NCBI RefSeq assembly: GCF_006715145.1
Contig: NZ_VFMR01000001.1
Coordinates: forward strand, 1,736,001 to 1,800,000
Direction of reading: 5' to 3'
DNA: 64,000 nucleotides
DNA from: Microbacterium sp. SLBN-146
GTDB lineage: Bacteria > Actinomycetota > Actinomycetes > Actinomycetales > Microbacteriaceae
Shown here: piece by piece, positions 1-64,000 of the stretch
How positions within the stretch are numbered: the first letter of the stretch is position 1
How the letters are laid out: each line of letters opens with the position of its first letter
Made by a program: the position numbers and the translations under genes
The notes under the pieces: generated by a model
Seen by the model: the letters and a program-made list of their open reading frames with translations, nothing else
Told to the model about the DNA's origin: nothing
Database searches by the model: none

Positions 1-1
1 T

Positions 2-133
2 GCTCTCGCTCAGCACGACTACGAGACGAACGTTTCGGCCAAGCGGGAGCTCGAAGAGCTGATGGAGATGAACAGGGCTCAGCTCGACCTGATCGTCCGG
101 ATCCATCAGCGGATGCCGGACTCGGAGACGTGA
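2..133 (+). CDS. 3' end of an unidentified protein (possibly DUF1003 family)
   Basis: An open frame enters from the left edge and encodes 43 residues before TGA. The tail is charged and helical (reading AQHDYETNVSAKRELEEL near its start) and resembles the cytoplasmic coiled C-terminus of DUF1003 membrane proteins, but the domain itself lies outside the window, so this is only a guess. The stop overlaps the next gene's ATG by one base (TGATG), which suggests translational coupling and a shared operon. Confidence 0.55.
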   Translation, partial: ALAQHDYETNVSAKRELEELMEMNRAQLDLIVRIHQRMPDSET

Positions 134-834
134 TGGGCGATGAACCTCCCGTGCGCCGGGAGGATGCCGTGAGTCGAGCCGACTCCGACCGTGATTTCAG
201 CGGGTTCTGGCATCGGGCGGGTGTGAGGGTCGGCGCGATGCTGTCGATCTTCGCGGTGGTCGCCGTCGTCACCGGGGTTGCGGGATCGTGGGTGTTCGCG
301 CCCGCGGTCGGGTGGATCATCGCGATCGGCGTGTACGCGTCGTGGGTGTGGCGCAGCGTCGTGACGCTAGGCCCGGCTGACACCGCCAGTCATGCCACCC
401 GGGAGGATCCCACCCAGCCGGTCGCGCAGGCGCTGTTGATCGCAGCCGGCGTCGCCAGTGTCGGAGCTATCGTGCTCCTGCTCGTCGAAGCGGGAACGAC
501 GCAGGGTCCCGCCAGATTCGGTTTGGCGGGGGCGGCACTGGGAACCGTCGGTGCGTCTTGGCTGCTCGTGCAGATCGTCTTCACCCTGAGGTATGCGGGC
601 GTCTACTACCGGGATGGGGGCACCGGAGTCGACTTCAACCAGTCTGAACCGCCGGCATACCGGGACTTCGCCTACGTGGCGTTCACGCTCGGCATGACGT
701 ACCAGGTGTCGGATACCGACCTCACCAGTACGTCGATCAGACGGGAGGCGCTGCGTCACGCCGTCTTGTCGTACGTGCTCGGGGTGATCGTGCTCGCCGC
801 GGCGATCAACCTCATCGCCGCCCTCATCCGGTGA
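133..834 (+). CDS. DUF1345 family membrane protein
   Basis: A 233-residue integral membrane protein. About five hydrophobic helices are visible: two close together near residues 30-75, then near 100-120, 130-155 and 210-233. The segment FNQSEPPAYRDFAYVAFTLG followed by MTYQVSDTDL is the family signature of DUF1345. The function of the family is unknown. ATG at 133 is preferred over the GTG at 130 because it gives a TGATG junction with the upstream gene. It ends 35 bases from the convergent YajQ gene. Confidence 0.8.
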   Translation: MGDEPPVRREDAVSRADSDRDFSGFWHRAGVRVGAMLSIFAVVAVVTGVAGSWVFAPAVGWIIAIGVYASWVWRSVVTLGPADTASHATREDPTQPVAQALLIAAGVASVGAIVLLLVEAGTTQGPARFGLAGAALGTVGASWLLVQIVFTLRYAGVYYRDGGTGVDFNQSEPPAYRDFAYVAFTLGMTYQVSDTDLTSTSIRREALRHAVLSYVLGVIVLAAAINLIAALIR

Positions 835-869
835 CGCCGAACGGTGACGAACCTCGGCGTCGAGTCGCG

Positions 870-1358
870 TCAGCGGTAGTTGACGAACTGGAGATCGACG
901 TCGAGGTCGGCTGCCTTGAGCAGACGCTGCACTTCCTGAAGGTCGTCGCGGCTCTTCGACTGCACGCGCAGCTCGTCGCCCTGGATCTGCGACTTCACGG
1001 ACTTGGGTCCCTCGTCGCGGATGATCTTGGAGATCTTCTTCGCGTTCTCCGACGAGATGCCGTCCTTGAGGGTCGACGTGATCCGGTACTCCTTGCTTCC
1101 CGCGACCGGCTCACCCGTCTCGAGACTCTTCAGCGAGATGCCGCGCTTGACGAGCTTGGACTGGAACACGTCGAGGACGGCCTTCGCCCGTTCCTCGGTG
1201 CTCGCCTTGATGAGGATCGCTTCGCCGCTCCACTCGATCGAGGCGTTTGTGCCCTTGAAGTCGTAACGCTGCTCGACCTCTTTGCGGGCCTGATTGAGCG
1301 CGTTGTCGGCCTCCTGGTTGTCGACCTTGCTGACGATGTCGAAAGAGGAATCAGCCAT
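870..1358 (-). CDS. yajQ: YajQ family nucleotide-binding protein
   Basis: This 162-residue protein is full length for the YajQ/DUF520 family. It opens with [17 protein letters not shown], has the RYDFKGT segment at about residue 30, and ends LQFVNYR, all family hallmarks. Members have two ferredoxin-like domains and bind nucleotides; cyclic di-GMP binding is reported for some homologues. The cytosolic role in actinobacteria is not established. It is transcribed alone and is divergent from the sugar-transport operon, with about 250 bases between them. Confidence 0.93.
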
Positions 1359-1396
1359 CCCAGAAGTCTACTCACGCCGACCGCTCGCGGGAGTTC

Positions 1397-1410
1397 TGCA
1401 AACGCTTCCA
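1397..1410. promoter_or_regulatory. LacI-type operator half of a pair
   Basis: TGCAAACGCTTCCA resembles the CG-centred palindromes bound by LacI-family repressors. It sits about 108 bases upstream of the better site at 1506-1519, a spacing compatible with looping. No LacI gene is adjacent, so the cognate repressor is not identifiable here. Confidence 0.4.
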
Positions 1411-1477
1411 CATCGATGGATGCCGCGGTGTGACCGCCACGGAAGATCACAAAGCCATATCGACGCTCTGCCTTGTG

Positions 1478-1506
1478 TTGCACACAGGGTCGAGAACGTA
1501 CACAAT
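1478..1506 (+). promoter_or_regulatory. Predicted sigma-70 promoter of the maltodextrin importer
   Basis: TTGCAC (1478-1483) and CACAAT (1501-1506) are separated by 17 bases. The -10 element abuts the operator at 1506-1519, so bound repressor would block initiation. The binding-protein gene starts at 1606, leaving a leader of roughly 90 bases. Confidence 0.45.
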
Positions 1507-1519
1507 GTAAGCGCTTGCA
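1506..1519. promoter_or_regulatory. LacI-family operator
   Basis: TGTAAGCGCTTGCA is a near-perfect palindrome around AAGCGCTT, the canonical centre of LacI/MalR-type operators. It overlaps the end of the predicted -10 element and the transcription start, which predicts repression of the downstream ABC importer and GH13 genes. Confidence 0.6.
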
Positions 1520-1605
1520 GCTCTGTGCAGGCGTCAGAACCACGGCCTCTCCCACTCAACAGGTGCGGAGACGGCAAGAGAAGCACTCAAGAGAGGCACA
1601 CACCA

Positions 1606-2850
1606 ATGAAGGTGAACAAGAAGAGCATCGTCGCCTTCGGCGCGATGGCTGCTGTTTCATCCCTGGCTCTGGTCGGCTGCGCGAGCGGCGGAAGCGGCGG
1701 CGGTTCGACCGACGCCCCCGACGCTGCCGGAACCCTCACGGTCTGGGTGGACGCCGACCGCGCGGGCGTCCTGAAGGAGCCTGCCGCCGAGTTCACCCAG
1801 GAGACCGGCGTCAAGGTCAACCTCGTGCAGAAGGACTTCGGCGAGATCCGCGATCAGTTCATCTCGCAGGTCCCCACGGGCAAGGGCCCGGACATCGCCG
1901 TCGGCGCGCACGACTGGCTCGGAACGCTCGTCACGAACGGTGTCGTGGCGCCGGTCGAGCTCGGTGACACGGCCGCGGACTACGAGAAGGTCGCGATCGA
2001 CGCCTGGTCGTACGACGGACAGGTCTACGGAGTCCCGTACTCGATCGAGAACATCGCGCTCATGCGCAACACGGCTCTCGCTCCCGAAGCCCCCGCGACC
2101 TGGGACGACATGATCGCCGCCGGGACGGCAGCGGGCACGGAGTACAAGTTCCTCGTCGGGCTCGACCCCGAAGCGGGCGACCCGTACCACATGTACCCGT
2201 TCCAGACATCGTTCGGCGCCCCCGTCTTCGGCACCAACGCTGACGGCACCTACAACCCCGACGACCTCCAGATCGGAAACGCGGGTGGCGAGGCCTTCGC
2301 TCAGTGGCTCGCGGCGCAGGGTGCTGCCGGCATCCTGAACCCGAACATCTCGGGCGATCTCGCGCGGGAGAACTTCGTCGGCGGTAAGTCGCCGTTCTTC
2401 CTGACCGGACCGTGGAACGTCCCCGCGGCGCAGGAGGCGGGGATCGACATCGCGATCGACGCCGTCCCGACCTCCGGTGGCGAGGCCGCGCAGCCGTTCG
2501 TCGGTGTGCAGGGCTTCTTCATGAGCGCCAAGAGCGAGAACGTCGTGGCCGCCACGAACTTCCTCACGAACTACGTCGGCTCCGAAGAGGTGCAGACGGC
2601 GCTCTACGAGGTCGGTGGACGCGCCCCGGCGCTGTCGTCGGCCTTCGACGCGGCCGTCGCTGCAGACCCCATCGTCGCCGGCTTCGGCGAAGTCGGTGCG
2701 ACCGCCGTCCCGATGCCGAACATCCCCGAGATGGGCTCCGTCTGGGAGTTCTGGGGCGTCACCGAGAACGCCATCGTCAAGGGTGAGGGCGACCCGGTCG
2801 CCCTGTGGCAGAAGATGGCGGCGGACATCCAGGCCGCGATCGCCCGCTGA
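1606..2850 (+). CDS. Extracellular sugar-binding lipoprotein of maltodextrin-type ABC importer
   Basis: This 414-residue protein starts with a lipoprotein signal peptide: MKVNKKSIVAFGAMAA, a hydrophobic core and the lipobox LVGC near residue 25, followed by a Gly/Ser linker. The mature part has the family 1 solute-binding fold, with LTVWVDADR leading into FTQETGVKVNLVQ, GPDIAVGAHDWLG, and SIENIALMRN. This layout matches MalE/CycB-type proteins, which deliver maltose, maltodextrin or cyclodextrin to the permeases encoded next. A ligand cannot be fixed from sequence, but the downstream GH13 hydrolase argues for alpha-glucans. A strong hairpin follows the stop codon. Confidence 0.88.
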   Translation: MKVNKKSIVAFGAMAAVSSLALVGCASGGSGGGSTDAPDAAGTLTVWVDADRAGVLKEPAAEFTQETGVKVNLVQKDFGEIRDQFISQVPTGKGPDIAVGAHDWLGTLVTNGVVAPVELGDTAADYEKVAIDAWSYDGQVYGVPYSIENIALMRNTALAPEAPATWDDMIAAGTAAGTEYKFLVGLDPEAGDPYHMYPFQTSFGAPVFGTNADGTYNPDDLQIGNAGGEAFAQWLAAQGAAGILNPNISGDLARENFVGGKSPFFLTGPWNVPAAQEAGIDIAIDAVPTSGGEAAQPFVGVQGFFMSAKSENVVAATNFLTNYVGSEEVQTALYEVGGRAPALSSAFDAAVAADPIVAGFGEVGATAVPMPNIPEMGSVWEFWGVTENAIVKGEGDPVALWQKMAADIQAAIAR

Positions 2851-2860
2851 TCCACACGAA

Positions 2861-2896
2861 GTCCGGGGCGGCACCCACCGAGGTGCCGCCCCGGAC
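2861..2896 (+). terminator. Intra-operon hairpin between binding protein and permease genes
   Basis: A perfect 15-bp inverted repeat (2861-2875 pairs with 2882-2896, loop CACCGA) lies 11 bases after the binding-protein stop. There is no good T run behind it. It probably acts as a partial terminator or 3' mRNA stabiliser that keeps binding protein in excess over permease. Confidence 0.7.
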
Positions 2897-2938
2897 CTCG
2901 CTCACCTTTAGCTCCCACTTCATCGGAGGGTCCAGACG

Positions 2939-4552
2939 ATGACGACGACGCCCACCCGCACGCCGGCCGAGGTCCGCCTCGACAAACGGCGCAAATCCGC
3001 GGCACGCATGGCCGAAGCCGCCGCCGGCGGCTGGAAGCTCGTGCTGTTCAAGATCGTGGCCCTCGGCCTGATCGACGCGATGGCCGTCTACGCGTGCCTC
3101 GTGCTCTTCAGCACCGGCAATTGGCTGATCGGATCCCTCGTCGCCGTCGGGACCCTCGCCGTCAACTGGATCTACCTCCGCAAGGGCGGCCTGCCGGCGA
3201 AGTACCTGACGCCGGGGCTCATCTTCCTGCTGATCTTCCAGATCTTCGTCGTCCTCTACTCGGGCTACATCGCCTTCACGAACTACGGCACGGGCCACAA
3301 CAGCACGAAGGAAGATGCCGTCGAGGCGATCCTGCTCCAGAACACGGAGCGCGTCCCCGACTCGCCGTCCTACCCCCTCACGATCGTCGAGTCGTTCGGG
3401 GAGCTGTCGTTCCTCGTCACGTCACCCGAAGGCGAAGCGCTCCTCGGCGGGGAAGAGCGTCCGCTCGAAGAGGTCGCCGATGCGACGTTCGACGGCGGCA
3501 AGGCGACCGGCGCTCCCGGCTACACCACCCTCGACTTCGCCGCCGTCATCGCCAACCAGTCGGCGATCGCACAGCTCGTCGTCCCGATCAGCGATGACCC
3601 CAACGAGGGCTTCCTCAAGACGCAGGATGCCACGACGGCGTTCCAGTACACCTCGCGCTACGTCTACGACGAGTCCGCCGAGACGATGACGGACTCGCAG
3701 TCGGGCACCGTCTACTCCGACACCGGCAACGGCGCCTTCACCGCGCCCGATGGCACGGAGCTCCTTCCGGGATGGCAGATCACGGTCGGCTTCGACAACT
3801 TCGTCCGAGCGTTCACCGAGCCGACCATCCGCGGTCCGCTCATCTCCGTCACGATCTGGACGTTCGTCTTCGCGATCCTCTCGGTCGCAACGACGTTCGT
3901 CCTGGGTCTCTTCCTCGCGATCGTCTTCAACGACCCGCGGATGAAGAGCAAGAAGTACTACCGCGTCGTGATGATCCTCCCGTACGCCTTCCCGGGGTTC
4001 CTCTCGGCGCTCGTGTGGGCGGGAATGCTCAATCAGGAGTTCGGCTTCGTCAACGTCGTCCTGTTCGGAGGCGCCGAGATCCCGTGGCTCACGAACGAGT
4101 GGCTCGCGAAGTTCAGCATCATCTTCGTGAACCTGTGGCTCGGCTTCCCCTACATGTTCCTCGTGACGACGGGAGCGCTGCAGTCGATCCCCGACGAGCT
4201 CCAGGAGGCCGCGCAGATGGACGGAGCCTCGGTCTTCCAGGCGTTCCGCCTCATCAAGTTCCCGCTCCTGCTCGTCTCGGTCGCGCCGCTGTTGATCTCG
4301 TCGTTCGCGTTCAACTTCAACAACTTCAACCTGATCTACATGCTCACCGGCGGCGGACCGCGCGATGTGACAGCCGGTGTGAACGTCGGGGCGACCGACA
4401 TCCTCATCTCGATGGTCTACAAGGTCGCCTTCATCGGCGCCAACCGCGATTACGGGCTCGCCAGCGCATTCTCGATCATCATCTTCATCCTGGTGGGCAC
4501 GATCTCGATCATCGCCTTCCGACGCACCAAGGCACTCGAGGAGCTGAACTGA
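2939..4552 (+). CDS. MalF-type sugar ABC permease
   Basis: A 537-residue inner-membrane permease. N-terminal helices near residues 30-100 are followed by a large extracytoplasmic loop (about 115-280) and six further helices, the topology of MalF, which is longer than ordinary sugar permeases. The EAA coupling loop is seen as DELQEAAQMDGASVFQAFRLIKFPLL near residue 420, which contacts the ATPase. A GGAGGG ribosome site at 2925 supports the ATG. No ATPase gene is in the operon, so a shared multi-sugar ATPase (MsiK type) elsewhere is likely, as is usual in actinobacteria. Confidence 0.9.
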   Translation: MTTTPTRTPAEVRLDKRRKSAARMAEAAAGGWKLVLFKIVALGLIDAMAVYACLVLFSTGNWLIGSLVAVGTLAVNWIYLRKGGLPAKYLTPGLIFLLIFQIFVVLYSGYIAFTNYGTGHNSTKEDAVEAILLQNTERVPDSPSYPLTIVESFGELSFLVTSPEGEALLGGEERPLEEVADATFDGGKATGAPGYTTLDFAAVIANQSAIAQLVVPISDDPNEGFLKTQDATTAFQYTSRYVYDESAETMTDSQSGTVYSDTGNGAFTAPDGTELLPGWQITVGFDNFVRAFTEPTIRGPLISVTIWTFVFAILSVATTFVLGLFLAIVFNDPRMKSKKYYRVVMILPYAFPGFLSALVWAGMLNQEFGFVNVVLFGGAEIPWLTNEWLAKFSIIFVNLWLGFPYMFLVTTGALQSIPDELQEAAQMDGASVFQAFRLIKFPLLLVSVAPLLISSFAFNFNNFNLIYMLTGGGPRDVTAGVNVGATDILISMVYKVAFIGANRDYGLASAFSIIIFILVGTISIIAFRRTKALEELN

Positions 4553-4553
4553 C

Positions 4554-5546
4554 ATGACGCAGCCAGGACTCCAGACGGGCGGTGGCGTCGCCGCCACGCC
4601 CGAAGGCTTCGAAGCCGGCACCCCGGAGGGCGGCAGGAAGCTCGACGTGACAGCGGCCCTCCGTCGCGACGAGCGGATCGCGTATCCGCGCCGACCGTTC
4701 CGCAAGTACTTCCGCGAGACGGGATGGCGTCACCTCGTCGGCGTCGTCATGCTGATCTTCTCGGCGTTCCCTCTGCTGTACGTGCTGTCGGCATCGCTCA
4801 ATCCGGGCGGAACCCTGATGACGGCGAACTCGCTGTTCTCGACCGTGAACCTCGGCAGCTATGTCGAGCTCTTCAACCGTCCGCAGCAGCCCTACGCCGC
4901 CTGGTTCGGGAACACGCTCTTCATCGGACTGACGTCGGCCGCCGGCACCGTGCTCCTCGGCGCACTCGCGGCGTATTCGTTCTCGCGGATGCGCTTCACG
5001 GGCAGGCGCTTCGGCCTCATGACCCTCCTGCTCGTGCAGATGTTCCCGCAGCTCCTCGCGATGGTCGCGATCTTCCTGCTCATGAGCGGCATCGCCGAGA
5101 TCTTCCCCGCGATCGGCCTGAACACCCAGATCGGCCTCATCATGGTCTACCTCGGCGGCGCACTGGGGGTGAACACGTACCTCATGTACGGGTTCTTCAA
5201 CACCGTCCCCGCGTCGATCGATGAGGCCGCGAAGCTCGACGGCGCCGGCCACGCACGCATCTTCTTCACGATCATCCTGCGCCTCGTCGCGCCGATCCTC
5301 GCCGTCGTGGGTCTCCTGTCGTTCCTCGGCACGATGAGCGAGTTCGTGATCGCGAGCGTCATCCTCATCGATCCCGAGAAGCAGACCCTCGCCGTGGGGC
5401 TGTACCAGTTCATCTCGCAGGAGACGTCGCGCAACTGGAGCGTCTTCGCAGCGGGCGCGGTCCTCGCCGCCATCATCCCGATCGGCCTGTTCCTCGCGCT
5501 CCAGCGCTTCATCGTGGGCGGCCTCACCGCCGGCTCGGTCAAGTAA
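4554..5546 (+). CDS. MalG-type sugar ABC permease
   Basis: This 330-residue partner of the preceding permease begins two bases after its stop. It has a cytoplasmic N-terminus rich in Arg, six predicted helices, and the EAA loop SIDEAAKLDGAGHARIFFTI at about residue 220. The C-terminus FIVGGLTAGSVK is typical of MalG proteins, whose tail reaches the ATPase interface. Together with the MalF-type subunit it forms the translocation channel. A weak 6-bp hairpin (CTGCCA/TGGCAG at 5559-5576) follows, then the GH13 gene. Confidence 0.9.
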   Translation: MTQPGLQTGGGVAATPEGFEAGTPEGGRKLDVTAALRRDERIAYPRRPFRKYFRETGWRHLVGVVMLIFSAFPLLYVLSASLNPGGTLMTANSLFSTVNLGSYVELFNRPQQPYAAWFGNTLFIGLTSAAGTVLLGALAAYSFSRMRFTGRRFGLMTLLLVQMFPQLLAMVAIFLLMSGIAEIFPAIGLNTQIGLIMVYLGGALGVNTYLMYGFFNTVPASIDEAAKLDGAGHARIFFTIILRLVAPILAVVGLLSFLGTMSEFVIASVILIDPEKQTLAVGLYQFISQETSRNWSVFAAGAVLAAIIPIGLFLALQRFIVGGLTAGSVK

Positions 5547-5674
5547 GCGCAGCAGGCTCTGCCACCGACCTGGCAGGATCGTCACGACAACTGAACAACA
5601 ATCCGAGGGCTCTGTCATGGCGGGTGCGCCGTGCAACCACGACGCGCACCCACCCCCTCTCGAAGGAGACAGTC

Positions 5675-7651
5675 ATGACCCCCCTCACCCCGCACCACGA
5701 CGGCTCGCCGCTGTACGTGTCCGACATCGCGCCGCAGCTGGGCGACATCGTGCGCGTGCGCGTACGCGTACCCGCCGCGTACGGTCCGCTCACCGCCGTC
5801 CGCACGCGATCGAACCCCGATCACGAGCCCGAGTGGGCGGATGCCGCGCTCGTCGGCTCGGCGGACGGGTGGGACTGGTGGGAAGCGCCCCTCGCGGTGC
5901 GCAACTTCCGGCACGGATACCGCTGGCTCTTCGTGCACGAGAGCGGTCTCGTCGAGTGGCTCAATCAGGTCGGCATCCATTCGATCGAGACGCGGGACGA
6001 CGATGACTTCGCCCTCGTCGCCCATCCGGCGCCGCCCGCATGGCTCTACGACGCCGTGATGTACCAGGTGTTCCCCGACCGGTTCGCGCGGTCGCCGCAG
6101 GCCGACACTCACCCGACTCCGGAGTGGGCGATCGCGACCGCGTGGGACGAGCCCGTCGACCCCGTGCTGCCCGGACGCTCGCAGCAGTTCTACGGGGGCG
6201 ATCTCGACGGGATCACCGGCAAGCTCGACCACCTCGTCGAGCTCGGGGTCAACCTGCTGTATCTCACGCCCGTCTTCCCCGCCGCCTCCAACCACCGCTA
6301 CGACGCGGCGAGCTTCCACTCCGTCGACCCGCTCCTCGGCGGTGACGACGCCTACGTTCGGCTCATCGAGGCGGCTCATGCCCGCGGCATCCGTGTCATC
6401 GGCGATCTCACTCTGAACCATTCCGGCGATCGGCACGAGTGGTTCGCGTCGGCGTTCGGCAACCCGGGTTCCGAGACCGAGGACTACTACTACTTCCTCG
6501 ACGACGACAACCTGACGTACGAGTCGTGGCTCGGCACACCGACCCTCCCGAAGTTCAACTGGGCGTCGGAGGCGCTGCGCGCCGCTTTCGCGGATGGTCC
6601 CGACGCCGTCATCGCGAAGTGGCTGCGTCCGCCCTACTCCGCCGACGGCTGGCGGATCGACGTCGCGAACATGACGGGCCGCCTCGGAGCGATCGACCTC
6701 AACGCCGAGGTGCGTCAGCTGATGCGCCGGGCGATGATCGACATCAACCCCGAGACGATTCTGCTGGGGGAGTCGACGAACGACGCCGCGAGCGACCTGC
6801 AGGGCGACGGATGGCACGGAGCCATGACCTATCCGTCGTTCACGCGACCGCTGTGGGGCTGGCTCTCGCAGCCCACGGGCGAGCCGTACCTGACGGCCGA
6901 GGGCGAGGAGCGCACGGAACCCTGGTTCTTCGGACAGCCGATCGGCGGCATCCCGTCGTTCACGGCCCGTCAGTTCGTCGATGCCGTCGTGCGGTTCACG
7001 AGCGGGATCCCGTGGCGCGTGCGGCTCGGCAACATGCAGCCGCTCGACACGCATGACACGGGGCGGTTCGCGACGAACGCGGCACCCGGCACGATCCCGG
7101 TCGCCGTAGGCCTGTCGATGACGCTTCCCGGGATGCCGGTCGTGTTCGCCGGCGACGAGTACGCGTTGACGGGAGTCGACGGCGAGATGAGTCGCACGCC
7201 GATGCCGTGGGGGACGGAGGGTGAGCCCCTCGTCGCCGAGCGTCTCGCGCTGTACCGGCAGCTGATCGGACTCCGCCGGGAGCACCCCGTGCTGGGGACG
7301 GGCGGACTCCGCTGGCTCCACGTCGACGACGAGACGATCGTGTTCGTGCGGGAGTCGGCCGAGGAGTCGGTGCTCGTGCTCGCCACGCGCGGTGATGCCG
7401 ACGTCGAGCTCGTGCCTGGAGTGCTCGCGGGCGTCACGGAGGCGTCGACGCTCGTCGGTAAGGCGACCTTCGCGACGGCAGCCGACGGGTCCGTCCTCCT
7501 CTCAGCCGACGGTCCGGCGTTCGCCGCATGGGCCCTCCCCGGCGTCGTCGCGCCCGAGGCCCACGTCGATGCCGACCTTCCGGCATCCGTCGGAGCTGTC
7601 GACGGGGCGCGGGCCGTGAGTCCCGCCGACCTCGTCGCAGAGACGCCGTGA
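5675..7651 (+). CDS. GH13 alpha-amylase family hydrolase (cyclomaltodextrinase/neopullulanase-like)
   Basis: This 658-residue protein lacks a signal peptide and should act in the cytosol on imported alpha-glucans. All four GH13 regions are present: DLTLNH (244-249), GWRID with nucleophile Asp329, LLGES with acid/base Glu366, and DTHDTGRF with His460 and Asp461. An N-terminal beta domain of about 130 residues precedes the barrel, as in cyclomaltodextrinases and neopullulanases, so transfer of maltodextrin or cyclodextrin from the importer is a natural role. The start at 5675 follows a GAAGGAG ribosome site; upstream in-frame codons look non-coding. Exact specificity is inference. Confidence 0.88.
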   Translation: MTPLTPHHDGSPLYVSDIAPQLGDIVRVRVRVPAAYGPLTAVRTRSNPDHEPEWADAALVGSADGWDWWEAPLAVRNFRHGYRWLFVHESGLVEWLNQVGIHSIETRDDDDFALVAHPAPPAWLYDAVMYQVFPDRFARSPQADTHPTPEWAIATAWDEPVDPVLPGRSQQFYGGDLDGITGKLDHLVELGVNLLYLTPVFPAASNHRYDAASFHSVDPLLGGDDAYVRLIEAAHARGIRVIGDLTLNHSGDRHEWFASAFGNPGSETEDYYYFLDDDNLTYESWLGTPTLPKFNWASEALRAAFADGPDAVIAKWLRPPYSADGWRIDVANMTGRLGAIDLNAEVRQLMRRAMIDINPETILLGESTNDAASDLQGDGWHGAMTYPSFTRPLWGWLSQPTGEPYLTAEGEERTEPWFFGQPIGGIPSFTARQFVDAVVRFTSGIPWRVRLGNMQPLDTHDTGRFATNAAPGTIPVAVGLSMTLPGMPVVFAGDEYALTGVDGEMSRTPMPWGTEGEPLVAERLALYRQLIGLRREHPVLGTGGLRWLHVDDETIVFVRESAEESVLVLATRGDADVELVPGVLAGVTEASTLVGKATFATAADGSVLLSADGPAFAAWALPGVVAPEAHVDADLPASVGAVDGARAVSPADLVAETP

Positions 7652-8460
7652 CGACGCCCGACCGTTTCGAGGACCTGTCCGACGGGCTCGCTCGCGGCGT
7701 GCGCGACCACGACGATCTGATCGGACTCGTTCTGCTGGGCTCCGCATCGGATGCCGCGCGCGCTCGCCGCGATGAGTGGTCGGACCACGACTTCTTCGCT
7801 CTGATCGCGCAGGGTCGGGGCGCTGCCGTGCGGCCCGACCTGTCGTGGCTCCCGGATCCGCACCGCGTCGCCCTCACGGCTCGCGAGGGCGAGATCGGCT
7901 TCGTCGCGGTGTACGACGACGGCCATGTGTTCGAGTTCGCGCTCGCCGAGCCCGCGGAGCTCGCCGGTGCCGTGGCCGAAGACGCCACCATCGTCGTCGA
8001 CACGGGAGACGTGACCGCCGAGCTCATCGCCGCCGCGCGGGACCGGGCCGCGGCATCCGACACATGGGATCCCGTCAACGACACGCGACTCGTCCTGGTC
8101 AAGCTCCTGATCGGGGTGGGACGCGCCCGTCGTGGCGAGACGCTCGTCGCGGGGTCGTTCGTGCGTCAGTGGGCCGTCCAGCATCTCGTGCGCGCGGTGC
8201 GCGGGCGCTTCCCCTCCCGCTCGACCGCGCACCGGGATGCGATCGATCCTGTCCGCCGGTTCGAGCTCGACTTCCCCGCCGAGGCCGCCGCCATCGCCGA
8301 CGCTGTCGCCGAGCCCGTCGAGTCGGCGGGGCGCGCGCTCTTCCAGCTGACCCGTCAACTGCTCGAGCCGGGCTGGGACCTGTTCCCGAGTCGCGGTGCC
8401 GATGCCGTCGCCGCGAGACTCGGGTGGCACGACGGTGCCGGTGGGCCCAGGCGTTCGTAG
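7648..8460 (+). CDS. Nucleotidyltransferase-like protein
   Basis: A 270-residue cytosolic protein beginning with GTG in a GTGA overlap with the GH13 stop. Near residue 30 it shows the pol-beta nucleotidyltransferase pattern LLGSAS...DEWSDHDFF, in which the Gly-Ser and the two Asp residues would hold NTP and metal. The C-terminal half is helical (DPVNDTRLVLVKLLIGVGRARR onward), as in aminoglycoside or tRNA-type nucleotidyltransferases. The substrate is unknown. Its coupling to the sugar genes may simply reflect compact packing. Confidence 0.65.
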   Translation: MTTPDRFEDLSDGLARGVRDHDDLIGLVLLGSASDAARARRDEWSDHDFFALIAQGRGAAVRPDLSWLPDPHRVALTAREGEIGFVAVYDDGHVFEFALAEPAELAGAVAEDATIVVDTGDVTAELIAAARDRAAASDTWDPVNDTRLVLVKLLIGVGRARRGETLVAGSFVRQWAVQHLVRAVRGRFPSRSTAHRDAIDPVRRFELDFPAEAAAIADAVAEPVESAGRALFQLTRQLLEPGWDLFPSRGADAVAARLGWHDGAGGPRRS

Positions 8461-8487
8461 ACTGGGGCGGAACGCCGAGGAGGTGGC

Positions 8488-8988
8488 ATGCGCCCACTGA
8501 CAGAAGACGACATCCGATCCGCGATCGTCAATGCATCGAGCGACGAGATGCGGGTGATGGCCGTTCCGGCCGACGTGCTGCTCGCCGACTGGGACCACCT
8601 CGACTTCTACGCGTGGCGCGACCCGCGCTCGCGGGATCGCGGCTACATCGTCATCGAGGTCGACGGAGAGCCGCGCGGCATCGTTCTGCGCGCCGCCAAC
8701 GGCTCGTCGCACGCACGCGCGGCGATGTGCAACCTCTGCCACACGATGCAACCCGCCGACCAGGTCACGATGTTCAGTGCGCGCAAGGCGGGTGAGGCCG
8801 GCGAGCACGGAGACAGCATCGGCACGTACATCTGCGCCGATCTGTCGTGCCACGAGAACGTGCGGCTCGCGGCACCCCTCGCACCGAACGAGATCCGCGC
8901 GAGCGTCGATCGCCGCATCGACGGCACGCGGCACCGCACGGAGTCTTTCGTGTCGCGCGTGCTCGAGACCGCGGGGTCGCGGCGATGA
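8488..8988 (+). CDS. FBP domain zinc-finger protein (EF-G-binding type)
   Basis: A 166-residue protein whose C-terminal half has a treble-clef zinc finger, MCNLCHTMQPAD (CxxC) and later ADLSCHENVRL. This is the architecture of actinobacterial FBP C-terminal domain proteins, the group related to the elongation factor G-binding protein FusB. A role at EF-G or the ribosome is family-based inference. AGGAGG is visible at 8478-8483, five bases upstream of the ATG. The stop overlaps the next start as ATGA. Confidence 0.8.
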   Translation: MRPLTEDDIRSAIVNASSDEMRVMAVPADVLLADWDHLDFYAWRDPRSRDRGYIVIEVDGEPRGIVLRAANGSSHARAAMCNLCHTMQPADQVTMFSARKAGEAGEHGDSIGTYICADLSCHENVRLAAPLAPNEIRASVDRRIDGTRHRTESFVSRVLETAGSRR

Positions 8989-9896
8989 CCGGCCGGGTCG
9001 TCGTCGTCGGCGACGCGCTTATCGACGAACTGCGCGACGACAACGGCGTGCGAGAGTTCGTCGGGGGAGCAGCGCTCAACGTCGCGGTCGGTCTCGCGAG
9101 GCTCGGGGCGCCGGCATCCCTCGTCGCGATGATCGGCGACGACGAGGCGGGGGAGCGCATCCGTGCGTATCTCGCCGACTTCGGCGTGGATCTCCTCCCG
9201 ACGATCTCGCCCTACGGCAGTGCCCGCGCCGTCAGCACGCGATCGGCGGGTGGGGAGCCCGTGTACGAGTTCAACAAGGCCGCGTGGGAGCGTCGCATCC
9301 GCTACGGCGATGAGGTCGCTGCGGCGATGGCCGACGCGGCGCTCGTCGCCGTGAGCTGCGTGCGCTTCGACGATACGGAGCAGACGGTCGAACTCGCTGC
9401 GGCCATCGGACCGACGAAGCTCGCGATCGACCCGAACCCGCGCACCGGGATGCTGCACGACCGGCACGTCTTCCGTGAGGGATTCGAAGCGCTCGCCGCC
9501 CGGGCCGATCTCGTGAAGGTCGGCGAGGACGACGCGCACCTTCTGTACGAAGAGCCGCTCGACGTGCTGCGCACGCGCCTCGTCGACCTCGGCGCCGGCG
9601 CCGTGCTGGCGACCTACGGGTCGAACGGCGCCGCGATCGACGTGGGCCGCGAGACGGTCACCCGGCCGGTATCCGATCTTCCGGGACGCATCATCGACAC
9701 GATGGGCGCGGGTGACGCCGCGTTCGCCGCGACGATCGCCGCTGTGCTCGAGAACCCGCCACGGACGCGCGACGACTGGTCCGACGTGCTCGAGAAGGCG
9801 ATGGATGCCGCCGCGGCGACGTGCCGATTCGAAGGTGCGCTGCTGCGTCTCCCTTCGTCCCTGCAGGGGATGGACCTCGACCGGCTCGGCACCTGA
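8985..9896 (+). CDS. PfkB family carbohydrate kinase (fructokinase-like)
   Basis: A 303-residue ribokinase-fold enzyme. The first PfkB signature is FVGGAALNVAVGLARLG near residue 25, and the second is DTMGAGDAAFAA near residue 235, containing the catalytic Asp and the anion-hole Gly residues. It should phosphorylate a free sugar or nucleoside with ATP in the cytosol; fructose is the commonest substrate for such sequences but is unproven. It is translationally coupled to the FBP gene through ATGA, and is the last gene before tRNA-Tyr. Confidence 0.88.
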   Translation: MTGRVVVVGDALIDELRDDNGVREFVGGAALNVAVGLARLGAPASLVAMIGDDEAGERIRAYLADFGVDLLPTISPYGSARAVSTRSAGGEPVYEFNKAAWERRIRYGDEVAAAMADAALVAVSCVRFDDTEQTVELAAAIGPTKLAIDPNPRTGMLHDRHVFREGFEALAARADLVKVGEDDAHLLYEEPLDVLRTRLVDLGAGAVLATYGSNGAAIDVGRETVTRPVSDLPGRIIDTMGAGDAAFAATIAAVLENPPRTRDDWSDVLEKAMDAAAATCRFEGALLRLPSSLQGMDLDRLGT

Positions 9897-9983
9897 CGCA
9901 TCGATTTCTGGCAGTCGTCACGAACCGGTAAGATGGTGGATCGCGCCTCTGTTCGACTGGAAAAGCCGGGCAGGTGCGCACCT

Positions 9984-10065
9984 GGCGAGTTACCCAAGCG
10001 GCCAAAGGGATCTGACTGTAAATCAGCCGTCTTAGACTTCGGGGGTTCGAATCCCTCACTCGCCA
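9984..10065 (+). tRNA. tRNA-Tyr (GTA)
   Basis: Acceptor strand GGCGAGT (9984-9990) pairs with ACTCGCC (10058-10064), followed by discriminator A. The anticodon loop CTGTAAA carries GTA, and the T arm is GGGGGTTCGAATCCC. The gene is 82 nt with a long variable arm, as expected for bacterial tRNA-Tyr. A possible -10 TAAGAT lies at 9929. The 3' end lies inside the 15-bp target duplication of the adjoining IS481 element, yet remains complete. Confidence 0.96.
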
Positions 10066-10068
10066 CCG
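10054..10068. repeat. IS481 target-site duplication, left copy
   Basis: CCTCACTCGCCACCG is present here and again at 11373-11387, exactly bracketing the element. It includes the last bases of the tRNA-Tyr acceptor stem. Confidence 0.93.
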
Positions 10069-11372
10069 TGTGATGAGTCGCGACATAGGAGTCATCTGAG
10101 TCGCGACATAGGTGACATCAAGAGAGAGAGCCCGGCCATCGGCCGGGCTCTCTCTCGTTGTTTCGCCAGTAGGTTCGGGCGGGGTCGATGGTGTTGGTCG
10201 CGATGATCTCGCCGGTCTCGAGGTGCACGACGGTGACGGTGTGTTCGTCGGCGATGAGGATGCAGCGTTTCCCGCGGTGTTCGACGCCGATGCCGAGGTG
10301 GTGCATGCGAGCGGCTCTGCGGAAGCTGATCTTCCCGTTGGTGCCGACGTGGTCGTGGCGGATTCGGTAGTGGACGGCGTCGGTGCGCGCGCCGGCGGGG
10401 AGGGCTTTCGGGGTCGCGGTGTAGGCGTTGGCTGGTGTGGTTCCGCGGGCGCGGTGGGGGCGGTGGGTGTTGTAGTGCGTTCGGAACGTGTCGAGTTGTG
10501 TGTGCAGCTCGACGATGTCACGGGCGCGTGGTCGGACGCCGAGCCACTTCTTCAGGGTCTGGTGGAACCGTTCGATCTTCCCTTGGGTTTGCGGGTGGTT
10601 CGGTGCGCCGTTCTTCTGCCGGATGTTCAGCGCGGCGAGGACGTACTCGAATTCGTTGCGGCCGCCTCCGTGGCGGGCGGTGTAGACGCGGCCATTGTCG
10701 GTGAGGGTGGAGGCGGGTGGTCCGTAGGCGTCGACGCAGGCGAGGAAGGTGTCCACGACGGTGCGGCCGGTGACGGGGCGGTGGGCGGTGCAGGACAGCA
10801 GCAGTCGGGAGTGGTCGTCGAGCCAGCTGAGGATCTCCATGTCGGTGCCGTCAGCCAGGCGCCAATGGGTGAAGTCGGACTGCCAGGTCTCGTTGGGCCG
10901 GTCGGCTTCGAACCGGACGTAGGAAGAGCGGGGACGTTTCCGGGGTTCCGGGGTGATCAACCCTGCCTGATGCAGGATGCGGCGGATCGTGGACGTCGAT
11001 GGGGCGGTCAGTCCTTGCTGCCGCAGATGCCAGGCGATCGTGAGCGGTCCGGCGTCCGTCCCTGCCGCTGTCAGAGCGTGCCGCAGCTCCACGATCCGGT
11101 CACGGACACGTTCGGTGACCGCCTGGGGGCTGGTCAGCGGGGCTCGGGACCGCGGGTCGAGCCCGGCAAGGCCCTCGTCCCGGTAACGGGCGAGGAGCTT
11201 ATGGAGATACTGCCGGGACATCCCGTACTCGGTCGACGCCTGGGTGACCGTGATCTCTCCGGCGACAATCTTCAACACCACGACCCGATGCTTCGACGAC
11301 ATGCCCGAGTGTCGCCTATGTCCCGACTCACGTGTCGCCCATCACTTGTCGCCTATGTCGTGAACCCAGACA
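10069..11372. mobile_element. IS481-family insertion sequence, complete (1304 bp)
   Basis: The ends are TGTGATGAGTCGCGACATAGG on the left and, on the opposite strand at the right, TGTCTGGGTTCACGACATAGG. They share the CGACATAGG core, begin TGT, and carry further internal repeats of GACATAGG. The element encodes a single intact transposase on the minus strand and is bracketed by a 15-bp direct repeat. The long duplication fits the upper range reported for IS481. It looks intact and possibly active. Confidence 0.93.
10118..11302 (-). CDS. IS481-family transposase
   Basis: A 394-residue DDE transposase. The N-terminal helix-turn-helix covers about residues 1-60 (VTQASTEYGMSRQYLHKLLA). The rve integrase core starts near residue 135: WQSDFTHWRL supplies the first Asp, TLTDNGRVY the second, and GKIERFHQTLK the Glu. 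The length is full for the family. It fills nearly the entire element, in the orientation opposite to tRNA-Tyr. Confidence 0.95.
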   Translation of the reverse strand: MSSKHRVVVLKIVAGEITVTQASTEYGMSRQYLHKLLARYRDEGLAGLDPRSRAPLTSPQAVTERVRDRIVELRHALTAAGTDAGPLTIAWHLRQQGLTAPSTSTIRRILHQAGLITPEPRKRPRSSYVRFEADRPNETWQSDFTHWRLADGTDMEILSWLDDHSRLLLSCTAHRPVTGRTVVDTFLACVDAYGPPASTLTDNGRVYTARHGGGRNEFEYVLAALNIRQKNGAPNHPQTQGKIERFHQTLKKWLGVRPRARDIVELHTQLDTFRTHYNTHRPHRARGTTPANAYTATPKALPAGARTDAVHYRIRHDHVGTNGKISFRRAARMHHLGIGVEHRGKRCILIADEHTVTVVHLETGEIIATNTIDPARTYWRNNEREPGRWPGSLS

Positions 11373-11387
11373 CCTCACTCGCCACCG
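11373..11387. repeat. IS481 target-site duplication, right copy
   Basis: Exact second copy of CCTCACTCGCCACCG. It contains a spare tRNA-Tyr 3' terminus with no gene body in front of it, and leads into the original tRNA terminator. Confidence 0.93.
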
Positions 11388-11390
11388 ATC

Positions 11391-11425
11391 GACTGAGGGG
11401 CTCCGCGTAGCGGGGCCCCTCAGTC
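11391..11425 (+). terminator. Displaced tRNA-Tyr terminator
   Basis: GACTGAGGGGC (11391-11401) pairs perfectly with GCCCCTCAGTC (11415-11425), then GTTTCC. Before the IS arrived this hairpin would have begun about 26 bases after the tRNA. It now lies 1.3 kb away. Confidence 0.7.
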
Positions 11426-11461
11426 GTTTCCGCCTCCGCGGCTACAATCCTCTGCCCCGCG

Positions 11462-11923
11462 TCAGCAGTAGACGTTCGTGATGCTCGACCAGTACGTCGA
11501 GGGCACGTTCGCCCACGAGTTGGCGCTCGCCCACGCGCGCACCGTCGTCACCTGGCGAGCGCTCAGGATGCCGCTCGAGCGGGCGTTGGCGATCGAGCGG
11601 ACCTGGCTGAGTGCCGCGGTCGACTTCTGACCGCACGTCGACCACGACAGCTGCGTGCCGGCGAGGCCCGTCCCGGAGTAGGCGCAGATGCTGCCCGTCG
11701 CGCACGAGCCCACGGCGCGAAGCATCCCGTTCGGAACGTCAACGCGCATGCCCGTCTCTGGCCACGCTGCCGAGTAGTAGCCTTCGGCGACACCGCCCGG
11801 TACCGCGGCCAGGGCGTAGGCCACGTCGGGATGAACATCATTCTTCTCTACGGCGCCGGCCATGGCCGGGGTGCTCAGCGCGAGCGCGACGCCAACCGCG
11901 ATCGCTGCGAGAGCTCGTCTCAT
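11462..11923 (-). CDS. Secreted peptidase inhibitor I36-like protein
   Basis: A 153-residue exported protein. The signal peptide MRRALAAIAVGVALALSTPAMAGA is clear, with predicted cleavage near residue 24. The mature part contains CATGSICAYSGTGLAGTQL and VRSIANARSSG, the pattern of the I36 (SMPI-like) inhibitor fold, with Cys residues for disulfides. The start at 11923 was chosen for its GGAAGG ribosome site and ATGA overlap with the upstream gene. Being encoded last in an ECF sigma operon, it is probably a sigma target, a cell-surface stress protein. Inhibitory activity is unproven. Confidence 0.65.
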   Translation of the reverse strand: MRRALAAIAVGVALALSTPAMAGAVEKNDVHPDVAYALAAVPGGVAEGYYSAAWPETGMRVDVPNGMLRAVGSCATGSICAYSGTGLAGTQLSWSTCGQKSTAALSQVRSIANARSSGILSARQVTTVRAWASANSWANVPSTYWSSITNVYC

Positions 11924-12915
11924 TCGGGATCCTTCCAAAGGGTGTACGAGATGACGGTGCCATCTGGTACCCCCAGGGCATCGTCGGGTGAGAGCACAGT
12001 GCGCTCGACACCGACGATACGGCCTGTGCTCGCGGACAGCAGCAGGGTCGCTTCTCTCTCATCCGCGCCCGGCGCGGCGATTCCGACGACTTCGCGCCCC
12101 AGGCGGTCCGTCGTCGTTCCGAGCGGGCGTAGACCTTCGTAAACGAGCAGACCCTCCAGCAGGTCGGCGTGCTGATCCGCGGTGAGCGTCCATTCCGTGA
12201 GGAGGCCCGCGACGGCGAACAGCGCGTCGCCGGGATACTGCGGGTCAGGAGCCACGAGCGCGTAGAGCTGGGCGATGTCGTCGGCGTCGAGATCCGCGGC
12301 ATCCGGGAACGCCGCTGGATACTCGCCCGGACCGTAGACGCGATCATCGATGACCGCCCCGGGGGCCCACGTGTCGTCGTCGGGCACCGCGCTCTCCCCG
12401 CCGTCGGCGGGGAAGGGCTCGCCGGCGATCGTCACCATCCTCCCGGAGAGGTCGGCCGCCCAGGTCAGCTCGGTGACGATCGGAAGGATCGAGAGGACCT
12501 GTTCGGGGGAGCCGGCTTCGTCGACCGACAGGTTCCACGCGGTCGAGGCCGATGTTCGCTCCGCGACAGCGGGTTCCCCCGAAGCGCGCAGAAGCTGTGT
12601 AGCCGTCGTGACTGTCTCCTCGACGGTGGCGGTGGTGCCCTGGTACACGAGCGGCGCGGGTCCCCACGCGGCGGCGGGGGAGGTGCCGAAGATCGTCAGG
12701 AGTGACACCGACAGCACCGTCAGGATGGCGAGGGCCGCGGCCAGCGGAGTCAGCAGGGTGAGTGCCAGTCGGCGGGTGCGCGGTGTCTGCCGGCGGGGTG
12801 TCTGCTCGACGATGCTCGCAAGGATCGTCTGCTGCCGCAGCGTCAGGGAGTCGCCGGAGTGAGGCGGCACGGGAGCGCTGGCGCGCAGCATCCGGTCGAG
12901 CTGTTCGTCGTTCAC
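11920..12915 (-). CDS. Membrane-anchored regulator, probably anti-sigma factor-like
   Basis: A 331-residue protein with a short cytoplasmic N-terminus (MNDEQLDRMLRASAP), one transmembrane helix at about residues 48-75, and a large extracytoplasmic domain of about 240 residues. This matches actinobacterial CU044_5270-type proteins encoded directly after ECF sigma factors. The cytoplasmic part has no clear zinc-binding HxxxCxxC motif. Control of the upstream sigma factor is inferred from position only. The start is GTG in a GTGA overlap with the sigma gene. Confidence 0.65.
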   Translation of the reverse strand: MNDEQLDRMLRASAPVPPHSGDSLTLRQQTILASIVEQTPRRQTPRTRRLALTLLTPLAAALAILTVLSVSLLTIFGTSPAAAWGPAPLVYQGTTATVEETVTTATQLLRASGEPAVAERTSASTAWNLSVDEAGSPEQVLSILPIVTELTWAADLSGRMVTIAGEPFPADGGESAVPDDDTWAPGAVIDDRVYGPGEYPAAFPDAADLDADDIAQLYALVAPDPQYPGDALFAVAGLLTEWTLTADQHADLLEGLLVYEGLRPLGTTTDRLGREVVGIAAPGADEREATLLLSASTGRIVGVERTVLSPDDALGVPDGTVISYTLWKDPE

Positions 12916-13472
12916 CGCTCACCTCCGGATCCCGAGTCACCCTGTGTCGAGTCACCCAGCGTGGAGTCACCCAGCGCCGAGCGCAGTGCTGCTCGCGCCC
13001 TGTGGAGTCGCGTCCACACGGTGCCCTCGCGGATCTTCAGCACTTCCGCGACCTCGGCCGCGTTCAGGCCGTCCCAGTAGGTCAGGCGCACGATCTCACG
13101 GTCCTTCTTCGGGAGCCGGTCCACCGCATCGGAGAGAGCGAGCCTCTCGTCGTGCGGAATCGCTTGCTGAGCCGCCTCCTCGACGGAGTGCGATATCGAA
13201 TCGACTGCCGCGGCCGAGCGGTAATGCTCCCGCTGCGCATCGCGCATCTTGTGCATCGCGGTGCGGATGAGCCACGGCAGTCCGAAGGGATCGTGGGGAT
13301 CGAGATTGTGCCAGGCCGTCTGGAACACCTCGGACGCGACGTCTTCGGCTGCGGTGGGGTCGCCGATGTTGCGCTGGATGTACCTCGTCACTCGCGGGAA
13401 GTACGTCGTGAACATCTCGCGGAACACCGCTTCTCGGAACAGGCGTTCCTGTTCCGCGGTGTCGCTGGTCAC
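12912..13472 (-). CDS. ECF-type RNA polymerase sigma factor
   Basis: A 186-residue sigma-70 family protein. Region 2 is seen at about residues 25-75 (RYIQRNIGDPTAAEDVASEV, then FQTAWHNL) and region 4 at about 125-175 (LPKKDREIVRLTYWDG, then AAEVAEVLKIREGTVWTRLH, a helix-turn-helix). GTG at 13472 is taken as the start because the in-frame sequence upstream lacks family similarity. It heads a three-gene operon with 4-bp overlaps. It would recruit RNA polymerase to a small envelope-stress regulon. Confidence 0.9.
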   Translation of the reverse strand: MTSDTAEQERLFREAVFREMFTTYFPRVTRYIQRNIGDPTAAEDVASEVFQTAWHNLDPHDPFGLPWLIRTAMHKMRDAQREHYRSAAAVDSISHSVEEAAQQAIPHDERLALSDAVDRLPKKDREIVRLTYWDGLNAAEVAEVLKIREGTVWTRLHRARAALRSALGDSTLGDSTQGDSGSGGER

Positions 13473-13634
13473 GTGTCGGTTCTCCGGGCTTGCAATAGGT
13501 CGGTGTCGCCAATGTAACCGCCCCTCACGCCTCGCAGGACCAGATTCGGCATCTTGCGCGCGCTGCACAGGACGCCAGGAGGGAGGATCCGGATGCCGCC
13601 AGGACCGCACTCGCCGCGTCGCTCCGAGGAGAAG

Positions 13635-13665
13635 GGGTGCGCCGTCGCTGAGCGACGGCGCACCC
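13635..13665. repeat. Orphan perfect hairpin
   Basis: GGGTGCGCCGTCGCT and its exact complement are separated by one base, giving a 13-bp stem with a five-base loop when folded. It follows no gene in either orientation, so it may end an unannotated small RNA or be a leader element. Confidence 0.5.
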
Positions 13666-13780
13666 GGCGCGGACACCGCCACCCGAAAGCAGTGCCCCGC
13701 AACGAGGGGAAGCCGAAAAGTCCCTCCACTATGTAGTCGCTTGGGAGAGCGGATTCCTTACAGAATTGCTCAAACTTTTT

Positions 13781-13809
13781 TTGGGGAGTTTTTCCGACCC
13801 CGCCATACT
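13781..13809 (+). promoter_or_regulatory. Promoter of leaderless membrane protein gene
   Basis: TTGGGG (13781-13786) and CATACT (13804-13809) are 17 bases apart. The predicted start of transcription falls at 13816, the first base of the GTG start codon. Confidence 0.5.
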
Positions 13810-13815
13810 GGGGCC

Positions 13816-14247
13816 GTGAGCAACCCGCGGGGGCGACGATTCGACCCGATCCACCTTGTCGATGTGCTCGTCTATCTCGTCGTGCTGGGACTGTTCACGC
13901 AGTTCTTCCCGAGCGTCATCTCGGAGTCGTTCTCGGTGTCGCTCATCACGGCGATCCTCTTGAAGCTCGCGCTCGAACTCGTCGTGCGGGCGAAGTCGGC
14001 CGTCATCACGCGCTTTCGCGCCGCCGCGAGTCCGGTCGGAAAGGTGCTCCTGGCGCTCGCGCTCGTCGCGACGGGAGCGGGCAGCAAGTTCCTCGTGCTG
14101 TGGCTGACGGACCTCTTGCTCGGCGACGCCGTTCACCTCGGAGGGTTCTTTCTCGTCACGGTGCTCGTGATCACGCTCGTCCTGTCGCGGACGGGCGTGC
14201 GGCTCTTGCTCCAACCACGAGCGGCGGTCACGCGAGAGATCGCGTAG
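13816..14247 (+). CDS. Small four-helix membrane protein of unknown function
   Basis: A 143-residue protein with hydrophobic stretches near residues 14-32, 38-55, 72-95 and 103-125 and short polar loops. No recognised domain. GTG at 13816 fits the start because coding character begins there and a -10 element lies exactly upstream for a leaderless transcript. Its 3' end faces the convergent export protein gene. Confidence 0.65.
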   Translation: MSNPRGRRFDPIHLVDVLVYLVVLGLFTQFFPSVISESFSVSLITAILLKLALELVVRAKSAVITRFRAAASPVGKVLLALALVATGAGSKFLVLWLTDLLLGDAVHLGGFFLVTVLVITLVLSRTGVRLLLQPRAAVTREIA

Positions 14248-14268
14248 CCGCCGCTGTCGCGGCATCCG

Positions 14269-14829
14269 TCAGCCCACGACGAGTGCGAGGACCCCCGTCG
14301 CGACGGCCGTCGTGAGACCCGTCCACAGCAGGATCGCGATCGCCTGCCACAGCAGCACCCAGCCCTTCGCGACGCCGGAGGCGACGAGCATGGCGGAGGT
14401 GAACTGCGTGGGCAGGGCGAGCGGACCGAGGAGGCTCGCGCCGGGGACGCCGAAGCGGACGAGGAAGCGACGGAATCGCTGACGGCCCTTCGACTCGGGC
14501 TTGGACTCGGTGGCATCCGGTGCCGAGGACACCGCCATCGTCTCGGTCGACCCATCGGACATGACCCGCGCCGCTCGCGACCGGGCACGGCGGGCGACGA
14601 TCGCGCTTCTGATGCGGGATCCGAAGAAGACCACGACGAAGACCGACAGGAAGTTGCCGATCGCGGCGGCGAAGAACGCGACGAGCGGGTGGAGTCCCGC
14701 CCAGACGCCGAGAACCGAGGCGAGCTCGCCTTCGACGAAAGGAATGGCGCCGGCGAGGACGACGATGAGGGGCTGGATGAGGTCGGGGACCTCGGACATG
14801 AGGTCTTGCAGGCCTTCGATGATGTTCAT
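14269..14829 (-). CDS. Small multidrug export family membrane protein
   Basis: A 186-residue membrane protein with the Sm_multidrug_ex pattern: a re-entrant IPFVEGELAS segment near residue 30, a cytoplasmic loop at about 75-120, then FGVPGASLLGPLALPTQFT, and a final pair of helices. The family (COG2426) is annotated as a putative efflux or membrane-trafficking protein, but substrates are unknown. It lies downstream of the GPP34 gene on the same strand, so the TetR regulator at 15712 may control both. Confidence 0.75.
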   Translation of the reverse strand: MNIIEGLQDLMSEVPDLIQPLIVVLAGAIPFVEGELASVLGVWAGLHPLVAFFAAAIGNFLSVFVVVFFGSRIRSAIVARRARSRAARVMSDGSTETMAVSSAPDATESKPESKGRQRFRRFLVRFGVPGASLLGPLALPTQFTSAMLVASGVAKGWVLLWQAIAILLWTGLTTAVATGVLALVVG

Positions 14830-14844
14830 GGGGAGTTCCTTCCG

Positions 14845-14895
14845 GGCGCGCCGAAGCAGCGCCCGTGTACTTTCAGGCGCGCCGACGCAGCGCCC
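14845..14895. repeat. Tandem GGCGCGCCGAMGCAGCGCCC repeat
   Basis: Two 20-base units (14845-14864 and 14876-14895) differ at one position and start 31 bases apart. Each can fold as GGCGC/GCGCC. They fill the gap between the export protein and GPP34 genes and may act as a processing or attenuation site. Confidence 0.6.
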
Positions 14896-14925
14896 ATGGC
14901 GATGGATGGAGGGAGGGAGGGGTGG

Positions 14926-15627
14926 TCAGGCCCGGGTGGCGATGATGCTCGTCGCGACGACGGAATTGACGACGATCGCGGTCATCGTTCGCGTGATGGC
15001 CTCGGATGCCGCATCCGCACCCCACTCGCCGCGCTCGAGTTCTTTCGCGCGCTCGATGACGGGCGAGGTCCACGGGATCTCGCGATCGAAGACCGGCAGT
15101 GAGCCGCTCGCCGAGAGGAGGGCTGCCAGGGCGGCCGTCCGGGAGTCCGGGATGCTGCCGTCGACGAGGGCCGAGCGCACGCCCGAGATGAGGTCGACTC
15201 GGCGTCCGGTGTCGCCTTCTTCGAGGGACTCGGTCGGTATGAAGCCCAGCACTTTGCCTTTCGTGCGGCGGAGGTCGCCGCGGGCGACGAGCCGCTCGAG
15301 GATCGGCGCTCGCAACTCGGGTCCGATGGCAGCGAGGACGGTCTGCACTCCGCGCGGTTTCTCGGCGATGTACTCCCACGCCTCGCGCAGGATCTCGTCG
15401 TCGGGGGCGGTGTCGACCGACACGCGCACGCGCGTCTGACCGAGCGGGCCGTCTTCTGTCGTGATGTGTCCGCTCGCGGCAAGGTCGGCGAGCACGGCTC
15501 CGGCGAGAACGTAGAAGAGCGTGTTCTCTCCCGCGATGGTGCCGGAGTCGGGCTGGAAGAGGAGCAGGAGAAGGTCGTCGGCGACGCCGACGCGCGTCGT
15601 GGTCTCGTCTGCGTGATCGGTGCTCAT
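14926..15627 (-). CDS. GPP34 (GOLPH3/Vps74-like) family protein
   Basis: A 233-residue cytosolic protein. DLLLLLFQPDSGTIAG at about residue 18 and VLAGAVLADLAASGHI are the conserved opening of the GPP34 domain known from GOLPH3/Vps74, which bind phosphoinositides and glycosyltransferases in eukaryotes. Bacterial members are common in actinobacteria, where their function is unknown; membrane association is plausible. An AGAAGG ribosome site precedes the ATG. It is divergent from tetR with a palindromic operator between them. Confidence 0.85.
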   Translation of the reverse strand: MSTDHADETTTRVGVADDLLLLLFQPDSGTIAGENTLFYVLAGAVLADLAASGHITTEDGPLGQTRVRVSVDTAPDDEILREAWEYIAEKPRGVQTVLAAIGPELRAPILERLVARGDLRRTKGKVLGFIPTESLEEGDTGRRVDLISGVRSALVDGSIPDSRTAALAALLSASGSLPVFDREIPWTSPVIERAKELERGEWGADAASEAITRTMTAIVVNSVVATSIIATRA

Positions 15628-15663
15628 GTCGAGCCTTCTTTCTGCGGGGATGTCCGCTGGGAA

Positions 15664-15701
15664 GACTCTAGCACACTGTACTGGTACGGTGTACTAGAGT
15701 C
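15664..15701. promoter_or_regulatory. 38-bp palindromic operator between GPP34 and TetR genes
   Basis: GACTCTAG at the left is mirrored by CTAGAGTC at the right, with ACAC..GTAC and GTAC..GTGT inside; only a few positions break the symmetry. It covers probable -10 elements of both divergent genes and is the likely TetR binding site for autoregulation and control of the GPP34 operon. Confidence 0.7.
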
Positions 15702-15711
15702 TACGATCGAG

Positions 15712-16320
15712 GTGACACAGGAACGGGGGCGCGAGATCGACACGCGAGAGAAGATCGTCGCCGCGGCGACCGAGATCATCCGGGAAGGCGGGGACGCCCG
15801 GCCGAGCGTCCGCGCCGTTGCCTCCCGGGCGGGCGTCGGAGCCAGCACCCTGCGCCACTACTTCCCCACGCAGCGCTCGCTGCTGGATGCCACGCTGACG
15901 GAGCTGTACAGCGAGGCGATGCCGGACATCCGGATCCGCGACACCTCGGTGCCTGCCCGCGAGCGGCTCATCGAGTGCCTGTGGCATCTGCTGGAGCCGT
16001 TCAGCACGCAAGCGGCCGCGCGAGCGGCGTGGAAAACAATCTACGAAGCGTTCATGGCGCCCGAAGCGACCGAAGAAGCGCGTATCGGTTATCTCGTACT
16101 CGTGCGGCAGGCGCAGCAGCGTATCGAGTCGTGGCTCGCGATCCTCGACGCCGAGGGGGCTCTGCAGCCGGGGTCCCGCGAAGAGCAGTCGCACTTCCTC
16201 ATGGCGGTCGTCGACGGGCTCTCGCTCGACCGGGCGTTTCCGACCGTCGACGAGCGTCCCACGTTCGAAGCGTCGACCCTTCGCCTCGCCGTCGAGGCCC
16301 TCGTCCGCCCGACCCCGTAG
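15712..16320 (+). CDS. TetR family transcriptional regulator
   Basis: A 202-residue regulator. The N-terminal DNA-binding domain (about 10-55) reads TREKIVAAATEIIREGG, then VRAVASRAGVGASTLRHYFP, the TetR helix-turn-helix. The remaining helical domain would bind an unknown ligand. GTG at 15712 is the first sensible start, only 10 bases after the palindrome, so the mRNA may be leaderless or nearly so. The likely targets are its own gene and the divergent GPP34/export genes. Confidence 0.88.
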   Translation: MTQERGREIDTREKIVAAATEIIREGGDARPSVRAVASRAGVGASTLRHYFPTQRSLLDATLTELYSEAMPDIRIRDTSVPARERLIECLWHLLEPFSTQAAARAAWKTIYEAFMAPEATEEARIGYLVLVRQAQQRIESWLAILDAEGALQPGSREEQSHFLMAVVDGLSLDRAFPTVDERPTFEASTLRLAVEALVRPTP

Positions 16321-16330
16321 CCCCTTCTCG

Positions 16331-16389
16331 CTCACTTGTCCCAAAGTGCGGCCTCCCGCCCGAGCATCCCGCCCTTTGCGACAAGTGAG
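16331..16389. repeat. ACTTGTC-type palindrome, copy A
   Basis: CTCACTTGTCCCAAAG at the left and CTTTGCGACAAGTGAG at the right form the imperfect arms of an intergenic palindrome, between the convergent tetR and metal permease genes. Same family as 16417-16477, 24928-24980 and 46286-46348. Confidence 0.75.
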
Positions 16390-16416
16390 GGATCGGCCTC
16401 AGCGCGCACGGCGGGC

Positions 16417-16477
16417 GTTCACTTGTCTCATATGGCGACCTGGACCGCGGGCAGCCCGCCATTCGCGGCAAGTGAAC
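16417..16477. repeat. ACTTGTC-type palindrome, copy B
   Basis: GTTCACTTGTCTCATATGG at the left is mirrored by CCATTCGCGGCAAGTGAAC at the right. It follows copy A by 27 bases, giving a tandem pair between convergent genes, where it could terminate both. Confidence 0.78.
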
Positions 16478-16501
16478 CTGGTGGAAGGGGTGGATGCAGG
16501 G

Positions 16502-17377
16502 TCAGGGGGCGACTGCCGCGGGGCGACGGGCCCAGCGACTGCTGAGGATCCCGTGCTTCGGAGCCAGGAGCCACGCCCCGACGAAGAACGCCGTCGCGAC
16601 GAGGACGATCGTGCCGCCCGCCGGGAGGTCGACGCTCCACGACAGGTAGAGCCCGACGATCGCGCTGACGGCGCCGATGACGGGAGCCAATGTCATCATG
16701 ACCCCGAGCCGGTCGGTGAGCAGCCGCGCCGTCGCGGCGGGTGCGATCAACAGGGCCAGGACGAGGACGTTGCCGATCATCTGCACCGACAGGACGACCG
16801 CCATCGCGACGAGCGCGTAGAGGAGAAGATCGAGCGGAAGCACGGGCACCCCCGCGGCACGCGCCATCTCGCGATCGAGCGTGATCAGCACGAAGTCGCG
16901 ATGGAAGAGGAAGACGAACGCAAGGATGAGAGCGCCGCCGATCGCCACGACGACCACATCCTCGTCGGGGATTCCGGTGATCGAACCGAACAGGAACTGC
17001 TGCAGCGATCCCGCGTATCCCGGCGCTTGGCTGATGATGACGATCCCGAGCGCGAACGCCGCGACGAACAGCACGCCGATGATGCTGTCTTCGCGAAGGC
17101 GGCGGTTCTGCGAGAGGAGCGCGACGAGCACCGCCGTCACGACTCCCGCAACGGCTCCGCCCAGCACGAGGTTCCCCTGCAGGACGAACGCGACGGCGAG
17201 CCCGGGGAAGACGGCGTGCGCGACCGCGTCGCCGATGAACGCCATGCCGCGCAGCACGACGTACGTGCCGACGACCCCGGTCACGATGCTCGACATGATC
17301 GCCACGACGAGCGCTTTCGGCAGGAAGGCGAGGTCGGGATTGAGGAGGTCCTGGATGAAGTCGACGGGACTCAACAC
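16502..17377 (-). CDS. Anchored-repeat-type metal ABC permease
   Basis: A 291-residue ZnuB/MntB-family inner-membrane permease with eight to nine helices. MAFIGDAVAHAVFPGLAVAF near residue 45 and the loop around LDREMARAAGVPV are typical of this family. It ends the minus-strand operon of binding protein, anchored repeat protein, ATPase and permease, matching the anchored-repeat ABC transporter class. GTG at 17377 overlaps the ATPase stop by seven bases; TTG at 17374 is an alternative. Zinc or manganese import is expected. Confidence 0.87.
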   Translation of the reverse strand: MLSPVDFIQDLLNPDLAFLPKALVVAIMSSIVTGVVGTYVVLRGMAFIGDAVAHAVFPGLAVAFVLQGNLVLGGAVAGVVTAVLVALLSQNRRLREDSIIGVLFVAAFALGIVIISQAPGYAGSLQQFLFGSITGIPDEDVVVVAIGGALILAFVFLFHRDFVLITLDREMARAAGVPVLPLDLLLYALVAMAVVLSVQMIGNVLVLALLIAPAATARLLTDRLGVMMTLAPVIGAVSAIVGLYLSWSVDLPAGGTIVLVATAFFVGAWLLAPKHGILSSRWARRPAAVAP

Positions 17378-18150
17378 GGGACGCTCGCAAGAGTCGGATC
17401 CCCGGATGCCGCGCGCACGACCGCGAGCATGGGGTTGTCCGGCCTCACCTGGAAGGTGTGCATCCACAGCTCCGGCGAGGTGAGGTGCGCCGGAGCGGCA
17501 TCGGCCTGCACGGTGCGGTTGAGGAGGATCACGCGCGAGCAGTCGTGCAGGGCGGCCGCGATGTCGTGCGTCGTCATGACGAGCGCGCACCCTTCGCGAG
17601 CGAGTTGCGAGAAGAGGTCCATGAGGTGTTCGACCGTCGGCATGTCGAGGCCCGTGAACGGCTCGTCGAGCAGGAGGAGCGGCGGCGCGAGGGCGAGTGC
17701 ACGCGCCACGAGAACGCGCTGACGCTGTCCGCCGGACAGTTCGCCGACAGGACGGTCGCGCAGGTGCGAGAGACCGACGCGGTCGAGCGCCTCGTCGGCT
17801 GCCCGGTAGTCGGCCGCGCGGGGGCGGCGGAATCGACCGAGGAGCGCTGTCCGCCCGGTCAGGACGGTGTCACCGATCGAGATCGGGAAGTCCCACGCGA
17901 ACTCGTGCCGCTGCGGCACGAGGCCCACCGCGGAGCGCGAGCGCGATGCGGGCCCTCCCTGGACACGGATCGTCCCGCTCGCCGCGGGGATCATGCCGAG
18001 GATCGCGCGGAGGAGGCTCGTCTTTCCCGCTCCGTTAGGCCCCAGGACGCCGACGAACTCGCCACGATCGACGCGCATGCTGACGTCGTCGAGCACGCGG
18101 CGGCGCGCGAGGTCGACGCTCACGTGCTCGACCTCGAGGACGCCGCTCAT
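17371..18150 (-). CDS. Metal ABC transporter ATPase (anchored-repeat type)
   Basis: A 259-residue ABC ATPase. The Walker A motif is GPNGAGKTS near residue 37, the Q loop is LVPQRHE, the signature is LSGGQRQRV, Walker B is LLLLDEPFTGLD, and the switch His is in MTTHD. It energises the permease encoded next. Its ATG overlaps the stop of the anchored repeat protein gene by four bases. Confidence 0.93.
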   Translation of the reverse strand: MSGVLEVEHVSVDLARRRVLDDVSMRVDRGEFVGVLGPNGAGKTSLLRAILGMIPAASGTIRVQGGPASRSRSAVGLVPQRHEFAWDFPISIGDTVLTGRTALLGRFRRPRAADYRAADEALDRVGLSHLRDRPVGELSGGQRQRVLVARALALAPPLLLLDEPFTGLDMPTVEHLMDLFSQLAREGCALVMTTHDIAAALHDCSRVILLNRTVQADAAPAHLTSPELWMHTFQVRPDNPMLAVVRAASGDPTLASVPC

Positions 18151-19085
18151 GCTCCATGCTCCGTGCGCGGGGTCTCGCTGCGGGCCGCTCGACGGGCGCG
18201 CCGCGAGGCGACGCTTCCGACGACGACGCCGACCGCGAGGACGACAGTGATCCCGCCCGCGATGATCCAGGGCCAGGGCGCGGCATCCGTCTGCTGCTCC
18301 GCATCCGACTCGGGAGTCGCATCCGCTGCGGGCGAGTGGACCGACGACGTCAGGGCGAACGCTTCGTCGGGCGCGGTGCCCTCACCGACCGCGAACCGCA
18401 GAGAGCCGGATGCCACGACCTCTTCGCCCGCGATCGTCGTGGCGGCGAACGCGACATCGACGAGATACGCACCGGGTTCGCCGAAGACCCAGTTGGCGTG
18501 GGTGTGCGTGTTGAGCTCGATCCATGCCTCTTGCGGGTAGGCCTCCCGCGAAGAGAAGAGCACGTCGGGTTCGCCGAAGCTTCCGCTCTGCAGGAAGACC
18601 GTGACGGCGCCGGGGCCCGTGATGCCGGTGACGCGCAGAGTGACGCCGCGGTCGACCGCCTCGAGGACGCCGGGATCCTGCGTGTTCCACCCCACCCACA
18701 CGACGCCCGGAGCCTCGGTCTGCGGCACGACGTAGGCCCGTTCGCCCGGCGTGAGGTCGAGGAACTCGAAGCCCTCGGTCGGCACGTCGCGGGCGGCGGC
18801 GTCGGTCACCGCCAGTACGACATCGTCGCCGCTCCGCCATACGGGCGGCTCGGCCGAGTCGTCGTGGAGCCGCAGCTGCCACTGGCCATCGCGATGCAGG
18901 AGGCCGAGGTCGACGTGTCCCTCCGAGATGACGGCCTGGCCGGTGGCATCCTGCTGGTCGTCGTCGATGTCCTGATCGAGATCCGATACGGGGGTGACCG
19001 CTGCGAGAGCGAGGGCCAGGAGTGTTGTCGCGGCGATGCGGCGGAAGGGAAGCTGGCGGCGCATGAGTGCTTTCGTTTCGGTCAT
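18147..19085 (-). CDS. Choice-of-anchor M domain protein, membrane anchored
   Basis: A 312-residue exported protein. After a signal peptide (RRIAATTLLALALAAVTP) comes one anchored-repeat/choice-of-anchor M domain at about residues 50-240, with VVWVGWNTQDPGV, ITGPGAVTVFLQSGSFGEP and the His pair in NTHTHANWVFGEPGAYLVDV. A C-terminal helix (PWPWIIAGGITVVLAVGVVV) and Arg-rich tail anchor it. It is sandwiched by ATGA overlaps between binding-protein and ATPase genes, so it probably captures or relays metal at the cell surface. Confidence 0.82.
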   Translation of the reverse strand: MTETKALMRRQLPFRRIAATTLLALALAAVTPVSDLDQDIDDDQQDATGQAVISEGHVDLGLLHRDGQWQLRLHDDSAEPPVWRSGDDVVLAVTDAAARDVPTEGFEFLDLTPGERAYVVPQTEAPGVVWVGWNTQDPGVLEAVDRGVTLRVTGITGPGAVTVFLQSGSFGEPDVLFSSREAYPQEAWIELNTHTHANWVFGEPGAYLVDVAFAATTIAGEEVVASGSLRFAVGEGTAPDEAFALTSSVHSPAADATPESDAEQQTDAAPWPWIIAGGITVVLAVGVVVGSVASRRARRAARSETPRTEHGA

Positions 19086-20647
19086 CGGGTGAGGCAGTGG
19101 ACGAGAGAGTCGGCGTTGAAACGCATCATGTCGACGTAGGTCGGCACCTCGTCGTCGAGTGCGTCGCTGTAGATGGGGCACACGGCGATGTCGGCCTCGC
19201 GCGCGACCTCGGTGAGGGTGGACGACCGCGCCGCGAGCGCGGGCTCGAGGAACACCGCCGGCACCTCGAGCGTGCGGATCGTCTGGGTGAGCCGCTTACG
19301 GTCGGCGATGCTCGGCTCGGTCGCGGGGTTCGGCGTCACGAAGCCGGCGATCGTGAGGTCGTACGCGCGTCCGAGGTAGCCGAACGCGTCGTGCGCCGTG
19401 ACAAGCGTGCGTCGAGAGGGCGGTATGGACGCCACGGCGTCGCGCACGTACGCATCGAGTTCGTCGAGTTCGTCGATGTAGTCCGCGGCGTTGCTGCGGT
19501 AGAGCGCCGCGTTCGCGGGGTCGACCGCGACCAGCTCGTCGGCGATCGTCTTGACGTACGCGATCGCGTTCCGCACGTTCTGCCACAGGTGCGGGTCGAT
19601 CTCGCCGTGGACGTGTCGTCCGAGGACGGCCTGCGGCAGCTGATGGACGAGCGTTCCCGCGCGTCCGAGGAAGCGGTACGAGGGGTCTCCGGGGATCTCG
19701 AGGGCGGCCTTGCTGGGCACCGAGATGACGACATCCTCGAGGTCGAACCGCTCGCTGTGCGTCTCGGAGGTTCCGTGGGTGTGGTCGGCGATGACGAGCA
19801 TCCGTCGCCCCTCGAGGTCGACCGTGAGGTCGGTGTGGCCGGAGTCGAGCACGGTCGCGCCCGCGCGGACGCCGTGCGGATCGACGCCGACGGCGAAGGT
19901 GACGGTGCCGCCCGCGACGGGGATGCTCGGCTCTCCGGGCACGGCCGCGAGGCGGGCCGAGAGGTCGAGGGTGTAGACGCCGGGTTCCGTGAACGCCCAG
20001 CTGACGTGCGTGTGCGCATCCGGCGGCAGGGTCGCGGTGTCGTCGCGGTATCCGGATGCCTCGTCGAAGCCGTCCGATGAGTCGACGTAGACCGTGACAT
20101 CGCCGAACGACCCCGTGAGGTAGGCGAAGAGGTCGCCCGGACCGGACGCGCGGGTCGCACTGACGAGCACCGACGAGGAGCGGTCCGCACCCTCGGACCT
20201 GCCATCTCCTTCGACGCGCAGTCCGAGCCAGATGGCGTCGAGGGCGACGTTCTCGACGAGAGGGATGATCTCGGCTGCGTGCTTCACAGCGCTCTCGGCG
20301 AGTGCGATGTTCGGCACGTCGTCGCGCAGATTGGCGTCGAGGGCCTTCACGATGCCCTGTTGCTCGAGAAGCAGGTAGTTGGTGAACGCGATGTCCGCGT
20401 ACACGATGTCGCGGACATCGCGGAGCGTCGGCTCGTGGCTGTGCGGGTCGGCTCCTGGGGGCACGAGAGACGTCACGCCGACGGCCGATCCGCCGACGTT
20501 GCCGACGAGGTCCGCGAGGATCTGCGTCGTCGCGACAATGCGCAGCGGGCCGCCGGGCGGGGGAATGTCGGATGCCGCGGCGCATCCGGTCAGCGCGACG
20601 AGAGTGCCGAGGAGGGCGGCACTGGTGGCGCGGTGGCGCAGACGCAT
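19082..20647 (-). CDS. Anchored-repeat ABC transporter substrate-binding lipoprotein (ZnuA fused to anchor M domain)
   Basis: A 521-residue lipoprotein (lipobox LTGC near residue 22). Residues about 30-155 are the N-lobe of a ZnuA-type protein, with VPPGADPHSHEPTLRDV holding a metal-site His. Residues about 155-370 are an inserted anchored-repeat domain (TGSFGDVTVYVDSSDG; HTHVSWAFTEPGVYTLDL). The C-lobe resumes at GEIDPHLWQNVRNAIAYVK, with later ligands in VTAHDAFGYLG and PIYSDAL. The insertion falls where other ZnuA proteins carry a His-rich loop. It heads the transporter operon, directly behind a Zur-like box. Confidence 0.87.
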   Translation of the reverse strand: MRLRHRATSAALLGTLVALTGCAAASDIPPPGGPLRIVATTQILADLVGNVGGSAVGVTSLVPPGADPHSHEPTLRDVRDIVYADIAFTNYLLLEQQGIVKALDANLRDDVPNIALAESAVKHAAEIIPLVENVALDAIWLGLRVEGDGRSEGADRSSSVLVSATRASGPGDLFAYLTGSFGDVTVYVDSSDGFDEASGYRDDTATLPPDAHTHVSWAFTEPGVYTLDLSARLAAVPGEPSIPVAGGTVTFAVGVDPHGVRAGATVLDSGHTDLTVDLEGRRMLVIADHTHGTSETHSERFDLEDVVISVPSKAALEIPGDPSYRFLGRAGTLVHQLPQAVLGRHVHGEIDPHLWQNVRNAIAYVKTIADELVAVDPANAALYRSNAADYIDELDELDAYVRDAVASIPPSRRTLVTAHDAFGYLGRAYDLTIAGFVTPNPATEPSIADRKRLTQTIRTLEVPAVFLEPALAARSSTLTEVAREADIAVCPIYSDALDDEVPTYVDMMRFNADSLVHCLTR

Positions 20648-20705
20648 GGGGGCTCCGGTTCGGGTCGATGGGGATGTGCGAGCGACCGTGTCGATGCTAT
20701 ACGTT

Positions 20706-20724
20706 AACGATAATCATTCTCATT
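20706..20724. promoter_or_regulatory. Zur-like operator
   Basis: AACGATAATCATTCTCATT is a near-symmetric, AT-rich island matching the actinobacterial Zur box pattern. It lies between divergent genes starting at 20647 (minus) and 20747 (plus), placed to repress both when zinc is sufficient. Confidence 0.7.
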
Positions 20725-20746
20725 ACGGAAAGCCCGCGCTCCCCCC

Positions 20747-22336
20747 ATGGCACCCACCCGATCGCTCGACCCTGCTCTTCGTCCGCCCCGCCGCTCCTTC
20801 ATCAGGGTGATCGCTGCGGGAGTCGGTCTCACCCTCGGCATCGCGGGTGCCGCTGTCTCGGTCGTTCCGGCTGCGGCGGATGCGGCACGCGTCCCGCTCG
20901 CGGGAAGCGCGCCCATCGTGATCTCGCTCGCCGACGACGCTCTCGTGCTCGACGACTCTGCGGGAGACGACGTCGTGTATGCCGCCGGCGACGATGCGGG
21001 TCTCTCCTCGGCCGGGGTCGAGTGGTCGACGAGCGGCGTCAGCCTGGACACCGTGGCGCCGGAGCCGGACATCACGCTGCAGATTGTCGCGCTCGACGGT
21101 CCCGGCGATCTCGAGATCCTCGACGCGACCGGCGCGCCGCTCCTGCAGTCCGCGTCGAACGGGCGTGCCGAGGCCATCCTCGCCGCGGGCGAGAGCGGCT
21201 CCGGCACGTGGAGCTTCACCGAGCCGGGGGAGTACACGATCGCGCTCGAAGCCGCCGCGACGCTCGCGGACAGCGAGACCGTGGCATCCGAGCCGCGTAC
21301 GTACCGCATCTTGGTCGTCGACCCCGCGGCGGTGCCGGTCGAACAGCCGGTCGAGGTGCAGCCCGCCGAGCCGTCTGCGCCCGTCGACCCCGCTGCGCAG
21401 GCGGCTCGACAGGCATCCATCTCTCCTCTGGCGGCATCGGCCGACGACGCAGACGTCGAGGCTTCCGTCGCCGCGACGGCGACGCCCATTCCGACGCCGT
21501 CGGCGACGCCGGAGGCCGAGCAGTGCATCGCGACGCCCGTGACGACGACGGTGCGCCCCGACAACGTCGGCGTCGTGTCGTCGGGACACCTCGATTTCGG
21601 TCCCGTCGTCGACGGAAGCGAGATGCGCGCCCTGTTCAAGGACGACCGCCAGTCGCCCGCGCAGTGGGTCGATCCGGGAACCATCGTCATCCACCTCGCC
21701 GACAATGCCTCCGTGCAGGCGCCCGGAGGAGACTTCGCTTTTCTCGGCGGCGGCACTGTGTGGCAGATCCCGCTGACGCAGGATCCGGGCATCCCGTGGC
21801 TCGGGTGGAACACGCAGCATCCCACGATCGCGGGACACACGAACGGCACGATCGCGCTGACACTCGACGGTGTCGACGGGCCTGGCGACCTCGTCGTGTA
21901 CTCGCTCGACTCGTGGGGCGGCGTCGGCAACCGCTACTTCGGCACCGTCGACGGCTTCCCCCGCAGCACGGCGATCGAGGTCGGCGGCAGCGGCGTGCAC
22001 GTCCACGGCATCTGGGCGTTCACGCAGCCCGGCGCCTACCACGTGACCCTCACCTTCTCGGGAGACGTCGACGGCCAGCAGCGTTCCGGGACGAGCGTGC
22101 TCACGTTCTTCATCGGATCGGGGGATGCCGCGTCCGCGGCGCGCGAGCAGACGGTCACGACCTACGTCGGACGCACCGCCGACGGCGAGGAGTGCACCGT
22201 CGCGCTCGCCGACACGGGGCTCGATGCCTCGACCGCCGACCTCGCCGGCCTCTCGGGAACCCTCGTCGTCGTGGGCCTCGCCCTCTTCGGCGCCGCCGCC
22301 CTCGCTCCTCGTCCCCGCCGCTCGCGCGCGTCCTGA
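20747..22336 (+). CDS. Anchored repeat surface protein with choice-of-anchor M domain(s)
   Basis: A 529-residue exported protein. The signal peptide lies near residues 17-45. A first, partly degenerate repeat at about 50-190 (DGPGDLEILDATG; GTWSFTEPGEYTIAL, lacking the His pair) is followed by a Pro/Ala linker. A full anchor M domain occupies about 280-460 (SGHLDFGPVVDG, IPWLGWNTQHPTI, VHVHGIWAFTQPGAYHVTL). A C-terminal helix (LVVVGLALFGAAAL) and RPRRSRAS tail anchor it. It corresponds to the ABC-transporter-associated wall protein of anchored-repeat systems. It heads the plus-strand operon behind the Zur-like box. Confidence 0.8.
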   Translation: MAPTRSLDPALRPPRRSFIRVIAAGVGLTLGIAGAAVSVVPAAADAARVPLAGSAPIVISLADDALVLDDSAGDDVVYAAGDDAGLSSAGVEWSTSGVSLDTVAPEPDITLQIVALDGPGDLEILDATGAPLLQSASNGRAEAILAAGESGSGTWSFTEPGEYTIALEAAATLADSETVASEPRTYRILVVDPAAVPVEQPVEVQPAEPSAPVDPAAQAARQASISPLAASADDADVEASVAATATPIPTPSATPEAEQCIATPVTTTVRPDNVGVVSSGHLDFGPVVDGSEMRALFKDDRQSPAQWVDPGTIVIHLADNASVQAPGGDFAFLGGGTVWQIPLTQDPGIPWLGWNTQHPTIAGHTNGTIALTLDGVDGPGDLVVYSLDSWGGVGNRYFGTVDGFPRSTAIEVGGSGVHVHGIWAFTQPGAYHVTLTFSGDVDGQQRSGTSVLTFFIGSGDAASAAREQTVTTYVGRTADGEECTVALADTGLDASTADLAGLSGTLVVVGLALFGAAALAPRPRRSRAS

Positions 22337-22382
22337 CCTCACCCCGGCCACAAGGCCACAACCCATAGAAAGGATGTCCCCG

Positions 22383-23855
22383 ATGACATCTCTCCGTTCC
22401 CGTCCACGGTTGACCGTGGCAGCGGTCGCGGCGCTCGCCGTCGGAGCCTCCGTGCTCCTCGCAGCGCCCGCGCACGCCGACGATATCGCTGAACCGATCA
22501 GCTTCGACACGGGTCACATCGACACGTTCAACATCGCGGTGAATGACGACGGCAGCATCCGTCTGAATCTCCAGGAGGACGTGACCGGTTCGCACGTGCA
22601 GCGCACCCCCGAGTCGGTCGAGCTGGTCGTGAAGAACTCCGCGTACCAGGAGAACCTGCCGTCGGCCTACCTCCCCGTCGGGGCGCCGACGTCGCTGTGG
22701 TACCTGCCGCTGACGCAGGACCCCGATCTGCTGTGGCCGGGCTGGAACAGCCAGGGCGCCGCGGGCGCGTGGGGCGGTCAGTCCACCGTCGACATCGTCG
22801 TGAGCGACGTCGACGGTCCCGGTGACGTCTACCTCTGGTCGTCGGGCACGTTCGGCGACCCGCGGACGCTCCTCGCCGACGGCGCGTGGAAGTTCCCCGG
22901 GACCATCCGGCAGACCTTCCTCGCTCACTCGCACGCCAACTGGGGCTTCACGGCCGCGGGCACCTACAAGCTCACGGTGCAGGCGACGATCACGAGCGCC
23001 GATGGTGCGCGGACCTCGACGTCCGAGGTCGAGACCTACACGTTCGTCGTCCAGGGCGACGCGACGGAACAGCCGCCGACCGACGTGACGCTCGGCATCG
23101 AGAACGTGGGTGCGCACTACCACACGGGTGATGTCGCGTCTCTCCGGGCCGTGCCGTCGGAAGACGTCTCGGACCACTTCCACTGGTTCACGCGTGCATC
23201 TGCTGACGCGGAGTGGGAGGTCGTCAGCGGCGCCTTCAGCTCGACGTACGGCTTCATCGTGACGAGCGAGCAGCAGGTCAAGGCGGTCCTCTACGACGGC
23301 AACCACACCGCCATCGCCGAGAGCGCACCCGTCGACATCCACATCGACGACCACGGCAACACTCCGGGCGTCGGACCCGAGATCAACGTCTCCCTGCCCG
23401 CGAACGAGGGAGCCCTCGTCCTCAGCGTCAGCGCGGAGGGCGAGTCGACGACCCTCAGCGACCTCACGCTCAGCTCGACCGCCGACCGGTACGAGTCGAC
23501 GGGGTCGCTCACGGGCATCACGGTCACCGACACCCGCGCAACGGCTCCCGGATGGTCGTCGTCGGGCCGTGTCCGCGCGCTCGCGAGCGTCGACGGGGGA
23601 GTCCTCGACGGCAAGTACCTCGGATGGACGCCGAAGGTCGTGAGCTCGTCGAGCGGCCAGACCGTCACCGCCGGTCCGGCCGTCGCTCCCGGCTTCGCCG
23701 CGGGCAACGGCATCAAGGGCTGGAGCGTCCTCGGCTCGGCACCCGCCGGTGCATCGGTCGGTACGGCCGTTCTCGGTGCGGACATCCGTGTCGAGGCGCC
23801 GACCACGATCGAGGTCGGCGACTACGCCGGCATCGTGCTCATCACCGTCATCTGA
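22383..23855 (+). CDS. Secreted protein with anchor M domain and WxL-like C-terminal domain
   Basis: A 490-residue exported protein with signal peptide RLTVAAVAALAVGAS and cleavage after AHA near residue 37. An anchor M domain spans about 38-220 (SFDTGHIDTFNIAVNDDG, DLLWPGWNSQG, AHSHANWGFTAAGTYKL). A second beta domain spans about 225-335. The C-terminal 150 residues contain TVTDTRATAPGWSSSGRVRA and GKYLGWTPKV, resembling the WxL cell-wall-binding domain although the exact WxL tripeptides are altered. ATG at 22383 fits the AGAAAGG ribosome site. The next gene encodes the matching DUF916-type partner. Confidence 0.75.
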   Translation: MTSLRSRPRLTVAAVAALAVGASVLLAAPAHADDIAEPISFDTGHIDTFNIAVNDDGSIRLNLQEDVTGSHVQRTPESVELVVKNSAYQENLPSAYLPVGAPTSLWYLPLTQDPDLLWPGWNSQGAAGAWGGQSTVDIVVSDVDGPGDVYLWSSGTFGDPRTLLADGAWKFPGTIRQTFLAHSHANWGFTAAGTYKLTVQATITSADGARTSTSEVETYTFVVQGDATEQPPTDVTLGIENVGAHYHTGDVASLRAVPSEDVSDHFHWFTRASADAEWEVVSGAFSSTYGFIVTSEQQVKAVLYDGNHTAIAESAPVDIHIDDHGNTPGVGPEINVSLPANEGALVLSVSAEGESTTLSDLTLSSTADRYESTGSLTGITVTDTRATAPGWSSSGRVRALASVDGGVLDGKYLGWTPKVVSSSSGQTVTAGPAVAPGFAAGNGIKGWSVLGSAPAGASVGTAVLGADIRVEAPTTIEVGDYAGIVLITVI

Positions 23856-23863
23856 CACCGAAC

Positions 23864-23903
23864 GTGACGGGCGTCGCCGCGATCCGCGCGCGGCGCCCGT
23901 CAC
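23864..23903 (+). terminator. Intra-operon hairpin
   Basis: GTGACGGGCG (23864-23873) pairs with CGCCCGTCAC (23894-23903), extended by CCGCG/CGCGG after a small bulge. It sits between the WxL-like gene and the DUF916-like gene and may reduce expression of the latter. Confidence 0.5.
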
Positions 23904-23917
23904 GCCGTGAGGACCTC

Positions 23918-24961
23918 ATGAACGTCACCCGTCGCCTGTTCGCCGCCACCGTTTTCGGTGCCGGGATCGCCGTCATCGCCGCGGGCCCGGCCCTCGGGCT
24001 GGCGGCACCCGTCGACCCGAGCGACTCGGACTCGTCTCGGCAGACCTGGGCGGTCGTGCCCGCGTCGCCCGAGGGACCCGACGGGCGGGCCCAGCTCGAG
24101 TACGTCGCGCAGCCGGGAACGGCGGCAGTCGATCACGTCGCGGTACGCAACTTCGGCACGTCGCCGCTCACGGTCGAGCTCTACGCACAGGATGCCGCGA
24201 CCACGAGCGACGGATCGTTCGACCTGCTCGCGGGCGATGAGACCTCGCGGGCGATCGGCAGCTGGATCGCGCTCGACACCGAGACGGTCACGATTGAGCC
24301 GCGGAGCGCCGTCGTCGTCCCGTTCACGATCGACATCCCCGCCGACGCCGAGCCCGGCGATCATGCGGGCGGCATCGTCGCGGTCAACGCCGTCGACGCC
24401 GCGAACGGCTCGTCGACCCAATACCGCGTCGGCACGCGGGTCTACACGCGCGTCGCGGGCGCCGTCGATCCCGCGCTGATCGTGGAGCGCATCGACGGGG
24501 CGTACGAGGCGCCGCTGTCCCCCTTCCCCGTGGGGACCGTCCCGATCGGTGCGACCCTCGTCAACACCGGCAACATCCGGCTCACGCCCGAGGCGGTCGT
24601 GCGTGCGACGTCGATCTTCGGGTGGTGGAGTGCGGAGGTGCCGCTGTCCGGCATCCCCGAGATCCTTCCCGATGCTGCGACCGCAGCATCCGCCGTGCTC
24701 GACGACGTTCCCGCGCTCGGGCCGCTGTGGGTGACGGTCGAGGTTCCGTCCGTGACGTCGTCGGGTCAGGAGCTCGTCGAGTCGGTACGGACCGAGAGCG
24801 TCACGGTCATCGTGTGGGCGGTGCCGTGGATCGCCCTGGCTGCCATCGCCCTTCTCCTCCTCGCCGCCGTCACCGCCGTGATCAACCTGCGCCGCCGCCG
24901 CCGCGCATCCGTCGCCCCTCAAGATCCACTTGTCGTAAATGACGCGTCGGGAGCCCTCTGA
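23918..24961 (+). CDS. DUF916-type WxL-interacting membrane protein
   Basis: A 347-residue protein with signal peptide, two immunoglobulin-like extracellular domains and a C-terminal transmembrane helix (VPWIALAAIALLLLAAV) with an Arg-rich stop-transfer tail. TWAVVPASPEGPDGR, AVDHVAVRNFGTSPLTVEL and IPADAEPGDHAGGIVAV are typical of the DUF916 peptidoglycan-binding domain of WxL-interacting proteins. It would dock the preceding WxL-like protein at the envelope. Its last codons, reading about DPLVVNDASGAL, come from the left arm of an intergenic palindrome. Confidence 0.75.
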   Translation: MNVTRRLFAATVFGAGIAVIAAGPALGLAAPVDPSDSDSSRQTWAVVPASPEGPDGRAQLEYVAQPGTAAVDHVAVRNFGTSPLTVELYAQDAATTSDGSFDLLAGDETSRAIGSWIALDTETVTIEPRSAVVVPFTIDIPADAEPGDHAGGIVAVNAVDAANGSSTQYRVGTRVYTRVAGAVDPALIVERIDGAYEAPLSPFPVGTVPIGATLVNTGNIRLTPEAVVRATSIFGWWSAEVPLSGIPEILPDAATAASAVLDDVPALGPLWVTVEVPSVTSSGQELVESVRTESVTVIVWAVPWIALAAIALLLLAAVTAVINLRRRRRASVAPQDPLVVNDASGAL

Positions 24962-24980
24962 GCCGACATTTACGACAAGT
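24928..24980. repeat. ACTTGTC-type palindrome, copy C
   Basis: ACTTGTCGTAAATG (24928-24941) and CATTTACGACAAGT (24967-24980) are perfect complements. The left arm is translated as the C-terminus of the DUF916-type protein; the right arm lies before the convergent luxS stop. It is positioned as a bidirectional terminator. Confidence 0.85.
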
Positions 24981-25014
24981 CGATGGGGGGATGGATGCCG
25001 GTGAGCGAGGGGAG

Positions 25015-25488
25015 CTAGACGCCGACGCGCTGGTAGGCGTCGAGGCTGATGCCCTGGTCGAGCACGACCTTGGCCCACTCGCGGGCGGAGTGGAGGGAGT
25101 GGTCGCGGTAGTTGCCGCACTCGAGCGCCGAGACTCCCGGGATGTCGGCCTCGACGGCTTCCTCCGCGATGAAGCGCAGCGAGCCGTTCAGCGCGTCGAC
25201 GACGTCGGCGACCGACGGCTCGCCCCACATCAGCAGGTGGAAGCCCGTGCGGCATCCGAAGGGCGAGATGTCGATGACGCCGTCGATGCGGTCGCGGAGG
25301 AGCCCCGCGAGCATGTGCTCGAGCGTGTGGATGCCGGAGCTCGGGATCTCACCGGCGTTGGGCTGCACGAACCGCACGTCGAAGTTGGTGATCGTGCCGC
25401 CGGAGGGTCCGTGCTCGACACCGATGCGCCGGACGTAGGGGGCCAGCACGGCGGTGTGGTCCAGGGTGAAGCTCTCGATCTCGGCCAT
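25015..25488 (-). CDS. luxS: S-ribosylhomocysteine lyase
   Basis: A 157-residue LuxS. The HTLEHM motif gives His54, Glu57 and His58; Cys79 in FGCRTGF and Cys124 in LECGNY complete the metal site and catalytic Cys. It splits S-ribosylhomocysteine into homocysteine and DPD, the AI-2 precursor, within the activated methyl cycle. The start at 25488 has a perfect GAGGAGG ribosome site and overlaps the aminotransferase stop (TGATG). It ends the metQ-metN-metI-aminotransferase-luxS operon, so methionine salvage rather than signalling is the likely main task. Confidence 0.96.
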
Positions 25489-26651
25489 CAGTTCCTCCTC
25501 GCGAACGCGCTCATGCGCTCGATCAATTCCATCAGGGTTTCGTCGTCCTGGACGAGTCCGAGCCGGATGTGTCCGCGCCCGCGCTCGCCGAATCCGTCTC
25601 CCGGCGCGACGGCGACCCGCGCCTCTTCGCGAAGCCGCGCCGCGAGCTCGACGGCGTCGCCCGGAACCCGCAGCCACACGAAGAACGAGCCCTCGGGTTC
25701 GATGACGTCCCACCCGCCCGCGCGCAGCCCGCTCACGACGAGATCGCGACGGCGCTCGTATACCTCGACCAGAGCGAGGGATGCCGCTTGGTCACCGCCG
25801 AGAGCCGCGGCCGCAGCATCCTGCGACGCGCCGAACATCGTGCTGAACGCGTGTGCCTGGTAGCGCTTCATGGCGTCGATGATGGACGGGTTGCCGGCGG
25901 CGAACCCGATGCGCCAACCGGCCATGCTGTAGGTCTTCGACAGCGTCTGCAGCTCGACGGTGCGCTCGAGGCCCGTGTCGACCGCGAGTGCCGACAGTGG
26001 TCGGCGCCCTCCGAACCCGAGCGACGAGTACGCGAAGTCGTGCGCGAACGCCGCGCCGATCCGCTCCGTGACGGCCAGCGCCCCTTCGAACGTCTCGCGG
26101 GTCGCGAGCGCGCCGGTCGGGTTGTTCGGGTAGTTGAGCATCAGGATGCTCGCGCGCTCGAGGTCGTCGAGCGCCTCGAACTGCGGCTGGTACCCCGGCT
26201 CGGCGAGCGGCAGCGGCACGATCCGGCCTCCCGCGAACCCAGCCGCCGACGTGTACATGGGGTACCCCGGGTCGGGGAGCACGATGTTCTCGCCCGGATC
26301 GGTGAGCGCGATGATCGCCGACATGAGGCCCTCGTGCGATCCATGGAAGATCGCGACACCGGCATCCGGATCGATGTCGACGCCGTGGTCGTCGCGGTAG
26401 CGCTGTGCGATCGCGATCCGCAGGGCAGGCCGACCCGCGTAGGACGGATAGCGGTGGTTGGCGGGATCGGCGACGGCCGCCTGCATCGCGCCGACGATCG
26501 CTTCGGGTGTCGGCAGGTCGGGGTTGCCCTTCGACACGTCGATCATGCGCGCGCCGGGCTCGAGCGAGAGCCGCGCGATTTCGCGGTCCATCGCGCCCCA
26601 GAAGTTCGGCGGGAGCACCTGCACGCGCGCGGCGGGGGTGAAGGATGCCAC
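25488..26651 (-). CDS. PLP-dependent class I/II aminotransferase
   Basis: A 387-residue fold-type I aminotransferase. It shows NYPNNPTG near residue 165, [10 protein letters not shown] with the cofactor Asp, and [18 protein letters not shown] with the Schiff-base Lys near residue 225, then an Arg for the substrate carboxylate in [11 protein letters not shown]. Length is standard. GTG at 26651 lies two bases downstream of the metI stop. Operon position suggests methionine/2-keto-4-methylthiobutyrate transamination, but a DapC-like role cannot be excluded. Confidence 0.85.
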
Positions 26652-26653
26652 GC

Positions 26654-27322
26654 TCAGCGCCTCCGGTAGCGGCGGGCGATCGACGTGCCGATCATCTGGA
26701 TGCCCTGCACGAGCACGATCAGGGTGACGCACGTGAGCACCATCGCGAAGCCGTCATAGCGCTGGTAGCCGTACGAGAGCGCGAGGTCGCCGATGCCGCC
26801 CGCGCCGACGGTGCCGGCCATGGCGGTGGCGTCGATGAGTCCGACGGTCGCGATCGTGACGGCGAGGATGAGCGACCCTCGCGCTTCGGGAAGGAGGAAG
26901 CGCCAGAAGATCTGGAACGGCGAGGCTCCCATCGAGCGTGCGGCCTCGATGACGCCCTGTGGCACTTCGAGGAGCGAGTTCTCGACGAGACGGCCGATGT
27001 AGGGGGCGATCATGACGGTGAGCGGCACGATGGCCGCCCAGACGCCGATGCTCGTGCCGACGATGAACCGTGTGAAGGGGAGGATCGCGACGAGCAACAC
27101 GATGAACGGCAACGAGCGCACGATGTTGACGACGATCCCGAGCGCGATGTTGACCGCGCGGTTCTGCACGACACCGCCCGGGCGGGTGACGGCGAGGATC
27201 GTGCCGATCGCGATGCCGAGGATCGACCCGAGCACGAGCGAGACGCCGAGCATCTGCAGCGTTTCGCCGAGGGCCTTGAAGAAGATCTCCGGTGTGATGA
27301 GCGTGAAGCGTTCGTCGTTCAT
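26654..27322 (-). CDS. metI: Methionine ABC transporter permease
   Basis: A 222-residue permease of the MetI family with five helices. The coupling loop EVPQGVIEAARSMGASPFQI and the segment DATAMAGTVGAGGIGDLA near residue 165 are characteristic. It overlaps the metN stop by four bases. It forms the membrane channel with MetN and MetQ for D/L-methionine uptake. Confidence 0.93.
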   Translation of the reverse strand: MNDERFTLITPEIFFKALGETLQMLGVSLVLGSILGIAIGTILAVTRPGGVVQNRAVNIALGIVVNIVRSLPFIVLLVAILPFTRFIVGTSIGVWAAIVPLTVMIAPYIGRLVENSLLEVPQGVIEAARSMGASPFQIFWRFLLPEARGSLILAVTIATVGLIDATAMAGTVGAGGIGDLALSYGYQRYDGFAMVLTCVTLIVLVQGIQMIGTSIARRYRRR

Positions 27323-28350
27323 GCCGCGACCGCCTCGAGGCTCACGACGCGCGAGGAGAGATAGGCGCGAGCGGATGCCACGCGGTCGGCCGGCCCCGAC
27401 ACCTTCACGATCATCTGCCCGACCGTGTGCTCCTGGATCTCGGTCATGTCGGCGTGGAGCATGTTGACCGTCACGCCGTGGTCCGTGATGAGGTCGGAGA
27501 CGAGCGGCTGCGTGACCTGCTCGTCGAGCAGCAGAAGGCGCCAGAGGCCGTCGCCGCCGAGGTGCTCGACGACGCGGTGCGGGATCCCTTGCGGAACGAC
27601 GGTCGTGACGAAGTCGCGGGCGATGTCCGTCCGCGGGTGCAGGAAGGTCTCGAGCACGGAGCCCGTCTCGACGACCTCGCCTGCCGCCATGACGGCGACG
27701 TCGTGCGCGAGGTCCTTGATGACGTCCATTTCGTGCGTCACGACGAGGATCGTCGTGCCGTACTCGCGGTTGACGCTGCGGAGCAGGTCGATGATCTGCG
27801 TCGTCGTCGTGGGGTCGAGCGCGCTTGTCGCCTCGTCGGCCAGGAGGATCTTGGGATTGCGGGCGAGGGCGCGGGCGATGCCGACGCGCTGCTTCTGTCC
27901 GCCCGACAGCTCGCCCGCGAAGCTGTCGGCCTTCGCCGCGAGCCCGACGAACTCCAGCAGCTCATCAGCGCGGGCGCGGGCTTTCTCGGGCTTTACGCCG
28001 TCCAGGCGCAGCGGCATCGCGACGTTGTCGCGCACGCGCACCGTCTCGAGCAGATTGAACTGCTGGAAGATCATGCCGGTGTGCTTCTGCGCGTCGCGTA
28101 GCGCGCGTCCGCGGAGTCCGCCGATCTCGACACCGTCGACGACGACGCGTCCCGACGTGGGCTGCTCGAGCCCGTTGACCAGTCGGATGAGGGTCGACTT
28201 TCCCGCGCCCGAGTAGCCGATGACCCCGAAGATCGACCCCGGCGCGACGGTCAGAGAGACGCCGCGGAGGGCAGCCGTCTGGGCGGCCCTCCCGGGGAAC
28301 GTCTTCGACACGTCGTCGAAGACGACGGTGCCTTCCGGCTGTGGACTCAC
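27319..28350 (-). CDS. metN: Methionine ABC transporter ATPase
   Basis: A 343-residue ATPase. Walker A is GYSGAGKST near residue 45, the signature is LSGGQKQRVGIARAL, and Walker B is ILLADEATSALD. The C-terminal 90 residues are the NIL/ferredoxin-like domain (DHGVTVNMLHADMTEIQ), where methionine binds for transinhibition in known MetN proteins. GTG at 28350 overlaps metQ in a GTGA junction. Confidence 0.95.
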   Translation of the reverse strand: MSPQPEGTVVFDDVSKTFPGRAAQTAALRGVSLTVAPGSIFGVIGYSGAGKSTLIRLVNGLEQPTSGRVVVDGVEIGGLRGRALRDAQKHTGMIFQQFNLLETVRVRDNVAMPLRLDGVKPEKARARADELLEFVGLAAKADSFAGELSGGQKQRVGIARALARNPKILLADEATSALDPTTTTQIIDLLRSVNREYGTTILVVTHEMDVIKDLAHDVAVMAAGEVVETGSVLETFLHPRTDIARDFVTTVVPQGIPHRVVEHLGGDGLWRLLLLDEQVTQPLVSDLITDHGVTVNMLHADMTEIQEHTVGQMIVKVSGPADRVASARAYLSSRVVSLEAVAA

Positions 28351-29201
28351 TCGAACCAGGCCGGCAGGTTGTAGCCGTCGTACTGCGGGTTCGACGTGAT
28401 GTACTCGATGAACTCCGGCGACTCGTAGGCCGCCTTGATCGCGAGGGCCCACGGCGACTCGAGGTCGGCTTCGCGCACGGTCACGACGTTGGAGAACTCG
28501 ATCGGCTGGTCTTCCACCGCGAGGGCGTCGTCGTAGTCGAGTCCGCCGGCGATGATGAAGTTGCCCTGGATGGTCGCGTAGTCGACGTCCTGCAGAGCGG
28601 GAACCTGCTGTGCGTTCTCGATCGGGGTGATGTTCAGGTTCTTCGGGTTGTCGGTGATGATCGACAGGTCGGCCGTGTTGGGGTCATCGACGTCGTCGAA
28701 GTCGATCCAGCCCACGTCGCGGAGGATCAGCAGCCCGCGGTACAGGTTCGACGGCGAGTTCGGGACCGTGACGGTCGCGCCCTCGGGCACGTCGTCGAGC
28801 GACGTCTGCTTGCCCCCGAAGAGGCCCATCCGCGGCGTCGGGATCTGCACGAGCGGCGCGTTGGTGATGCCCTCCTGCTGGTTGACGAAGTCGAGATAGA
28901 CGGGGTGCTGCATGATGTTGGCGTCGATCTCGCCCGTCGAGACGGCGACGTTGACGACGATGCCGTCGGTGAAGTCGACGGTCTCGACCGTGTAGCCGTC
29001 CTCTTCGAGGATCGGGAGGATGCCGTCCTGGAACATCTCGAGGTACGGGCCGGGGTTGAATCCGATCGAGATCGCGGTCTTCTCCGCGGCATCCGAGCTG
29101 TTGGCGTCGGGGGTGGCGGTCGATCCGCCGCCGCACGCCGAGAGCGTGAGAGCGAGGGCGGCGGCGCCGGCAACGAGCAGCGCCGTGCGGGTCGTCTTCA
29201 T
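28347..29201 (-). CDS. metQ: Methionine-binding lipoprotein
   Basis: A 284-residue NlpA/MetQ-family lipoprotein. The signal peptide ends in the lipobox LSACGGG. IQHP-type pocket sequences are present (EIDANIMQHPVYLDFVNQQ), as are VPNSPSNLYRGLLIL and the C-terminal DGYNLPAWFE. It captures methionine for MetNI and is the first gene of the operon. I found no recognisable SAM riboswitch or S-box in the 250 bases upstream. Confidence 0.93.
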   Translation of the reverse strand: MKTTRTALLVAGAAALALTLSACGGGSTATPDANSSDAAEKTAISIGFNPGPYLEMFQDGILPILEEDGYTVETVDFTDGIVVNVAVSTGEIDANIMQHPVYLDFVNQQEGITNAPLVQIPTPRMGLFGGKQTSLDDVPEGATVTVPNSPSNLYRGLLILRDVGWIDFDDVDDPNTADLSIITDNPKNLNITPIENAQQVPALQDVDYATIQGNFIIAGGLDYDDALAVEDQPIEFSNVVTVREADLESPWALAIKAAYESPEFIEYITSNPQYDGYNLPAWFE

Positions 29202-29451
29202 GGGGTCCTCTTTCGCTGTGTGGGCGCGGCTCGACGGGTGGGGCTCGGGTGGACGCGCGCTGTCACGCTAACCGGGCGGGAGACGGGATGCGGATTCGGA
29301 GCGTCACACTGTTACGGACCGCCGTCATCGAGCTCTCCACAGGCGGTGCGCGCCCGCGCTTTGTGCACATGGGGGATTGTGCCCACTGCGGGTGAAGGGT
29401 CCCGCGTGTGAGGATGAGGGGGCCTGCTTCGGCGACGCGAACGGAGAGACG

Positions 29452-30489
29452 ATGACTGCACCCGGACACCCCGAGGAATCACCGGTGAGAGACGCGGGAA
29501 CGTCGTCGCTCCTGCGGGCCGCGATCTGGGTTGCGATCGGCGCGCTCATCGCCGCCGCGATCGTCTGCGTCGTCTGGCTCTTCGTCGGGTCGCAAGACGG
29601 CATCATCGGCAAGGCGTTCCTCACGATCCTGTTGCTCGTCGCCTTCTCCGGGGCCGCGATCCTCGATGCGCACCTCGCTCCGCGGCGTCCGGCATGGTTC
29701 GCGTTGTCGAGCATGATCGGCTGGGTCGCGCTCCTTCTGATCGGCGCCGTCATGATCTGGATGCCGGAACGCGCGTACTTCGCGAGCTTCACGCGCTTCA
29801 TCCAGTTCCTCCTCATCGTGCTCATCGTGCAGCTCGCGCTCCTGCACTTGCGACTGTTCGTCAAGGCGTCGCAGCGCTACGTCACGGGGTTCACGCGCAC
29901 GGTCACGGTCGTCACGATCGCCCTCGTCGTGGGGCTTGCCGCCCTGTTGATGGCCCCGCTCGTGCTGTGGGAGTACGTCGACTTCCGCGACCTGTACTGG
30001 CGCTTCGTCGTCGCCGCGGCGATCCTCGCTGCCGTCGGGTCGACGCTCATCCCGCTCGTCAACGTGCTCTTCGCGCCCAAGAAGGAGCGCGCCGCCACAC
30101 CGCCGTTCGCTCACGTTCCCGCGGCACCGATGGGGCATGCGCCCGCTCTCGCAGCGGGCGGCTACCCGCCGGCCGCTGACGCAGCCGCTCCCGAAGCGCA
30201 CGCCGGCGAACCCGAGCTTCTTCCGTGGCCCACGTACGTCGACGGCGTCACGCCGTTGCCGTACATGCCCGACGGGCAGCCCGACTGGGGCGCCTACTAC
30301 TCGGGCGACCCGTCACCGGGTGCCCAGGTGTTCGGTCCGATCCATCCTCCGGCTCCCGCTCCGCAGCCGGAGGCACCCCAGAACCATCCCGTGCCGCCTC
30401 AGCCGGGCTTCCAGAACTTCCCGCCGCCGCAGGCACCTCCGGGCTACGACGGGTTCCCGCCGCCCCCGCCGTTGCCGCCGCGTCCGTAG
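29452..30489 (+). CDS. Membrane protein with proline-rich C-terminal tail
   Basis: A 345-residue protein with about six helices in the first 210 residues, such as IWVAIGALIAAAIVCVVWLF and FIQFLLIVLIVQLALLHLRL. Then comes a cytoplasmic tail of about 130 residues very rich in Pro, Gly, Ala and Tyr. The tail could be a docking platform, but no family was recognised. GGAGAG before ATG 29452 supports the start. It is convergent with the oxidoreductase, with a shared hairpin terminator between. Confidence 0.65.
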   Translation: MTAPGHPEESPVRDAGTSSLLRAAIWVAIGALIAAAIVCVVWLFVGSQDGIIGKAFLTILLLVAFSGAAILDAHLAPRRPAWFALSSMIGWVALLLIGAVMIWMPERAYFASFTRFIQFLLIVLIVQLALLHLRLFVKASQRYVTGFTRTVTVVTIALVVGLAALLMAPLVLWEYVDFRDLYWRFVVAAAILAAVGSTLIPLVNVLFAPKKERAATPPFAHVPAAPMGHAPALAAGGYPPAADAAAPEAHAGEPELLPWPTYVDGVTPLPYMPDGQPDWGAYYSGDPSPGAQVFGPIHPPAPAPQPEAPQNHPVPPQPGFQNFPPPQAPPGYDGFPPPPPLPPRP

Positions 30490-30498
30490 GGGTACGAC

Positions 30499-30531
30499 CT
30501 GACGGATGCCGCGGGCCGTGGCATCCGTCAG
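30499..30531. terminator. Bidirectional terminator hairpin
   Basis: CTGACGGATGCC (30499-30510) pairs perfectly with GGCATCCGTCAG (30520-30531). It lies between two convergent stop codons and contains the GGATGCC/GGCATCC words seen repeatedly in this genome. Confidence 0.75.
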
Positions 30532-30533
30532 AT

Positions 30534-32138
30534 TCAGCGCTCGAGCATCTCCAGCGCTGCCATCGCCGCGTTGTGCCCGCCGATGCCGCTGACGGCACCG
30601 CCGCGGCGGGCACCGGAGCCGCACAGCAGGATCGCGGCGTGCGGCGTCGCAACGCCCCATCGCTCCGCGGGGGTGCGGAGAGGCTCGTCGTCTTCAGCCC
30701 ACGGCCACGACAGCGAGCCGTGGAAGATGTCGCCGCCCGCCATCCCGAGCGACTGCTCGAGGTCTGCCGTCGTCTTCGCTTCGATGCAGGGCGACCCATC
30801 GGGGGCCTGGAAGACGACGTCCGCGATCGGTTCGGCGAGCACGCTGTCGAGCGAGCGCTGCGCGGCGGCGAGCAGCTCCTCGCGCAGTTCGTCGCGGTGG
30901 GCGCCTTCCGCAAGGCGATGGGGCACCTGCAGTCCGAACAGGGTCAGGGTCTGGGCTCCCGATGCCCGCAGCTCTGGCCCGAGGATCGTCGGGTCCGTCA
31001 GGGAGTGGCAGTAGATCTCTGCGGGGAGCGGATGCGGGATGCCGCCCGCCGCCGCCGTCGCATAGGCGTCGTCGAGCTGGGTCATCGTCTCGTTGATGTG
31101 GAAGGTGCCCGCGAAGGTGGCCTCGGGGGCCACGCGTTCGTCGCGCAGGCGCGGCAGCCGCTTCAGGAGCATGTTGACCTTCACCTGCGCGCCCTCGGGA
31201 AGCTCCGACGAGACGGGGTCGGCGCCACTTGCGCCGCCCTCGCCCAGGAGGCGATCGAGAACGGCGGGTCCGACGCCGCTCAGCACGACCCGCCCGTGCA
31301 GCGTCTGCGTGCGGTCGCCGTCGGCGACGACGACCTCGCCGTCGGGCGACAGCGATAGCACCTCGGCACCCGTGCGGATCTCGGCGCCGGCCGCGCGGGC
31401 GGCGCGCTCGATCTCGGCCGTCACGCGTCCCATTCCGCCGACGGGCACGTCCCAGTCGCCCGTCCCGCCGCCGATCACGTGGTACAGGAAGCAGCGGTTC
31501 TGGCGCAGGCTCGGGTCGTCGGCGCTCGAGAAGGTGCCGATGAGCCCGTCGGTCAGCGCGATGCCACGGGCGAGGTCGGTCTCGAGCGATGTGCGCAGCA
31601 CCGCGCCGAGCGGATTCTCGAACACATCGGCCCACAGCCCGTCGTCACCGACGAGGCGCTTGACATCGCTCCGGCGGGCGAGCGGTTCCAGCACGGTCGG
31701 GAAGAGCGTGCGGGCGAGCGGATCGATGCGGGTGTAGAAGTCGGCGAAACGCTGCGCCTCGCCCGGATCGCCGGTGGCGTCGAGGAACGACGCAGCGGTG
31801 GCGGCGGCATCCCCCGTGTCGACCAGGATGCCGCGCGTGGGATCCGACGGAACCGGTGTGTACGACGAATAGCGGCGGCGGAGCAGATCGATCGAGAGGC
31901 CCAGGTCGTCGATGATGCGGCGGGGGAGGAGGCTCACAAGGTACGAGTAGCGGGACAGGCGCGCGTCGACGCCCTCCCATGGGCGTTCCGAGACCGCCGC
32001 GCCACCGACGTGGTCGAGGCGCTCGAGGACCACGACCGAACGGCCGGCGCGGGCGAGGTACGCGGCGGCGACGAGGGCATTGTGCCCGCCTCCGATGATG
32101 ATGACGTCATGGGTGCGGGAGAGGACTGCGTCGGCCAT
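30534..32138 (-). CDS. FAD-dependent phytoene desaturase-like oxidoreductase
   Basis: A 534-residue flavoprotein. The N-terminal dinucleotide-binding motif is IIIGGGHNALVAAAYLARAG, with VVVLERLDHVGGAAVSE completing the Rossmann unit. PVGGMGRVTAEIERAARAAG near residue 230 and the C-terminal AILLCGSGARRGGAVSGIGG fit the CrtI/all-trans-retinol saturase-like class. No carotenoid genes are nearby, so the substrate is unknown. Confidence 0.82.
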   Translation of the reverse strand: MADAVLSRTHDVIIIGGGHNALVAAAYLARAGRSVVVLERLDHVGGAAVSERPWEGVDARLSRYSYLVSLLPRRIIDDLGLSIDLLRRRYSSYTPVPSDPTRGILVDTGDAAATAASFLDATGDPGEAQRFADFYTRIDPLARTLFPTVLEPLARRSDVKRLVGDDGLWADVFENPLGAVLRTSLETDLARGIALTDGLIGTFSSADDPSLRQNRCFLYHVIGGGTGDWDVPVGGMGRVTAEIERAARAAGAEIRTGAEVLSLSPDGEVVVADGDRTQTLHGRVVLSGVGPAVLDRLLGEGGASGADPVSSELPEGAQVKVNMLLKRLPRLRDERVAPEATFAGTFHINETMTQLDDAYATAAAGGIPHPLPAEIYCHSLTDPTILGPELRASGAQTLTLFGLQVPHRLAEGAHRDELREELLAAAQRSLDSVLAEPIADVVFQAPDGSPCIEAKTTADLEQSLGMAGGDIFHGSLSWPWAEDDEPLRTPAERWGVATPHAAILLCGSGARRGGAVSGIGGHNAAMAALEMLER

Positions 32139-32192
32139 CCCTCCACGCTACCCGGGCCTCCAGGGCGGAGTAGTGGCCGGTAGCGTGGAGGC

Positions 32193-32984
32193 ATGCCTGC
32201 ACCCAGTGAGCTCGAGACCCTCGCCGTCGAGATCGCGCGGGAGGCCGGTGAGCTGGCGCGACGGCGACGGACCGAGGGCGTCGCGATCGCGGCGACGAAG
32301 TCGGCGCTCGCCGACATCGTGACGGAGGCCGATCGTGAGGTCGAGGATCTCATCCGTCGGCGGATCGCCGAAGCGCGGCCCGACGACGGGTTCCTCGGCG
32401 AGGAGTCCGGCGCGGAGCGCGGTGCGAGTGGGATCACCTGGGTCGTCGATCCGATCGACGGGACCGTCAACTACGCGTACGGGATCCCCGTCTACGCCGT
32501 GAGCATCGCCGCCGTGCAGGGCGAGCCGGTTGCGGGGGAGTGGGAGGCGCTTGCGGGCGCCGTCCTCAACCCCGCGTCGGGCGAGCTCTTCCGCGCGTCG
32601 CTCGGAGGAGGCACCTGGCTCGGCGACGTGCGGGTCGAGGTCTCCGAGGTCACGGACGCGGGAGCCCTGCTCGGCACGGGGTTCGGGTACGACCCGGCGA
32701 CGCATGCGGCCGATCTCGCCCGCGTCGCCCGGGTCATGCCGATTGCGCGCGACGTCCGGCGGGCGGGAGCCGCCGCGCTGGATCTCGCATACGTCGCCGC
32801 GGGCAAGCTCGATGGCTACTTCGAGCGCGGACTGCAGCCGTGGGACCACGCTGCCGGTGCGCTGCTCGTGACCGAGGCCGGTGGACGCGTGGCGGTCGAC
32901 GACGTCGACGCCATCGGCCGCAGGCTCGTCGTGGCGGCAGGGCCGGCGCTCTTCGAGAGGCTTCTCGCCGTGGCATCCGACTGA
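32193..32984 (+). CDS. Inositol monophosphatase family protein
   Basis: A 263-residue phosphatase. The metal site is complete: Glu in FLGEESG near residue 70, WVVDPIDGTVNY near residue 87, and WDHAAGALLVTEAGG near residue 215. It hydrolyses a phosphate monoester such as inositol 1-phosphate, with Mg2+. A GGAGG ribosome site precedes ATG. Divergent from the oxidoreductase gene. Confidence 0.92.
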   Translation: MPAPSELETLAVEIAREAGELARRRRTEGVAIAATKSALADIVTEADREVEDLIRRRIAEARPDDGFLGEESGAERGASGITWVVDPIDGTVNYAYGIPVYAVSIAAVQGEPVAGEWEALAGAVLNPASGELFRASLGGGTWLGDVRVEVSEVTDAGALLGTGFGYDPATHAADLARVARVMPIARDVRRAGAAALDLAYVAAGKLDGYFERGLQPWDHAAGALLVTEAGGRVAVDDVDAIGRRLVVAAGPALFERLLAVASD

Positions 32985-33038
32985 GTGGACTCGCCCCGCC
33001 GCGTACATGGCGCTCTCAGGTGGTGCGGGGTATGGTGG

Positions 33039-33054
33039 GTTACCTGATCGTTAC
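33039..33054 (+). promoter_or_regulatory. MtrA-like direct repeat
   Basis: GTTAC (33039-33043), six bases, GTTAC (33050-33054). This GTnAC-n6-GTnAC arrangement is the pattern bound by MtrA and related OmpR-type regulators in actinobacteria, which control cell-wall hydrolase genes such as the M23 peptidase encoded 78 bases downstream. A GC-rich hairpin (33059-33084) follows. Confidence 0.5.
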
Positions 33055-33131
33055 TTTTGCCCGCGTACGCTTCTGCGAGCGGGCGAAGAGATCGCAGCCC
33101 GAAGCACGTGCTACCGCCCTTTCCCCCGAGG

Positions 33132-34451
33132 GTGGATGACCCGAGAGTTCCCTGCGCATTGCCGTTTGAATCCCCCCTGGCCGAGCCCGCCCGCACGCGG
33201 CGTTCGATCCGCAACACCCCCGCGCCCGTTCCGGCGCACGGTGAAGCCACCCCAGATGCGGCTGTCGCTCCCCTCGTGGTCGAAGCCGCTGTCGTCGCCA
33301 CCGCGATCGCTGCCGCTGATGGCGTGACGGATGCCGCAGCTGTCCTCCCCGCAACGCCGGCCGCGTCGCTGCCTCCGATGTCCCGCCGCGCCGCGCGCGC
33401 TGCTGCGGCGGCAGCCGCGGCGACGATCGCCGAGCCTGTCCGCGTCGCCGCCGAGCCGTTCGAACTTATCGAGCCGCCCGTCGAGACCGACCCCGTCGTG
33501 GCGGACGTCCCGGCCGCAGAGACCGACTCCGAGCCGTTGTCGGAGGCTGAGTCCGAAGCCGCCGACGCCTTCGAAGCCGCAGCCCGCCTCTTCGCTTTCA
33601 CCGGCGAGACCACGATCGTCACGGAGAAGCCCGAGTCCGCGGCATCCGCTGACGACGACATGGCTGAAGCCGTTGCCGCTCATGCCGCAGCACGCGGGAC
33701 TCGGCGTCGCCGAGGACTCGTCGCCTTCCAGCGCATCACGGCCGCGTCGTTCTCGATCGGTGTCATGGGTGTCGTCGGCCTTCTGACCGTCGGCCTCACG
33801 ACTCCCGCCGAGGCCGTCGCGTCGAGCGTGAACGGTGAGGCCACCGTCTCGGTGCGCGCACCGATCGCCGATGAGGCCGAGGCTTCCGACGCCGCCGATG
33901 AGATCCAGGCGTACGTCGCCCCGTCGAGCGTCGAGAACGTCGATCTCTCGCGCCACGAGAGCTATTCGACGATGACGATGGCCGAGCTCGCCGCGGAGTC
34001 GGGCATCAAGAACGTCTCCAACTTCTTCGTCAACGACCCCAACGCTGCGATCCAGTGGCCGTTCGCTGTCGGTGTGCCGATCACGTACGGCTTCGGCATG
34101 CGGTCGGGCGCGATGCACAACGGCGTCGACTTCGTTCCTGGCGCCGGTGCCCCGATCCAGGCGATCGCCGATGGCACGGTGCGGGTCGCGACCAACTCGG
34201 GCGGCGGCTACGGCGTGCACGTCATCATCGACCACGTCATCGACGGCGAACTCGTCTCGAGCCACTATGCGCACATGATCACGGGTTCGATCGAGGTGTC
34301 CGAGGGCCAGCAGGTCACGGTGGGAACCGTGCTCGGTCGCACCGGCAACACGGGCCGCTCGTTCGGTGCTCACACGCACTTCGAGATCCTGCTGAACGGC
34401 ACCACGCCGATCGACCCGATCCCGTGGCTGCGGCAGCACGCAGGCGGTTGA
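33132..34451 (+). CDS. M23 family (LytM-type) peptidoglycan peptidase
   Basis: A 439-residue protein. A long Ala/Pro/Glu-rich cytoplasmic N-terminus (about 1-195) is followed by one transmembrane segment near 205-230 (FSIGVMGVVGLLTVGLTTP). A linker follows, then an M23 domain at about 310-435. The zinc ligands are in HNGVDFVPG and HTHFE, with SHYAHM between. It should cleave peptide cross-links in the wall. The start GTG 33132 is tentative; TTG 33057 is upstream in the same frame. Confidence 0.83.
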   Translation: MDDPRVPCALPFESPLAEPARTRRSIRNTPAPVPAHGEATPDAAVAPLVVEAAVVATAIAAADGVTDAAAVLPATPAASLPPMSRRAARAAAAAAAATIAEPVRVAAEPFELIEPPVETDPVVADVPAAETDSEPLSEAESEAADAFEAAARLFAFTGETTIVTEKPESAASADDDMAEAVAAHAAARGTRRRRGLVAFQRITAASFSIGVMGVVGLLTVGLTTPAEAVASSVNGEATVSVRAPIADEAEASDAADEIQAYVAPSSVENVDLSRHESYSTMTMAELAAESGIKNVSNFFVNDPNAAIQWPFAVGVPITYGFGMRSGAMHNGVDFVPGAGAPIQAIADGTVRVATNSGGGYGVHVIIDHVIDGELVSSHYAHMITGSIEVSEGQQVTVGTVLGRTGNTGRSFGAHTHFEILLNGTTPIDPIPWLRQHAGG

Positions 34452-34459
34452 CACCGATT

Positions 34460-34480
34460 CAGAGCGGGCGGGTTGCTCTG
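34460..34480 (+). terminator. Terminator of M23 peptidase gene
   Basis: CAGAGC and GCTCTG flank a nine-base loop, followed by a pyrimidine-rich run with scattered T. The extended -10 of the tRNA unit overlaps its downstream side. Confidence 0.45.
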
Positions 34481-34487
34481 ATATCCT
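34479..34487 (+). promoter_or_regulatory. Extended -10 of tRNA-Thr/tRNA-Met unit
   Basis: TGATATCCT carries the TGn extension and a TATCCT hexamer. Transcription would begin near 34494, about 23 bases before tRNA-Thr. No convincing -35 is seen. Confidence 0.35.
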
Positions 34488-34516
34488 CTTCTAGTTGCCT
34501 GCACGCAGGCAGCCAC

Positions 34517-34588
34517 GCCCCGATAGCTCAGTGGCAGAGCACTTCCATGGTAAGGAAGGGGTCGTCAGTTCAATCCTGACTCGGGGCT
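34517..34588 (+). tRNA. tRNA-Thr (GGT)
   Basis: Acceptor GCCCCGA (34517-34523) pairs with TCGGGGC (34581-34587). Anticodon loop ATGGTAA carries GGT and is closed by CTTCC/GGAAG; the T arm is present. CCA is not encoded. Confidence 0.95.
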
Positions 34589-34619
34589 CGCAGTATTCGG
34601 TGTTGACCGGATGCTACGC

Positions 34620-34696
34620 GGCGGGGTAGCTCAGTTGGTGAGAGCGCACGACTCATAATCGTGAGGTCGCGGGTTCAAGCCCCGCTCCCGCTACCA
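34620..34696 (+). tRNA. tRNA-Met (CAT), CCA encoded
   Basis: Acceptor GGCGGGG pairs with TCCCGCT through G-U pairs at both ends. D arm GCTCAGTTGGTGAGAGC, anticodon CAT in CTCATAA, T arm GCGGGTTCAAGCCCCGC, then ACCA. The acceptor pairing at position 1 argues for elongator rather than initiator tRNA. Confidence 0.93.
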
Positions 34697-34752
34697 AACT
34701 CCTCATACTCGAACAAGTGACCTTTAGATAGAGGTTTGGCTGTTCGGCAGAA

Positions 34753-34780
34753 GAAGCGTCGGAGATTTCTCCGGCGCTTC
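34753..34780. terminator. Terminator after tRNA-Met
   Basis: GAAGCGTCGGAG pairs with CTCCGGCGCTTC (one G-U pair) around the loop ATTT. It may serve both the tRNA unit and the leftward gene ending at 34888. Confidence 0.65.
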
Positions 34781-34887
34781 AGCTGGCCCGTCATGGCCCC
34801 GCCGAGGTACACTTCATGCACGGCGGGCAGTAGCCCTCGGAGCCTGGCAGTCTTCCGGACGGTATGACGAGCCAGGCTCACGTGTTC

Positions 34888-35424
34888 CTACAGCAGCGTG
34901 ACCCGGGATTCGACAATCGCTTCGACGCGACGTACCCAGTCACCGCCGTTCGAGTAGCACCAGGCGACCGCACCGCTCACCCAGAGCAGCGGATGCTCAT
35001 GTGGTGCGACATGCCGATATTGCATCTCCGAAGATCCGACGCGGCGGATTGTGTTCGCGATCAGGCGCCGGTCGGCGCGCTCGAGGGACTCGTCTCGTTC
35101 GATGATCAGCTGTGACACACCGACGCGGACGGCCTCCTCAGTGAGTGCGCCAAGTGACAGCGGCCGCGCTTCTTTGTCCGACCGCTGCTTGACGACCCAC
35201 ACGGACACTCGTACGTCGAGTCCGCACATACGCGAGAGGAGGTGGCGGCGCCGACTGTCGCTCTCACTTTTGAAGTGGATGCGTCGCTGACCCGGCTTGA
35301 GGAGATCGCGCAGCGCTCGTTCGGATGTGTGAACGTCGTGGATTGCGGTGGCGGTCGCAACGACGTAATACCCGCGGGCCTTCGACTCGTCGACATAGAC
35401 GCGGTCAGCGGCACGGAAGGTCAC
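34888..35424 (-). CDS. Hypothetical protein, possibly DUF3800-like
   Basis: A 178-residue protein. It opens RVYVDESKARGYYVVATATA, recalling the acidic first strand (VDES) of DUF3800 proteins, which have an RNase H-like fold. Further acidic residues occur in IIERDESLERADRRL. This resemblance is weak and no catalytic claim is made. It lies just downstream of two tRNA genes, in opposite orientation, a common landing zone for acquired genes. Confidence 0.5.
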   Translation of the reverse strand: MTFRAADRVYVDESKARGYYVVATATAIHDVHTSERALRDLLKPGQRRIHFKSESDSRRRHLLSRMCGLDVRVSVWVVKQRSDKEARPLSLGALTEEAVRVGVSQLIIERDESLERADRRLIANTIRRVGSSEMQYRHVAPHEHPLLWVSGAVAWCYSNGGDWVRRVEAIVESRVTLL

Positions 35425-35484
35425 TTCGACACCATAGGCGAGACCTCCGACGGGTCCAGTCCGGCAAGTTCCGTGGCCGTCGGC

Positions 35485-35838
35485 TCAGGCGCCGTCGGGG
35501 TGCTCCGTGAAGTCCACGAACACTTCGCGATCAGGCCTGGCGTGCGCAACATCGTGCGGCGGCGGCTCACTGCTGTCGCGCAGTGCGTTCGACTCCGCCG
35601 TGCCGTGCTCGACGATGTCGACGGCGACCGAGTCCCATCGGTAGAGAACCGTGCCGGCATCCGGTCGTTGGCTGGTGATGTAGAACAGTCCCGGCCATGT
35701 GAGTGCCCCGATGGGTGGACCGTCGGGATCGGGATTGGCCAGCGTCACGCCCGCGGCGGATGCGATGTCGCGGCCGACGTGGAACGGCAGGCCGACGACG
35801 TCGGGAACGGTGACCTGGTCAGCGACGCGGTCGGTCAT
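35485..35838 (-). CDS. PASTA domain protein
   Basis: A 117-residue protein. VTVPDVVGLPFHVGRDIASA starts one PASTA repeat at about residues 9-75, ending TVLYRWDSVAVDIV. No signal peptide or membrane helix is seen, unlike PASTA-containing kinases and penicillin-binding proteins that sense muropeptides. It may be a soluble single-repeat protein. It precedes the 178-residue hypothetical gene on the same strand by 60 bases. Confidence 0.65.
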   Translation of the reverse strand: MTDRVADQVTVPDVVGLPFHVGRDIASAAGVTLANPDPDGPPIGALTWPGLFYITSQRPDAGTVLYRWDSVAVDIVEHGTAESNALRDSSEPPPHDVAHARPDREVFVDFTEHPDGA

Positions 35839-35937
35839 GAATCAACGGTACTCCGCGCAACGCGATCCCGGCGAGATCGAAAGAGGCCCTAGGTTGAAGA
35901 GAGGGTTCTGTTCCCGCGCAAGGAGGTCGAGCTGACG

Positions 35938-36807
35938 GTGTACGGAGACATCCTTTCCCGGGTGCCGCTGTGGGTGGTCGGCGTCGCGATCTTGGTCGCA
36001 CTGGTCCTCGCGTGGGTGTTCTCGGGCGCCGCGCGCGTGCTTCTGCGTCGTCGTGCGCGCCTGCGCTGGTCGACGGCGATCGTGCTGTCGATCATCGGGA
36101 TCGTCGCGGGGCTCCTGCTCGGTGAACTGGTTGCACCCGATCCTCACCTCAGCAGTCCACTCGCGTTCCTCCTCCCCATGGGCGTATCGATCCTGTTCAT
36201 CGCCGTGTATGCGGCTGTTGCCGCGCACCTGCAGAAGCCGGCACGCGCGACGATCGACGAGATGCTCGTGGCGGGGGAGTCGGGCACCGTCGAGTTCAAG
36301 TCCACGGCGCGCGTCAACCTCCGCACGGGTCAGAAGGACGAGCGGATGGAGCACGTCGTCGCTAAGACGGTGGCCGCGTTCCTCAACGCCGACGGCGGCG
36401 TGCTGCTCATCGGTGTCGACGACCATGGCACGCCGCTCGGGCTCGACGCCGACCTGGCGACGCTGAAGACCCCCGACGTCGATCGGTTCGAGTTGTGGCT
36501 GCGCGATCTGATCATGACGACGCTCGGTACGTCCGCGGCCGCGCTCGTCGAGGTCGACTTCGCGGAGATCGGCAACGAGCCGGTTCGTACCGTCTGCCGT
36601 GTGCAGATGGTGGCGTCGCCCTCGCCGGTGTACCTGCGGCCCGGCAGGAACGCTCCGCCGGAGCTATGGGTTCGCGCGGGCAACTCCACCCGCCAGCTGA
36701 CCGTGGACGATGCCGCCGCGTACATCATGCAGCGCTGGCCGCTCGGACTCGGCGCGAGCGCCGCTGCTCAAGTGCGCGCCGCCGTGAGGTTCTCCGGCAG
36801 CAGGTGA
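35938..36807 (+). CDS. Membrane-tethered AlbA_2 (Schlafen-type) domain protein
   Basis: A 289-residue protein. Three N-terminal helices (about 10-30, 45-65 and 80-100) precede an AlbA_2 domain at about 110-225. The motif is ESGTVEFKSTARVNLRTG, VAKTVAAFLNADGGVLLIGV, then DDHGTPLGLDADL. Such domains bind nucleic acid or nucleotides in Schlafen-like regulators. A C-terminal segment (PPELWVRAGNSTRQLTVDDA) resembles the usual end of the domain. It starts with GTG behind AAGGAGG. Confidence 0.75.
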   Translation: MYGDILSRVPLWVVGVAILVALVLAWVFSGAARVLLRRRARLRWSTAIVLSIIGIVAGLLLGELVAPDPHLSSPLAFLLPMGVSILFIAVYAAVAAHLQKPARATIDEMLVAGESGTVEFKSTARVNLRTGQKDERMEHVVAKTVAAFLNADGGVLLIGVDDHGTPLGLDADLATLKTPDVDRFELWLRDLIMTTLGTSAAALVEVDFAEIGNEPVRTVCRVQMVASPSPVYLRPGRNAPPELWVRAGNSTRQLTVDDAAAYIMQRWPLGLGASAAAQVRAAVRFSGSR

Positions 36808-36818
36808 CGGCGGGGGCG

Positions 36819-37409
36819 TCAGCCCATCCCGGGTGCCCCGTACTGCGCTCCATCGGGTAGTTCAGGGCAGGATGCCTCAGAGGTCTGGGCTGCGATCTCC
36901 GCACGCACAGCGATGCCGCCGGAGACGGTCCGGAGGGTGTACACGATCCCCTCTTGCGCGCCTGGTTCCGGGATGTATCCGAGGAGCATCCCGTCGTAAT
37001 CGAGGCTGTCGGGCCGGTGCTCTCCCCACACGGAGATGAGGCCGCCGGCAGGATGCTCGTCGAGCCAGACGGCGATGTCGCTGAGGGTGGCGTCGGGGAC
37101 GAACCAGAACGCCTCGAGCTCAGCCACCGGCCCGCACGGCCAGCCGCTGTAGGACTGGAACGAGGCGACGCTCCGCGGCGCGGCTGTTGCGCCCGCGGGG
37201 AGCGTGATGTCGTCAAGCCATGCCTGAGCCTGTGCGCGTGCCTCCGCGTCGTCGCTTCCTGATGCGATGACGTCGGCGATGGGCTGTGTCGGCTCGGGCG
37301 TGATGGCCGCTATCGGGTCGGCCGCTCCCGTGGGCGTCTGACCGGTCGCGCATCCGGTCAGGGCGAGAGTGACCAGAACCGCTGCGGCGAACGTGAGACG
37401 GTGACGCAT
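36819..37409 (-). CDS. Predicted lipoprotein of unknown function
   Basis: A 196-residue protein with signal peptide LTFAAAVLVTLALTGC, whose LTGC is a lipobox. Mature domain contains SVASFQSYSGWPCGPVAELE and a Cys near the C-terminus that could form a disulfide. No family recognised. Its 3' end is 11 bases from that of the convergent AlbA_2 gene. Confidence 0.65.
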   Translation of the reverse strand: MRHRLTFAAAVLVTLALTGCATGQTPTGAADPIAAITPEPTQPIADVIASGSDDAEARAQAQAWLDDITLPAGATAAPRSVASFQSYSGWPCGPVAELEAFWFVPDATLSDIAVWLDEHPAGGLISVWGEHRPDSLDYDGMLLGYIPEPGAQEGIVYTLRTVSGGIAVRAEIAAQTSEASCPELPDGAQYGAPGMG

Positions 37410-37464
37410 CCGCCCACTCTAGGAGAACGGATGCTACGCGTCGTAGAGTCCGAGCCGTGCGGGC

Positions 37465-38229
37465 TCAGTTGCCTCCCGTGACGCGCAGGTCGGCGCCAGA
37501 CGTGAATGCGGCACCCGGACCGAAGAAGTAGGCGACGGCGTCGGCGACCTCGTGGGGATGCGCAGCGCGCCGCAACGGGATGCCGGGGGCGCGTTCTTCG
37601 GGAGCGTTCGGGCGCCCGCCATCGGCGTGGATGGTCGTGTAGGTGGTCCCGGGCGAGACTGTGTTGACGCGTACGCCTTGCGGCCCGAACTCCTTCGCGA
37701 GGCCGATGGTCATGGCGTTGATCGCGGCCTTGCTCATCGCATACGGCACGTAGGTGTTCGGCGCGCCGCTGGTCGCAGCACCCGAGGAGACGCTGACGAT
37801 CGTGCCGCCTTCGCCGCCGCTCTCGGTCGACATGACTTCGAGCGCGGCGCGCGTGACCGAGATGGGCGCGAGGACGTTGATGCGCAGCATCCGTTCCACT
37901 TCGGCGAGGTCGAGGTCGAGGTAGTCGCCGATCCGCATCGTGACGCCGGCGTTGTTCACGAGGCCGGTCAGTCGGCCGTACTCGGCGAGTGTCGCCGGGA
38001 CCACGCTGGCGGCATCGTCGAGGTCGGCGAGATCCGCTTGGATGAGCAGGACCCGCGCACCCAGGGCGCGGCACGCGGCGGCGACCGTCTCAGCTTCATC
38101 GCGAGCGACCCGGTAGGTCAGTGCGAGGTCATGGCCGTCGGCGGCAAGTCGTTCTGCGATGGCTGCGCCGATACCGCGGCTGCCACCGGTGACGATCGTG
38201 ACGGGTCGGGATTCGGTCGAATGCATCAT
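37465..38229 (-). CDS. SDR family oxidoreductase
   Basis: A 254-residue short-chain dehydrogenase. TGGSRGIGAAIAERL is the cofactor motif, NNAG is at about residue 92, the catalytic Ser is in SVSSGAA, and Tyr/Lys are in YAMSK near residue 165. The order matches FabG-like or glucose dehydrogenase-like enzymes, probably NADP-dependent. Substrate unknown. It is the last gene before the region interpreted as an island. Confidence 0.87.
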   Translation of the reverse strand: MMHSTESRPVTIVTGGSRGIGAAIAERLAADGHDLALTYRVARDEAETVAAACRALGARVLLIQADLADLDDAASVVPATLAEYGRLTGLVNNAGVTMRIGDYLDLDLAEVERMLRINVLAPISVTRAALEVMSTESGGEGGTIVSVSSGAATSGAPNTYVPYAMSKAAINAMTIGLAKEFGPQGVRVNTVSPGTTYTTIHADGGRPNAPEERAPGIPLRRAAHPHEVADAVAYFFGPGAAFTSGADLRVTGGN

Positions 38230-38403
38230 TCGGCCAGCCTATGTTTCGGTGTGTGCGCCGGAGGAGTGACAACATCTCGGGATCACGGCGTGTGATGTTC
38301 ATCGTCGACGTCGTCTGCCCGTTTCGTGCGTCGCGGCGCACCGGGGTTGCACGGTCCGATGTGAGTCGGGTGTGGGGCGTCTATCCGCTACCGTGGAGCT
38401 CCC

Positions 38404-38853
38404 ATGGAGAGGGAAGAAGACGCAGGCTGCGGCGAGGAGCAACGGCAGTTCGACAGCCTCGTCTCGTTCACGCGCTCGCTTGTCGGCCACACCGCGACTC
38501 TCGAGGTCACTCACCTTGAGAGTCGCCCCGTGAGCTACTGCGACATAACTCCCCGCAACCCCCGCGCGTGCAGATTCTCGATCATCGCCGAGCAGATGTC
38601 CACCGTCACCTTCGGTGACGGTGGCGGCGAATGGATGATGGACTACGCAGAAGAACGCATCGAGTATGCCCGGAGGCTAATCGACGCGGTCGTTTCAGGA
38701 CGCGTGCAGGAGCGCACTGCCTTCGGTCGGGCCCGGCTCTACATCACGCTCGACACGGGAGAGCGAGACTCTGCCACCCGTGTACAGCGGATGCCTCGCA
38801 CTCTTGGTGCCTCAACCAGGTTGGAAGACTTGCGGCCCGCTACGGTCCTATGA
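38404..38853 (+). CDS. Hypothetical protein
   Basis: A 149-residue soluble protein. The core CDITPRNPRACRFSIIAEQ, VTFGDGGGEWMMDYAEERIE and GRVQERTAFGRARLYITLD has the look of small actinobacterial proteins of unknown function found in variable regions, possibly immunity-like. No motif identifies an activity. The length, charge balance and codon use suggest it is real. Confidence 0.5.
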   Translation: MEREEDAGCGEEQRQFDSLVSFTRSLVGHTATLEVTHLESRPVSYCDITPRNPRACRFSIIAEQMSTVTFGDGGGEWMMDYAEERIEYARRLIDAVVSGRVQERTAFGRARLYITLDTGERDSATRVQRMPRTLGASTRLEDLRPATVL

Positions 38854-38989
38854 GCCCTACGCGAAATGACCGACACCGGAGGCGACCTCTCGCTGAATCA
38901 CGGCCGGTAGCCTCCTCGCCCTTATCGAGCCGGTTCGTTCCGCCCGCTAAGCGATCCTCGCGTGACGCGGAGATCTGGCTCTGCGGGTA

Positions 38990-39694
38990 GTGTCTGGCGA
39001 TGTGACGGGCGAGGAGGATCTGCGCGCATTCGCCGCGGCGTGGCAGGACACGAAGGACGGTCAGACCGGCAGTAGGTATGTCGACGCGCTGCACGCGGAA
39101 GGGCGCTCTGATGAGGCCTTGGCTGTGTGTCGGGACCTCTGGGATCTCGGGTATGTCGTCGGTCTGACGGAAGCCGCTTGGGTTGAGCATGACCAGGGCG
39201 ACTATTCGGCCGCGCTCGCGTCGATGACCGCCGCGCTTGACCACCTTGAGGGTGACGAGCGGCTGTATGCGGTCGGAGTCGTCGGTTGCTGGCGCTGGCA
39301 CCATTTCAACGACGCGATGGCAGAGCCCTTGCTCCGCGAGGGCATGGCACACTACGGGTCAGCGTGGGCGGGCCTCGGCACACTCCTGCGGGCGACCGGT
39401 CGCCAGGAGGAGTGTGAGGAGGTGCTTCGTGCTGGCGTCACGGCGGGCGTGCTGGAGTGCATGATTCCCCTGGCGAACATCCTCTCGCGTCGGGGCGAGC
39501 GCGCCGAGGCCGAGGTTTTGTATCGGCGCGGATACGATCTGGGCGACGCCCACTCTGCCTGGAACCTCGCGATCGACCTTGCCGATGCAGGGCGGCTCGA
39601 GGAAGCGTCTGACTGGCGCTGGAAGGCCGCAGCGGGGGGCGACGAACTCGCCATCCAACACCTGATTGACGAAGCAGTCAGCGACGACCACTGA
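38990..39694 (+). CDS. Tetratricopeptide/SEL1-like repeat protein
   Basis: A 234-residue, all-helical protein built from degenerate repeats of about 35 residues, for example GRSDEALAVCRDLWDLGYV, GDYSAALASMTAALDHL and GERAEAEVLYRRGYDLGDA. Such arrays mediate protein contacts. Start is GTG 38990, with an alternative GTG at 39002. No partner is evident. It lies at the left side of the variable region. Confidence 0.65.
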   Translation: MSGDVTGEEDLRAFAAAWQDTKDGQTGSRYVDALHAEGRSDEALAVCRDLWDLGYVVGLTEAAWVEHDQGDYSAALASMTAALDHLEGDERLYAVGVVGCWRWHHFNDAMAEPLLREGMAHYGSAWAGLGTLLRATGRQEECEEVLRAGVTAGVLECMIPLANILSRRGERAEAEVLYRRGYDLGDAHSAWNLAIDLADAGRLEEASDWRWKAAAGGDELAIQHLIDEAVSDDH

Positions 39695-39925
39695 ATATGT
39701 AGAGGCTCGGCCGCGGGTCCAAGAACGCACGATGCGGGCGACTTCTCGTAGGCCGTTGACAGAGCGTTGGCGAGAGACGTCTCGGTCGGTCTCATTTGCT
39801 GCAGATCGTGGTCACGCCTGAAGAGCAGACTATCGCCACGCGCCGACCCGGCCCGCCTTGATTCTGCAACTCCTCGCTGCACAATCCGCCGGTATGCCTG
39901 ATCGAGTAGGGAACCGATCCTGAGC

Positions 39926-42900
39926 TCATCGGCGCTGCCGTTTGGCGGGGTGCTTCCTGGGTGCGCTATAGATCTTGGAGAGGCCGAGGAGATTCCGGTC
40001 GAGGTCCTCGAAAGGAATGACAGGTATCGAGCTGGATTCCACCAGCGGAGCAATCAGGGGCTCACTAGTCACGATCACACCGTCCACCCGCCAGCTTGGT
40101 CCGTCGCCCTCGATGCCCAGAGTTGACAGGGCGAGGTCAACGTGCCGACGCAACCAGTCGATACGTCTGCTATGCAACACGATTGTCGGCTTCTTCGTGT
40201 TCGTCCCGGAGAACAGCTTCTCCAGCTCGTTGGAGATCTCAGCAGGAGTTCGTGCGATCTCGAAGTCCTTTGCCTCAACCGCGATGAGCGACTTCGATTC
40301 GGGGTGAGCGGCCAGAACGTCGATGTCGCCAAGAGCCCTTCCTTCGGAATCTGCAATGTGGTGCTTTCCAAGCTTTTTGACCGAAAGTCGGGTGACTAGT
40401 CCGAGAGACTGCAGCCGCGACGCGACTGACCGGGCGAAGTTCTCGTTCACCTTTCCTCTCGCGGTCGAGATGAACTGCCGCATCTCAGGCGTCTTCGCCC
40501 GCCCTTGAAGCCGACCCGACAAGATGTTGTCGGCCCAGTAGACGCCCAGACGGTAGACGCTCCGAAAGCCGAAGATCAGCTCGTCCCCGTCGAGGACGAG
40601 CGGTCTGCGTATGAACGACATGTCCCGGTTGAACCGCCACGGAAAGGCATCCTGGCCGATGCTAAGGAACGCTGATCGCTCCGTTAGTGTGATCGCGTCG
40701 AGCACTGAGGACACCGATTGCGACGACATACTCCTCTTGCGAACAATCTGATCCACGACCTCAGAACGCGCCATACGTGTCACACGATCCGCTTCGGCGA
40801 TGTCGAGCAGACCTCCGCAGACCTCGCGAAGGTCTGGGAGCGTGAACCCGAACTCGGCGCGCATCGCGTCCTCGCTGCTAGCCACAAAATCGGCGGCATC
40901 GAAGTGCCCCACGTCCGCGCCCTGGCTGCCGAGTCCAGCGTCACGGACTGTGCGGGCACCCGAGTTCGCGGCATATCTGTTCATTGCATGCAGCACCGGC
41001 TGGTCTCGCTCTATCCCGAGTCTGCCGGACTCAAGAATCGAGACTCCGAAGTCCGCCAGGTTGTAATGAAGGAAGTCCGAGAGTGTCGCCCTTTCGATGA
41101 CCTCTCTCGCGATGCTCAGGAGCCGGTAGTAGTCCAACACCGTCACGGCGTCAGCACCCGCAAGAGGTTGTGCCGCGACGTACTCAATTAGGAAGCGATT
41201 CGCTCTGTGTGCGGCCGAAATCTCCCTGCGCCGCTCGACCAACTCCGCCACGGTGTACGAATGCTCACCGAAGCAGGCCAACCGCGAAGGCAACAACCGT
41301 GCGTCGAGCTTGGCGCTGTGACTGAGCGACTCATTCTGCGCGACCAGAAAGTCGAGGAGAGTGCGCTTGTGGAACGTCGCGACGTCTACTTCAAGCCGAT
41401 CGAAGAGATGCATAACCGCAGCGTTGAGAATGCGAACTTTGGCCTCGCCCTCGAGGATGCCGATGGCGTACCCACCGCCGCTCGGCGACCGCAGCCATTC
41501 GCCGAGCTCATCGAGAAGCTGTGCGGCGACTTGGTCGTGGCCCGTGAGGGCCCGTGGGAGTCGCGCGGACAGCATGTCCGGGGAGCGATCCTGATTGAAA
41601 ACATTCAACATGCGCTTCGGCCCAAGCGGCGCGACGAGATCGACCGCGCTCTGTATCTGATCGTTCGCAATCCCGAAGACGTTCCTCAACAGCACCGCTA
41701 CGAGCTCCCGTTCCGCCTGGTTGTTGGACTGCTCGAGCTGTCCAACAAACGACTCAGTGAACTCAAAGACGAAGCCGCGTTCCGACGCCCCCACAATCAC
41801 GGCCTCGCCCCCAAGCGACGCGGTACCGACCCTGGTCCACGCCTTTGATGCGGTCAGCGCAACAGTTACCTCAACGACGTCGGTGGCGGGCCTGGCGGCT
41901 GAGAGGATCGCGCACTCCCGAATCCAGTACGCCACGCAGTCGAGCAGATCCGGTTCGACGCCCAAGAAGCTATGACCACGAAGGTCGATCGTGACGAAGA
42001 TCTGTTGCTCTCCAAGCTCAACAACGGAACCGACGTATGAGTTGCTCGGCAAGGTGATGAAAATCTCTGGCGCGTCGCGCTCGTACCGGCGCTGGACCTG
42101 GATGATCGGCGAGCCGACGACGGGCGCGACCACACCATGTCGGTCTGTTTCCACGGAGTACTTCAGTCTCGGCCCGAGCCCATCGCCGGGTTGGAATGCC
42201 GTGAAGGTGGAGGGACCGTCGTCGGAGAGGTAGAACGACTTCTCCGATTGGACATATGAGCTGTACTCATCGAGGACGCTCGTGGACATCGACTCCCCAG
42301 GCCTCCGCGCTACGGCCTGCGCGAAGAGTAGAAGCCCGAGGGCGCCATCCGGTTCCTGATGCCAAATGGCTTCCAAGTCGTCCGAGCGGGAGATGAGTAC
42401 CGGATCAGCGTCATCGACATTGGGAACCCCCCAGAAGGCGCCGCGTCCCGGACTGTCGGTGATCACGACGTGAAGCAACTCTTCTGCCTCGGAATAGCTC
42501 TGTCTCACGTCTGGAGCAATGAGTGTTGCCAGTTCATGAAGAACCGGTTGTGTGTCGTGCCAGCCCCACACCTCTTCGCCCAAATCGCCAAGCGGGTCAG
42601 TGGCCACGATCAGGTGGAGATCGCGCTTATCGTCGATCTTCGTGATGTACCTGGTCATGTGTTCATCGCGGGCGATCTCATCAAGGAATGCGTCAGTGGG
42701 TAGGAGTCTTGCAAATCGCCGCAGCGCGGCCTCCCGCCAGCGCCTACCTAGTTCTTCGAGTTGCCCCTCCTGACGTGCAAACCGCAGCAGATGAAACCGG
42801 ATGGTGATCCCGAGGTCGAGAGGCAGGACAACGCGGTATCCGGCCGGGAGCCGAAGAAAGGGGGAAACATAAAGGCGATCGTCGGTGTAGTCGTCACGGC

Positions 42901-43537
42901 AAGGGTCGGTTAACTGGCCCGGATCCAGCGCGAAGGTGTCCACCACCATTCGCAACCAGCCGGAGTGGCGATCGAGATCTTCATTCGAGACATAGGTCGC
43001 GTCGGTGAGTTCCTTCAGTCGACGGGCGCCGGGCACATCTATAGGAGTTCTTGCTGATCCCTCCGGGACGGCTCCTCGCGCAAGCCCCGCCCGTCGGAGC
43101 ACCAGATCGCTGACAAAGAGGAGACCCTGGATCAGCTGACGCGCTGGAACCCTAACATCGTCGGGCATCCACTGGTCTCGGAACGCCGCCTCGATTAGAG
43201 TCTCGAGATCGGAGACAGTGTGTTCGCCGGACCCACCTGAGACGAGATACGGACCGCCGCTGAAACTAACGGTCTGCACGAGCGTCTCTGAGTAGGGATC
43301 CTCTAGCATCAACGTGCCGACACCACCGATATCCTCACGCTTCAATAGCGAGCGGACCGCAGACGGACTCACGGGTGCTGCATCGTGATCCTCCAGCGCC
43401 ACCCCCAGCGCCGCCAGCCGATGAAGGCGAACGTTCCTCGACGCGTTAGACGGAAGCAGCATCAATCCGGAGGAGGCCGCAACAATCGCCGGTCCGTCTA
43501 CGTGCCCTGGGATGCCGTCGAAGCGCAATGAAGCCAT
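39926..43537 (-). CDS. Large protein with C-terminal PD-(D/E)XK nuclease-like domain (candidate defence gene)
   Basis: A 1203-residue protein with no recognised family over residues 1-1030. There is no Walker motif, signal peptide or convincing membrane helix. Near the C-terminus, GDIDVLAAHPESKSLIAVEAKDF contains Asp1073, Glu1088 and Lys1090, matching the D-x14-ExK core of PD-(D/E)XK nucleases such as Mrr- or NERD-like domains. Codon third positions are visibly less GC-biased than in neighbours, suggesting transfer. A broken large gene lies 133 bases upstream on the same strand, so the two may have formed one system. A role in defence is inference. Confidence 0.75.
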   Translation of the reverse strand: MASLRFDGIPGHVDGPAIVAASSGLMLLPSNASRNVRLHRLAALGVALEDHDAAPVSPSAVRSLLKREDIGGVGTLMLEDPYSETLVQTVSFSGGPYLVSGGSGEHTVSDLETLIEAAFRDQWMPDDVRVPARQLIQGLLFVSDLVLRRAGLARGAVPEGSARTPIDVPGARRLKELTDATYVSNEDLDRHSGWLRMVVDTFALDPGQLTDPCRDDYTDDRLYVSPFLRLPAGYRVVLPLDLGITIRFHLLRFARQEGQLEELGRRWREAALRRFARLLPTDAFLDEIARDEHMTRYITKIDDKRDLHLIVATDPLGDLGEEVWGWHDTQPVLHELATLIAPDVRQSYSEAEELLHVVITDSPGRGAFWGVPNVDDADPVLISRSDDLEAIWHQEPDGALGLLLFAQAVARRPGESMSTSVLDEYSSYVQSEKSFYLSDDGPSTFTAFQPGDGLGPRLKYSVETDRHGVVAPVVGSPIIQVQRRYERDAPEIFITLPSNSYVGSVVELGEQQIFVTIDLRGHSFLGVEPDLLDCVAYWIRECAILSAARPATDVVEVTVALTASKAWTRVGTASLGGEAVIVGASERGFVFEFTESFVGQLEQSNNQAERELVAVLLRNVFGIANDQIQSAVDLVAPLGPKRMLNVFNQDRSPDMLSARLPRALTGHDQVAAQLLDELGEWLRSPSGGGYAIGILEGEAKVRILNAAVMHLFDRLEVDVATFHKRTLLDFLVAQNESLSHSAKLDARLLPSRLACFGEHSYTVAELVERRREISAAHRANRFLIEYVAAQPLAGADAVTVLDYYRLLSIAREVIERATLSDFLHYNLADFGVSILESGRLGIERDQPVLHAMNRYAANSGARTVRDAGLGSQGADVGHFDAADFVASSEDAMRAEFGFTLPDLREVCGGLLDIAEADRVTRMARSEVVDQIVRKRSMSSQSVSSVLDAITLTERSAFLSIGQDAFPWRFNRDMSFIRRPLVLDGDELIFGFRSVYRLGVYWADNILSGRLQGRAKTPEMRQFISTARGKVNENFARSVASRLQSLGLVTRLSVKKLGKHHIADSEGRALGDIDVLAAHPESKSLIAVEAKDFEIARTPAEISNELEKLFSGTNTKKPTIVLHSRRIDWLRRHVDLALSTLGIEGDGPSWRVDGVIVTSEPLIAPLVESSSIPVIPFEDLDRNLLGLSKIYSAPRKHPAKRQRR

Positions 43538-43670
43538 ATGTAATTGTCACAGTTGTCGGGCGCCGGCCGACGAGCCGAGAGTGTCGCGGCAATTCACGGG
43601 GCGACTGCCCAGCGAGACTTCTCGCAGCGGACAGCCGTTCTGAGACCGAATCAACGTTGTCGCGGGCGAC

Positions 43671-44013
43671 TCAACCCATCGACTCGAGGTGAATACGTGC
43701 GGGCGAATAGCCCAGGCTTAGCAGCTTGTTGAGTGTCTGTCGGGCCAAGATCTCGTGGGTCGACGCGATCTGAGACACCGCGACCAGCAGATGCTCAACA
43801 AATGGAGGCGGCGTCACGTTCATCTGCATCAGATGGTTGGCTACGCGAAGGTACTGCACGGGGTACTCCTCGTTTGGGAAACCGTCGAGGTCGTAGTAGT
43901 CGTAAAGGTCCTCATCGCGGACAGCGACGGCGGGACCGCGGACAAAGAGTTCCGCTGCTCGCGATACATCGATTCCAGGCAGAGTTAGCCAACGAATGAG
44001 CGCGCGCTGTTCC
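43671..44013 (-). pseudogene. 3' fragment of large gene, DUF4020-like, split by IS3
   Basis: The last about 113 codons of an interrupted gene. It reads QRALIRWLTLPGIDVSRAAE, then LFVRGPAVAVRDEDLYDYYD, ending LHLESMG-like helices. Removing the IS and one TCC joins it in frame with the segment encoding YEELLFAHWSHRLDGQPP at 45357-45430. The combined pattern (a W..RL.G.P region followed by E...L.W) resembles the DUF4020 region of SIR2-associated proteins; this is a tentative match from memory. Non-functional as it stands. Confidence 0.7.
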
Positions 44014-44052
44014 TGAGTCACCCCGGCGTGTCCGGAGAGCGTTTTGCTGGTG

Positions 44053-44910
44053 TCAGCCCGCTCGTTCGAGGGGTTCGGTGAGAGCGTAGTCGAGCTGCTC
44101 GGCCTCGACGGGGGTGAGGTCGTCGATCGAGCTGTGGGTGCGTTCGGTGTTGAACCACTGCACCCAGCTCGCGGTGGCAACCTCGACCTGATCGACGTCG
44201 CGCCAGGGGCCCTCATGGTGGATGAGTTCGGACTTGTAGAGCCCGATCTGCGACTCCGCGAGGGCGTTGTCATACGCGTCGCCGACGCTGCCGACGGACG
44301 CGTCGATGCCCTCATCCACGAGCCGATCCGTGAAGGAAATCGACGTGTAAACGCTGCCCGCATCCGTGTGATGGGTGAGGCCGGCGAACCCAGCGATGCC
44401 CTCACGACGACGCGTCCAGAGCGCCATTTCGAGACAGTCCAGGACCAACGGTGTCGTCATCGAGGTGGCCGCCCGCCAGCCGAGGATGCGGCGGGAGTGC
44501 GCGTCGAACACGAACGCGACGTAAACCCACCCGGACCATGTCCAGACATACGTGAAGTCGGCGACCCAGAGCTGGTTCGTGCGGAATCTCGCGAAGTGGC
44601 GGTCGACGAGGTCGGCTGGTCTGGTCTCCCGCGGATCCGCATCGACCGGGCGCTTCCGGCGCCCGCGGATCACGCCGGCGATCCCGAGGTCGCGCATGAG
44701 GCGCTCGACCGTGCAGCGGGCGATATCGTGCCCATCGCGACGGAGCCTCAGCCAGAGCTTGCGCGCGCCGAGGATCTTCCGCTGCTTCTGCCACGTCGCC
44801 AGGACGATCGACTTCCACCGTTCGTCCGACACCTCCCGGGGTGAGGGGCCGCGGCGCCTCGCGTCGTAGTAGGTCGATGGGGCGATCTTCACGTCGTGCT
44901 GGGTGAGCAC
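44053..44910 (-). CDS. IS3-family transposase OrfB
   Basis: A 285-residue integrase core. An HTH_21-like N-terminus (STYYDARRRGPSPREVSDER) precedes the DDE residues in WVADFTYVWTWSG, HHTDAGSVYT and NALAESQIGLYKSE. The open frame continues upstream past this ATG (reading ATPALVAFIEAHKDRR) and overlaps orfA in the -1 frame. The active enzyme is therefore expected to be an OrfAB fusion made by programmed frameshifting. Confidence 0.93.
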   Translation of the reverse strand: MLTQHDVKIAPSTYYDARRRGPSPREVSDERWKSIVLATWQKQRKILGARKLWLRLRRDGHDIARCTVERLMRDLGIAGVIRGRRKRPVDADPRETRPADLVDRHFARFRTNQLWVADFTYVWTWSGWVYVAFVFDAHSRRILGWRAATSMTTPLVLDCLEMALWTRRREGIAGFAGLTHHTDAGSVYTSISFTDRLVDEGIDASVGSVGDAYDNALAESQIGLYKSELIHHEGPWRDVDQVEVATASWVQWFNTERTHSSIDDLTPVEAEQLDYALTEPLERAG

Positions 44911-44981
44911 GGCGCAGATCGACTCGACACCCCATCGCAGCCCACCATCACGGCGGTCCTTGTGCGCCTCGATGAAGGCGA

Positions 44982-45305
44982 CTAACGCAGGTGTGGCCGG
45001 TCGAGTTCGGCCGCGAAGAAAGTCGAAGCCGCCTTCAATATCTCGTTCGCCCGCCGCAACTCGGCGTTCTCCCGCTTCAGCTTCTTGATCTCTGCCTGCG
45101 CGTCGGTCGTGACACCCGCCCGGTCGCCGGCATCGACCTCACGCCGCCGAATCCACGTCCGGATCGTCTCCGGCGAACCGATACCGAGCATCCCCGCCAC
45201 CGCCTTCATCGCGGCATACTCGCTCGGATAATCGGGCCGCACCTCGGCGACCATACGGACAGCGCGCTCACGAAGCTCACGCGGATACTTACTGGGACGT
45301 CCCAT
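44982..45305 (-). CDS. IS3-family transposase OrfA
   Basis: A 107-residue DNA-binding protein. GRPSKYPRELRERAVRMVAE and a helix-turn-helix around SPETIRTWIRRREVDAG are followed by a leucine zipper-like coil (AEIKKLKRENAELRRANEIL). ATG at 45305 is the usual OrfA start; a longer in-frame start at 45344 is in the inverted repeat. Its 3' end overlaps the -1 frame of orfB. Confidence 0.92.
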   Translation of the reverse strand: MGRPSKYPRELRERAVRMVAEVRPDYPSEYAAMKAVAGMLGIGSPETIRTWIRRREVDAGDRAGVTTDAQAEIKKLKRENAELRRANEILKAASTFFAAELDRPHLR

Positions 45306-45356
45306 AAGACAGATCCTTCCAAGGAATCTGCTCTCCGGACACACCGGGGTGACTCA

Positions 45357-45908
45357 TCCGATTGGGAGATCGGCGGCTGACCATCCAGCCGGTGGCTCCA
45401 ATGCGCAAATAGAAGCTCCTCGTACTCGGGGGCACTCCCTCCTGATCTAGGTAGTGCGCGACCGAGCGAATCCATCGCTCCCGCGCGGATTCGGGTGCGT
45501 GAGTCAGAAAGGCATCTGCCCATTCGTGATTGGCGTGACCGAAGTCGAACGCGAAGCAGATCGAGTGGAGTTGAATAAACGATTCGATCGAGCCCGGCAG
45601 GCCGCTTTCGATCTGGGACCAGCCAGTGCGGATTTCATCTTGGAGCGCTTCTCGCAGTCGCGGTCCTGGGAACTTTCGCGTCAGCAAACCAGCCCACAAC
45701 GCACGCGCGTGCGAGCCGTTGTCGAGCATCCTGAGACGAGGCAGAAGTTGTTCCCCGAACCACTCCGGAGCGCGGAACTGGAGGTTCGACGCGTACTCGG
45801 CCACCATCATCGGACTCGGATCTGCTCGAGTCTCATCCTGAGCGTCCAGTAGCTCCTGCAGCCCATCCCTCCCTTCCGCCGTAATCCGGCCTTCCTCGCC
45901 ATCCCGAA
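45357..45908 (-). pseudogene. Central fragment of the same broken large gene, frameshifted and lacking a 5' end
   Basis: The frame entering from 45908 has no start codon and reads [20 protein letters not shown], then MMVAEYASNLQFRAPEWFGE and ERWIRSVAHYLDQEG. Coding sense then moves to the -1 frame near 45427-45445 (GGGAGTGCCCCC), continuing as PEYEELLFAHWSHRL to the IS. Thus this gene lost its 5' part at the araA junction, carries a frameshift and was hit by IS3. The frameshift could be a sequencing error; the truncation and IS cannot. Confidence 0.75.
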
Positions 45909-45910
45909 GC

Positions 45911-46024
45911 CTGTGACTGCTCAGCGACCTGACGGAGGGTCTCCTCGCCGTACAGGTTCTGACTACCGGTGACGAACCACACCTCGTACGCGTCGAGGGA
46001 GCGGGCGAGAGGCGTGCGGGTCAT
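45911..46024 (-). pseudogene. araA: araA 5' remnant (L-arabinose isomerase, first 38 codons)
   Basis: [20 protein letters not shown], then [18 protein letters not shown], is the N-terminus of L-arabinose isomerase (compare YEVWFV.GSQ.LYG.ETLRQV in known AraA). The match stops abruptly at about 45911, where the fragment of the unrelated broken gene begins; about 460 codons are missing. The AGAGGAA ribosome site, promoter and operators remain. A deletion or island insertion replaced the rest. Confidence 0.88.
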
Positions 46025-46198
46025 ATCGGGTTCCTCTGGTTCAGAAGGCCGCGACAGCCGCAGACTTCCGCCGCCTGCCCGGCGCAGTGGCGCGCGAGGG
46101 AGGCGGCGGAGCCGCGGCCTGGCACGAGGCCTCCGTTGGCTCATGTCCGGGCGGAACGCCCGTCGTTCGGCGAGTCGCCGTGGGGGAGCGACGGTGAT

Positions 46199-46209
46199 TT
46201 ACAACGTCA
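46199..46209. promoter_or_regulatory. LacI-type operator downstream of araA promoter
   Basis: TTACAACGTCA shares the ACAACGT core with the site at 46267-46282 and the transporter operator at 47663-47692. It lies just downstream of the predicted -10 on the minus strand. Confidence 0.5.
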
Positions 46210-46218
46210 GCAAAAGCG

Positions 46219-46248
46219 ATCTTGGCAGGAGTCTGCTCGCCCGGTCAA
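46219..46248 (-). promoter_or_regulatory. Predicted araA promoter
   Basis: Minus-strand TTGACC (46248-46243), 18 bases, CAAGAT (46224-46219). It is flanked on both sides by ACAACGT-type operators, which suggests a repression loop. It now drives only a truncated gene. Confidence 0.45.
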
Positions 46249-46266
46249 CATGTCGGCGCAGAGATA

Positions 46267-46282
46267 TTACGACGTTGTAATC
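46267..46282. promoter_or_regulatory. LacI-type operator upstream of araA promoter
   Basis: ATTACGACGTTGTAAT is a near-perfect palindrome around the CG centre, matching the core of the 47663-47692 operator. Probable target of the adjacent LacI regulator. Confidence 0.6.
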
Positions 46283-46285
46283 AGG

Positions 46286-46348
46286 GTTCACTTGTCGCGA
46301 ATGGTGGGCTGGCGACAGCCAAGCCCACCATTCGCGACAAGTGAACCT
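46286..46348. repeat. ACTTGTC-type palindrome, copy D
   Basis: Perfect 26-bp arms (46286-46311 and 46323-46348) starting GGTTCACTTGTCGCGAATGG, with an 11-base loop. It is the best preserved copy of the family and follows the lacI stop by 30 bases. Confidence 0.9.
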
Positions 46349-46378
46349 TCGCGCGAAGGTGTCTCGAGGCGGACGGCT

Positions 46379-47455
46379 CTACGCGTCGCGGAGGGCGGCG
46401 GCTGCTGTCGCGCTCTCGGTCGTGTCGACGACGAACGGGTGTCCGGTCGACTCGCGAGCGACGATCCGGAACTCGGGCTTCAGGCGGCGAGGCGCCATGC
46501 CATCGACCTTTCGCGTGATCCGCTCGACGAGCATCTCCACCGCCAGCTCGGCGATGTCGGTGCGCCCCGCGTCGACGGTCGACAGTGAGGGGATCGAGAA
46601 CTTCGTCGCGTCGATGTTGTCGAACCCGATGATCGCGACGTCGTCGGGCACGGAGACCCCCGCCTCGGCGAGCGCACGGAGCGCGCCGACGGCCATTGTG
46701 TCGTTGAGGGCGAACAGTCCGTCGAACGTCGCTCCCGAGTCGAGCAGTGCGCGCGTGGCTGCCGCCCCGGTCTGGAGGTGCCAGAGACCGGCGGGTACGA
46801 CGAGCGCGGGATCGGCGGGGATGCCGGCGGCCTGAAGGGCCTGGTGGTAGCCGCGGACGCGGAGCGTCGCCGAACCGAACGCGTTCGCCTCTTCGTCGTC
46901 GTCGGCTCCGATCACCGCGATACGCCGTCGTCCCATGGCGATCAGGTGTTCGGTCGCCGCGCGGGCAGACGACACGTTGTGCATGGAGACGTGGTCGGTC
47001 GGCCCGCCGAAGATGCTCTCTCCGAGGATGACCAGGGGGAAGGGGACCTTCAGTAGCTCGGCGTCGGATTCGCCGATGTTGACGGGGCTGAAGATGATCC
47101 CGTCGGTCAGGCGCAGGCGGCGTCCGGCGATGACGTCCAGCTCGTGTTCGCGAACCTGGTTGGTCTGGTCGACGACGACGCCGAGGCCACGGCGCTCCGC
47201 GGCGGCGATCACGGCGTCGGCCAGCTCGGCGAAGTACGGTTCGCGGACGGAGGGGATGGCGAGTCCGATGACACCGGTCTTGCCCGAGCGCAGTCCGCGA
47301 GCGGAGAGATTGGGCTGGTAGCCGAGTTCCTTGATCGCGACGAGGACCCGGTCGCGGGTCGTCGCGCGGACGTGAGGGTACTCGTTGATGACGTTCGACA
47401 CCGTCTTGATCGACACGCCCGCGACCCGCGCGACGTCGTGCATGGTCGCGTTCAT
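46379..47455 (-). CDS. LacI family regulator (arabinose/arabinoside type)
   Basis: A 358-residue repressor. The DNA-binding domain (1-55) reads TMHDVARVAGVSIKTVSNVI, with the hinge around LGYQPNLSARGLR. The rest is a periplasmic-binding-protein-like sensor (VGALRALAEAGVSVPDDVAI; GFDNIDATKFSIPSLSTV). ATG 47455 is chosen because similarity begins there. It lies between araA' and the divergent transporter operon, and CAACGTT-type operators occur in front of both, so it likely regulates both in response to an arabinose-derived ligand. Confidence 0.9.
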   Translation of the reverse strand: MNATMHDVARVAGVSIKTVSNVINEYPHVRATTRDRVLVAIKELGYQPNLSARGLRSGKTGVIGLAIPSVREPYFAELADAVIAAAERRGLGVVVDQTNQVREHELDVIAGRRLRLTDGIIFSPVNIGESDAELLKVPFPLVILGESIFGGPTDHVSMHNVSSARAATEHLIAMGRRRIAVIGADDDEEANAFGSATLRVRGYHQALQAAGIPADPALVVPAGLWHLQTGAAATRALLDSGATFDGLFALNDTMAVGALRALAEAGVSVPDDVAIIGFDNIDATKFSIPSLSTVDAGRTDIAELAVEMLVERITRKVDGMAPRRLKPEFRIVARESTGHPFVVDTTESATAAAALRDA

Positions 47456-47630
47456 CACGCCCCTCCCGGCCGTACTGCCTCGCTCTACGAGGACTCGGCA
47501 AAGTGTAGCGTCGAGATCGCCGCGGGGCTGGGAGCGGCCTGTCCGCCTCCGCGAGTCGCGCCTTCGTCGAGGCGTGCGTGATCGCCGGAACGGCCTTTCG
47601 GTGTGTCGGCGGGAACTTTTCGGGATTGTC

Positions 47631-47659
47631 TTGACACCGGTGTCGGCTTCCGGAATAGT
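47631..47659 (+). promoter_or_regulatory. Sigma-70 promoter of arabinoside importer operon
   Basis: A consensus TTGACA (47631-47636) is spaced 17 bases from AATAGT (47654-47659). The operator begins four bases later and would cover the transcription start. Confidence 0.7.
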
Positions 47660-47662
47660 CAA

Positions 47663-47692
47663 TTTGCAACGTTGAATGTACAACGTTGCAAA
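47663..47692. promoter_or_regulatory. 30-bp LacI-type double operator
   Basis: TTTGCAACGTTG (47663-47674) and CAACGTTGCAAA (47681-47692) are perfect inverted copies around a 6-base spacer. Each arm itself contains the palindrome CAACGTTG, so two repressor dimers could bind. Confidence 0.8.
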
Positions 47693-47806
47693 CGCGATCG
47701 GCAAGCATCCGAGCTCCGGCACCCCCGCGAGTGTGCGAGGCAGAGCGGTGGATCGGATCGCGGGCGCTCAGACAAAGATGTCCAGCATCCGAAAGGAACC
47801 CCCACA

Positions 47807-49174
47807 GTGAAGACGAAATCAGTCGCTGCGGCAGCCGCGACCCTCGTGCTCGCCGGCGCTCTCGCGTCGTGCTCCGCGGGCGATGCGCAGCCCGACAGCA
47901 CCGGAGGCGGGGGCGGTGGCGACGCCTCGAACTGCACCAACACCATCCCGAAGACAGATCTGCCCGTCGTGACCATGTGGGCCTGGTACCCCAACATGGA
48001 GACGGTCGTCGACAACTTCAACGCCGACAACGACGAGGTCCAGGTCTGCTGGACGAACGCCGGCGCCGGTGGTGACGCGTACGACAAGTTCCAGACCGCG
48101 ATCTCGGCGGGGAGCGGCGCGCCCGACGTGATGATGGTCGAAGCCGACCGCATTCCGACGTTCCAGGTGCAGGATGCCCTGGTCGACCTCAGTGGACTGG
48201 GCTACGAGGACGTCAAGGACAACTTCTCGGACGGCGCGTGGAAGGACGTGTCGGTCGGCGACGCCGTCTACGGCGCACCGGTCGACGGCGGCCCCATGGG
48301 CATGATCTACCGCACCGACATCTTCGAGCAGTACGGCGTCACGCCCCCGACCACCTGGGAGGAGCTGGAGGCGACGGCCCAGACGGTGAAGGATGCCGGT
48401 GGTCCGGTGTTCGCGAGCTTCGCGGCGAACCAGCCGGCGACGGCCACCGCGTACTTCTACGGCAACGGCGCAGAGCCCTTCACCTATGACCCGAGCAACG
48501 AGGGCGAGATCGGGATCAACCTCAACAGCCCCGAGATCAAGGAGGTCCTGGACTACTGGGACGGCCTGGTCGACAAGGGCCTCGTGGGCACCGAGGACCA
48601 GTTCACCCCCGAGTACATCGCGGGTGTCATCGGCGGCGACTACGCGACATACCTATCGGCCGCGTGGGCACCCGGCTACCTCCAGGGCGCGGGCGTCGGC
48701 GAGGGCGCGGATTCCGGTGTGTGGGCCGCCGCGCCGATGCCGCAGTGGGACCCCGACAGCCCGATCTCGATCAACTGGGGCGGCTCGGCGTTCGTCGTGA
48801 GCAGCCAGGCATCCAACCAGGAGCTGGCCGCCAAGGTCGCGTTCGGCGTATACGCCGACCAGGCCTCGCTCGACGAGGGCTGGCAGCAGCAGATCATCTT
48901 CCCGCTCAACGCCAACGTGCTGTCGTCATCGGAGTTCCAGGACTACGAGGTGCCGTTCTTCGACGGCCAGCAGGCCAACAAGGAGGTGTACGTGCCGGCG
49001 GCCGACGCCTACACCGGCATGACGTACACGCCTCTCGGGCAGTACTACTACTCCGCGCTGACGAACCAGATCGCCGCCATCATCAACGGCTCGGCGACCG
49101 GCTCCGAGGCTGCGGATGCACTCCAGGCGGACGTCGTGGCGTACGCCGAAGAGCAGGGCTTCACCGTCCAGTGA
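47807..49174 (+). CDS. Sugar-binding lipoprotein of arabinoside ABC importer
   Basis: A 455-residue family 1 solute-binding lipoprotein. Signal peptide AAAAATLVLAGALASCSAG contains the lipobox, followed by a Gly-rich linker. The mature domain shows VVTMWAWYPNMETVVDNFNA, SGAPDVMMVEADRIPTF and INWGGSAFVVSSQASNQELA. GTG 47807 follows the GAAAGGA site. Neighbouring GH51 arabinofuranosidase and the AraR-like regulator point to arabinose or arabino-oligosaccharides. A 16-bp hairpin follows the stop. Confidence 0.88.
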   Translation: MKTKSVAAAAATLVLAGALASCSAGDAQPDSTGGGGGGDASNCTNTIPKTDLPVVTMWAWYPNMETVVDNFNADNDEVQVCWTNAGAGGDAYDKFQTAISAGSGAPDVMMVEADRIPTFQVQDALVDLSGLGYEDVKDNFSDGAWKDVSVGDAVYGAPVDGGPMGMIYRTDIFEQYGVTPPTTWEELEATAQTVKDAGGPVFASFAANQPATATAYFYGNGAEPFTYDPSNEGEIGINLNSPEIKEVLDYWDGLVDKGLVGTEDQFTPEYIAGVIGGDYATYLSAAWAPGYLQGAGVGEGADSGVWAAAPMPQWDPDSPISINWGGSAFVVSSQASNQELAAKVAFGVYADQASLDEGWQQQIIFPLNANVLSSSEFQDYEVPFFDGQQANKEVYVPAADAYTGMTYTPLGQYYYSALTNQIAAIINGSATGSEAADALQADVVAYAEEQGFTVQ

Positions 49175-49180
49175 AGCGAA

Positions 49181-49218
49181 CCGGGGGCCGGTCCGCGACA
49201 GAGCGGACCGGCCCCCGG
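49181..49218 (+). terminator. Intra-operon hairpin between binding protein and permease genes
   Basis: A perfect 16-bp stem (49181-49196 with 49203-49218) and loop GACAGA, beginning seven bases after the stop codon. No T run follows, so it is likely a partial terminator or mRNA-stabilising end. Confidence 0.75.
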
Positions 49219-49248
49219 CCATCCCCATCACCTGATCTTGGAGCAACC

Positions 49249-50175
49249 ATGACCGCCACACTCGCCACCGACAAACGCCCCAAGCGGCGCAAGTCGGCTG
49301 CCGCTCGGCAGAACCTCACCGGATGGCTGTTCGTCGGCCCCTTCGGCATCATCTTCCTCGCACTCCTCGTGCTTCCGATCGGCTTCGCGCTCTACCTCAG
49401 CCTCTTCCAGAAGTCACTCATCGGCGGCACGCGGTTCGTCCTGTTCGGCAACTACCTGAAGGCCTTCACCGACCCGTCCTTCCTCGACGGCGTGTGGTTC
49501 GTCGTCCGGTTCTCTCTCGTCCTCATCCCGCTGCAGATGGCGGTCTCGCTCGCGATCGCGCTGATCCTCGACATCGTCGTCACCCGGTACGCGCGCTTCT
49601 CGCGCCTCATGATCTTCATGCCCTACGCGATTCCGACCGTCATCGGCGCGCTCATGTGGGGTTTCCTCTACAGCGACAACTTCGGCCCGCTCGCCGAGAT
49701 CTTCGAGCTCTTCGGGGCGTCGGCGCCCGACTTCTTGAGCACGAGCCTCATCTTCTACGGACTCCTCAACATCGTCACGTGGCAGTGGGCCGGGTACTAC
49801 ATGATCATCATCTACGCCGCTCTTCAGGGCATCGATCCGACCCTCTATGAAGCGGCCCGGATCGACGGCGCCTCGCAGTGGCAGATCGTGCTGCGGATCA
49901 AGATCCCGCTGCTCACACCGGCCCTCCTGCTCATCCTCGTCTTCGCGCTCATCGGCACGCTGCAGTTCTTCAACGAGCCGAAGATCCTCCAGCAGCTCGC
50001 CGCCGGCGCCATCCCCGACGACTTCACACCCAATATGTACGCCTATCAACAGGCGTTCTCGCTCGCGAACTACAACTACGGCGCGGCGATCTCCTTCGCC
50101 CTCGGCGCGGTGGTCTTCGTGTGCGTCTACATCTTCCTGTTCGCGACCCGCAAGCGAGGGAGCTTCACCTCATGA
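49249..50175 (+). CDS. Sugar ABC permease (MalF-like, arabinoside importer)
   Basis: A 308-residue permease with six helices. LTGWLFVGPFGIIFLALLVL begins the first, and the EAA loop is DPTLYEAARIDGASQWQIVL near residue 200. The Arg/Lys-rich N-terminus is cytoplasmic. The start at 49249 follows TTGGAGC. It pairs with the next gene through an ATGA overlap. Confidence 0.9.
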   Translation: MTATLATDKRPKRRKSAAARQNLTGWLFVGPFGIIFLALLVLPIGFALYLSLFQKSLIGGTRFVLFGNYLKAFTDPSFLDGVWFVVRFSLVLIPLQMAVSLAIALILDIVVTRYARFSRLMIFMPYAIPTVIGALMWGFLYSDNFGPLAEIFELFGASAPDFLSTSLIFYGLLNIVTWQWAGYYMIIIYAALQGIDPTLYEAARIDGASQWQIVLRIKIPLLTPALLLILVFALIGTLQFFNEPKILQQLAAGAIPDDFTPNMYAYQQAFSLANYNYGAAISFALGAVVFVCVYIFLFATRKRGSFTS

Positions 50176-51098
50176 GCGTCACGCCCATGGAGCGCACGAG
50201 CGCTCGCCGCCCGTCCCGCCCCGTTCTCGAGCGTCGCTCGAGGCCCCGCAGTCCCGGACGCATCCCGCTGAACATCGTCCTCGGCTTCCTGATGCTGTAC
50301 TTCCTGGTGCCCTTCTGGTGGCTCATCGTCAACAGCTCGAAGAGCTCGGCGGGGCTTTTCGGAGGCGGCAGTTCGCTGTGGTTCGCCGACGACATCAACT
50401 ACGTCCAGAACTTCATCGACCTCTTCACCTACGGAGGCGGGATCTACGCCCGGTGGCTCGGCAACTCGGCGCTGTACGCCATCGCCGGGGGTATCGGCGC
50501 CACCGCCCTGGCGGTGCTGGCCGGCTACGGACTCGCGAAGTACACCTTCGTCGGCAAGCGGTTCTCCTTCGCCATCCTGCTCGGCGCGGTCATGGTGCCC
50601 ACGACCGCGCTCGTCATCCCGACGTTCGTGCTGTTCGCGCAGATCGGCTGGACGAACACGATCTGGGCGGTGATCTTCCCGACTCTCCTGAACCCGTTCG
50701 GCGTGTATCTCATGAACGTCTACGCGCGCGATGCGGTCCCGGACGAGCTGCTGGATGCCGCGCGGGTCGACGGTGCGGGGGAGTTCCGGACGTTCCTCCA
50801 GGTCGCGCTCCCGCTCCTCCGTCCGGCGATCGTGACGGTCCTGCTGCTCTCGGTCGTCGCTTCGTGGAACAACTACTTCCTGCCGCTCGTCATGCTCTCC
50901 GACAACCGGCTCTTCCCCGTCACGGTGGGGATCGGGCTGTGGCAGTCGACGGCCTCGACCTATGGCGCCGCGGGTGGGCAGAGCCTCTGGAGCATCATCG
51001 TGCTCGGTTCGCTCGTCTCGGTGATCCCGCTCATCATCGCGTTCCTCACGCTGCAGCGCTATTGGCGAGGGGGTCTGGCCATCGGAAGCCTCAAGTAG
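50172..51098 (+). CDS. Sugar ABC permease (MalG-like, arabinoside importer)
   Basis: A 308-residue permease. Helices start near residue 32 (PLNIVLGFLMLYFLVPFWWL). The EAA loop PDELLDAARVDGAGEFRTFL is near residue 195, and the C-terminus RYWRGGLAIGSLK is typical. As in the maltodextrin operon, no ATPase is encoded here, suggesting one shared ATPase elsewhere. Confidence 0.9.
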   Translation: MSVTPMERTSARRPSRPVLERRSRPRSPGRIPLNIVLGFLMLYFLVPFWWLIVNSSKSSAGLFGGGSSLWFADDINYVQNFIDLFTYGGGIYARWLGNSALYAIAGGIGATALAVLAGYGLAKYTFVGKRFSFAILLGAVMVPTTALVIPTFVLFAQIGWTNTIWAVIFPTLLNPFGVYLMNVYARDAVPDELLDAARVDGAGEFRTFLQVALPLLRPAIVTVLLLSVVASWNNYFLPLVMLSDNRLFPVTVGIGLWQSTASTYGAAGGQSLWSIIVLGSLVSVIPLIIAFLTLQRYWRGGLAIGSLK

Positions 51099-51141
51099 CT
51101 CCACCGTCCCGCCTCCTCCCGACCGATCCAAGAAGAGAAGT

Positions 51142-52665
51142 ATGATTCCCGCACGCCTCACCCTCGACCCCCATTTCGCGGTCGGGCCCGTCAACCGCCG
51201 CCTGTTCGGCTCCTTCGTCGAGCACCTCGGCCGGTGCGTCTACGACGGGATCTACGAACCGGGGCATCCGGCCGCCGACGAGCACGGATTCCGCACCGAT
51301 GTCATCGACCTGGTCCGCGAGCTCGGCGTCTCGGCCATCCGCTACCCGGGAGGCAACTTCGTCTCGGGCTACCGGTGGGAAGACGGTGTCGGCCCGCGAG
51401 ACGAGCGGCCGACGAGGCTCGACCTGGCGTGGCACTCGCGGGAGACGAACGAGATCGGTCTCGACGAGTTCGCCGTCTGGCTCGGCAAAGTCGGCAGCGA
51501 GATGATGTACGCCGTCAATCTCGGCACCCGTGGCGTGCAGGAAGCACTCGACGTGCTCGAGTACGCCAACCTCCGCTCGGGCACGACGCTGTCGGACCAG
51601 CGCTTCGCGAACGGGGCGGCAGAGCCGCACGACATCCGGATCTGGTGTCTGGGCAACGAGATGGACGGGCCGTGGCAACTGGGGCACGGTACGGCGCGCG
51701 CCTACGGCGAGCTGGCATCCAAGACCGCCCGAGCGATGCGTCAGATCGATCCCGACCTCGAGCTGGTCGTCTGCGGCAGCTCGAGCGCCCACATGCCCAC
51801 GTTCGGCACGTGGGAGCGGGAGGTGCTGGAGGAGACCTACGACGACATCGACTTCATCTCGTGCCACGCCTACTACGAGCCGATCGACGGGGACTACGCC
51901 AGCTTCCTCGCCTCGGCCGTCGACATGGACGGCTTCATCGACTCCGTGGTCGCGACGGCCGATCACGTCAAAGCGGTGCGGGGGAGTGACAAGACGATCA
52001 ACATCTCGTTCGACGAGTGGAACGTCTGGTACCAGTCCCGCTACAACGACGTCGACCGGATCACCGCCGTCGACGACTGGCCGATCGCGCCGCGACTGCT
52101 GGAGGACTCCTACTCCGTTGTGGATGCCGTCGTCTTCGGGAACCTGCTCATCTCGCTCATCCGTCACGCCGATCGCGTGACCGCCGCGAGCCTCGCCCAG
52201 CTCGTCAACGTCATCGCTCCGATCATGACCGAGCCGGGCGGGCCCGCCTGGCGGCAGACGACGTTCTTCCCCTTCGCCGCTGCGTCGCGGCTCGCGCGCG
52301 GAGTGACGCTCGAGCTGAAGCTCGAGTGCCCGACGTACGAGACCCCGCGCTACGGTGACGTGCCGATCGTCGACGCCGTCGCGACGTGCGACGAGGAGGA
52401 AGGCCGGACGGCGGTGTTCCTCGTGAACCGAAGTCTCGACGAGGAGGTCACGATCGAGGTCGACGTGCGGCTGCTCGGCGATGTCGACCTGGGCGACGTC
52501 GAATCGCTCCACGATGACGACATGCACGCGGCCAACACCCTCGAACGACGGGACCGGGTGCGCCCGAAGGCGAACACGACCGCGACCCTTCATGACGGGA
52601 TCGTCGCCGTGACCCTTCCCCCCGTCTCGTGGACGACCCTCACGCTCGCTCGGCGCGCCGGCTAG
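51142..52665 (+). CDS. GH51 alpha-L-arabinofuranosidase
   Basis: A 507-residue intracellular glycosidase without signal peptide. RRLFGSFVEHLGRCVYDGIY and RYPGGNFVSGYRWEDG are GH51 hallmarks. Glu173 in CLGNEMDGPWQ is the acid/base, and Glu292 in SFDEWNVWYQ is the nucleophile. A C-terminal beta domain follows from about residue 390. It releases arabinose from imported arabinoxylo- or arabino-oligosaccharides. AAGAAGAGAAG precedes the ATG. Confidence 0.95.
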   Translation: MIPARLTLDPHFAVGPVNRRLFGSFVEHLGRCVYDGIYEPGHPAADEHGFRTDVIDLVRELGVSAIRYPGGNFVSGYRWEDGVGPRDERPTRLDLAWHSRETNEIGLDEFAVWLGKVGSEMMYAVNLGTRGVQEALDVLEYANLRSGTTLSDQRFANGAAEPHDIRIWCLGNEMDGPWQLGHGTARAYGELASKTARAMRQIDPDLELVVCGSSSAHMPTFGTWEREVLEETYDDIDFISCHAYYEPIDGDYASFLASAVDMDGFIDSVVATADHVKAVRGSDKTINISFDEWNVWYQSRYNDVDRITAVDDWPIAPRLLEDSYSVVDAVVFGNLLISLIRHADRVTAASLAQLVNVIAPIMTEPGGPAWRQTTFFPFAAASRLARGVTLELKLECPTYETPRYGDVPIVDAVATCDEEEGRTAVFLVNRSLDEEVTIEVDVRLLGDVDLGDVESLHDDDMHAANTLERRDRVRPKANTTATLHDGIVAVTLPPVSWTTLTLARRAG

Positions 52666-52684
52666 TCGGATCGCCGGGAGTTCC

Positions 52685-53689
52685 ATGAGCGGCGCGAAGC
52701 GGGTGACGCTCGAAACCCTCGCGCGTGAGACGGGCGTGTCCATCACGACGATCTCCAAGGTGCTCAACGGCCGGGGAGACGTCGCGCCCGCGACGCGCGA
52801 GCGCATCGAGGCGCACCTCCAGGAGCGCGAGTACTCGCGACCGGGCACGAGTCGGAGCGATGTTCTGGAGGTGGTGCTGCACGAACTCGATCCGCACTGG
52901 TCGGTCGAGGTCGTCGACGGCGTCCGCGCCGCCGCGGAAGCCGCAGGACTCCATGTGTCACTGGCGGTGAACGGCGACCGACACGCGCCGTCGGCCGACT
53001 GGGTCGCCGATGTCGTGCGTCGGCGACCGGCCGGCGTGGTGCTCATCTTCGCCGGGCTCCGGCCGGATGATCGGCGGAAGCTCGAGGCACGCGGCATCCC
53101 GTTCGTCGTCCTCGATCCCGCGGGCGACCCCGCGAGCGGGACCTCCGCGGTGGGATCGACGAACTGGCGCGGCGGGCTGCTCGCCACGAGACACCTGATC
53201 GATCTCGGCCACCGGGCGGTGGCGACGATCACGGGTCCGCCCGACATGATGTCCGCCCTCGCTCGCGCCGACGGGTACCGTTCCGCTCTGGCATCCGCAG
53301 ATCTCGTGGCAGACCCCGCCTGGGTACGTCACGGCGACTTCCATGAGGGGAGCGGTGACTTCCACGCGACCGCGCTCCTCACGTCCCCCGACCCCCCGAC
53401 GGCCATCTTCGCCGGGAACGACCTGCAGGCCGTCGGCGTGCTCCGCGCGGCCGGCCGGCTCGGCGTCGACGTGCCGCGGGATCTCTCGGTGGTCGGCTAC
53501 GACGACATCCCCATCGCCCGGCTCACGACTCCTCCGCTCACGACGATCCATCAGCCGCTGCGGCGAATGGCGGAGCACGCGACGCGGATCGTGCTCGACA
53601 TGCGCGACGGTCGCTCTGTCGAGGCGACGCGCATCGACCTCGCCACCTCGCTCGTGGTGCGGGAGTCCACGGCGCCGCCGCGACGCTGA
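52685..53689 (+). CDS. LacI family regulator (second arabinoside-locus repressor)
   Basis: A 334-residue regulator. VTLETLARETGVSITTISKVL is the helix-turn-helix. The sensor region includes STNWRGGLLATRHLIDLGHR and the C-terminal SVVGYDDIPIARLTTPPLTT. It resembles XylR-type actinobacterial repressors. It lies 19 bases after the GH51 gene, so it is in the operon and may give feedback control or act on another locus. Confidence 0.9.
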   Translation: MSGAKRVTLETLARETGVSITTISKVLNGRGDVAPATRERIEAHLQEREYSRPGTSRSDVLEVVLHELDPHWSVEVVDGVRAAAEAAGLHVSLAVNGDRHAPSADWVADVVRRRPAGVVLIFAGLRPDDRRKLEARGIPFVVLDPAGDPASGTSAVGSTNWRGGLLATRHLIDLGHRAVATITGPPDMMSALARADGYRSALASADLVADPAWVRHGDFHEGSGDFHATALLTSPDPPTAIFAGNDLQAVGVLRAAGRLGVDVPRDLSVVGYDDIPIARLTTPPLTTIHQPLRRMAEHATRIVLDMRDGRSVEATRIDLATSLVVRESTAPPRR

Positions 53690-53729
53690 CCGTCGCTGTC
53701 CGCTCGAGCCGGCGTCGGCCGACATTGCC

Positions 53730-53799
53730 CGCGAGACTACATCCGCCCGCCGAGACTGCAGCAGGCGGCCGCAGTCTCGGGCGGCAGGTGCAGTCTCGC
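53730..53799. repeat. Nested GAGACTGC palindrome
   Basis: CGCGAGACT at the left end and AGTCTCGCG at the right end enclose an inner pair (CCGAGACTGC and GCAGTCTCGG with CCGCCCG/CGGGCGG extensions). It lies after the second lacI gene and may act as its terminator. Confidence 0.65.
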
Positions 53800-53813
53800 G
53801 GTGGGTGGGTGGT

Positions 53814-53827
53814 TGAGAGCGCTCTCA
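53814..53827. promoter_or_regulatory. LacI-type operator O1 of GH16 gene
   Basis: TGAGAGCGCTCTCA is a perfect 14-bp palindrome with the CG centre typical of LacI-family sites. Its centre is 79 bases from that of O2. Confidence 0.7.
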
Positions 53828-53862
53828 GGAAGTGGTGCGGTTCGCGGGGCTCGAGCTGCCCG

Positions 53863-53891
53863 TTGACAGACGCGAGCGAGCGACCTAATCT
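53863..53891 (+). promoter_or_regulatory. Sigma-70 promoter of GH16 gene
   Basis: Consensus TTGACA (53863-53868) and TAATCT (53886-53891), 17 bases apart. O2 follows immediately. Confidence 0.7.
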
Positions 53892-53907
53892 GTGAGAGCG
53901 CTCCCAC
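53892..53907. promoter_or_regulatory. LacI-type operator O2 of GH16 gene
   Basis: GTGAGAGCGCTCCCAC is a palindrome with one mismatch, covering the expected transcription start. With O1 it could form a repression loop by the LacI regulator encoded at 57540. Confidence 0.7.
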
Positions 53908-53940
53908 GCGCCATCCGAACTACCGACGAGGAAGTCTGTC

Positions 53941-56900
53941 TTGACCGGAACACATCTCGCCCGTCGCGGAATCGCCGCGGCAACGCTCTCAGCGCTGGTC
54001 GCCACCGCGCTCGTCCCCGCCGTCGCGGCCTCGGCCGCCGATGAGACGATCACCACCCTGTACGACTTCGAAGACGGCACGTCCTCGCACATCCAGTGGG
54101 GTGCCGCCGGCGCCGGGGTGCAGGCCGTCGCCGATTCGGGAGTCGGCTCGTGGTCTGACTCGGTGCCCAACACGAACGTGCTGTCGTACGGCTTCGATCT
54201 CGCCGCCGAGCCCTTCTACGGCGGCATGGGATTCGAGTTCAGCGGCGCTCAGCCTGCGCAGGACTGGAGCGCCTACGACGGCCTGCAGTTCTGGATGCAC
54301 AGCGACGGCAGCGCGTCATCGATCCAGGTGGAGCTGCTCGACGCCGTCTCCGCCGATTCCACCGTCCACGATCGCTGGGATGTCGTCGTTCCGCTCGGCG
54401 CTGCCGGCTGGAACCTCGTGAAGCTGCCGTTCTCGAGTTTCGGCTATGCGACGGACTTCCAAGACGGTGGGGCGCCGCACGACGGGTCGCTCGACCTCGA
54501 CGTCGTCCGCGGACTGCTCTTCCCGGCGAACGCGGGCACGGCCGTCGTCAAGCTCGACGAGATCGCGCTCTACGCCGGTGCGGTCGTCGCCCCCTCCGTC
54601 GGCGTCACCGCGACCGCCCTCGACGTCGTCGAGGGGTCGGACGCGACGATCCCCGTCCGACTGTCGACCGCGCCGACGAGTGACGTGACCGTCGACTATG
54701 CCACCGTGGACGGAACAGCCGCGGCGGGAACCGACTACCCCGCGACGAGCGGCACTCTCACTTTCGCGGCAGGCTCGCGGGACGCGCAGATCGTCGTTCC
54801 GACCACCGCCAACGACACCGCCGAGGGCAACCGCACCTTCACGGTCTCGCTCGCGAATCCTTCCGGCGCCACGCTCGGCGCGGCGACGACGACCGTGACC
54901 ATCCGCGACGACGACTCCGCACCCGCCGGCGCACTCAGCCTGCTGACCGACCCCGTGGAGGATTTCGAGTCGGAGCTCGTGCTGGGCGATCCGGCGGCGG
55001 TGCCGCCGCTGGGGTGGTTCGCTGCGCAGGGTGCGGGGAACGTTCCGTCGTTCGAGCGGGTGGCGGATGCGTCGCGTCCGGGTGCTGCGGACGGCAATGA
55101 CGCCCTGAGCCTCGGGTTCGACACGTCGTCGTGGGCGGTCGTGATCGACACGTTCACGACCGGCGGGTCGACGTGGGATCCCCAGGATTGGTCGGCCTAC
55201 CGGGGTGTGGGGTTCTGGATGCGCGGGTCGAACTCGGGTGCGCCGATGTTCGTGGACGTGCTCGACAACCGGAACCCGGGGTCGACGGTCGATGACGCCG
55301 AGCGGATGTCGGTGCGGTTCGTCGACGACTGGACGGGCTGGCGGTTCGTCGAACTCCCCTTCGCGGACTTCACGCGCAAGAACATCGGCAACGGTGCCCC
55401 CGACGACGGGTTCACGCTGACCGAGGTGCACGGTATCGGCATCGGTGTCGAGCAGACCCCGGCTCCCGTGACGCCCGACATCCTCATCGACGACATCACG
55501 CTCGTCGGTCAGGCGGACGCCAACCGTCCGCTGACGATCAACGTCGCACGGGCGATCTTCACGGTCGACGAGGGCGATGACGCCGAAGTGCTCGTGCGGC
55601 TGACCCGCGCGTCGGACGAGGACGTCACGGTGTCCTACCGCACGGACGAAGCGGTCGACCGCACGTCGACGGAAGACCTCCCCGCGACGCCCGATGTCGA
55701 CTACGTCACGACGAGCGGTACCGTCACGATTCCCGCGGGCTCGCGAGACGCGATCATCACGGTCCCGACGATCGCCGACGGCAAGGCAGAGGTCGACGAG
55801 ACCTTCCTGGTCCGGCTGTCCGACCCCGTCGGCGCCGAGCTCAATCCGCTCGCGGTCGCCCGCGTCAGCATCCTCGACAGCGACGAGCCGGTCGCAGGCC
55901 TTCTCGACGACTTCGAGAACGGTACGGCGGGGCTCGGCCAGATCGGGGATGCCACGCTGTCGACGCGCCTCATCGCGGCATCCGATGCTGATGCCTACGA
56001 GGGTCAGGACGTCTTCGATAACGTCCTCGACATCGACGGCAACGGCGGGTACGCCCGCAGCTTCGCGCAGCCGCAGGATTGGAGCGCCCAGGAGGGCATC
56101 GGGTTCTGGTACGAGGGCGAGGGCGACGGCCGCGACGTGACACTGCGCGTGCAAGACGCGACTCCCGTCGAGGCTGCCCCCGAAGACTGGACCCTCGCGT
56201 GGTCGGACGAGTTCGACGCGCCGGCCGGGACGGCCGCCGACTCCCGCTACTGGACCTACGAGACCGGTGGATGGGGCTGGGGCAACGACGAGTTGCAGTA
56301 CTACAGCGACTCGACCGACAACGCCGCGCACGACGGCGAAGGCAACATGGTCATCACGACGCGCGCGGTCGAAGACCCCGCCGCGGCGGGCCTCGAGTGC
56401 TGGTATGGGCCGTGCGAGTACACGTCGGCGCGCCTCATCACGGAGAACAAGGTCGAAGTGCTGCACGGACGCATGGAGGCACGCGCCCAGATGCCGGCCG
56501 GTGAAGCGGGAATCTGGCCCGCGATCTGGACGCTCGGCAACGACTTCCGCGATGTCGGATGGCCGCGCACGGGTGAGATCGACATCATGGAGTTCGTCGG
56601 GAAGCTGCCCGACGAGATCTTCGGCACGATCCACGGCCCCGGGTACAGCGGCGGTCAGGCGTACGGCGACACGTACGACTTCGGCGAGAACCTCGGCGGT
56701 CAGTGGCTGACCTTCGCGGTGGAGTGGGAAGAGGGCGAGATCCGCTGGTATGTGCAGCGCGACGGCGGCGAGGAGATTCTGTACCACACCGCCACGCCCG
56801 CCGACGTCGCCCCGAGCGACTGGGTCTACGAGCATCCCTTCACTCTGCTGATGAACATGGCGGTCGGCGGCAACTTCGGTGGCCCGCTCGCCGACACCCT

Positions 56901-57450
56901 CGCCTTCCCGCAGGAGCTGAAGGTCGACTACGTCCGCGTCTACCAGGCGCCGGATGCCGTGGAGAGCTTCGAGACGACGTTCGTCGACGACGAGCCCGGA
57001 TGGCGCTTCGTGCAGCTTCCGTTCGCCGACTTCGAGCGGTCGGCGGAGCAGCCCGACGGTGCGGCTGACGACGGCTTCGGCCGCACGTCGGTGACCGGCT
57101 ACGAGGTCGAGGTGTCGGGTGCGCCGGCGACGGTCGAGTCGTTCGCCCGCTCGATCGGGATCTTCGCGGTCGCGGACGGTGCCGTGAGCCTCGACAAGGT
57201 GCAGGTGCTCGCCGACGTGACCGACCCCGGCGCGGGTGGCGGCGGCACGGGTGGCGACGGCACGGGTGGCGACGGCTCAGGCTCGGGCTCGGCGCCGGGA
57301 TCGGGCGCGGCTTCAGGATCGGGGCAGGGCGGTCTCGCCGCGACCGGCGGCGTCGACCTGACACCGTTCGCGCTGCTCGCGCTCCTGCTCATGGGTGTCG
57401 GGGTGACGTTCCTCCGGCGCAAGCGGCTCGGCGTGCGCACCGAGCGCTGA
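53941..57450 (+). CDS. Cell-wall-anchored multidomain GH16 beta-glucanase
   Basis: A 1169-residue exported enzyme. Order: signal peptide (1-36), CBM11-like domain (about 37-217), Calx-beta (218-325), second CBM11-like (335-520), second Calx-beta (525-655), then a third CBM11-like domain interrupted at about residue 746 by the GH16 catalytic domain and resumed near 1006. The catalytic motif GEIDIMEF gives Glu879, Asp881 and Glu884. A Gly/Ser linker, LAATG (1132-1136), a helix and RRKR form a sortase signal. It probably cuts beta-1,3 (or mixed) glucan at the cell surface. Start is TTG behind GAGGAAG. Confidence 0.9.
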   Translation: MTGTHLARRGIAAATLSALVATALVPAVAASAADETITTLYDFEDGTSSHIQWGAAGAGVQAVADSGVGSWSDSVPNTNVLSYGFDLAAEPFYGGMGFEFSGAQPAQDWSAYDGLQFWMHSDGSASSIQVELLDAVSADSTVHDRWDVVVPLGAAGWNLVKLPFSSFGYATDFQDGGAPHDGSLDLDVVRGLLFPANAGTAVVKLDEIALYAGAVVAPSVGVTATALDVVEGSDATIPVRLSTAPTSDVTVDYATVDGTAAAGTDYPATSGTLTFAAGSRDAQIVVPTTANDTAEGNRTFTVSLANPSGATLGAATTTVTIRDDDSAPAGALSLLTDPVEDFESELVLGDPAAVPPLGWFAAQGAGNVPSFERVADASRPGAADGNDALSLGFDTSSWAVVIDTFTTGGSTWDPQDWSAYRGVGFWMRGSNSGAPMFVDVLDNRNPGSTVDDAERMSVRFVDDWTGWRFVELPFADFTRKNIGNGAPDDGFTLTEVHGIGIGVEQTPAPVTPDILIDDITLVGQADANRPLTINVARAIFTVDEGDDAEVLVRLTRASDEDVTVSYRTDEAVDRTSTEDLPATPDVDYVTTSGTVTIPAGSRDAIITVPTIADGKAEVDETFLVRLSDPVGAELNPLAVARVSILDSDEPVAGLLDDFENGTAGLGQIGDATLSTRLIAASDADAYEGQDVFDNVLDIDGNGGYARSFAQPQDWSAQEGIGFWYEGEGDGRDVTLRVQDATPVEAAPEDWTLAWSDEFDAPAGTAADSRYWTYETGGWGWGNDELQYYSDSTDNAAHDGEGNMVITTRAVEDPAAAGLECWYGPCEYTSARLITENKVEVLHGRMEARAQMPAGEAGIWPAIWTLGNDFRDVGWPRTGEIDIMEFVGKLPDEIFGTIHGPGYSGGQAYGDTYDFGENLGGQWLTFAVEWEEGEIRWYVQRDGGEEILYHTATPADVAPSDWVYEHPFTLLMNMAVGGNFGGPLADTLAFPQELKVDYVRVYQAPDAVESFETTFVDDEPGWRFVQLPFADFERSAEQPDGAADDGFGRTSVTGYEVEVSGAPATVESFARSIGIFAVADGAVSLDKVQVLADVTDPGAGGGGTGGDGTGGDGSGSGSAPGSGAASGSGQGGLAATGGVDLTPFALLALLLMGVGVTFLRRKRLGVRTER

Positions 57451-57469
57451 GCTCGGGGAGCGATACCGA

Positions 57470-57510
57470 GCGCGGCATCCGTCTTCTTCTTCGGGGGACG
57501 GATGCCGCGC
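57470..57510. terminator. Bidirectional terminator between GH16 and lacI genes
   Basis: GCGCGGCATCCGTC (57470-57483) pairs perfectly with GACGGATGCCGCGC (57497-57510). The loop is T-rich on the plus strand. Both flanking genes end towards it. Confidence 0.75.
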
Positions 57511-57539
57511 ATCCGCATGTCCGGCTCAGGCTGTGTGAT

Positions 57540-58574
57540 TCAGGAGGATGCGCGCAGCACGACGGACACGGGCAGGATCACGCCCTCGTAGTCGGGGGCG
57601 GAAGCGTCGGACGCCGGCTTCTGTGTGATCCTGCGAAGGAGGAGTTCGGCCATCCGGCGGCCTTGCTCGACGGTGTCCTGTCGCACCGTCGAGAGCGGTG
57701 GCGACGACTGCGATGCGAGCGGAAAGTCATCGAACCCCATCACCGCGACGTCGTCGGGCACCCGTCGGCCCGCTCGGCTCAACGCCTGGAGCGCACCGAT
57801 CGCCATGAGATCGGATGCCGCGAAGACTCCATCGATGTCGGGTTCCCTCTCGAGCAGGGCCTCCATCGCTGCGGCGCCGGACTCCGAGGTGAAGTCGCCG
57901 ATCTCGACGAGGGCGGGGTCGAACGCGGCGCCGAGACCGCGCTGGAATCCGACGAGGCGATCGACTCCGGCCGTCATATCCTGCGGCCCGGTGATCGTGG
58001 CGATGCGAGAGCGCCCGGATCGCGCGAGGTGCTGAGCCGCCAGCTGTGCACCGCCGAGGTTGTCCTGGTCGACGTAGGACGCTCGGAGGGACGGATCCAT
58101 CGGCCGACCGCCGATCACGACGGGCACGCCGATGTTGCTCAGGCTGCGGGCGAGATCGTGGCTGCCGTGCTCGGAGACGAACAGCACGCCGTCGGTGTGC
58201 CCGCCGGCGAGGTAGCGGGCGGCGTCGGCGACCTGGGCATCGTCGTGTGCCATGACGATCGTCATCCACCAGCCCGACCCGGCGAGTCCCTGGCTGACGC
58301 CGCGGATGATCGACGCGAAGAACGGATCGCCGAACACCCGATCCTCTGTCTCGGCTGCGACGAGGGTGACCGTGTTCGTGCGGTGGGTCATGAGCGTCCG
58401 CGCCGCCTGATTCGGCACGTAGTTGAGCTTCGCGATCGCGCTCTCGACCCTGAGAGCGGTCGCGGCGTCCACGGCGAACGACCCGTTGACGACACGCGAC
58501 ACCGTCGCGCGCGAAACCTGGGCTGCCGCGGCGACATCTTCGAGCGTCACGCGCCGCGTCGTCTGCCGTGCCAC
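57540..58574 (-). CDS. LacI family regulator, probably of the GH16 gene
   Basis: A 344-residue repressor. VTLEDVAAAAQVSRATVSRVV is the helix-turn-helix, and the hinge is around YVPNQAARTLM. The effector domain ends with VAVMGFDDFPLASQSSPPLS. It is convergent with the GH16 gene, in front of which lie two GAGAGCGCTC operators; control of that gene is inferred. About 66 bases separate its start from the divergent LanB-like gene. Confidence 0.9.
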   Translation of the reverse strand: MARQTTRRVTLEDVAAAAQVSRATVSRVVNGSFAVDAATALRVESAIAKLNYVPNQAARTLMTHRTNTVTLVAAETEDRVFGDPFFASIIRGVSQGLAGSGWWMTIVMAHDDAQVADAARYLAGGHTDGVLFVSEHGSHDLARSLSNIGVPVVIGGRPMDPSLRASYVDQDNLGGAQLAAQHLARSGRSRIATITGPQDMTAGVDRLVGFQRGLGAAFDPALVEIGDFTSESGAAAMEALLEREPDIDGVFAASDLMAIGALQALSRAGRRVPDDVAVMGFDDFPLASQSSPPLSTVRQDTVEQGRRMAELLLRRITQKPASDASAPDYEGVILPVSVVLRASS

Positions 58575-58640
58575 GAATCCACCCCGTCTCAGAGCGGCCG
58601 CAAGACCGCCCCCGTCACTTTACCGAGGCCGGATTCTAGG

Positions 58641-60842
58641 ATGGGTACCACGCATCCCACTCGGCCCAGACGAGGAGTGTTCGACATCGACCGCGATCCG
58701 CACGTGTGGCAGGGATTCGTCGTGCGCACCGCTGCGTTTCCCATCGCCGACCTCGTCAGGGCGATCGATCAAGATCCACTCGGCGTTGACGCCCTCCTCG
58801 CTCTCGCCGAAGCGGAGCGGTTCAGGCGGGCGTGCGCGTGGCAGAACCGCAGCATCGTGACCGAGATGCTTCCCGCGCTCCATTCGGGACGAGCCACGGA
58901 CAACGCTCGTGCCCGGCGGCGACTGCGCGTCCTGGCGAGCTATCTGCAGCGCTACTACACACGCAACGAGCTGATCGGATTCTTCGGTCCCGGAGTGTGG
59001 GGAACGATGACGTCAGACGACGGCGACATGATCGCCGTCGAGTACACCGACACGATCAGGCTCGAGCCGAGCCTGGAGACGTGGGCGCTGATCGAGCTCG
59101 CGAAGGCGCTGTCGCACGGGGTTCGCCACCTCATCGCGCCGCACCGGAAGCCGGGTACGCACGTCGGACGGCGCGGCGCGGTGATCGCCGGGCGCCGAGT
59201 GGAGATGGATGCCACGCGCTTGGCGGTCCTCGGTGCCGTCGACGGGGCGCGAACGCCCGCTGATCTTGCATCCGAGCTGTCGCTGACGCAGGCGGACATC
59301 ATGGCCGCACTCGACGCGCTGTGCGAGGTGGAGGCCGTCACCCATGAGCTCGCAGTCGCTCCGGTCCTCCGCGGTGAGGCATCGCTCATCGCGCAGGTCG
59401 GGCACGACGACCCCGCGGCGCGGCGGGTGCGCGGCATCCTCGAGAGTCTCGTCGTCGCACGAGAGAGCACGCTGGAAGCGCGGACCGCAGACGAGCAGAT
59501 CGACGCGATCCGCGCGTTCGAGTCTCAGTTCGCCGAGATCGTGCGCGCGGAGTCCCCGCGTTCCGCCGATGCGAGTACGCGCAGGTTCCACCAGGACCGG
59601 CGGTCGGCGACGGTCGGCAGGACTCCACTCAGTCTCATCGGCGAGCGTCGGGCGCGCATCTCACTTCCTCAAGAGGGTGCTCGTACAGCGAACGACGTCG
59701 CGCGGGTTCTCCGGCACCCCGCCCGATGGCTCACGGCATCCGTCGGTGACGCGTTCCTCCGGGAGTTCTCCGCGGCATTCGACACGATGAGTCCCGACGG
59801 CGCAGCGATTCCCCTTCGATACCTGATCCAGACGGCCTACGACCTCAGTGCCGATCGCATGCTTCTCGAAGCGCCGCGCGCCGAACTGTTCCGGCGGTGG
59901 CAGCTCGTCCTCGCGGGTGCGGACGTCTCACACGAGGGCGAGATCGACCTGGGCGATGTCGCCCAGGCGGTCGCTGTCATCGAGGGCGTCTTCGCCTCCA
60001 AGCGCCCGATGTGGTTCTCCGGCAGGCTGCACAGTCCCGATGTCATGTGGCGTGGGGCACGGGCGTCGACCGGCGCCGTCGTCGGCGAGCTGCACCTCGC
60101 CACCGTCACGGCTGACGAGCACATCGGTGCGAGCTTCGCCCGCGCCGCGGAGCTCATCGCCGACGGATACGCGGCCCACCCCGGGCCGCACCCGCAGTTC
60201 GTCGTCCTCCACCCCACGGGACGCGACGAGACGAGTGCCTTGAGCTATCCCTCTCCACACCTCGCGCACGACCGCGCCGTCTACATATCTCTCGACGAGC
60301 CTTCTCGCGAGTTCGTTCCCACTCGCGGACGTGTCGTCAGCATCGGCGACTGCACCGTCTCGCGTGGTCCGGGGGGCGATCTGGAGATCACCGCCGGGGA
60401 TGTCGGAGCGTTCCCCGCACTCGTCGTGCTCGGTGAGTTCGTGTCCAACCTCGTCTCGAGCGCCCATTCGCTCTATCCGCGCGATGTCCCGTCGCCGAGG
60501 GTCCGCGTCGGACCGATCGTGATCCATCGCCGTTCATGGGTGCTGCCGCTCGAGGTGATCGTCGGCCTGTCGGGTGAGGAGCTGCGCGACGTCCTCGAGG
60601 AGAAGGGCGTTCCCCGTCACACCTTCTGGAGGATCGGAGCGACGCGAAAGCCTCAGTTCCTGGACTCGCGCTCGGAACTTCTGTGCGCGAGTCTGCGTGA
60701 TGCCGCGGATCGAATCTCGGGCGATACGAGCGCGGAGACCGTTTCACTCGTCGAGATGCTCCCCGCCCCGGAAGAGGCGTGGTTCCCCGACGAGGACGGA
60801 TTCGCCCTGACCTCCGAGTTCCGCATGACGTTCATCGACTGA
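58641..60842 (+). CDS. Stand-alone lantibiotic dehydratase N-terminal (glutamylation-type) domain protein
   Basis: A 733-residue protein matching only the LanB N-terminal domain. LASYLQRYYTRNELIGFFGP near residue 100 is the conserved Lant_dehydr_N signature, and the end SLVEMLPAPEEAWFPDEDGF, then TSEFRMTFID, is the normal end of that domain. The C-terminal SpaB/elimination domain is absent. LanB domains transfer glutamate from Glu-tRNA to Ser/Thr; related PEARL enzymes add amino acids to peptide C-termini. Start uncertain: ATG 58641 or GTG 58677. It converges with the ATP-grasp operon and overlaps it by 11 bases. Confidence 0.8.
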   Translation: MGTTHPTRPRRGVFDIDRDPHVWQGFVVRTAAFPIADLVRAIDQDPLGVDALLALAEAERFRRACAWQNRSIVTEMLPALHSGRATDNARARRRLRVLASYLQRYYTRNELIGFFGPGVWGTMTSDDGDMIAVEYTDTIRLEPSLETWALIELAKALSHGVRHLIAPHRKPGTHVGRRGAVIAGRRVEMDATRLAVLGAVDGARTPADLASELSLTQADIMAALDALCEVEAVTHELAVAPVLRGEASLIAQVGHDDPAARRVRGILESLVVARESTLEARTADEQIDAIRAFESQFAEIVRAESPRSADASTRRFHQDRRSATVGRTPLSLIGERRARISLPQEGARTANDVARVLRHPARWLTASVGDAFLREFSAAFDTMSPDGAAIPLRYLIQTAYDLSADRMLLEAPRAELFRRWQLVLAGADVSHEGEIDLGDVAQAVAVIEGVFASKRPMWFSGRLHSPDVMWRGARASTGAVVGELHLATVTADEHIGASFARAAELIADGYAAHPGPHPQFVVLHPTGRDETSALSYPSPHLAHDRAVYISLDEPSREFVPTRGRVVSIGDCTVSRGPGGDLEITAGDVGAFPALVVLGEFVSNLVSSAHSLYPRDVPSPRVRVGPIVIHRRSWVLPLEVIVGLSGEELRDVLEEKGVPRHTFWRIGATRKPQFLDSRSELLCASLRDAADRISGDTSAETVSLVEMLPAPEEAWFPDEDGFALTSEFRMTFID

Positions 60843-62127
60843 CTCCTTTCACCGCTGTTGCACTGTCGGCGGACAGGTGCACCGCGACGCCATCGCTGCG
60901 CAGCGCGACATCCCGCATTCCGCGAGCAGCGTTGCGCACCGCCTCGGCATAGGAGGGCCCCTCCGCCATGATCGCGACCTGGCGGTCGTCCGTGTCTTGG
61001 ATGGGTCTCATGACTCTTCTCGAGGTTGCGGCCGCATCGGCATGCACGACCCCGCGCCGGGCTCCCGCCTCCGCGAGTCCTTCGACGGAGCGCAATCGCG
61101 CGTGGCGATCTCCACCGCCGTACAGGATGGCCGCACCTCGACGGCTCGGATCCGACCAGGCGGGAGACTCCGCCAGGACCGGTCGCGGGTCGGCTCCGAT
61201 GAGCGCGAGCGCCCAGAGGTCGTACGTGTCCGGCCCGCCGCTGAGCGCCGTGAGCTCCGGGAACTCGCCGCCCAAGCGCAATTGGCATTCGAGGATCTCC
61301 ATCCCTTCGGCGCTCACCAGGAGCTCGGTGTGTGCGGGGCCGATTCGGTGGCCGACGACGGTGAGCATCGCCTCGACCTTCGCGATCGCCTCGTGCATCC
61401 TCTCCATCGGGAGCGGTGCGGGCATGCCCGAGCAGACGATGACGGGCGGATCCATCGCCATGACCTCGCACCCGGTCGCCGTGACGATGTGTTCACCGTG
61501 GACCGAAAACGTGTCGACGACCAGCACATCGCCCGCGATGAACTGCTCCACCATCACGGCGCCGGTGGGCGTGTCGGCCGTGCGAGTCGCCGCACGTCGC
61601 CAGGCGTCGTCGACATCTGATCTGCCGCATCGACGCGTGACTCCCGTGCTTCCTGCACCGCTGAGGGGCTTGACGACGACGGGCCAGCCGTGCGCATCAC
61701 CGAAGCGGCGAATGTCGTCGGGGCCGTCGACGACGGCCGCCGGGACTCGCTGGAGCCCGGCGTCGCGGAGGGTTGTCCGGAAGACGGACTTGTCGAGCGT
61801 TCTGCGGACGGACTCGGGAGTCGGCGCCGTCGTCAGCCCCCACTCCTGCGCCAGCGTCGCGGCCGCGTGAGTGAGCGGGTCCAGCGGCGAGATGACCGCG
61901 GTGAAGGGATCCTCGCGGTGAAGTCGGCGGGCCACATCGAGATAGCGCGCCTCGTTCGCCTCATCCGACAGCACGATGACGTCCTCCAACTCCTCCATGC
62001 TGCGAAAGATGCGCGCCGCCGACGGGCCGATGATCGCGCTGATGCGTGCGTCCCAGACGTGGTGCAGCACCCGCTCAATCACCCCCGTCGGCGCACCGAG
62101 TACCAGGAGATGAACCCCGCCGGTCAT
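60832..62127 (-). CDS. ATP-grasp enzyme
   Basis: A 431-residue ligase-type protein. A pre-ATP-grasp Rossmann domain (about 1-100, VHLLVLGAPTGVIERVLHH) precedes the grasp fold: WPVVVKPLSGAGSTGV carries the ATP-binding Lys and Gly loop, VMVEQFIAGDVLVVDTFS the hinge, and GMEILECQLRLGGEFPE the metal site, with Gln where Asn is usual. Such enzymes join a carboxylate to an amine through an acyl phosphate. ATG 62127 has GGAG at good spacing and an ATGA overlap with the preceding gene. Confidence 0.85.
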   Translation of the reverse strand: MTGGVHLLVLGAPTGVIERVLHHVWDARISAIIGPSAARIFRSMEELEDVIVLSDEANEARYLDVARRLHREDPFTAVISPLDPLTHAAATLAQEWGLTTAPTPESVRRTLDKSVFRTTLRDAGLQRVPAAVVDGPDDIRRFGDAHGWPVVVKPLSGAGSTGVTRRCGRSDVDDAWRRAATRTADTPTGAVMVEQFIAGDVLVVDTFSVHGEHIVTATGCEVMAMDPPVIVCSGMPAPLPMERMHEAIAKVEAMLTVVGHRIGPAHTELLVSAEGMEILECQLRLGGEFPELTALSGGPDTYDLWALALIGADPRPVLAESPAWSDPSRRGAAILYGGGDRHARLRSVEGLAEAGARRGVVHADAAATSRRVMRPIQDTDDRQVAIMAEGPSYAEAVRNAARGMRDVALRSDGVAVHLSADSATAVKGVSR

Positions 62128-63101
62128 CGCCATGACTCCGGTTCAGCCATCTGGGCGAAGTCCGCCCCTGCGAAGCGTGGAGGCAGATCGACGACCGGCA
62201 CGAGATGCTGCGCCGCTGTCGCCGCGGCGGCCACGGCGCGTGCGGAGTCGGGCGCCGCGGAGAGGATGACGGCGACGGCATCCTCAGGCCCCCGATAGCA
62301 CTGCACGGGATCCTGCGGCGAGCGCGGGCTCGTGATGTCGGTGACTCCCGCGACACCGTGAGCGGCGTCAACGTTCTCCACTCCCACCCAGCTGCCGTCC
62401 ACATCGACACCGACGTAAGCGACGGCGACCACGCCGGCGCCGGAGGTATGTGTGGGTGCCGTCTGGGCGTCCACAAGCAGGTCCGTCATCCCGCCGTAGC
62501 GCTCCGCCGCTGACACCAGAAGAGGATCGCTGGGCGTCCAGGCGCGCATGGCGCTGGCTCTCCACCCGTCGCGGTCGCGACGGAGGTCGATCGTCCCGAC
62601 GAATCCGGGAGGGAGCGTGACGTCCCCCGGCAGAGCGAGAGAGCCGTTCGGCTCGACGACCTCGCCGAGCACGGGAGCGCCGGCTTCCGCGCGCAGGAGG
62701 CGGGTGGCGGCGACCACCGTCGGCCTCCCGCTCGCCGAGACGATGATGCGCGCGCTCCGTTCGGCGCGGGAGTCGGCGGCGGGGAGGTGAGGGAGAGGGA
62801 GGATGCCGCGAGCGGCGCGGATCGCCTCGGCGACGGCGCTCAATGCGCCATCGAAGCAGGCGACGGCGTCGATGCGCTCGGGGACGAGAGCGTCGATGAG
62901 CCGGACGATGCGCTCGGCGTCGGCACCACGCGGGATCATCCCAGCGCGGTCGACCATGCTCGCGTGCGTGACGATCTGCGCAGCGTGCGCGATCAGGACC
63001 GTCGTGACGTCGGGCCGAGGATCTCCGCCCGCGTCCGGCGGAAGTGCTCCGAGGCAGAGCAGCACCGGTCGCTCGTCGACCGAAGCGGAGCGGTCAGTCA
63101 C
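62124..63101 (-). CDS. Probable degenerate ATP-grasp paralogue
   Basis: A 325-residue protein between two ATP-grasp genes, overlapping both by four bases. Its N-terminal third (VLLCLGALPPDAGGD; IVRLIDALVPERIDAVACFD) is like a pre-ATP-grasp domain, and its C-terminal third resembles the end of its neighbours. The Lys/Gly-loop and the E-x-N/Q-x-R metal motif are not found. It may be a pseudoenzyme subunit. The start GTG 63101 uses the GTGA overlap. Confidence 0.6.
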   Translation of the reverse strand: MTDRSASVDERPVLLCLGALPPDAGGDPRPDVTTVLIAHAAQIVTHASMVDRAGMIPRGADAERIVRLIDALVPERIDAVACFDGALSAVAEAIRAARGILPLPHLPAADSRAERSARIIVSASGRPTVVAATRLLRAEAGAPVLGEVVEPNGSLALPGDVTLPPGFVGTIDLRRDRDGWRASAMRAWTPSDPLLVSAAERYGGMTDLLVDAQTAPTHTSGAGVVAVAYVGVDVDGSWVGVENVDAAHGVAGVTDITSPRSPQDPVQCYRGPEDAVAVILSAAPDSARAVAAAATAAQHLVPVVDLPPRFAGADFAQMAEPESWR

Positions 63102-64000
63102 GCCGACCACCCCCCGGATGTCGCCGTCGGCTCATGAGGTGTCGGCAGACACCGCGCGGATGCGTGCGACCGAAACGCGACCCCGGCGAAGGCATCGTGG
63201 GCGCGTCTTGTCGCCTGCCGCGAGTCGGAACCCACCGCGAGCACTCCGACCGGGATGTGCAGGAGCGAGCGAACCTCCGGTGCGGAGTACGGGGGCGACG
63301 CGATCTGAGAGACGAGACCGACGCCGGCGCTGCTCTCTGCCCGATCCGCGCCGACGACGGCCACGACGACTCCCGGCTGCTGCGGCCCTGCCCAGAGCAT
63401 CGAGGCCGCCTGGGCTCGAGGGTGTGCCTGCGGTGACTCGACGTCACGTCCGCACACGTGCGCTGCCCACAGCGCATAGACGTCGATCTCCGTGACGGCC
63501 AGGGTCAACTCGGCGTAGTCGCCGCCGGGACGCAACTGGACCTCGATGATGTGCGCGTCGTCCGCGGTGACGGCGAGCTCGACGTGACTCGGTCCGTCCC
63601 GCACGTCGAGCGCGTCGAGCGCGTCGTGAGCGAGTCGGATGGCGCGATGGGTCCAGTCGGCGGGCACCGGCGGGGTCGTCGCCGTCATCACGACGACGGG
63701 AGCCTCACGGGCGAAGGACTCGAATCCCACGATCGTCGCGGTGTGCGTTCCGGCGCGCGAGAAGCTGTCGACGGTCATGATCCGCCCGGACACCTGCTGC
63801 TCGACGAGCGCCTCTCCCGAGCGTGTGTCATCCGTCACCGAAACGGCGCGCGCCCACGCCTCGCCGATCGCCTGCGGACCAACGCCCGTCGTGACGCCGA
63901 TGCTCCCGCATCCCCGCCGCGGCTTGATCACGACGGGCCAGCCATGCGTCCGCCCGAACTCGTCGATCGTCGCGAGGCTGACCGCGGAGGAAGCGGCGAC
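63098..64000 (-). CDS. ATP-grasp enzyme, 5' end outside window
   Basis: 301 codons of a gene that continues past the right edge. THGWPVVIKPRRGCGSIGVT is the nucleotide-binding Lys/Gly loop, ALVEQQVSGRIMTVDSFSRA the hinge, and DAHIIEVQLRPGGDYAEL the metal site, again with Gln for the usual Asn. It is the most upstream visible gene of the minus-strand operon and closely resembles the product of the gene at 60832-62127, so the two may have arisen by duplication. Confidence 0.82.
   Translation of the reverse strand, partial: VAASSAVSLATIDEFGRTHGWPVVIKPRRGCGSIGVTTGVGPQAIGEAWARAVSVTDDTRSGEALVEQQVSGRIMTVDSFSRAGTHTATIVGFESFAREAPVVVMTATTPPVPADWTHRAIRLAHDALDALDVRDGPSHVELAVTADDAHIIEVQLRPGGDYAELTLAVTEIDVYALWAAHVCGRDVESPQAHPRAQAASMLWAGPQQPGVVVAVVGADRAESSAGVGLVSQIASPPYSAPEVRSLLHIPVGVLAVGSDSRQATRRAHDAFAGVAFRSHASARCLPTPHEPTATSGGWSA

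Follow-up and report, generated by a model that had tools for sequence, protein, structure and literature searches.

The window, a 64,000-nucleotide stretch of Microbacterium sp. SLBN-146 DNA, ends with one predicted ligase gene of the LanB family on the forward strand and three genes on the reverse strand, of which the middle one overlaps the other two:

58641..60842, +, PEARL-like (LanB-family) aminoacyl-tRNA-dependent ligase, predicted, 733 aa (Pfam, AF2 fold, residue pattern)
60832..62133, -, ATP-grasp carboxylate-amine ligase 1, 433 aa, L-amino-acid-ligase type (Pfam), last gene of the PKS1 operon
62124..63110, -, orphan protein, 328 aa, no family, overlaps both ATP-grasp genes
63098..64372 (cut by the window at 64000), -, ATP-grasp carboxylate-amine ligase 2, 424 aa as scanned (Pfam)

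The frame of the PEARL-like gene is open further upstream of the assigned start, which is the likely one. The gene is convergent with the ATP-grasp operon, overlapping ATP-grasp gene 1 by 11 bp at the 3' ends. It lies outside both operons of the cluster described below and faces a LacI gene, and its membership of the cluster therefore rests on adjacency and on the relatives of its product.

Pfam analysis with PF13535 gave 36.7 bits for ATP-grasp ligase 1 and 43.4 bits for ligase 2 (cut-off 27), and LAL_C2 was above its cut-off in ligase 1 (34.8 versus 29.4 bits) and below it in ligase 2 (23.5 bits). The two proteins are 32% identical, and K115, K155, E270, E282 and R286 were common to all seven ATP-grasp proteins that we aligned. 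When ligase 1 was searched against the PDB, the top match was 30vh and the closest solved relatives included 3vot (E 2.6e-13), both of them L-amino acid ligases. Ligases of the BL00235 type (PDB 3vot) are sequence relatives of ligase 1; unlike them, the present genes are two paralogs on either side of the orphan gene in the PKS1 operon. The orphan protein had no Pfam or NCBIfam family and nothing significant in the PDB, was unlike either ATP-grasp neighbour in sequence comparison, and did not match an ATP-grasp profile built in this analysis. Its AF2 model was uninformative (pLDDT 33) and was not used. Among 366 genomes of the genus, only that of the present strain was found to carry the orphan gene, which was also absent from the plasmid records searched. 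The initial annotation had described an operon of at least three ATP-grasp genes next to the LanB-like gene; the genes at 60832..62133 and 63098..64372 bear out this assignment, the gene at 62124..63110 had no detectable ATP-grasp similarity, and the LanB-like gene is on the opposite strand and not in their operon.

A hybrid cluster extending beyond the window

The cluster runs on to the right of the window and spans about 31 kb altogether. Its further genes, with coordinates given as genome position minus 1736000, are:

64374-66046, -, ABC permeases, left (PKS1) operon
66054-67025, -, ABC ATPase, left operon
67012-67740, -, thioesterase, left operon
67739-68686, -, LLM oxidoreductase, left operon
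68683-74034, -, PKS1, left operon
74259-79622, +, PKS2, right operon
79639-80289, +, GNAT, right operon
80286-82865, +, LanKC, class III lanthipeptide synthetase (NF038151, Pfam)
82884-82979, +, first precursor gene, short frame beside LanKC
83023-83121, +, second precursor gene, short frame beside LanKC
83206-84537, +, C-like protein, right operon
84539-84769, +, carrier, right operon
start uncertain, to 89468, +, NRPS, right operon
to 90138, +, PPTase, right operon

The genes inside each operon are almost gapless, and the two operons diverge from one 224-bp intergenic region (74034-74259). Pfam identified the same KS-AT-KR-DH-carrier order in PKS1 and PKS2. Adenylation domains were confirmed by A-domain searches, which predicted no substrate. 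LanKC scored 671 bits against NF038151 (cut-off 575) and had the Pfam domains RamC_N, kinase and LANC_like. The two precursors, of 31-32 residues and each preceded by a strong ribosome site, end in SSxS(Y/W)NCG(G) and are identical at 17 of 31 positions; a LanKC with adjoining precursors that contain Ser and Cys is the arrangement expected of a class III lanthipeptide locus. The 66-bp gap held only chance-looking frames and no precursor gene, in agreement with the initial annotation, and the precursors that it had suspected beyond 64000 were found there together with a carrier and an ABC exporter. The setting is a hybrid PKS/NRPS/class III lanthipeptide cluster and not the small LanB and ATP-grasp pathway that had been proposed.

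We compared the cluster with those of the lipolanthines microvionin, nocavionin, goadvionin and nocaviogua, which are also described as a class III synthetase with fatty-acid or polyketide genes (PMC10435860, PMC10373908, PMC9505594). The polyketide genes and a candidate acyltransferase (GNAT) near LanKC are what this class requires, and acyl transfer is predicted. The SxxSxxC core spacing of both precursors (SSVSYNC and SSASWNC) is likewise reported for Avi2, Avi5 and Avi8 of nocaviogua (PMC10435860) and, like the GNAT candidate, is lipolanthine-like. Unlike the lipolanthine clusters as described in these reports, the present cluster had no detectable LanD-type gene, its precursors carry Gly or Gly-Gly after the Cys, and the PEARL-like and ATP-grasp genes are additional. 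No flavoprotein of the LanD decarboxylase type was among the Pfam matches of the cluster, and the single PF02441 match of the genome was distant from it, in a 410-codon frame that we took for CoaBC and not LanD. A plain lipolanthine assignment was rejected since LanD and the C-terminal Cys of an avionin are missing. Among the matches listed in a literature search, no lipolanthine cluster was reported to contain a PEARL or LanB, which is not proof of absence. When 396 genomes of the phylum were searched with the GNAT, the best other match was in a fatty-acid-type cluster and not in a lanthipeptide one. The microvionin producer itself belongs to the genus Microbacterium.

The initial annotation had noted that the LanB-like protein lacks an elimination domain. 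Pfam scans detected none in the protein or its cluster neighbourhood, and a PF14028 profile search of the 3.6-Mb genome, in which the positive-control record matched, also found none; a first PF14028 search, in which the controls were silent, was not relied on. A class I or thiopeptide cluster was rejected given this result and the lack of a cyclodehydratase among the Pfam matches of the cluster.

Fold, residue pattern and relatives of the 733-residue protein

Lant_dehydr_N (PF04738) was the sole Pfam match of the 733-residue protein, a weak one at 23.2 bits and below the 28-bit cut-off, in the HMM comparison that the initial annotation had suggested; an NCBIfam scan gave no match. The AlphaFold2 model (pLDDT 87.4, pTM 0.89), based on an alignment of 50 of the 72 related loci described below (700-870 aa, M. 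lacticum once), superposed at residues 23-732 on TbtB 17-857 with a Z of 21.6 and an rmsd of 3.9 over 611 residues. MibB and NisB also aligned structurally, with Z of 19-22 across the three proteins. Since the alignment to TbtB extends over these 611 residues, the end of the protein corresponds to the end of the LanB N-terminal part, and the protein as modelled is a single LanB N-terminal fold, as had been read from its frame. The overall fold is common to the glutamylation domains of TbtB, NisB and MibB, while the 733-residue protein differs in having no partner elimination domain. Glutathione synthetases also matched the model structurally (Z 6-7), a similarity that is consistent with the ATP-grasp-like site published for this fold but too weak to stand by itself. 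When the PEARL family and the ATP-grasp set were compared as profiles, no match emerged.

The protein keeps the ATP/carboxylate-activation pattern R29, D467, E483-x-H485, R630, F662, K670 and E726-x-R728, and the PEARL motifs SPD, GELH and E-x-R are all present. The ATP/Mg/carboxylate residues of BhaB7 are given as D558, E575, H577, R715, F755, K763, E813 and R815 (PMC12945691, PMC11962472); by pattern and spacing, D467, E483, H485, R630, F662, K670, E726 and R728 are the same set, with Tyr426 outside the matched set. This correspondence with BhaB7 and TglB is one of pattern and spacing in the published descriptions and not of direct alignment. D467, E483, H485, R630 and R728 were invariant in all 73 family rows (one strain entered twice, short loci L104 and L108 left out), and E726 was present in 71. 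Y105 was Y or F and R108 was K or R in 73 of 73, and by spacing they are possible counterparts of Y205 and R208, the residues of BhaB7 assigned to the tRNA 3'-CCA.

To separate PEARL-like from glutamylation-only proteins we used three plasmid LanBs (L171, L177 and L179), each beside a PF14028 gene, in two alignments; the contrast in motifs is drawn with these proteins and not with TbtB, NisB or MibB. An earlier test with L171 alone gave Q at 485 and 728, letters that were alignment-dependent, and it was therefore redone with the three LanBs and two alignments. The R at 728 was absent from all three in both alignments. In the more careful alignment they also lacked D467, E483 and H485, that is, the SPD and GELH motifs; in the other, D467 was D in all three and E483 or H485 was matched in part. 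In the glutamylation-only proteins, position 105 was T or A and position 108 was K. R29, R630, F662 (F/Y), K670 and E726 do not discriminate because they are also found in the glutamylation-only LanBs. A fourth aligned LanB, L178 (H or L at 728), was left out, its stretch having no annotated elimination gene. TglB, BhaB7 and AmmB, PEARLs of RiPP pathways, resemble the 733-residue protein in the ATP/carboxylate pattern and in having no elimination domain (PMC12945691, PMC11962472, PMC12550832). As described there, they extend a scaffold peptide, whereas relatives of the present protein occur mostly in NRPS/PKS settings.

We identified these relatives with two peptide patterns, so that the 72 loci sample the family and do not exhaust it. 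Matches to PKS, NRPS or carrier genes occurred within 10 kb at 65 of them. The co-occurrence with ATP-grasp genes expected by the initial annotation does exist, as a minority pattern: five of the 72 had such a gene within 10 kb, two of these overlapping the LanB-like gene. A PKS-LLM-PEARL-ABC order like that of the present cluster recurred at L080, L081 and L113. Compared with PKSs encoded next to PEARL-like genes, PKS1 reached 917, 882, 867, 850, 847, 789 and 779 bits, and it gave 707 and 691 bits against the two best among 395 other genomes of the phylum, re-scored identically; the two pools are unequal (84,980 species versus 396 genomes), and one search scored two candidates per genome. In the family tree the 733-residue protein had the longest branch, beside L050 (support 0.97), a placement that is probably due to long-branch attraction, and it deviated at 11 of the 66 columns conserved in more than 90% of rows. 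Given the branch and these columns, the protein may differ from the rest of the family in specificity or activity.

PEARL-like genes were found in two of 366 genomes of the genus, the other carrier being Microbacterium lacticum (L089), in an NRPS cluster. We found no orthologous clusters in relatives. LanKC relatives were detected in 13 other genomes of 198 and were sampled at 12 places in 11 of the 13 (G025, G026 and further matches in G007 and G046 are outside the sample). PKS/NRPS matches near them were found in none of 19 stretches (L022-L040, with L041 outside this comparison), a weak control because these genomes are poor in PKS and NRPS genes.

PEARL-like enzymes in NRPS/PKS clusters have already been published, so this part of the arrangement is of a known kind. 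SnaE of the threopeptin cluster of Stackebrandtia nassauensis, according to its authors likely the founding member of the NRPS kind, is like the 733-residue protein a stand-alone LanB-family ligase without an elimination domain in an NRPS-PKS cluster (PMC11212132). By the authors' count, enzymes of this sort are annotated in about two thousand NRPS/PKS clusters, those in question mostly from Actinobacteria and reported to have no identifiable lanthipeptide precursor genes (PMC11212132). The present cluster has the NRPS and PKS genes of this type but, unlike SnaE-type clusters as described, also contains LanKC and two precursor genes. SnaA is described with a ureido-forming C domain of the motif EHHxxHDG (PMC11212132), whereas the NRPS C domain here reads GHHTAVDD; formation of a free carboxylate by chain reversal is therefore not indicated, and a threopeptin ureido-type pathway was not supported. 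Within the flanks examined, EHHxxHDG was found at one of the 72 relatives (L111).

Proposed pathway and alternative readings

We consider it likely that the gene encodes a PEARL-like ligase and not a dehydratase domain, and that it serves a 31-kb hybrid pathway with LanKC, the PKSs and the NRPS. From its sequence and modelled fold, the protein looks like a divergent PEARL-like aminoacyl-tRNA ligase that would take an amino acid from tRNA for an amide bond; the PEARL lead and amide-forming role raised earlier are well supported by the fold, the residue pattern and the LanB comparison. We infer the chemistry, its order, the amino acid used, the substrate and the membership of all genes in one pathway as follows. 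With ATP bound at the ATP-grasp-like site of its fold, the ligase would phosphorylate a free carboxylate of a pathway intermediate, and attack by the amino group of an aminoacyl-tRNA, with release of the tRNA, would leave the substrate longer by one amino acid. The two PKSs with the NRPS would make an acyl chain, LanKC would cyclise one or both precursors, and the GNAT, by analogy with lipolanthines, would join chain and peptide. The two ATP-grasp ligases would form one or two further amide bonds, and the ABC transporter would export the product.

The presence of a LanB-family ligase, a lanthipeptide synthetase and precursors in one cluster appears to be a new combination, lipolanthine-like without LanD. 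NRPS/PKS clusters often carry PEARL-like enzymes and few of their substrates are known; this is a compact case in which the candidate acceptors are two short encoded peptides, and an acylated Microbacterium lanthipeptide may come from this cluster. Tentatively, and with considerable doubt, we propose that an NRPS/PKS-associated PEARL was recruited to add a tRNA-derived amino acid to the C-terminal Gly carboxylate of the LanKC-cyclised peptide, which the ATP-grasp ligases would extend further. C-terminal extension would then replace the Cys decarboxylation that finishes the lipolanthine C-terminus, and ribosome, PKS, NRPS and aminoacyl-tRNA ligase would together build the product. Such an activity would join the ribosomal-scaffold and NRPS/PKS sides of PEARL biology and provide a route to a finished lanthipeptide C-terminus without LanD.

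It is possible, though unlikely, that two neighbouring pathways are present, the PEARL-like gene and the ATP-grasp/PKS1 operon giving a small amide-rich polyketide and the PKS2-GNAT-LanKC operon an acylated lanthipeptide. The divergence of the operons fits such a division, as does the recurrence of a PKS-LLM-PEARL-ABC order in other actinomycetes (L080, L081 and L113) without LanKC within 10 kb; LanKC was within 10 kb at none of the 72 PEARL-like loci. However, the operons share one intergenic region and both PKSs have the same domain order, and exporter genes were seen only in the left operon, with the PPTase, NRPS and C-like genes in the right.

That the gene is a passenger or decaying relic of another NRPS-type pathway beside a sugar locus appears improbable. 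The long branch, the convergent position outside both operons and the occurrence in two genomes of the genus would suit a relic, but the frame of 733 codons is intact with all catalytic-pattern residues, its 3' end overlaps the operon end, and PKS1 is nearest to PKSs beside PEARL-like genes.

It is very improbable that the protein is a true glutamylation domain activating Ser/Thr for dehydration in the class I lanthipeptide or thiopeptide style, perhaps aiding LanKC, as the LanB glutamylation fold, the weak PF04738 match and the Ser-bearing precursors might suggest, given the lack of a detectable elimination domain in the genome and of R728 (and, in the better alignment, SPD and GELH) in the glutamylation-only LanBs, and the original label of glutamylation domain is probably wrong. 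A class III LanKC forms dehydro residues itself, by phosphorylation and elimination, and the one encoded here would supply its own.

Residue pattern of the LanB-like protein

We examined the following gene in a window at positions 1736001-1800000 of a complete, 3.6-Mb genome:

58641-60842, + strand: LanB-like ORF, 733-aa translation

The protein scored 23.2 bits against Pfam Lant_dehydr_N, which is below the cut-off. An AlphaFold2 model built from 53 input sequences had a pLDDT of 87.4, and LanB enzymes were its only full-length PDB matches in a structure search, with TbtB at the top (Z 21.6, 611 residues). A profile search of the whole genome for the PF14028 elimination domain found none, while the control record matched. 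The initial annotation had proposed a LanB domain without an elimination domain, and both the fold and the genome-wide search bore this out.

Residues for ATP and carboxylate activation in PEARLs have been named (PMC12945691, PMC11962472). The window protein carries this pattern (R29, D467, E483-x-H485, R630, F662, K670 and E726-x-R728), with a spacing of eight from F662 to K670. In an alignment of 73 rows (the window protein, two relatives and 70 of the 72 loci described below, with Microbacterium lacticum present twice), D467, E483, H485, R630 and R728 were invariant, E726 was conserved in 71 rows and position 670 was always K or R. For contrast we used three plasmid LanBs adjoining a PF14028 gene (L171, L177, L179) in two alignments, of which L-INS-i was the more careful. 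None of the three had R at 728 in either alignment. D467, E483 and H485 were missing from all three by L-INS-i; in the other alignment all three had D at 467, and E483/H485 were partly matched within gapped stretches. Since R29, R630, K670 and F/Y662 were also found in the contrast LanBs, as was E726 (three of three by L-INS-i, two of three in the other alignment), these positions are features of LanBs in general. When the protein was aligned by profile to TbtB and GodF, the alignments ended before the E-x-R motif. Based on the residue pattern, the contrast with the plasmid LanBs and the absent PF14028 match, we classify the protein as PEARL-like. It is also divergent within its family: it forms the longest branch of the tree, and in 11 of the 66 strongly conserved columns it departs from the other sequences.

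Two operons beside the PEARL-like gene

We read the sequence on to genome position 1830000 and found two back-to-back operons with few gaps, the layout being drawn from hand-entered coordinates (extended coordinates are genome position minus 1736000):

Left operon, - strand: PKS1, LLM oxidoreductase, thioesterase, ABC ATPase, two permeases, ATP-grasp, orphan, ATP-grasp
Right operon, + strand: PKS2, GNAT, LanKC, two precursors, C-domain-like protein, carrier protein, NRPS, PPTase
Extended 83206-84537 (L003:7206-8537), + strand: the C-domain-like protein, stand-alone, 443 aa

PKS1 and PKS2 share the domain order KS-AT-KR-DH-carrier, and the NRPS has two AMP-binding, one Condensation and two PP-binding domains. 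LanKC, the class III lanthipeptide synthetase, passed model NF038151 (671 bits, cut-off 575). A precursor gene had been suspected past the window's right end, and two short ones indeed lie beside LanKC, each preceded by a strong ribosome site. They end in SSVSYNCG and SSASWNCGG and are identical at 17 of 31 ungapped positions, a value reached in 0 of 100,000 shuffles. The 443-aa C-domain-like protein had no Pfam match and no HHxxxDG motif, and may be inactive or a variant. The ATP-grasp genes lie on the strand opposite to the PEARL-like gene, in tail-to-tail contact. Three tandem ATP-grasp genes had been proposed; two stand, while the middle one is an orphan that matched neither ATP-grasp nor any other family by family models, PDB, neighbour comparison or profile.

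The genes outside both borders, named by reading their translations, look unrelated: on the left there are a LacI regulator and hydrolases of polysaccharides, and on the right there is a gene for a sugar enzyme. As read from translations, window 53941-57450 encodes a large secreted protein that combines a GH16-like domain with a sorting-like tail at its C-terminus. Two LacI-type regulators and an arabinofuranosidase-like gene flank it, and this region looks like a polysaccharide-use locus.

Relatives and their genomic context

Scanning 84,980 species genomes with sequence patterns yielded 72 loci, none of them above 30% identity. PKS, NRPS or carrier matches lay at most 10 kb away in 65 of them, with a strong PKS in 14; LanKC was found at that distance in none of the 72. 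Co-occurrence with ATP-grasp genes was seen in five (L046, L057, L062, L065, L097). The ATP-grasp gene overlaps the PEARL-like gene in L057:9392-13353 and L097:8460-12100, which fall in different parts of the family tree. Among control stretches, which differed from the loci in PKS content and in number, PKS/NRPS matches occurred in 0 of 19 and ATP-grasp matches in 0 of 31. The order PKS-LLM-PEARL-ABC recurred in Micromonospora, Hamadaea and Asanoa (L080, L081, L113), with a weak LLM match (66-92 bits).

Against PKSs beside PEARL-like genes, PKS1 scored 917 down to 779 bits at seven loci and lower at seven others, compared with 707 and 691 bits, by the same scoring, for the best two of 395 other phylum genomes (792 and 784 on another scale before re-scoring). 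Fetched stretches of the five best-scoring phylum genomes, re-read, contained no PEARL-like gene. PKS1 thus seems closer to the PKSs beside PEARL-like genes, which is support and not proof because the pools were unequal. In our view, this context is the strongest argument for counting the PEARL-like gene as part of the cluster.

Possible chemistry and comparable loci

PEARL-like enzymes are known from about two thousand NRPS/PKS clusters, reported without identifiable lanthipeptide precursors (PMC11212132), whereas the cluster studied here has them. Lipolanthines are likewise a known class (PMC10435860, PMC10373908, PMC9505594); among the open-licence papers listed we saw no report of a PEARL-like enzyme together with a lipolanthine-type cluster, and its union with a lanthipeptide part is so far seen in one genome.

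PEARLs phosphorylate a free carboxylate, which is then joined to aminoacyl-tRNA by condensation (PMC12945691, PMC11212132). For threopeptin, this carboxylate arises through a ureido-forming C domain (PMC11212132), whereas the C domain of our cluster lacks the EHHxxHDG motif. The possible acceptors are therefore the C-terminus of the precursor (Cys-Gly or Cys-Gly-Gly), a polyketide or NRPS acid after its release, and whatever the ATP-grasp ligases make; sequence alone does not choose among them. LanD chemistry does not seem available, because the genome's one PF02441 match lies far from the cluster in a CoaBC-sized frame. By analogy with lipolanthines (PMC10435860, PMC10373908, PMC9505594), the GNAT may attach the acyl chain to the peptide. 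Both step order and product are what we infer.

Within the genus, just one other PEARL-like gene was found, in M. lacticum (L008/L009, G037:C8:59635-85039; also L089). Its cluster, of NRPS type, includes a UvrA-like ATPase, with ABC exporters and an asparagine-synthetase-like gene farther along (translations read). UvrA-like ATPases of this kind can confer self-resistance to DNA-binding products. Tandem PEARL-like pairs with a 4-bp overlap, the second gene of each being called from its start, occur in PKS/NRPS clusters of Amycolatopsis (L058:7071-11743) and Labedaea (L092:9746-14370). Two annotated ones surround an A domain and a carrier on a Streptomyces fungicidicus plasmid (L172). A Kitasatospora plasmid (L170:610-9180) has three genes annotated lantibiotic dehydratase, the last two of them separated by a 485-aa gene; each of the three proteins retains the E-x-R motif of PEARLs. 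Class III LanKC genes in several Microbacterium genomes (L022-L029, L034-L037, L041) represent a recurrent ordinary class III locus of the genus; among the translations listed, most are near a histidine-kinase-like and a response-regulator gene, and often near ftsW/pknB-type genes.
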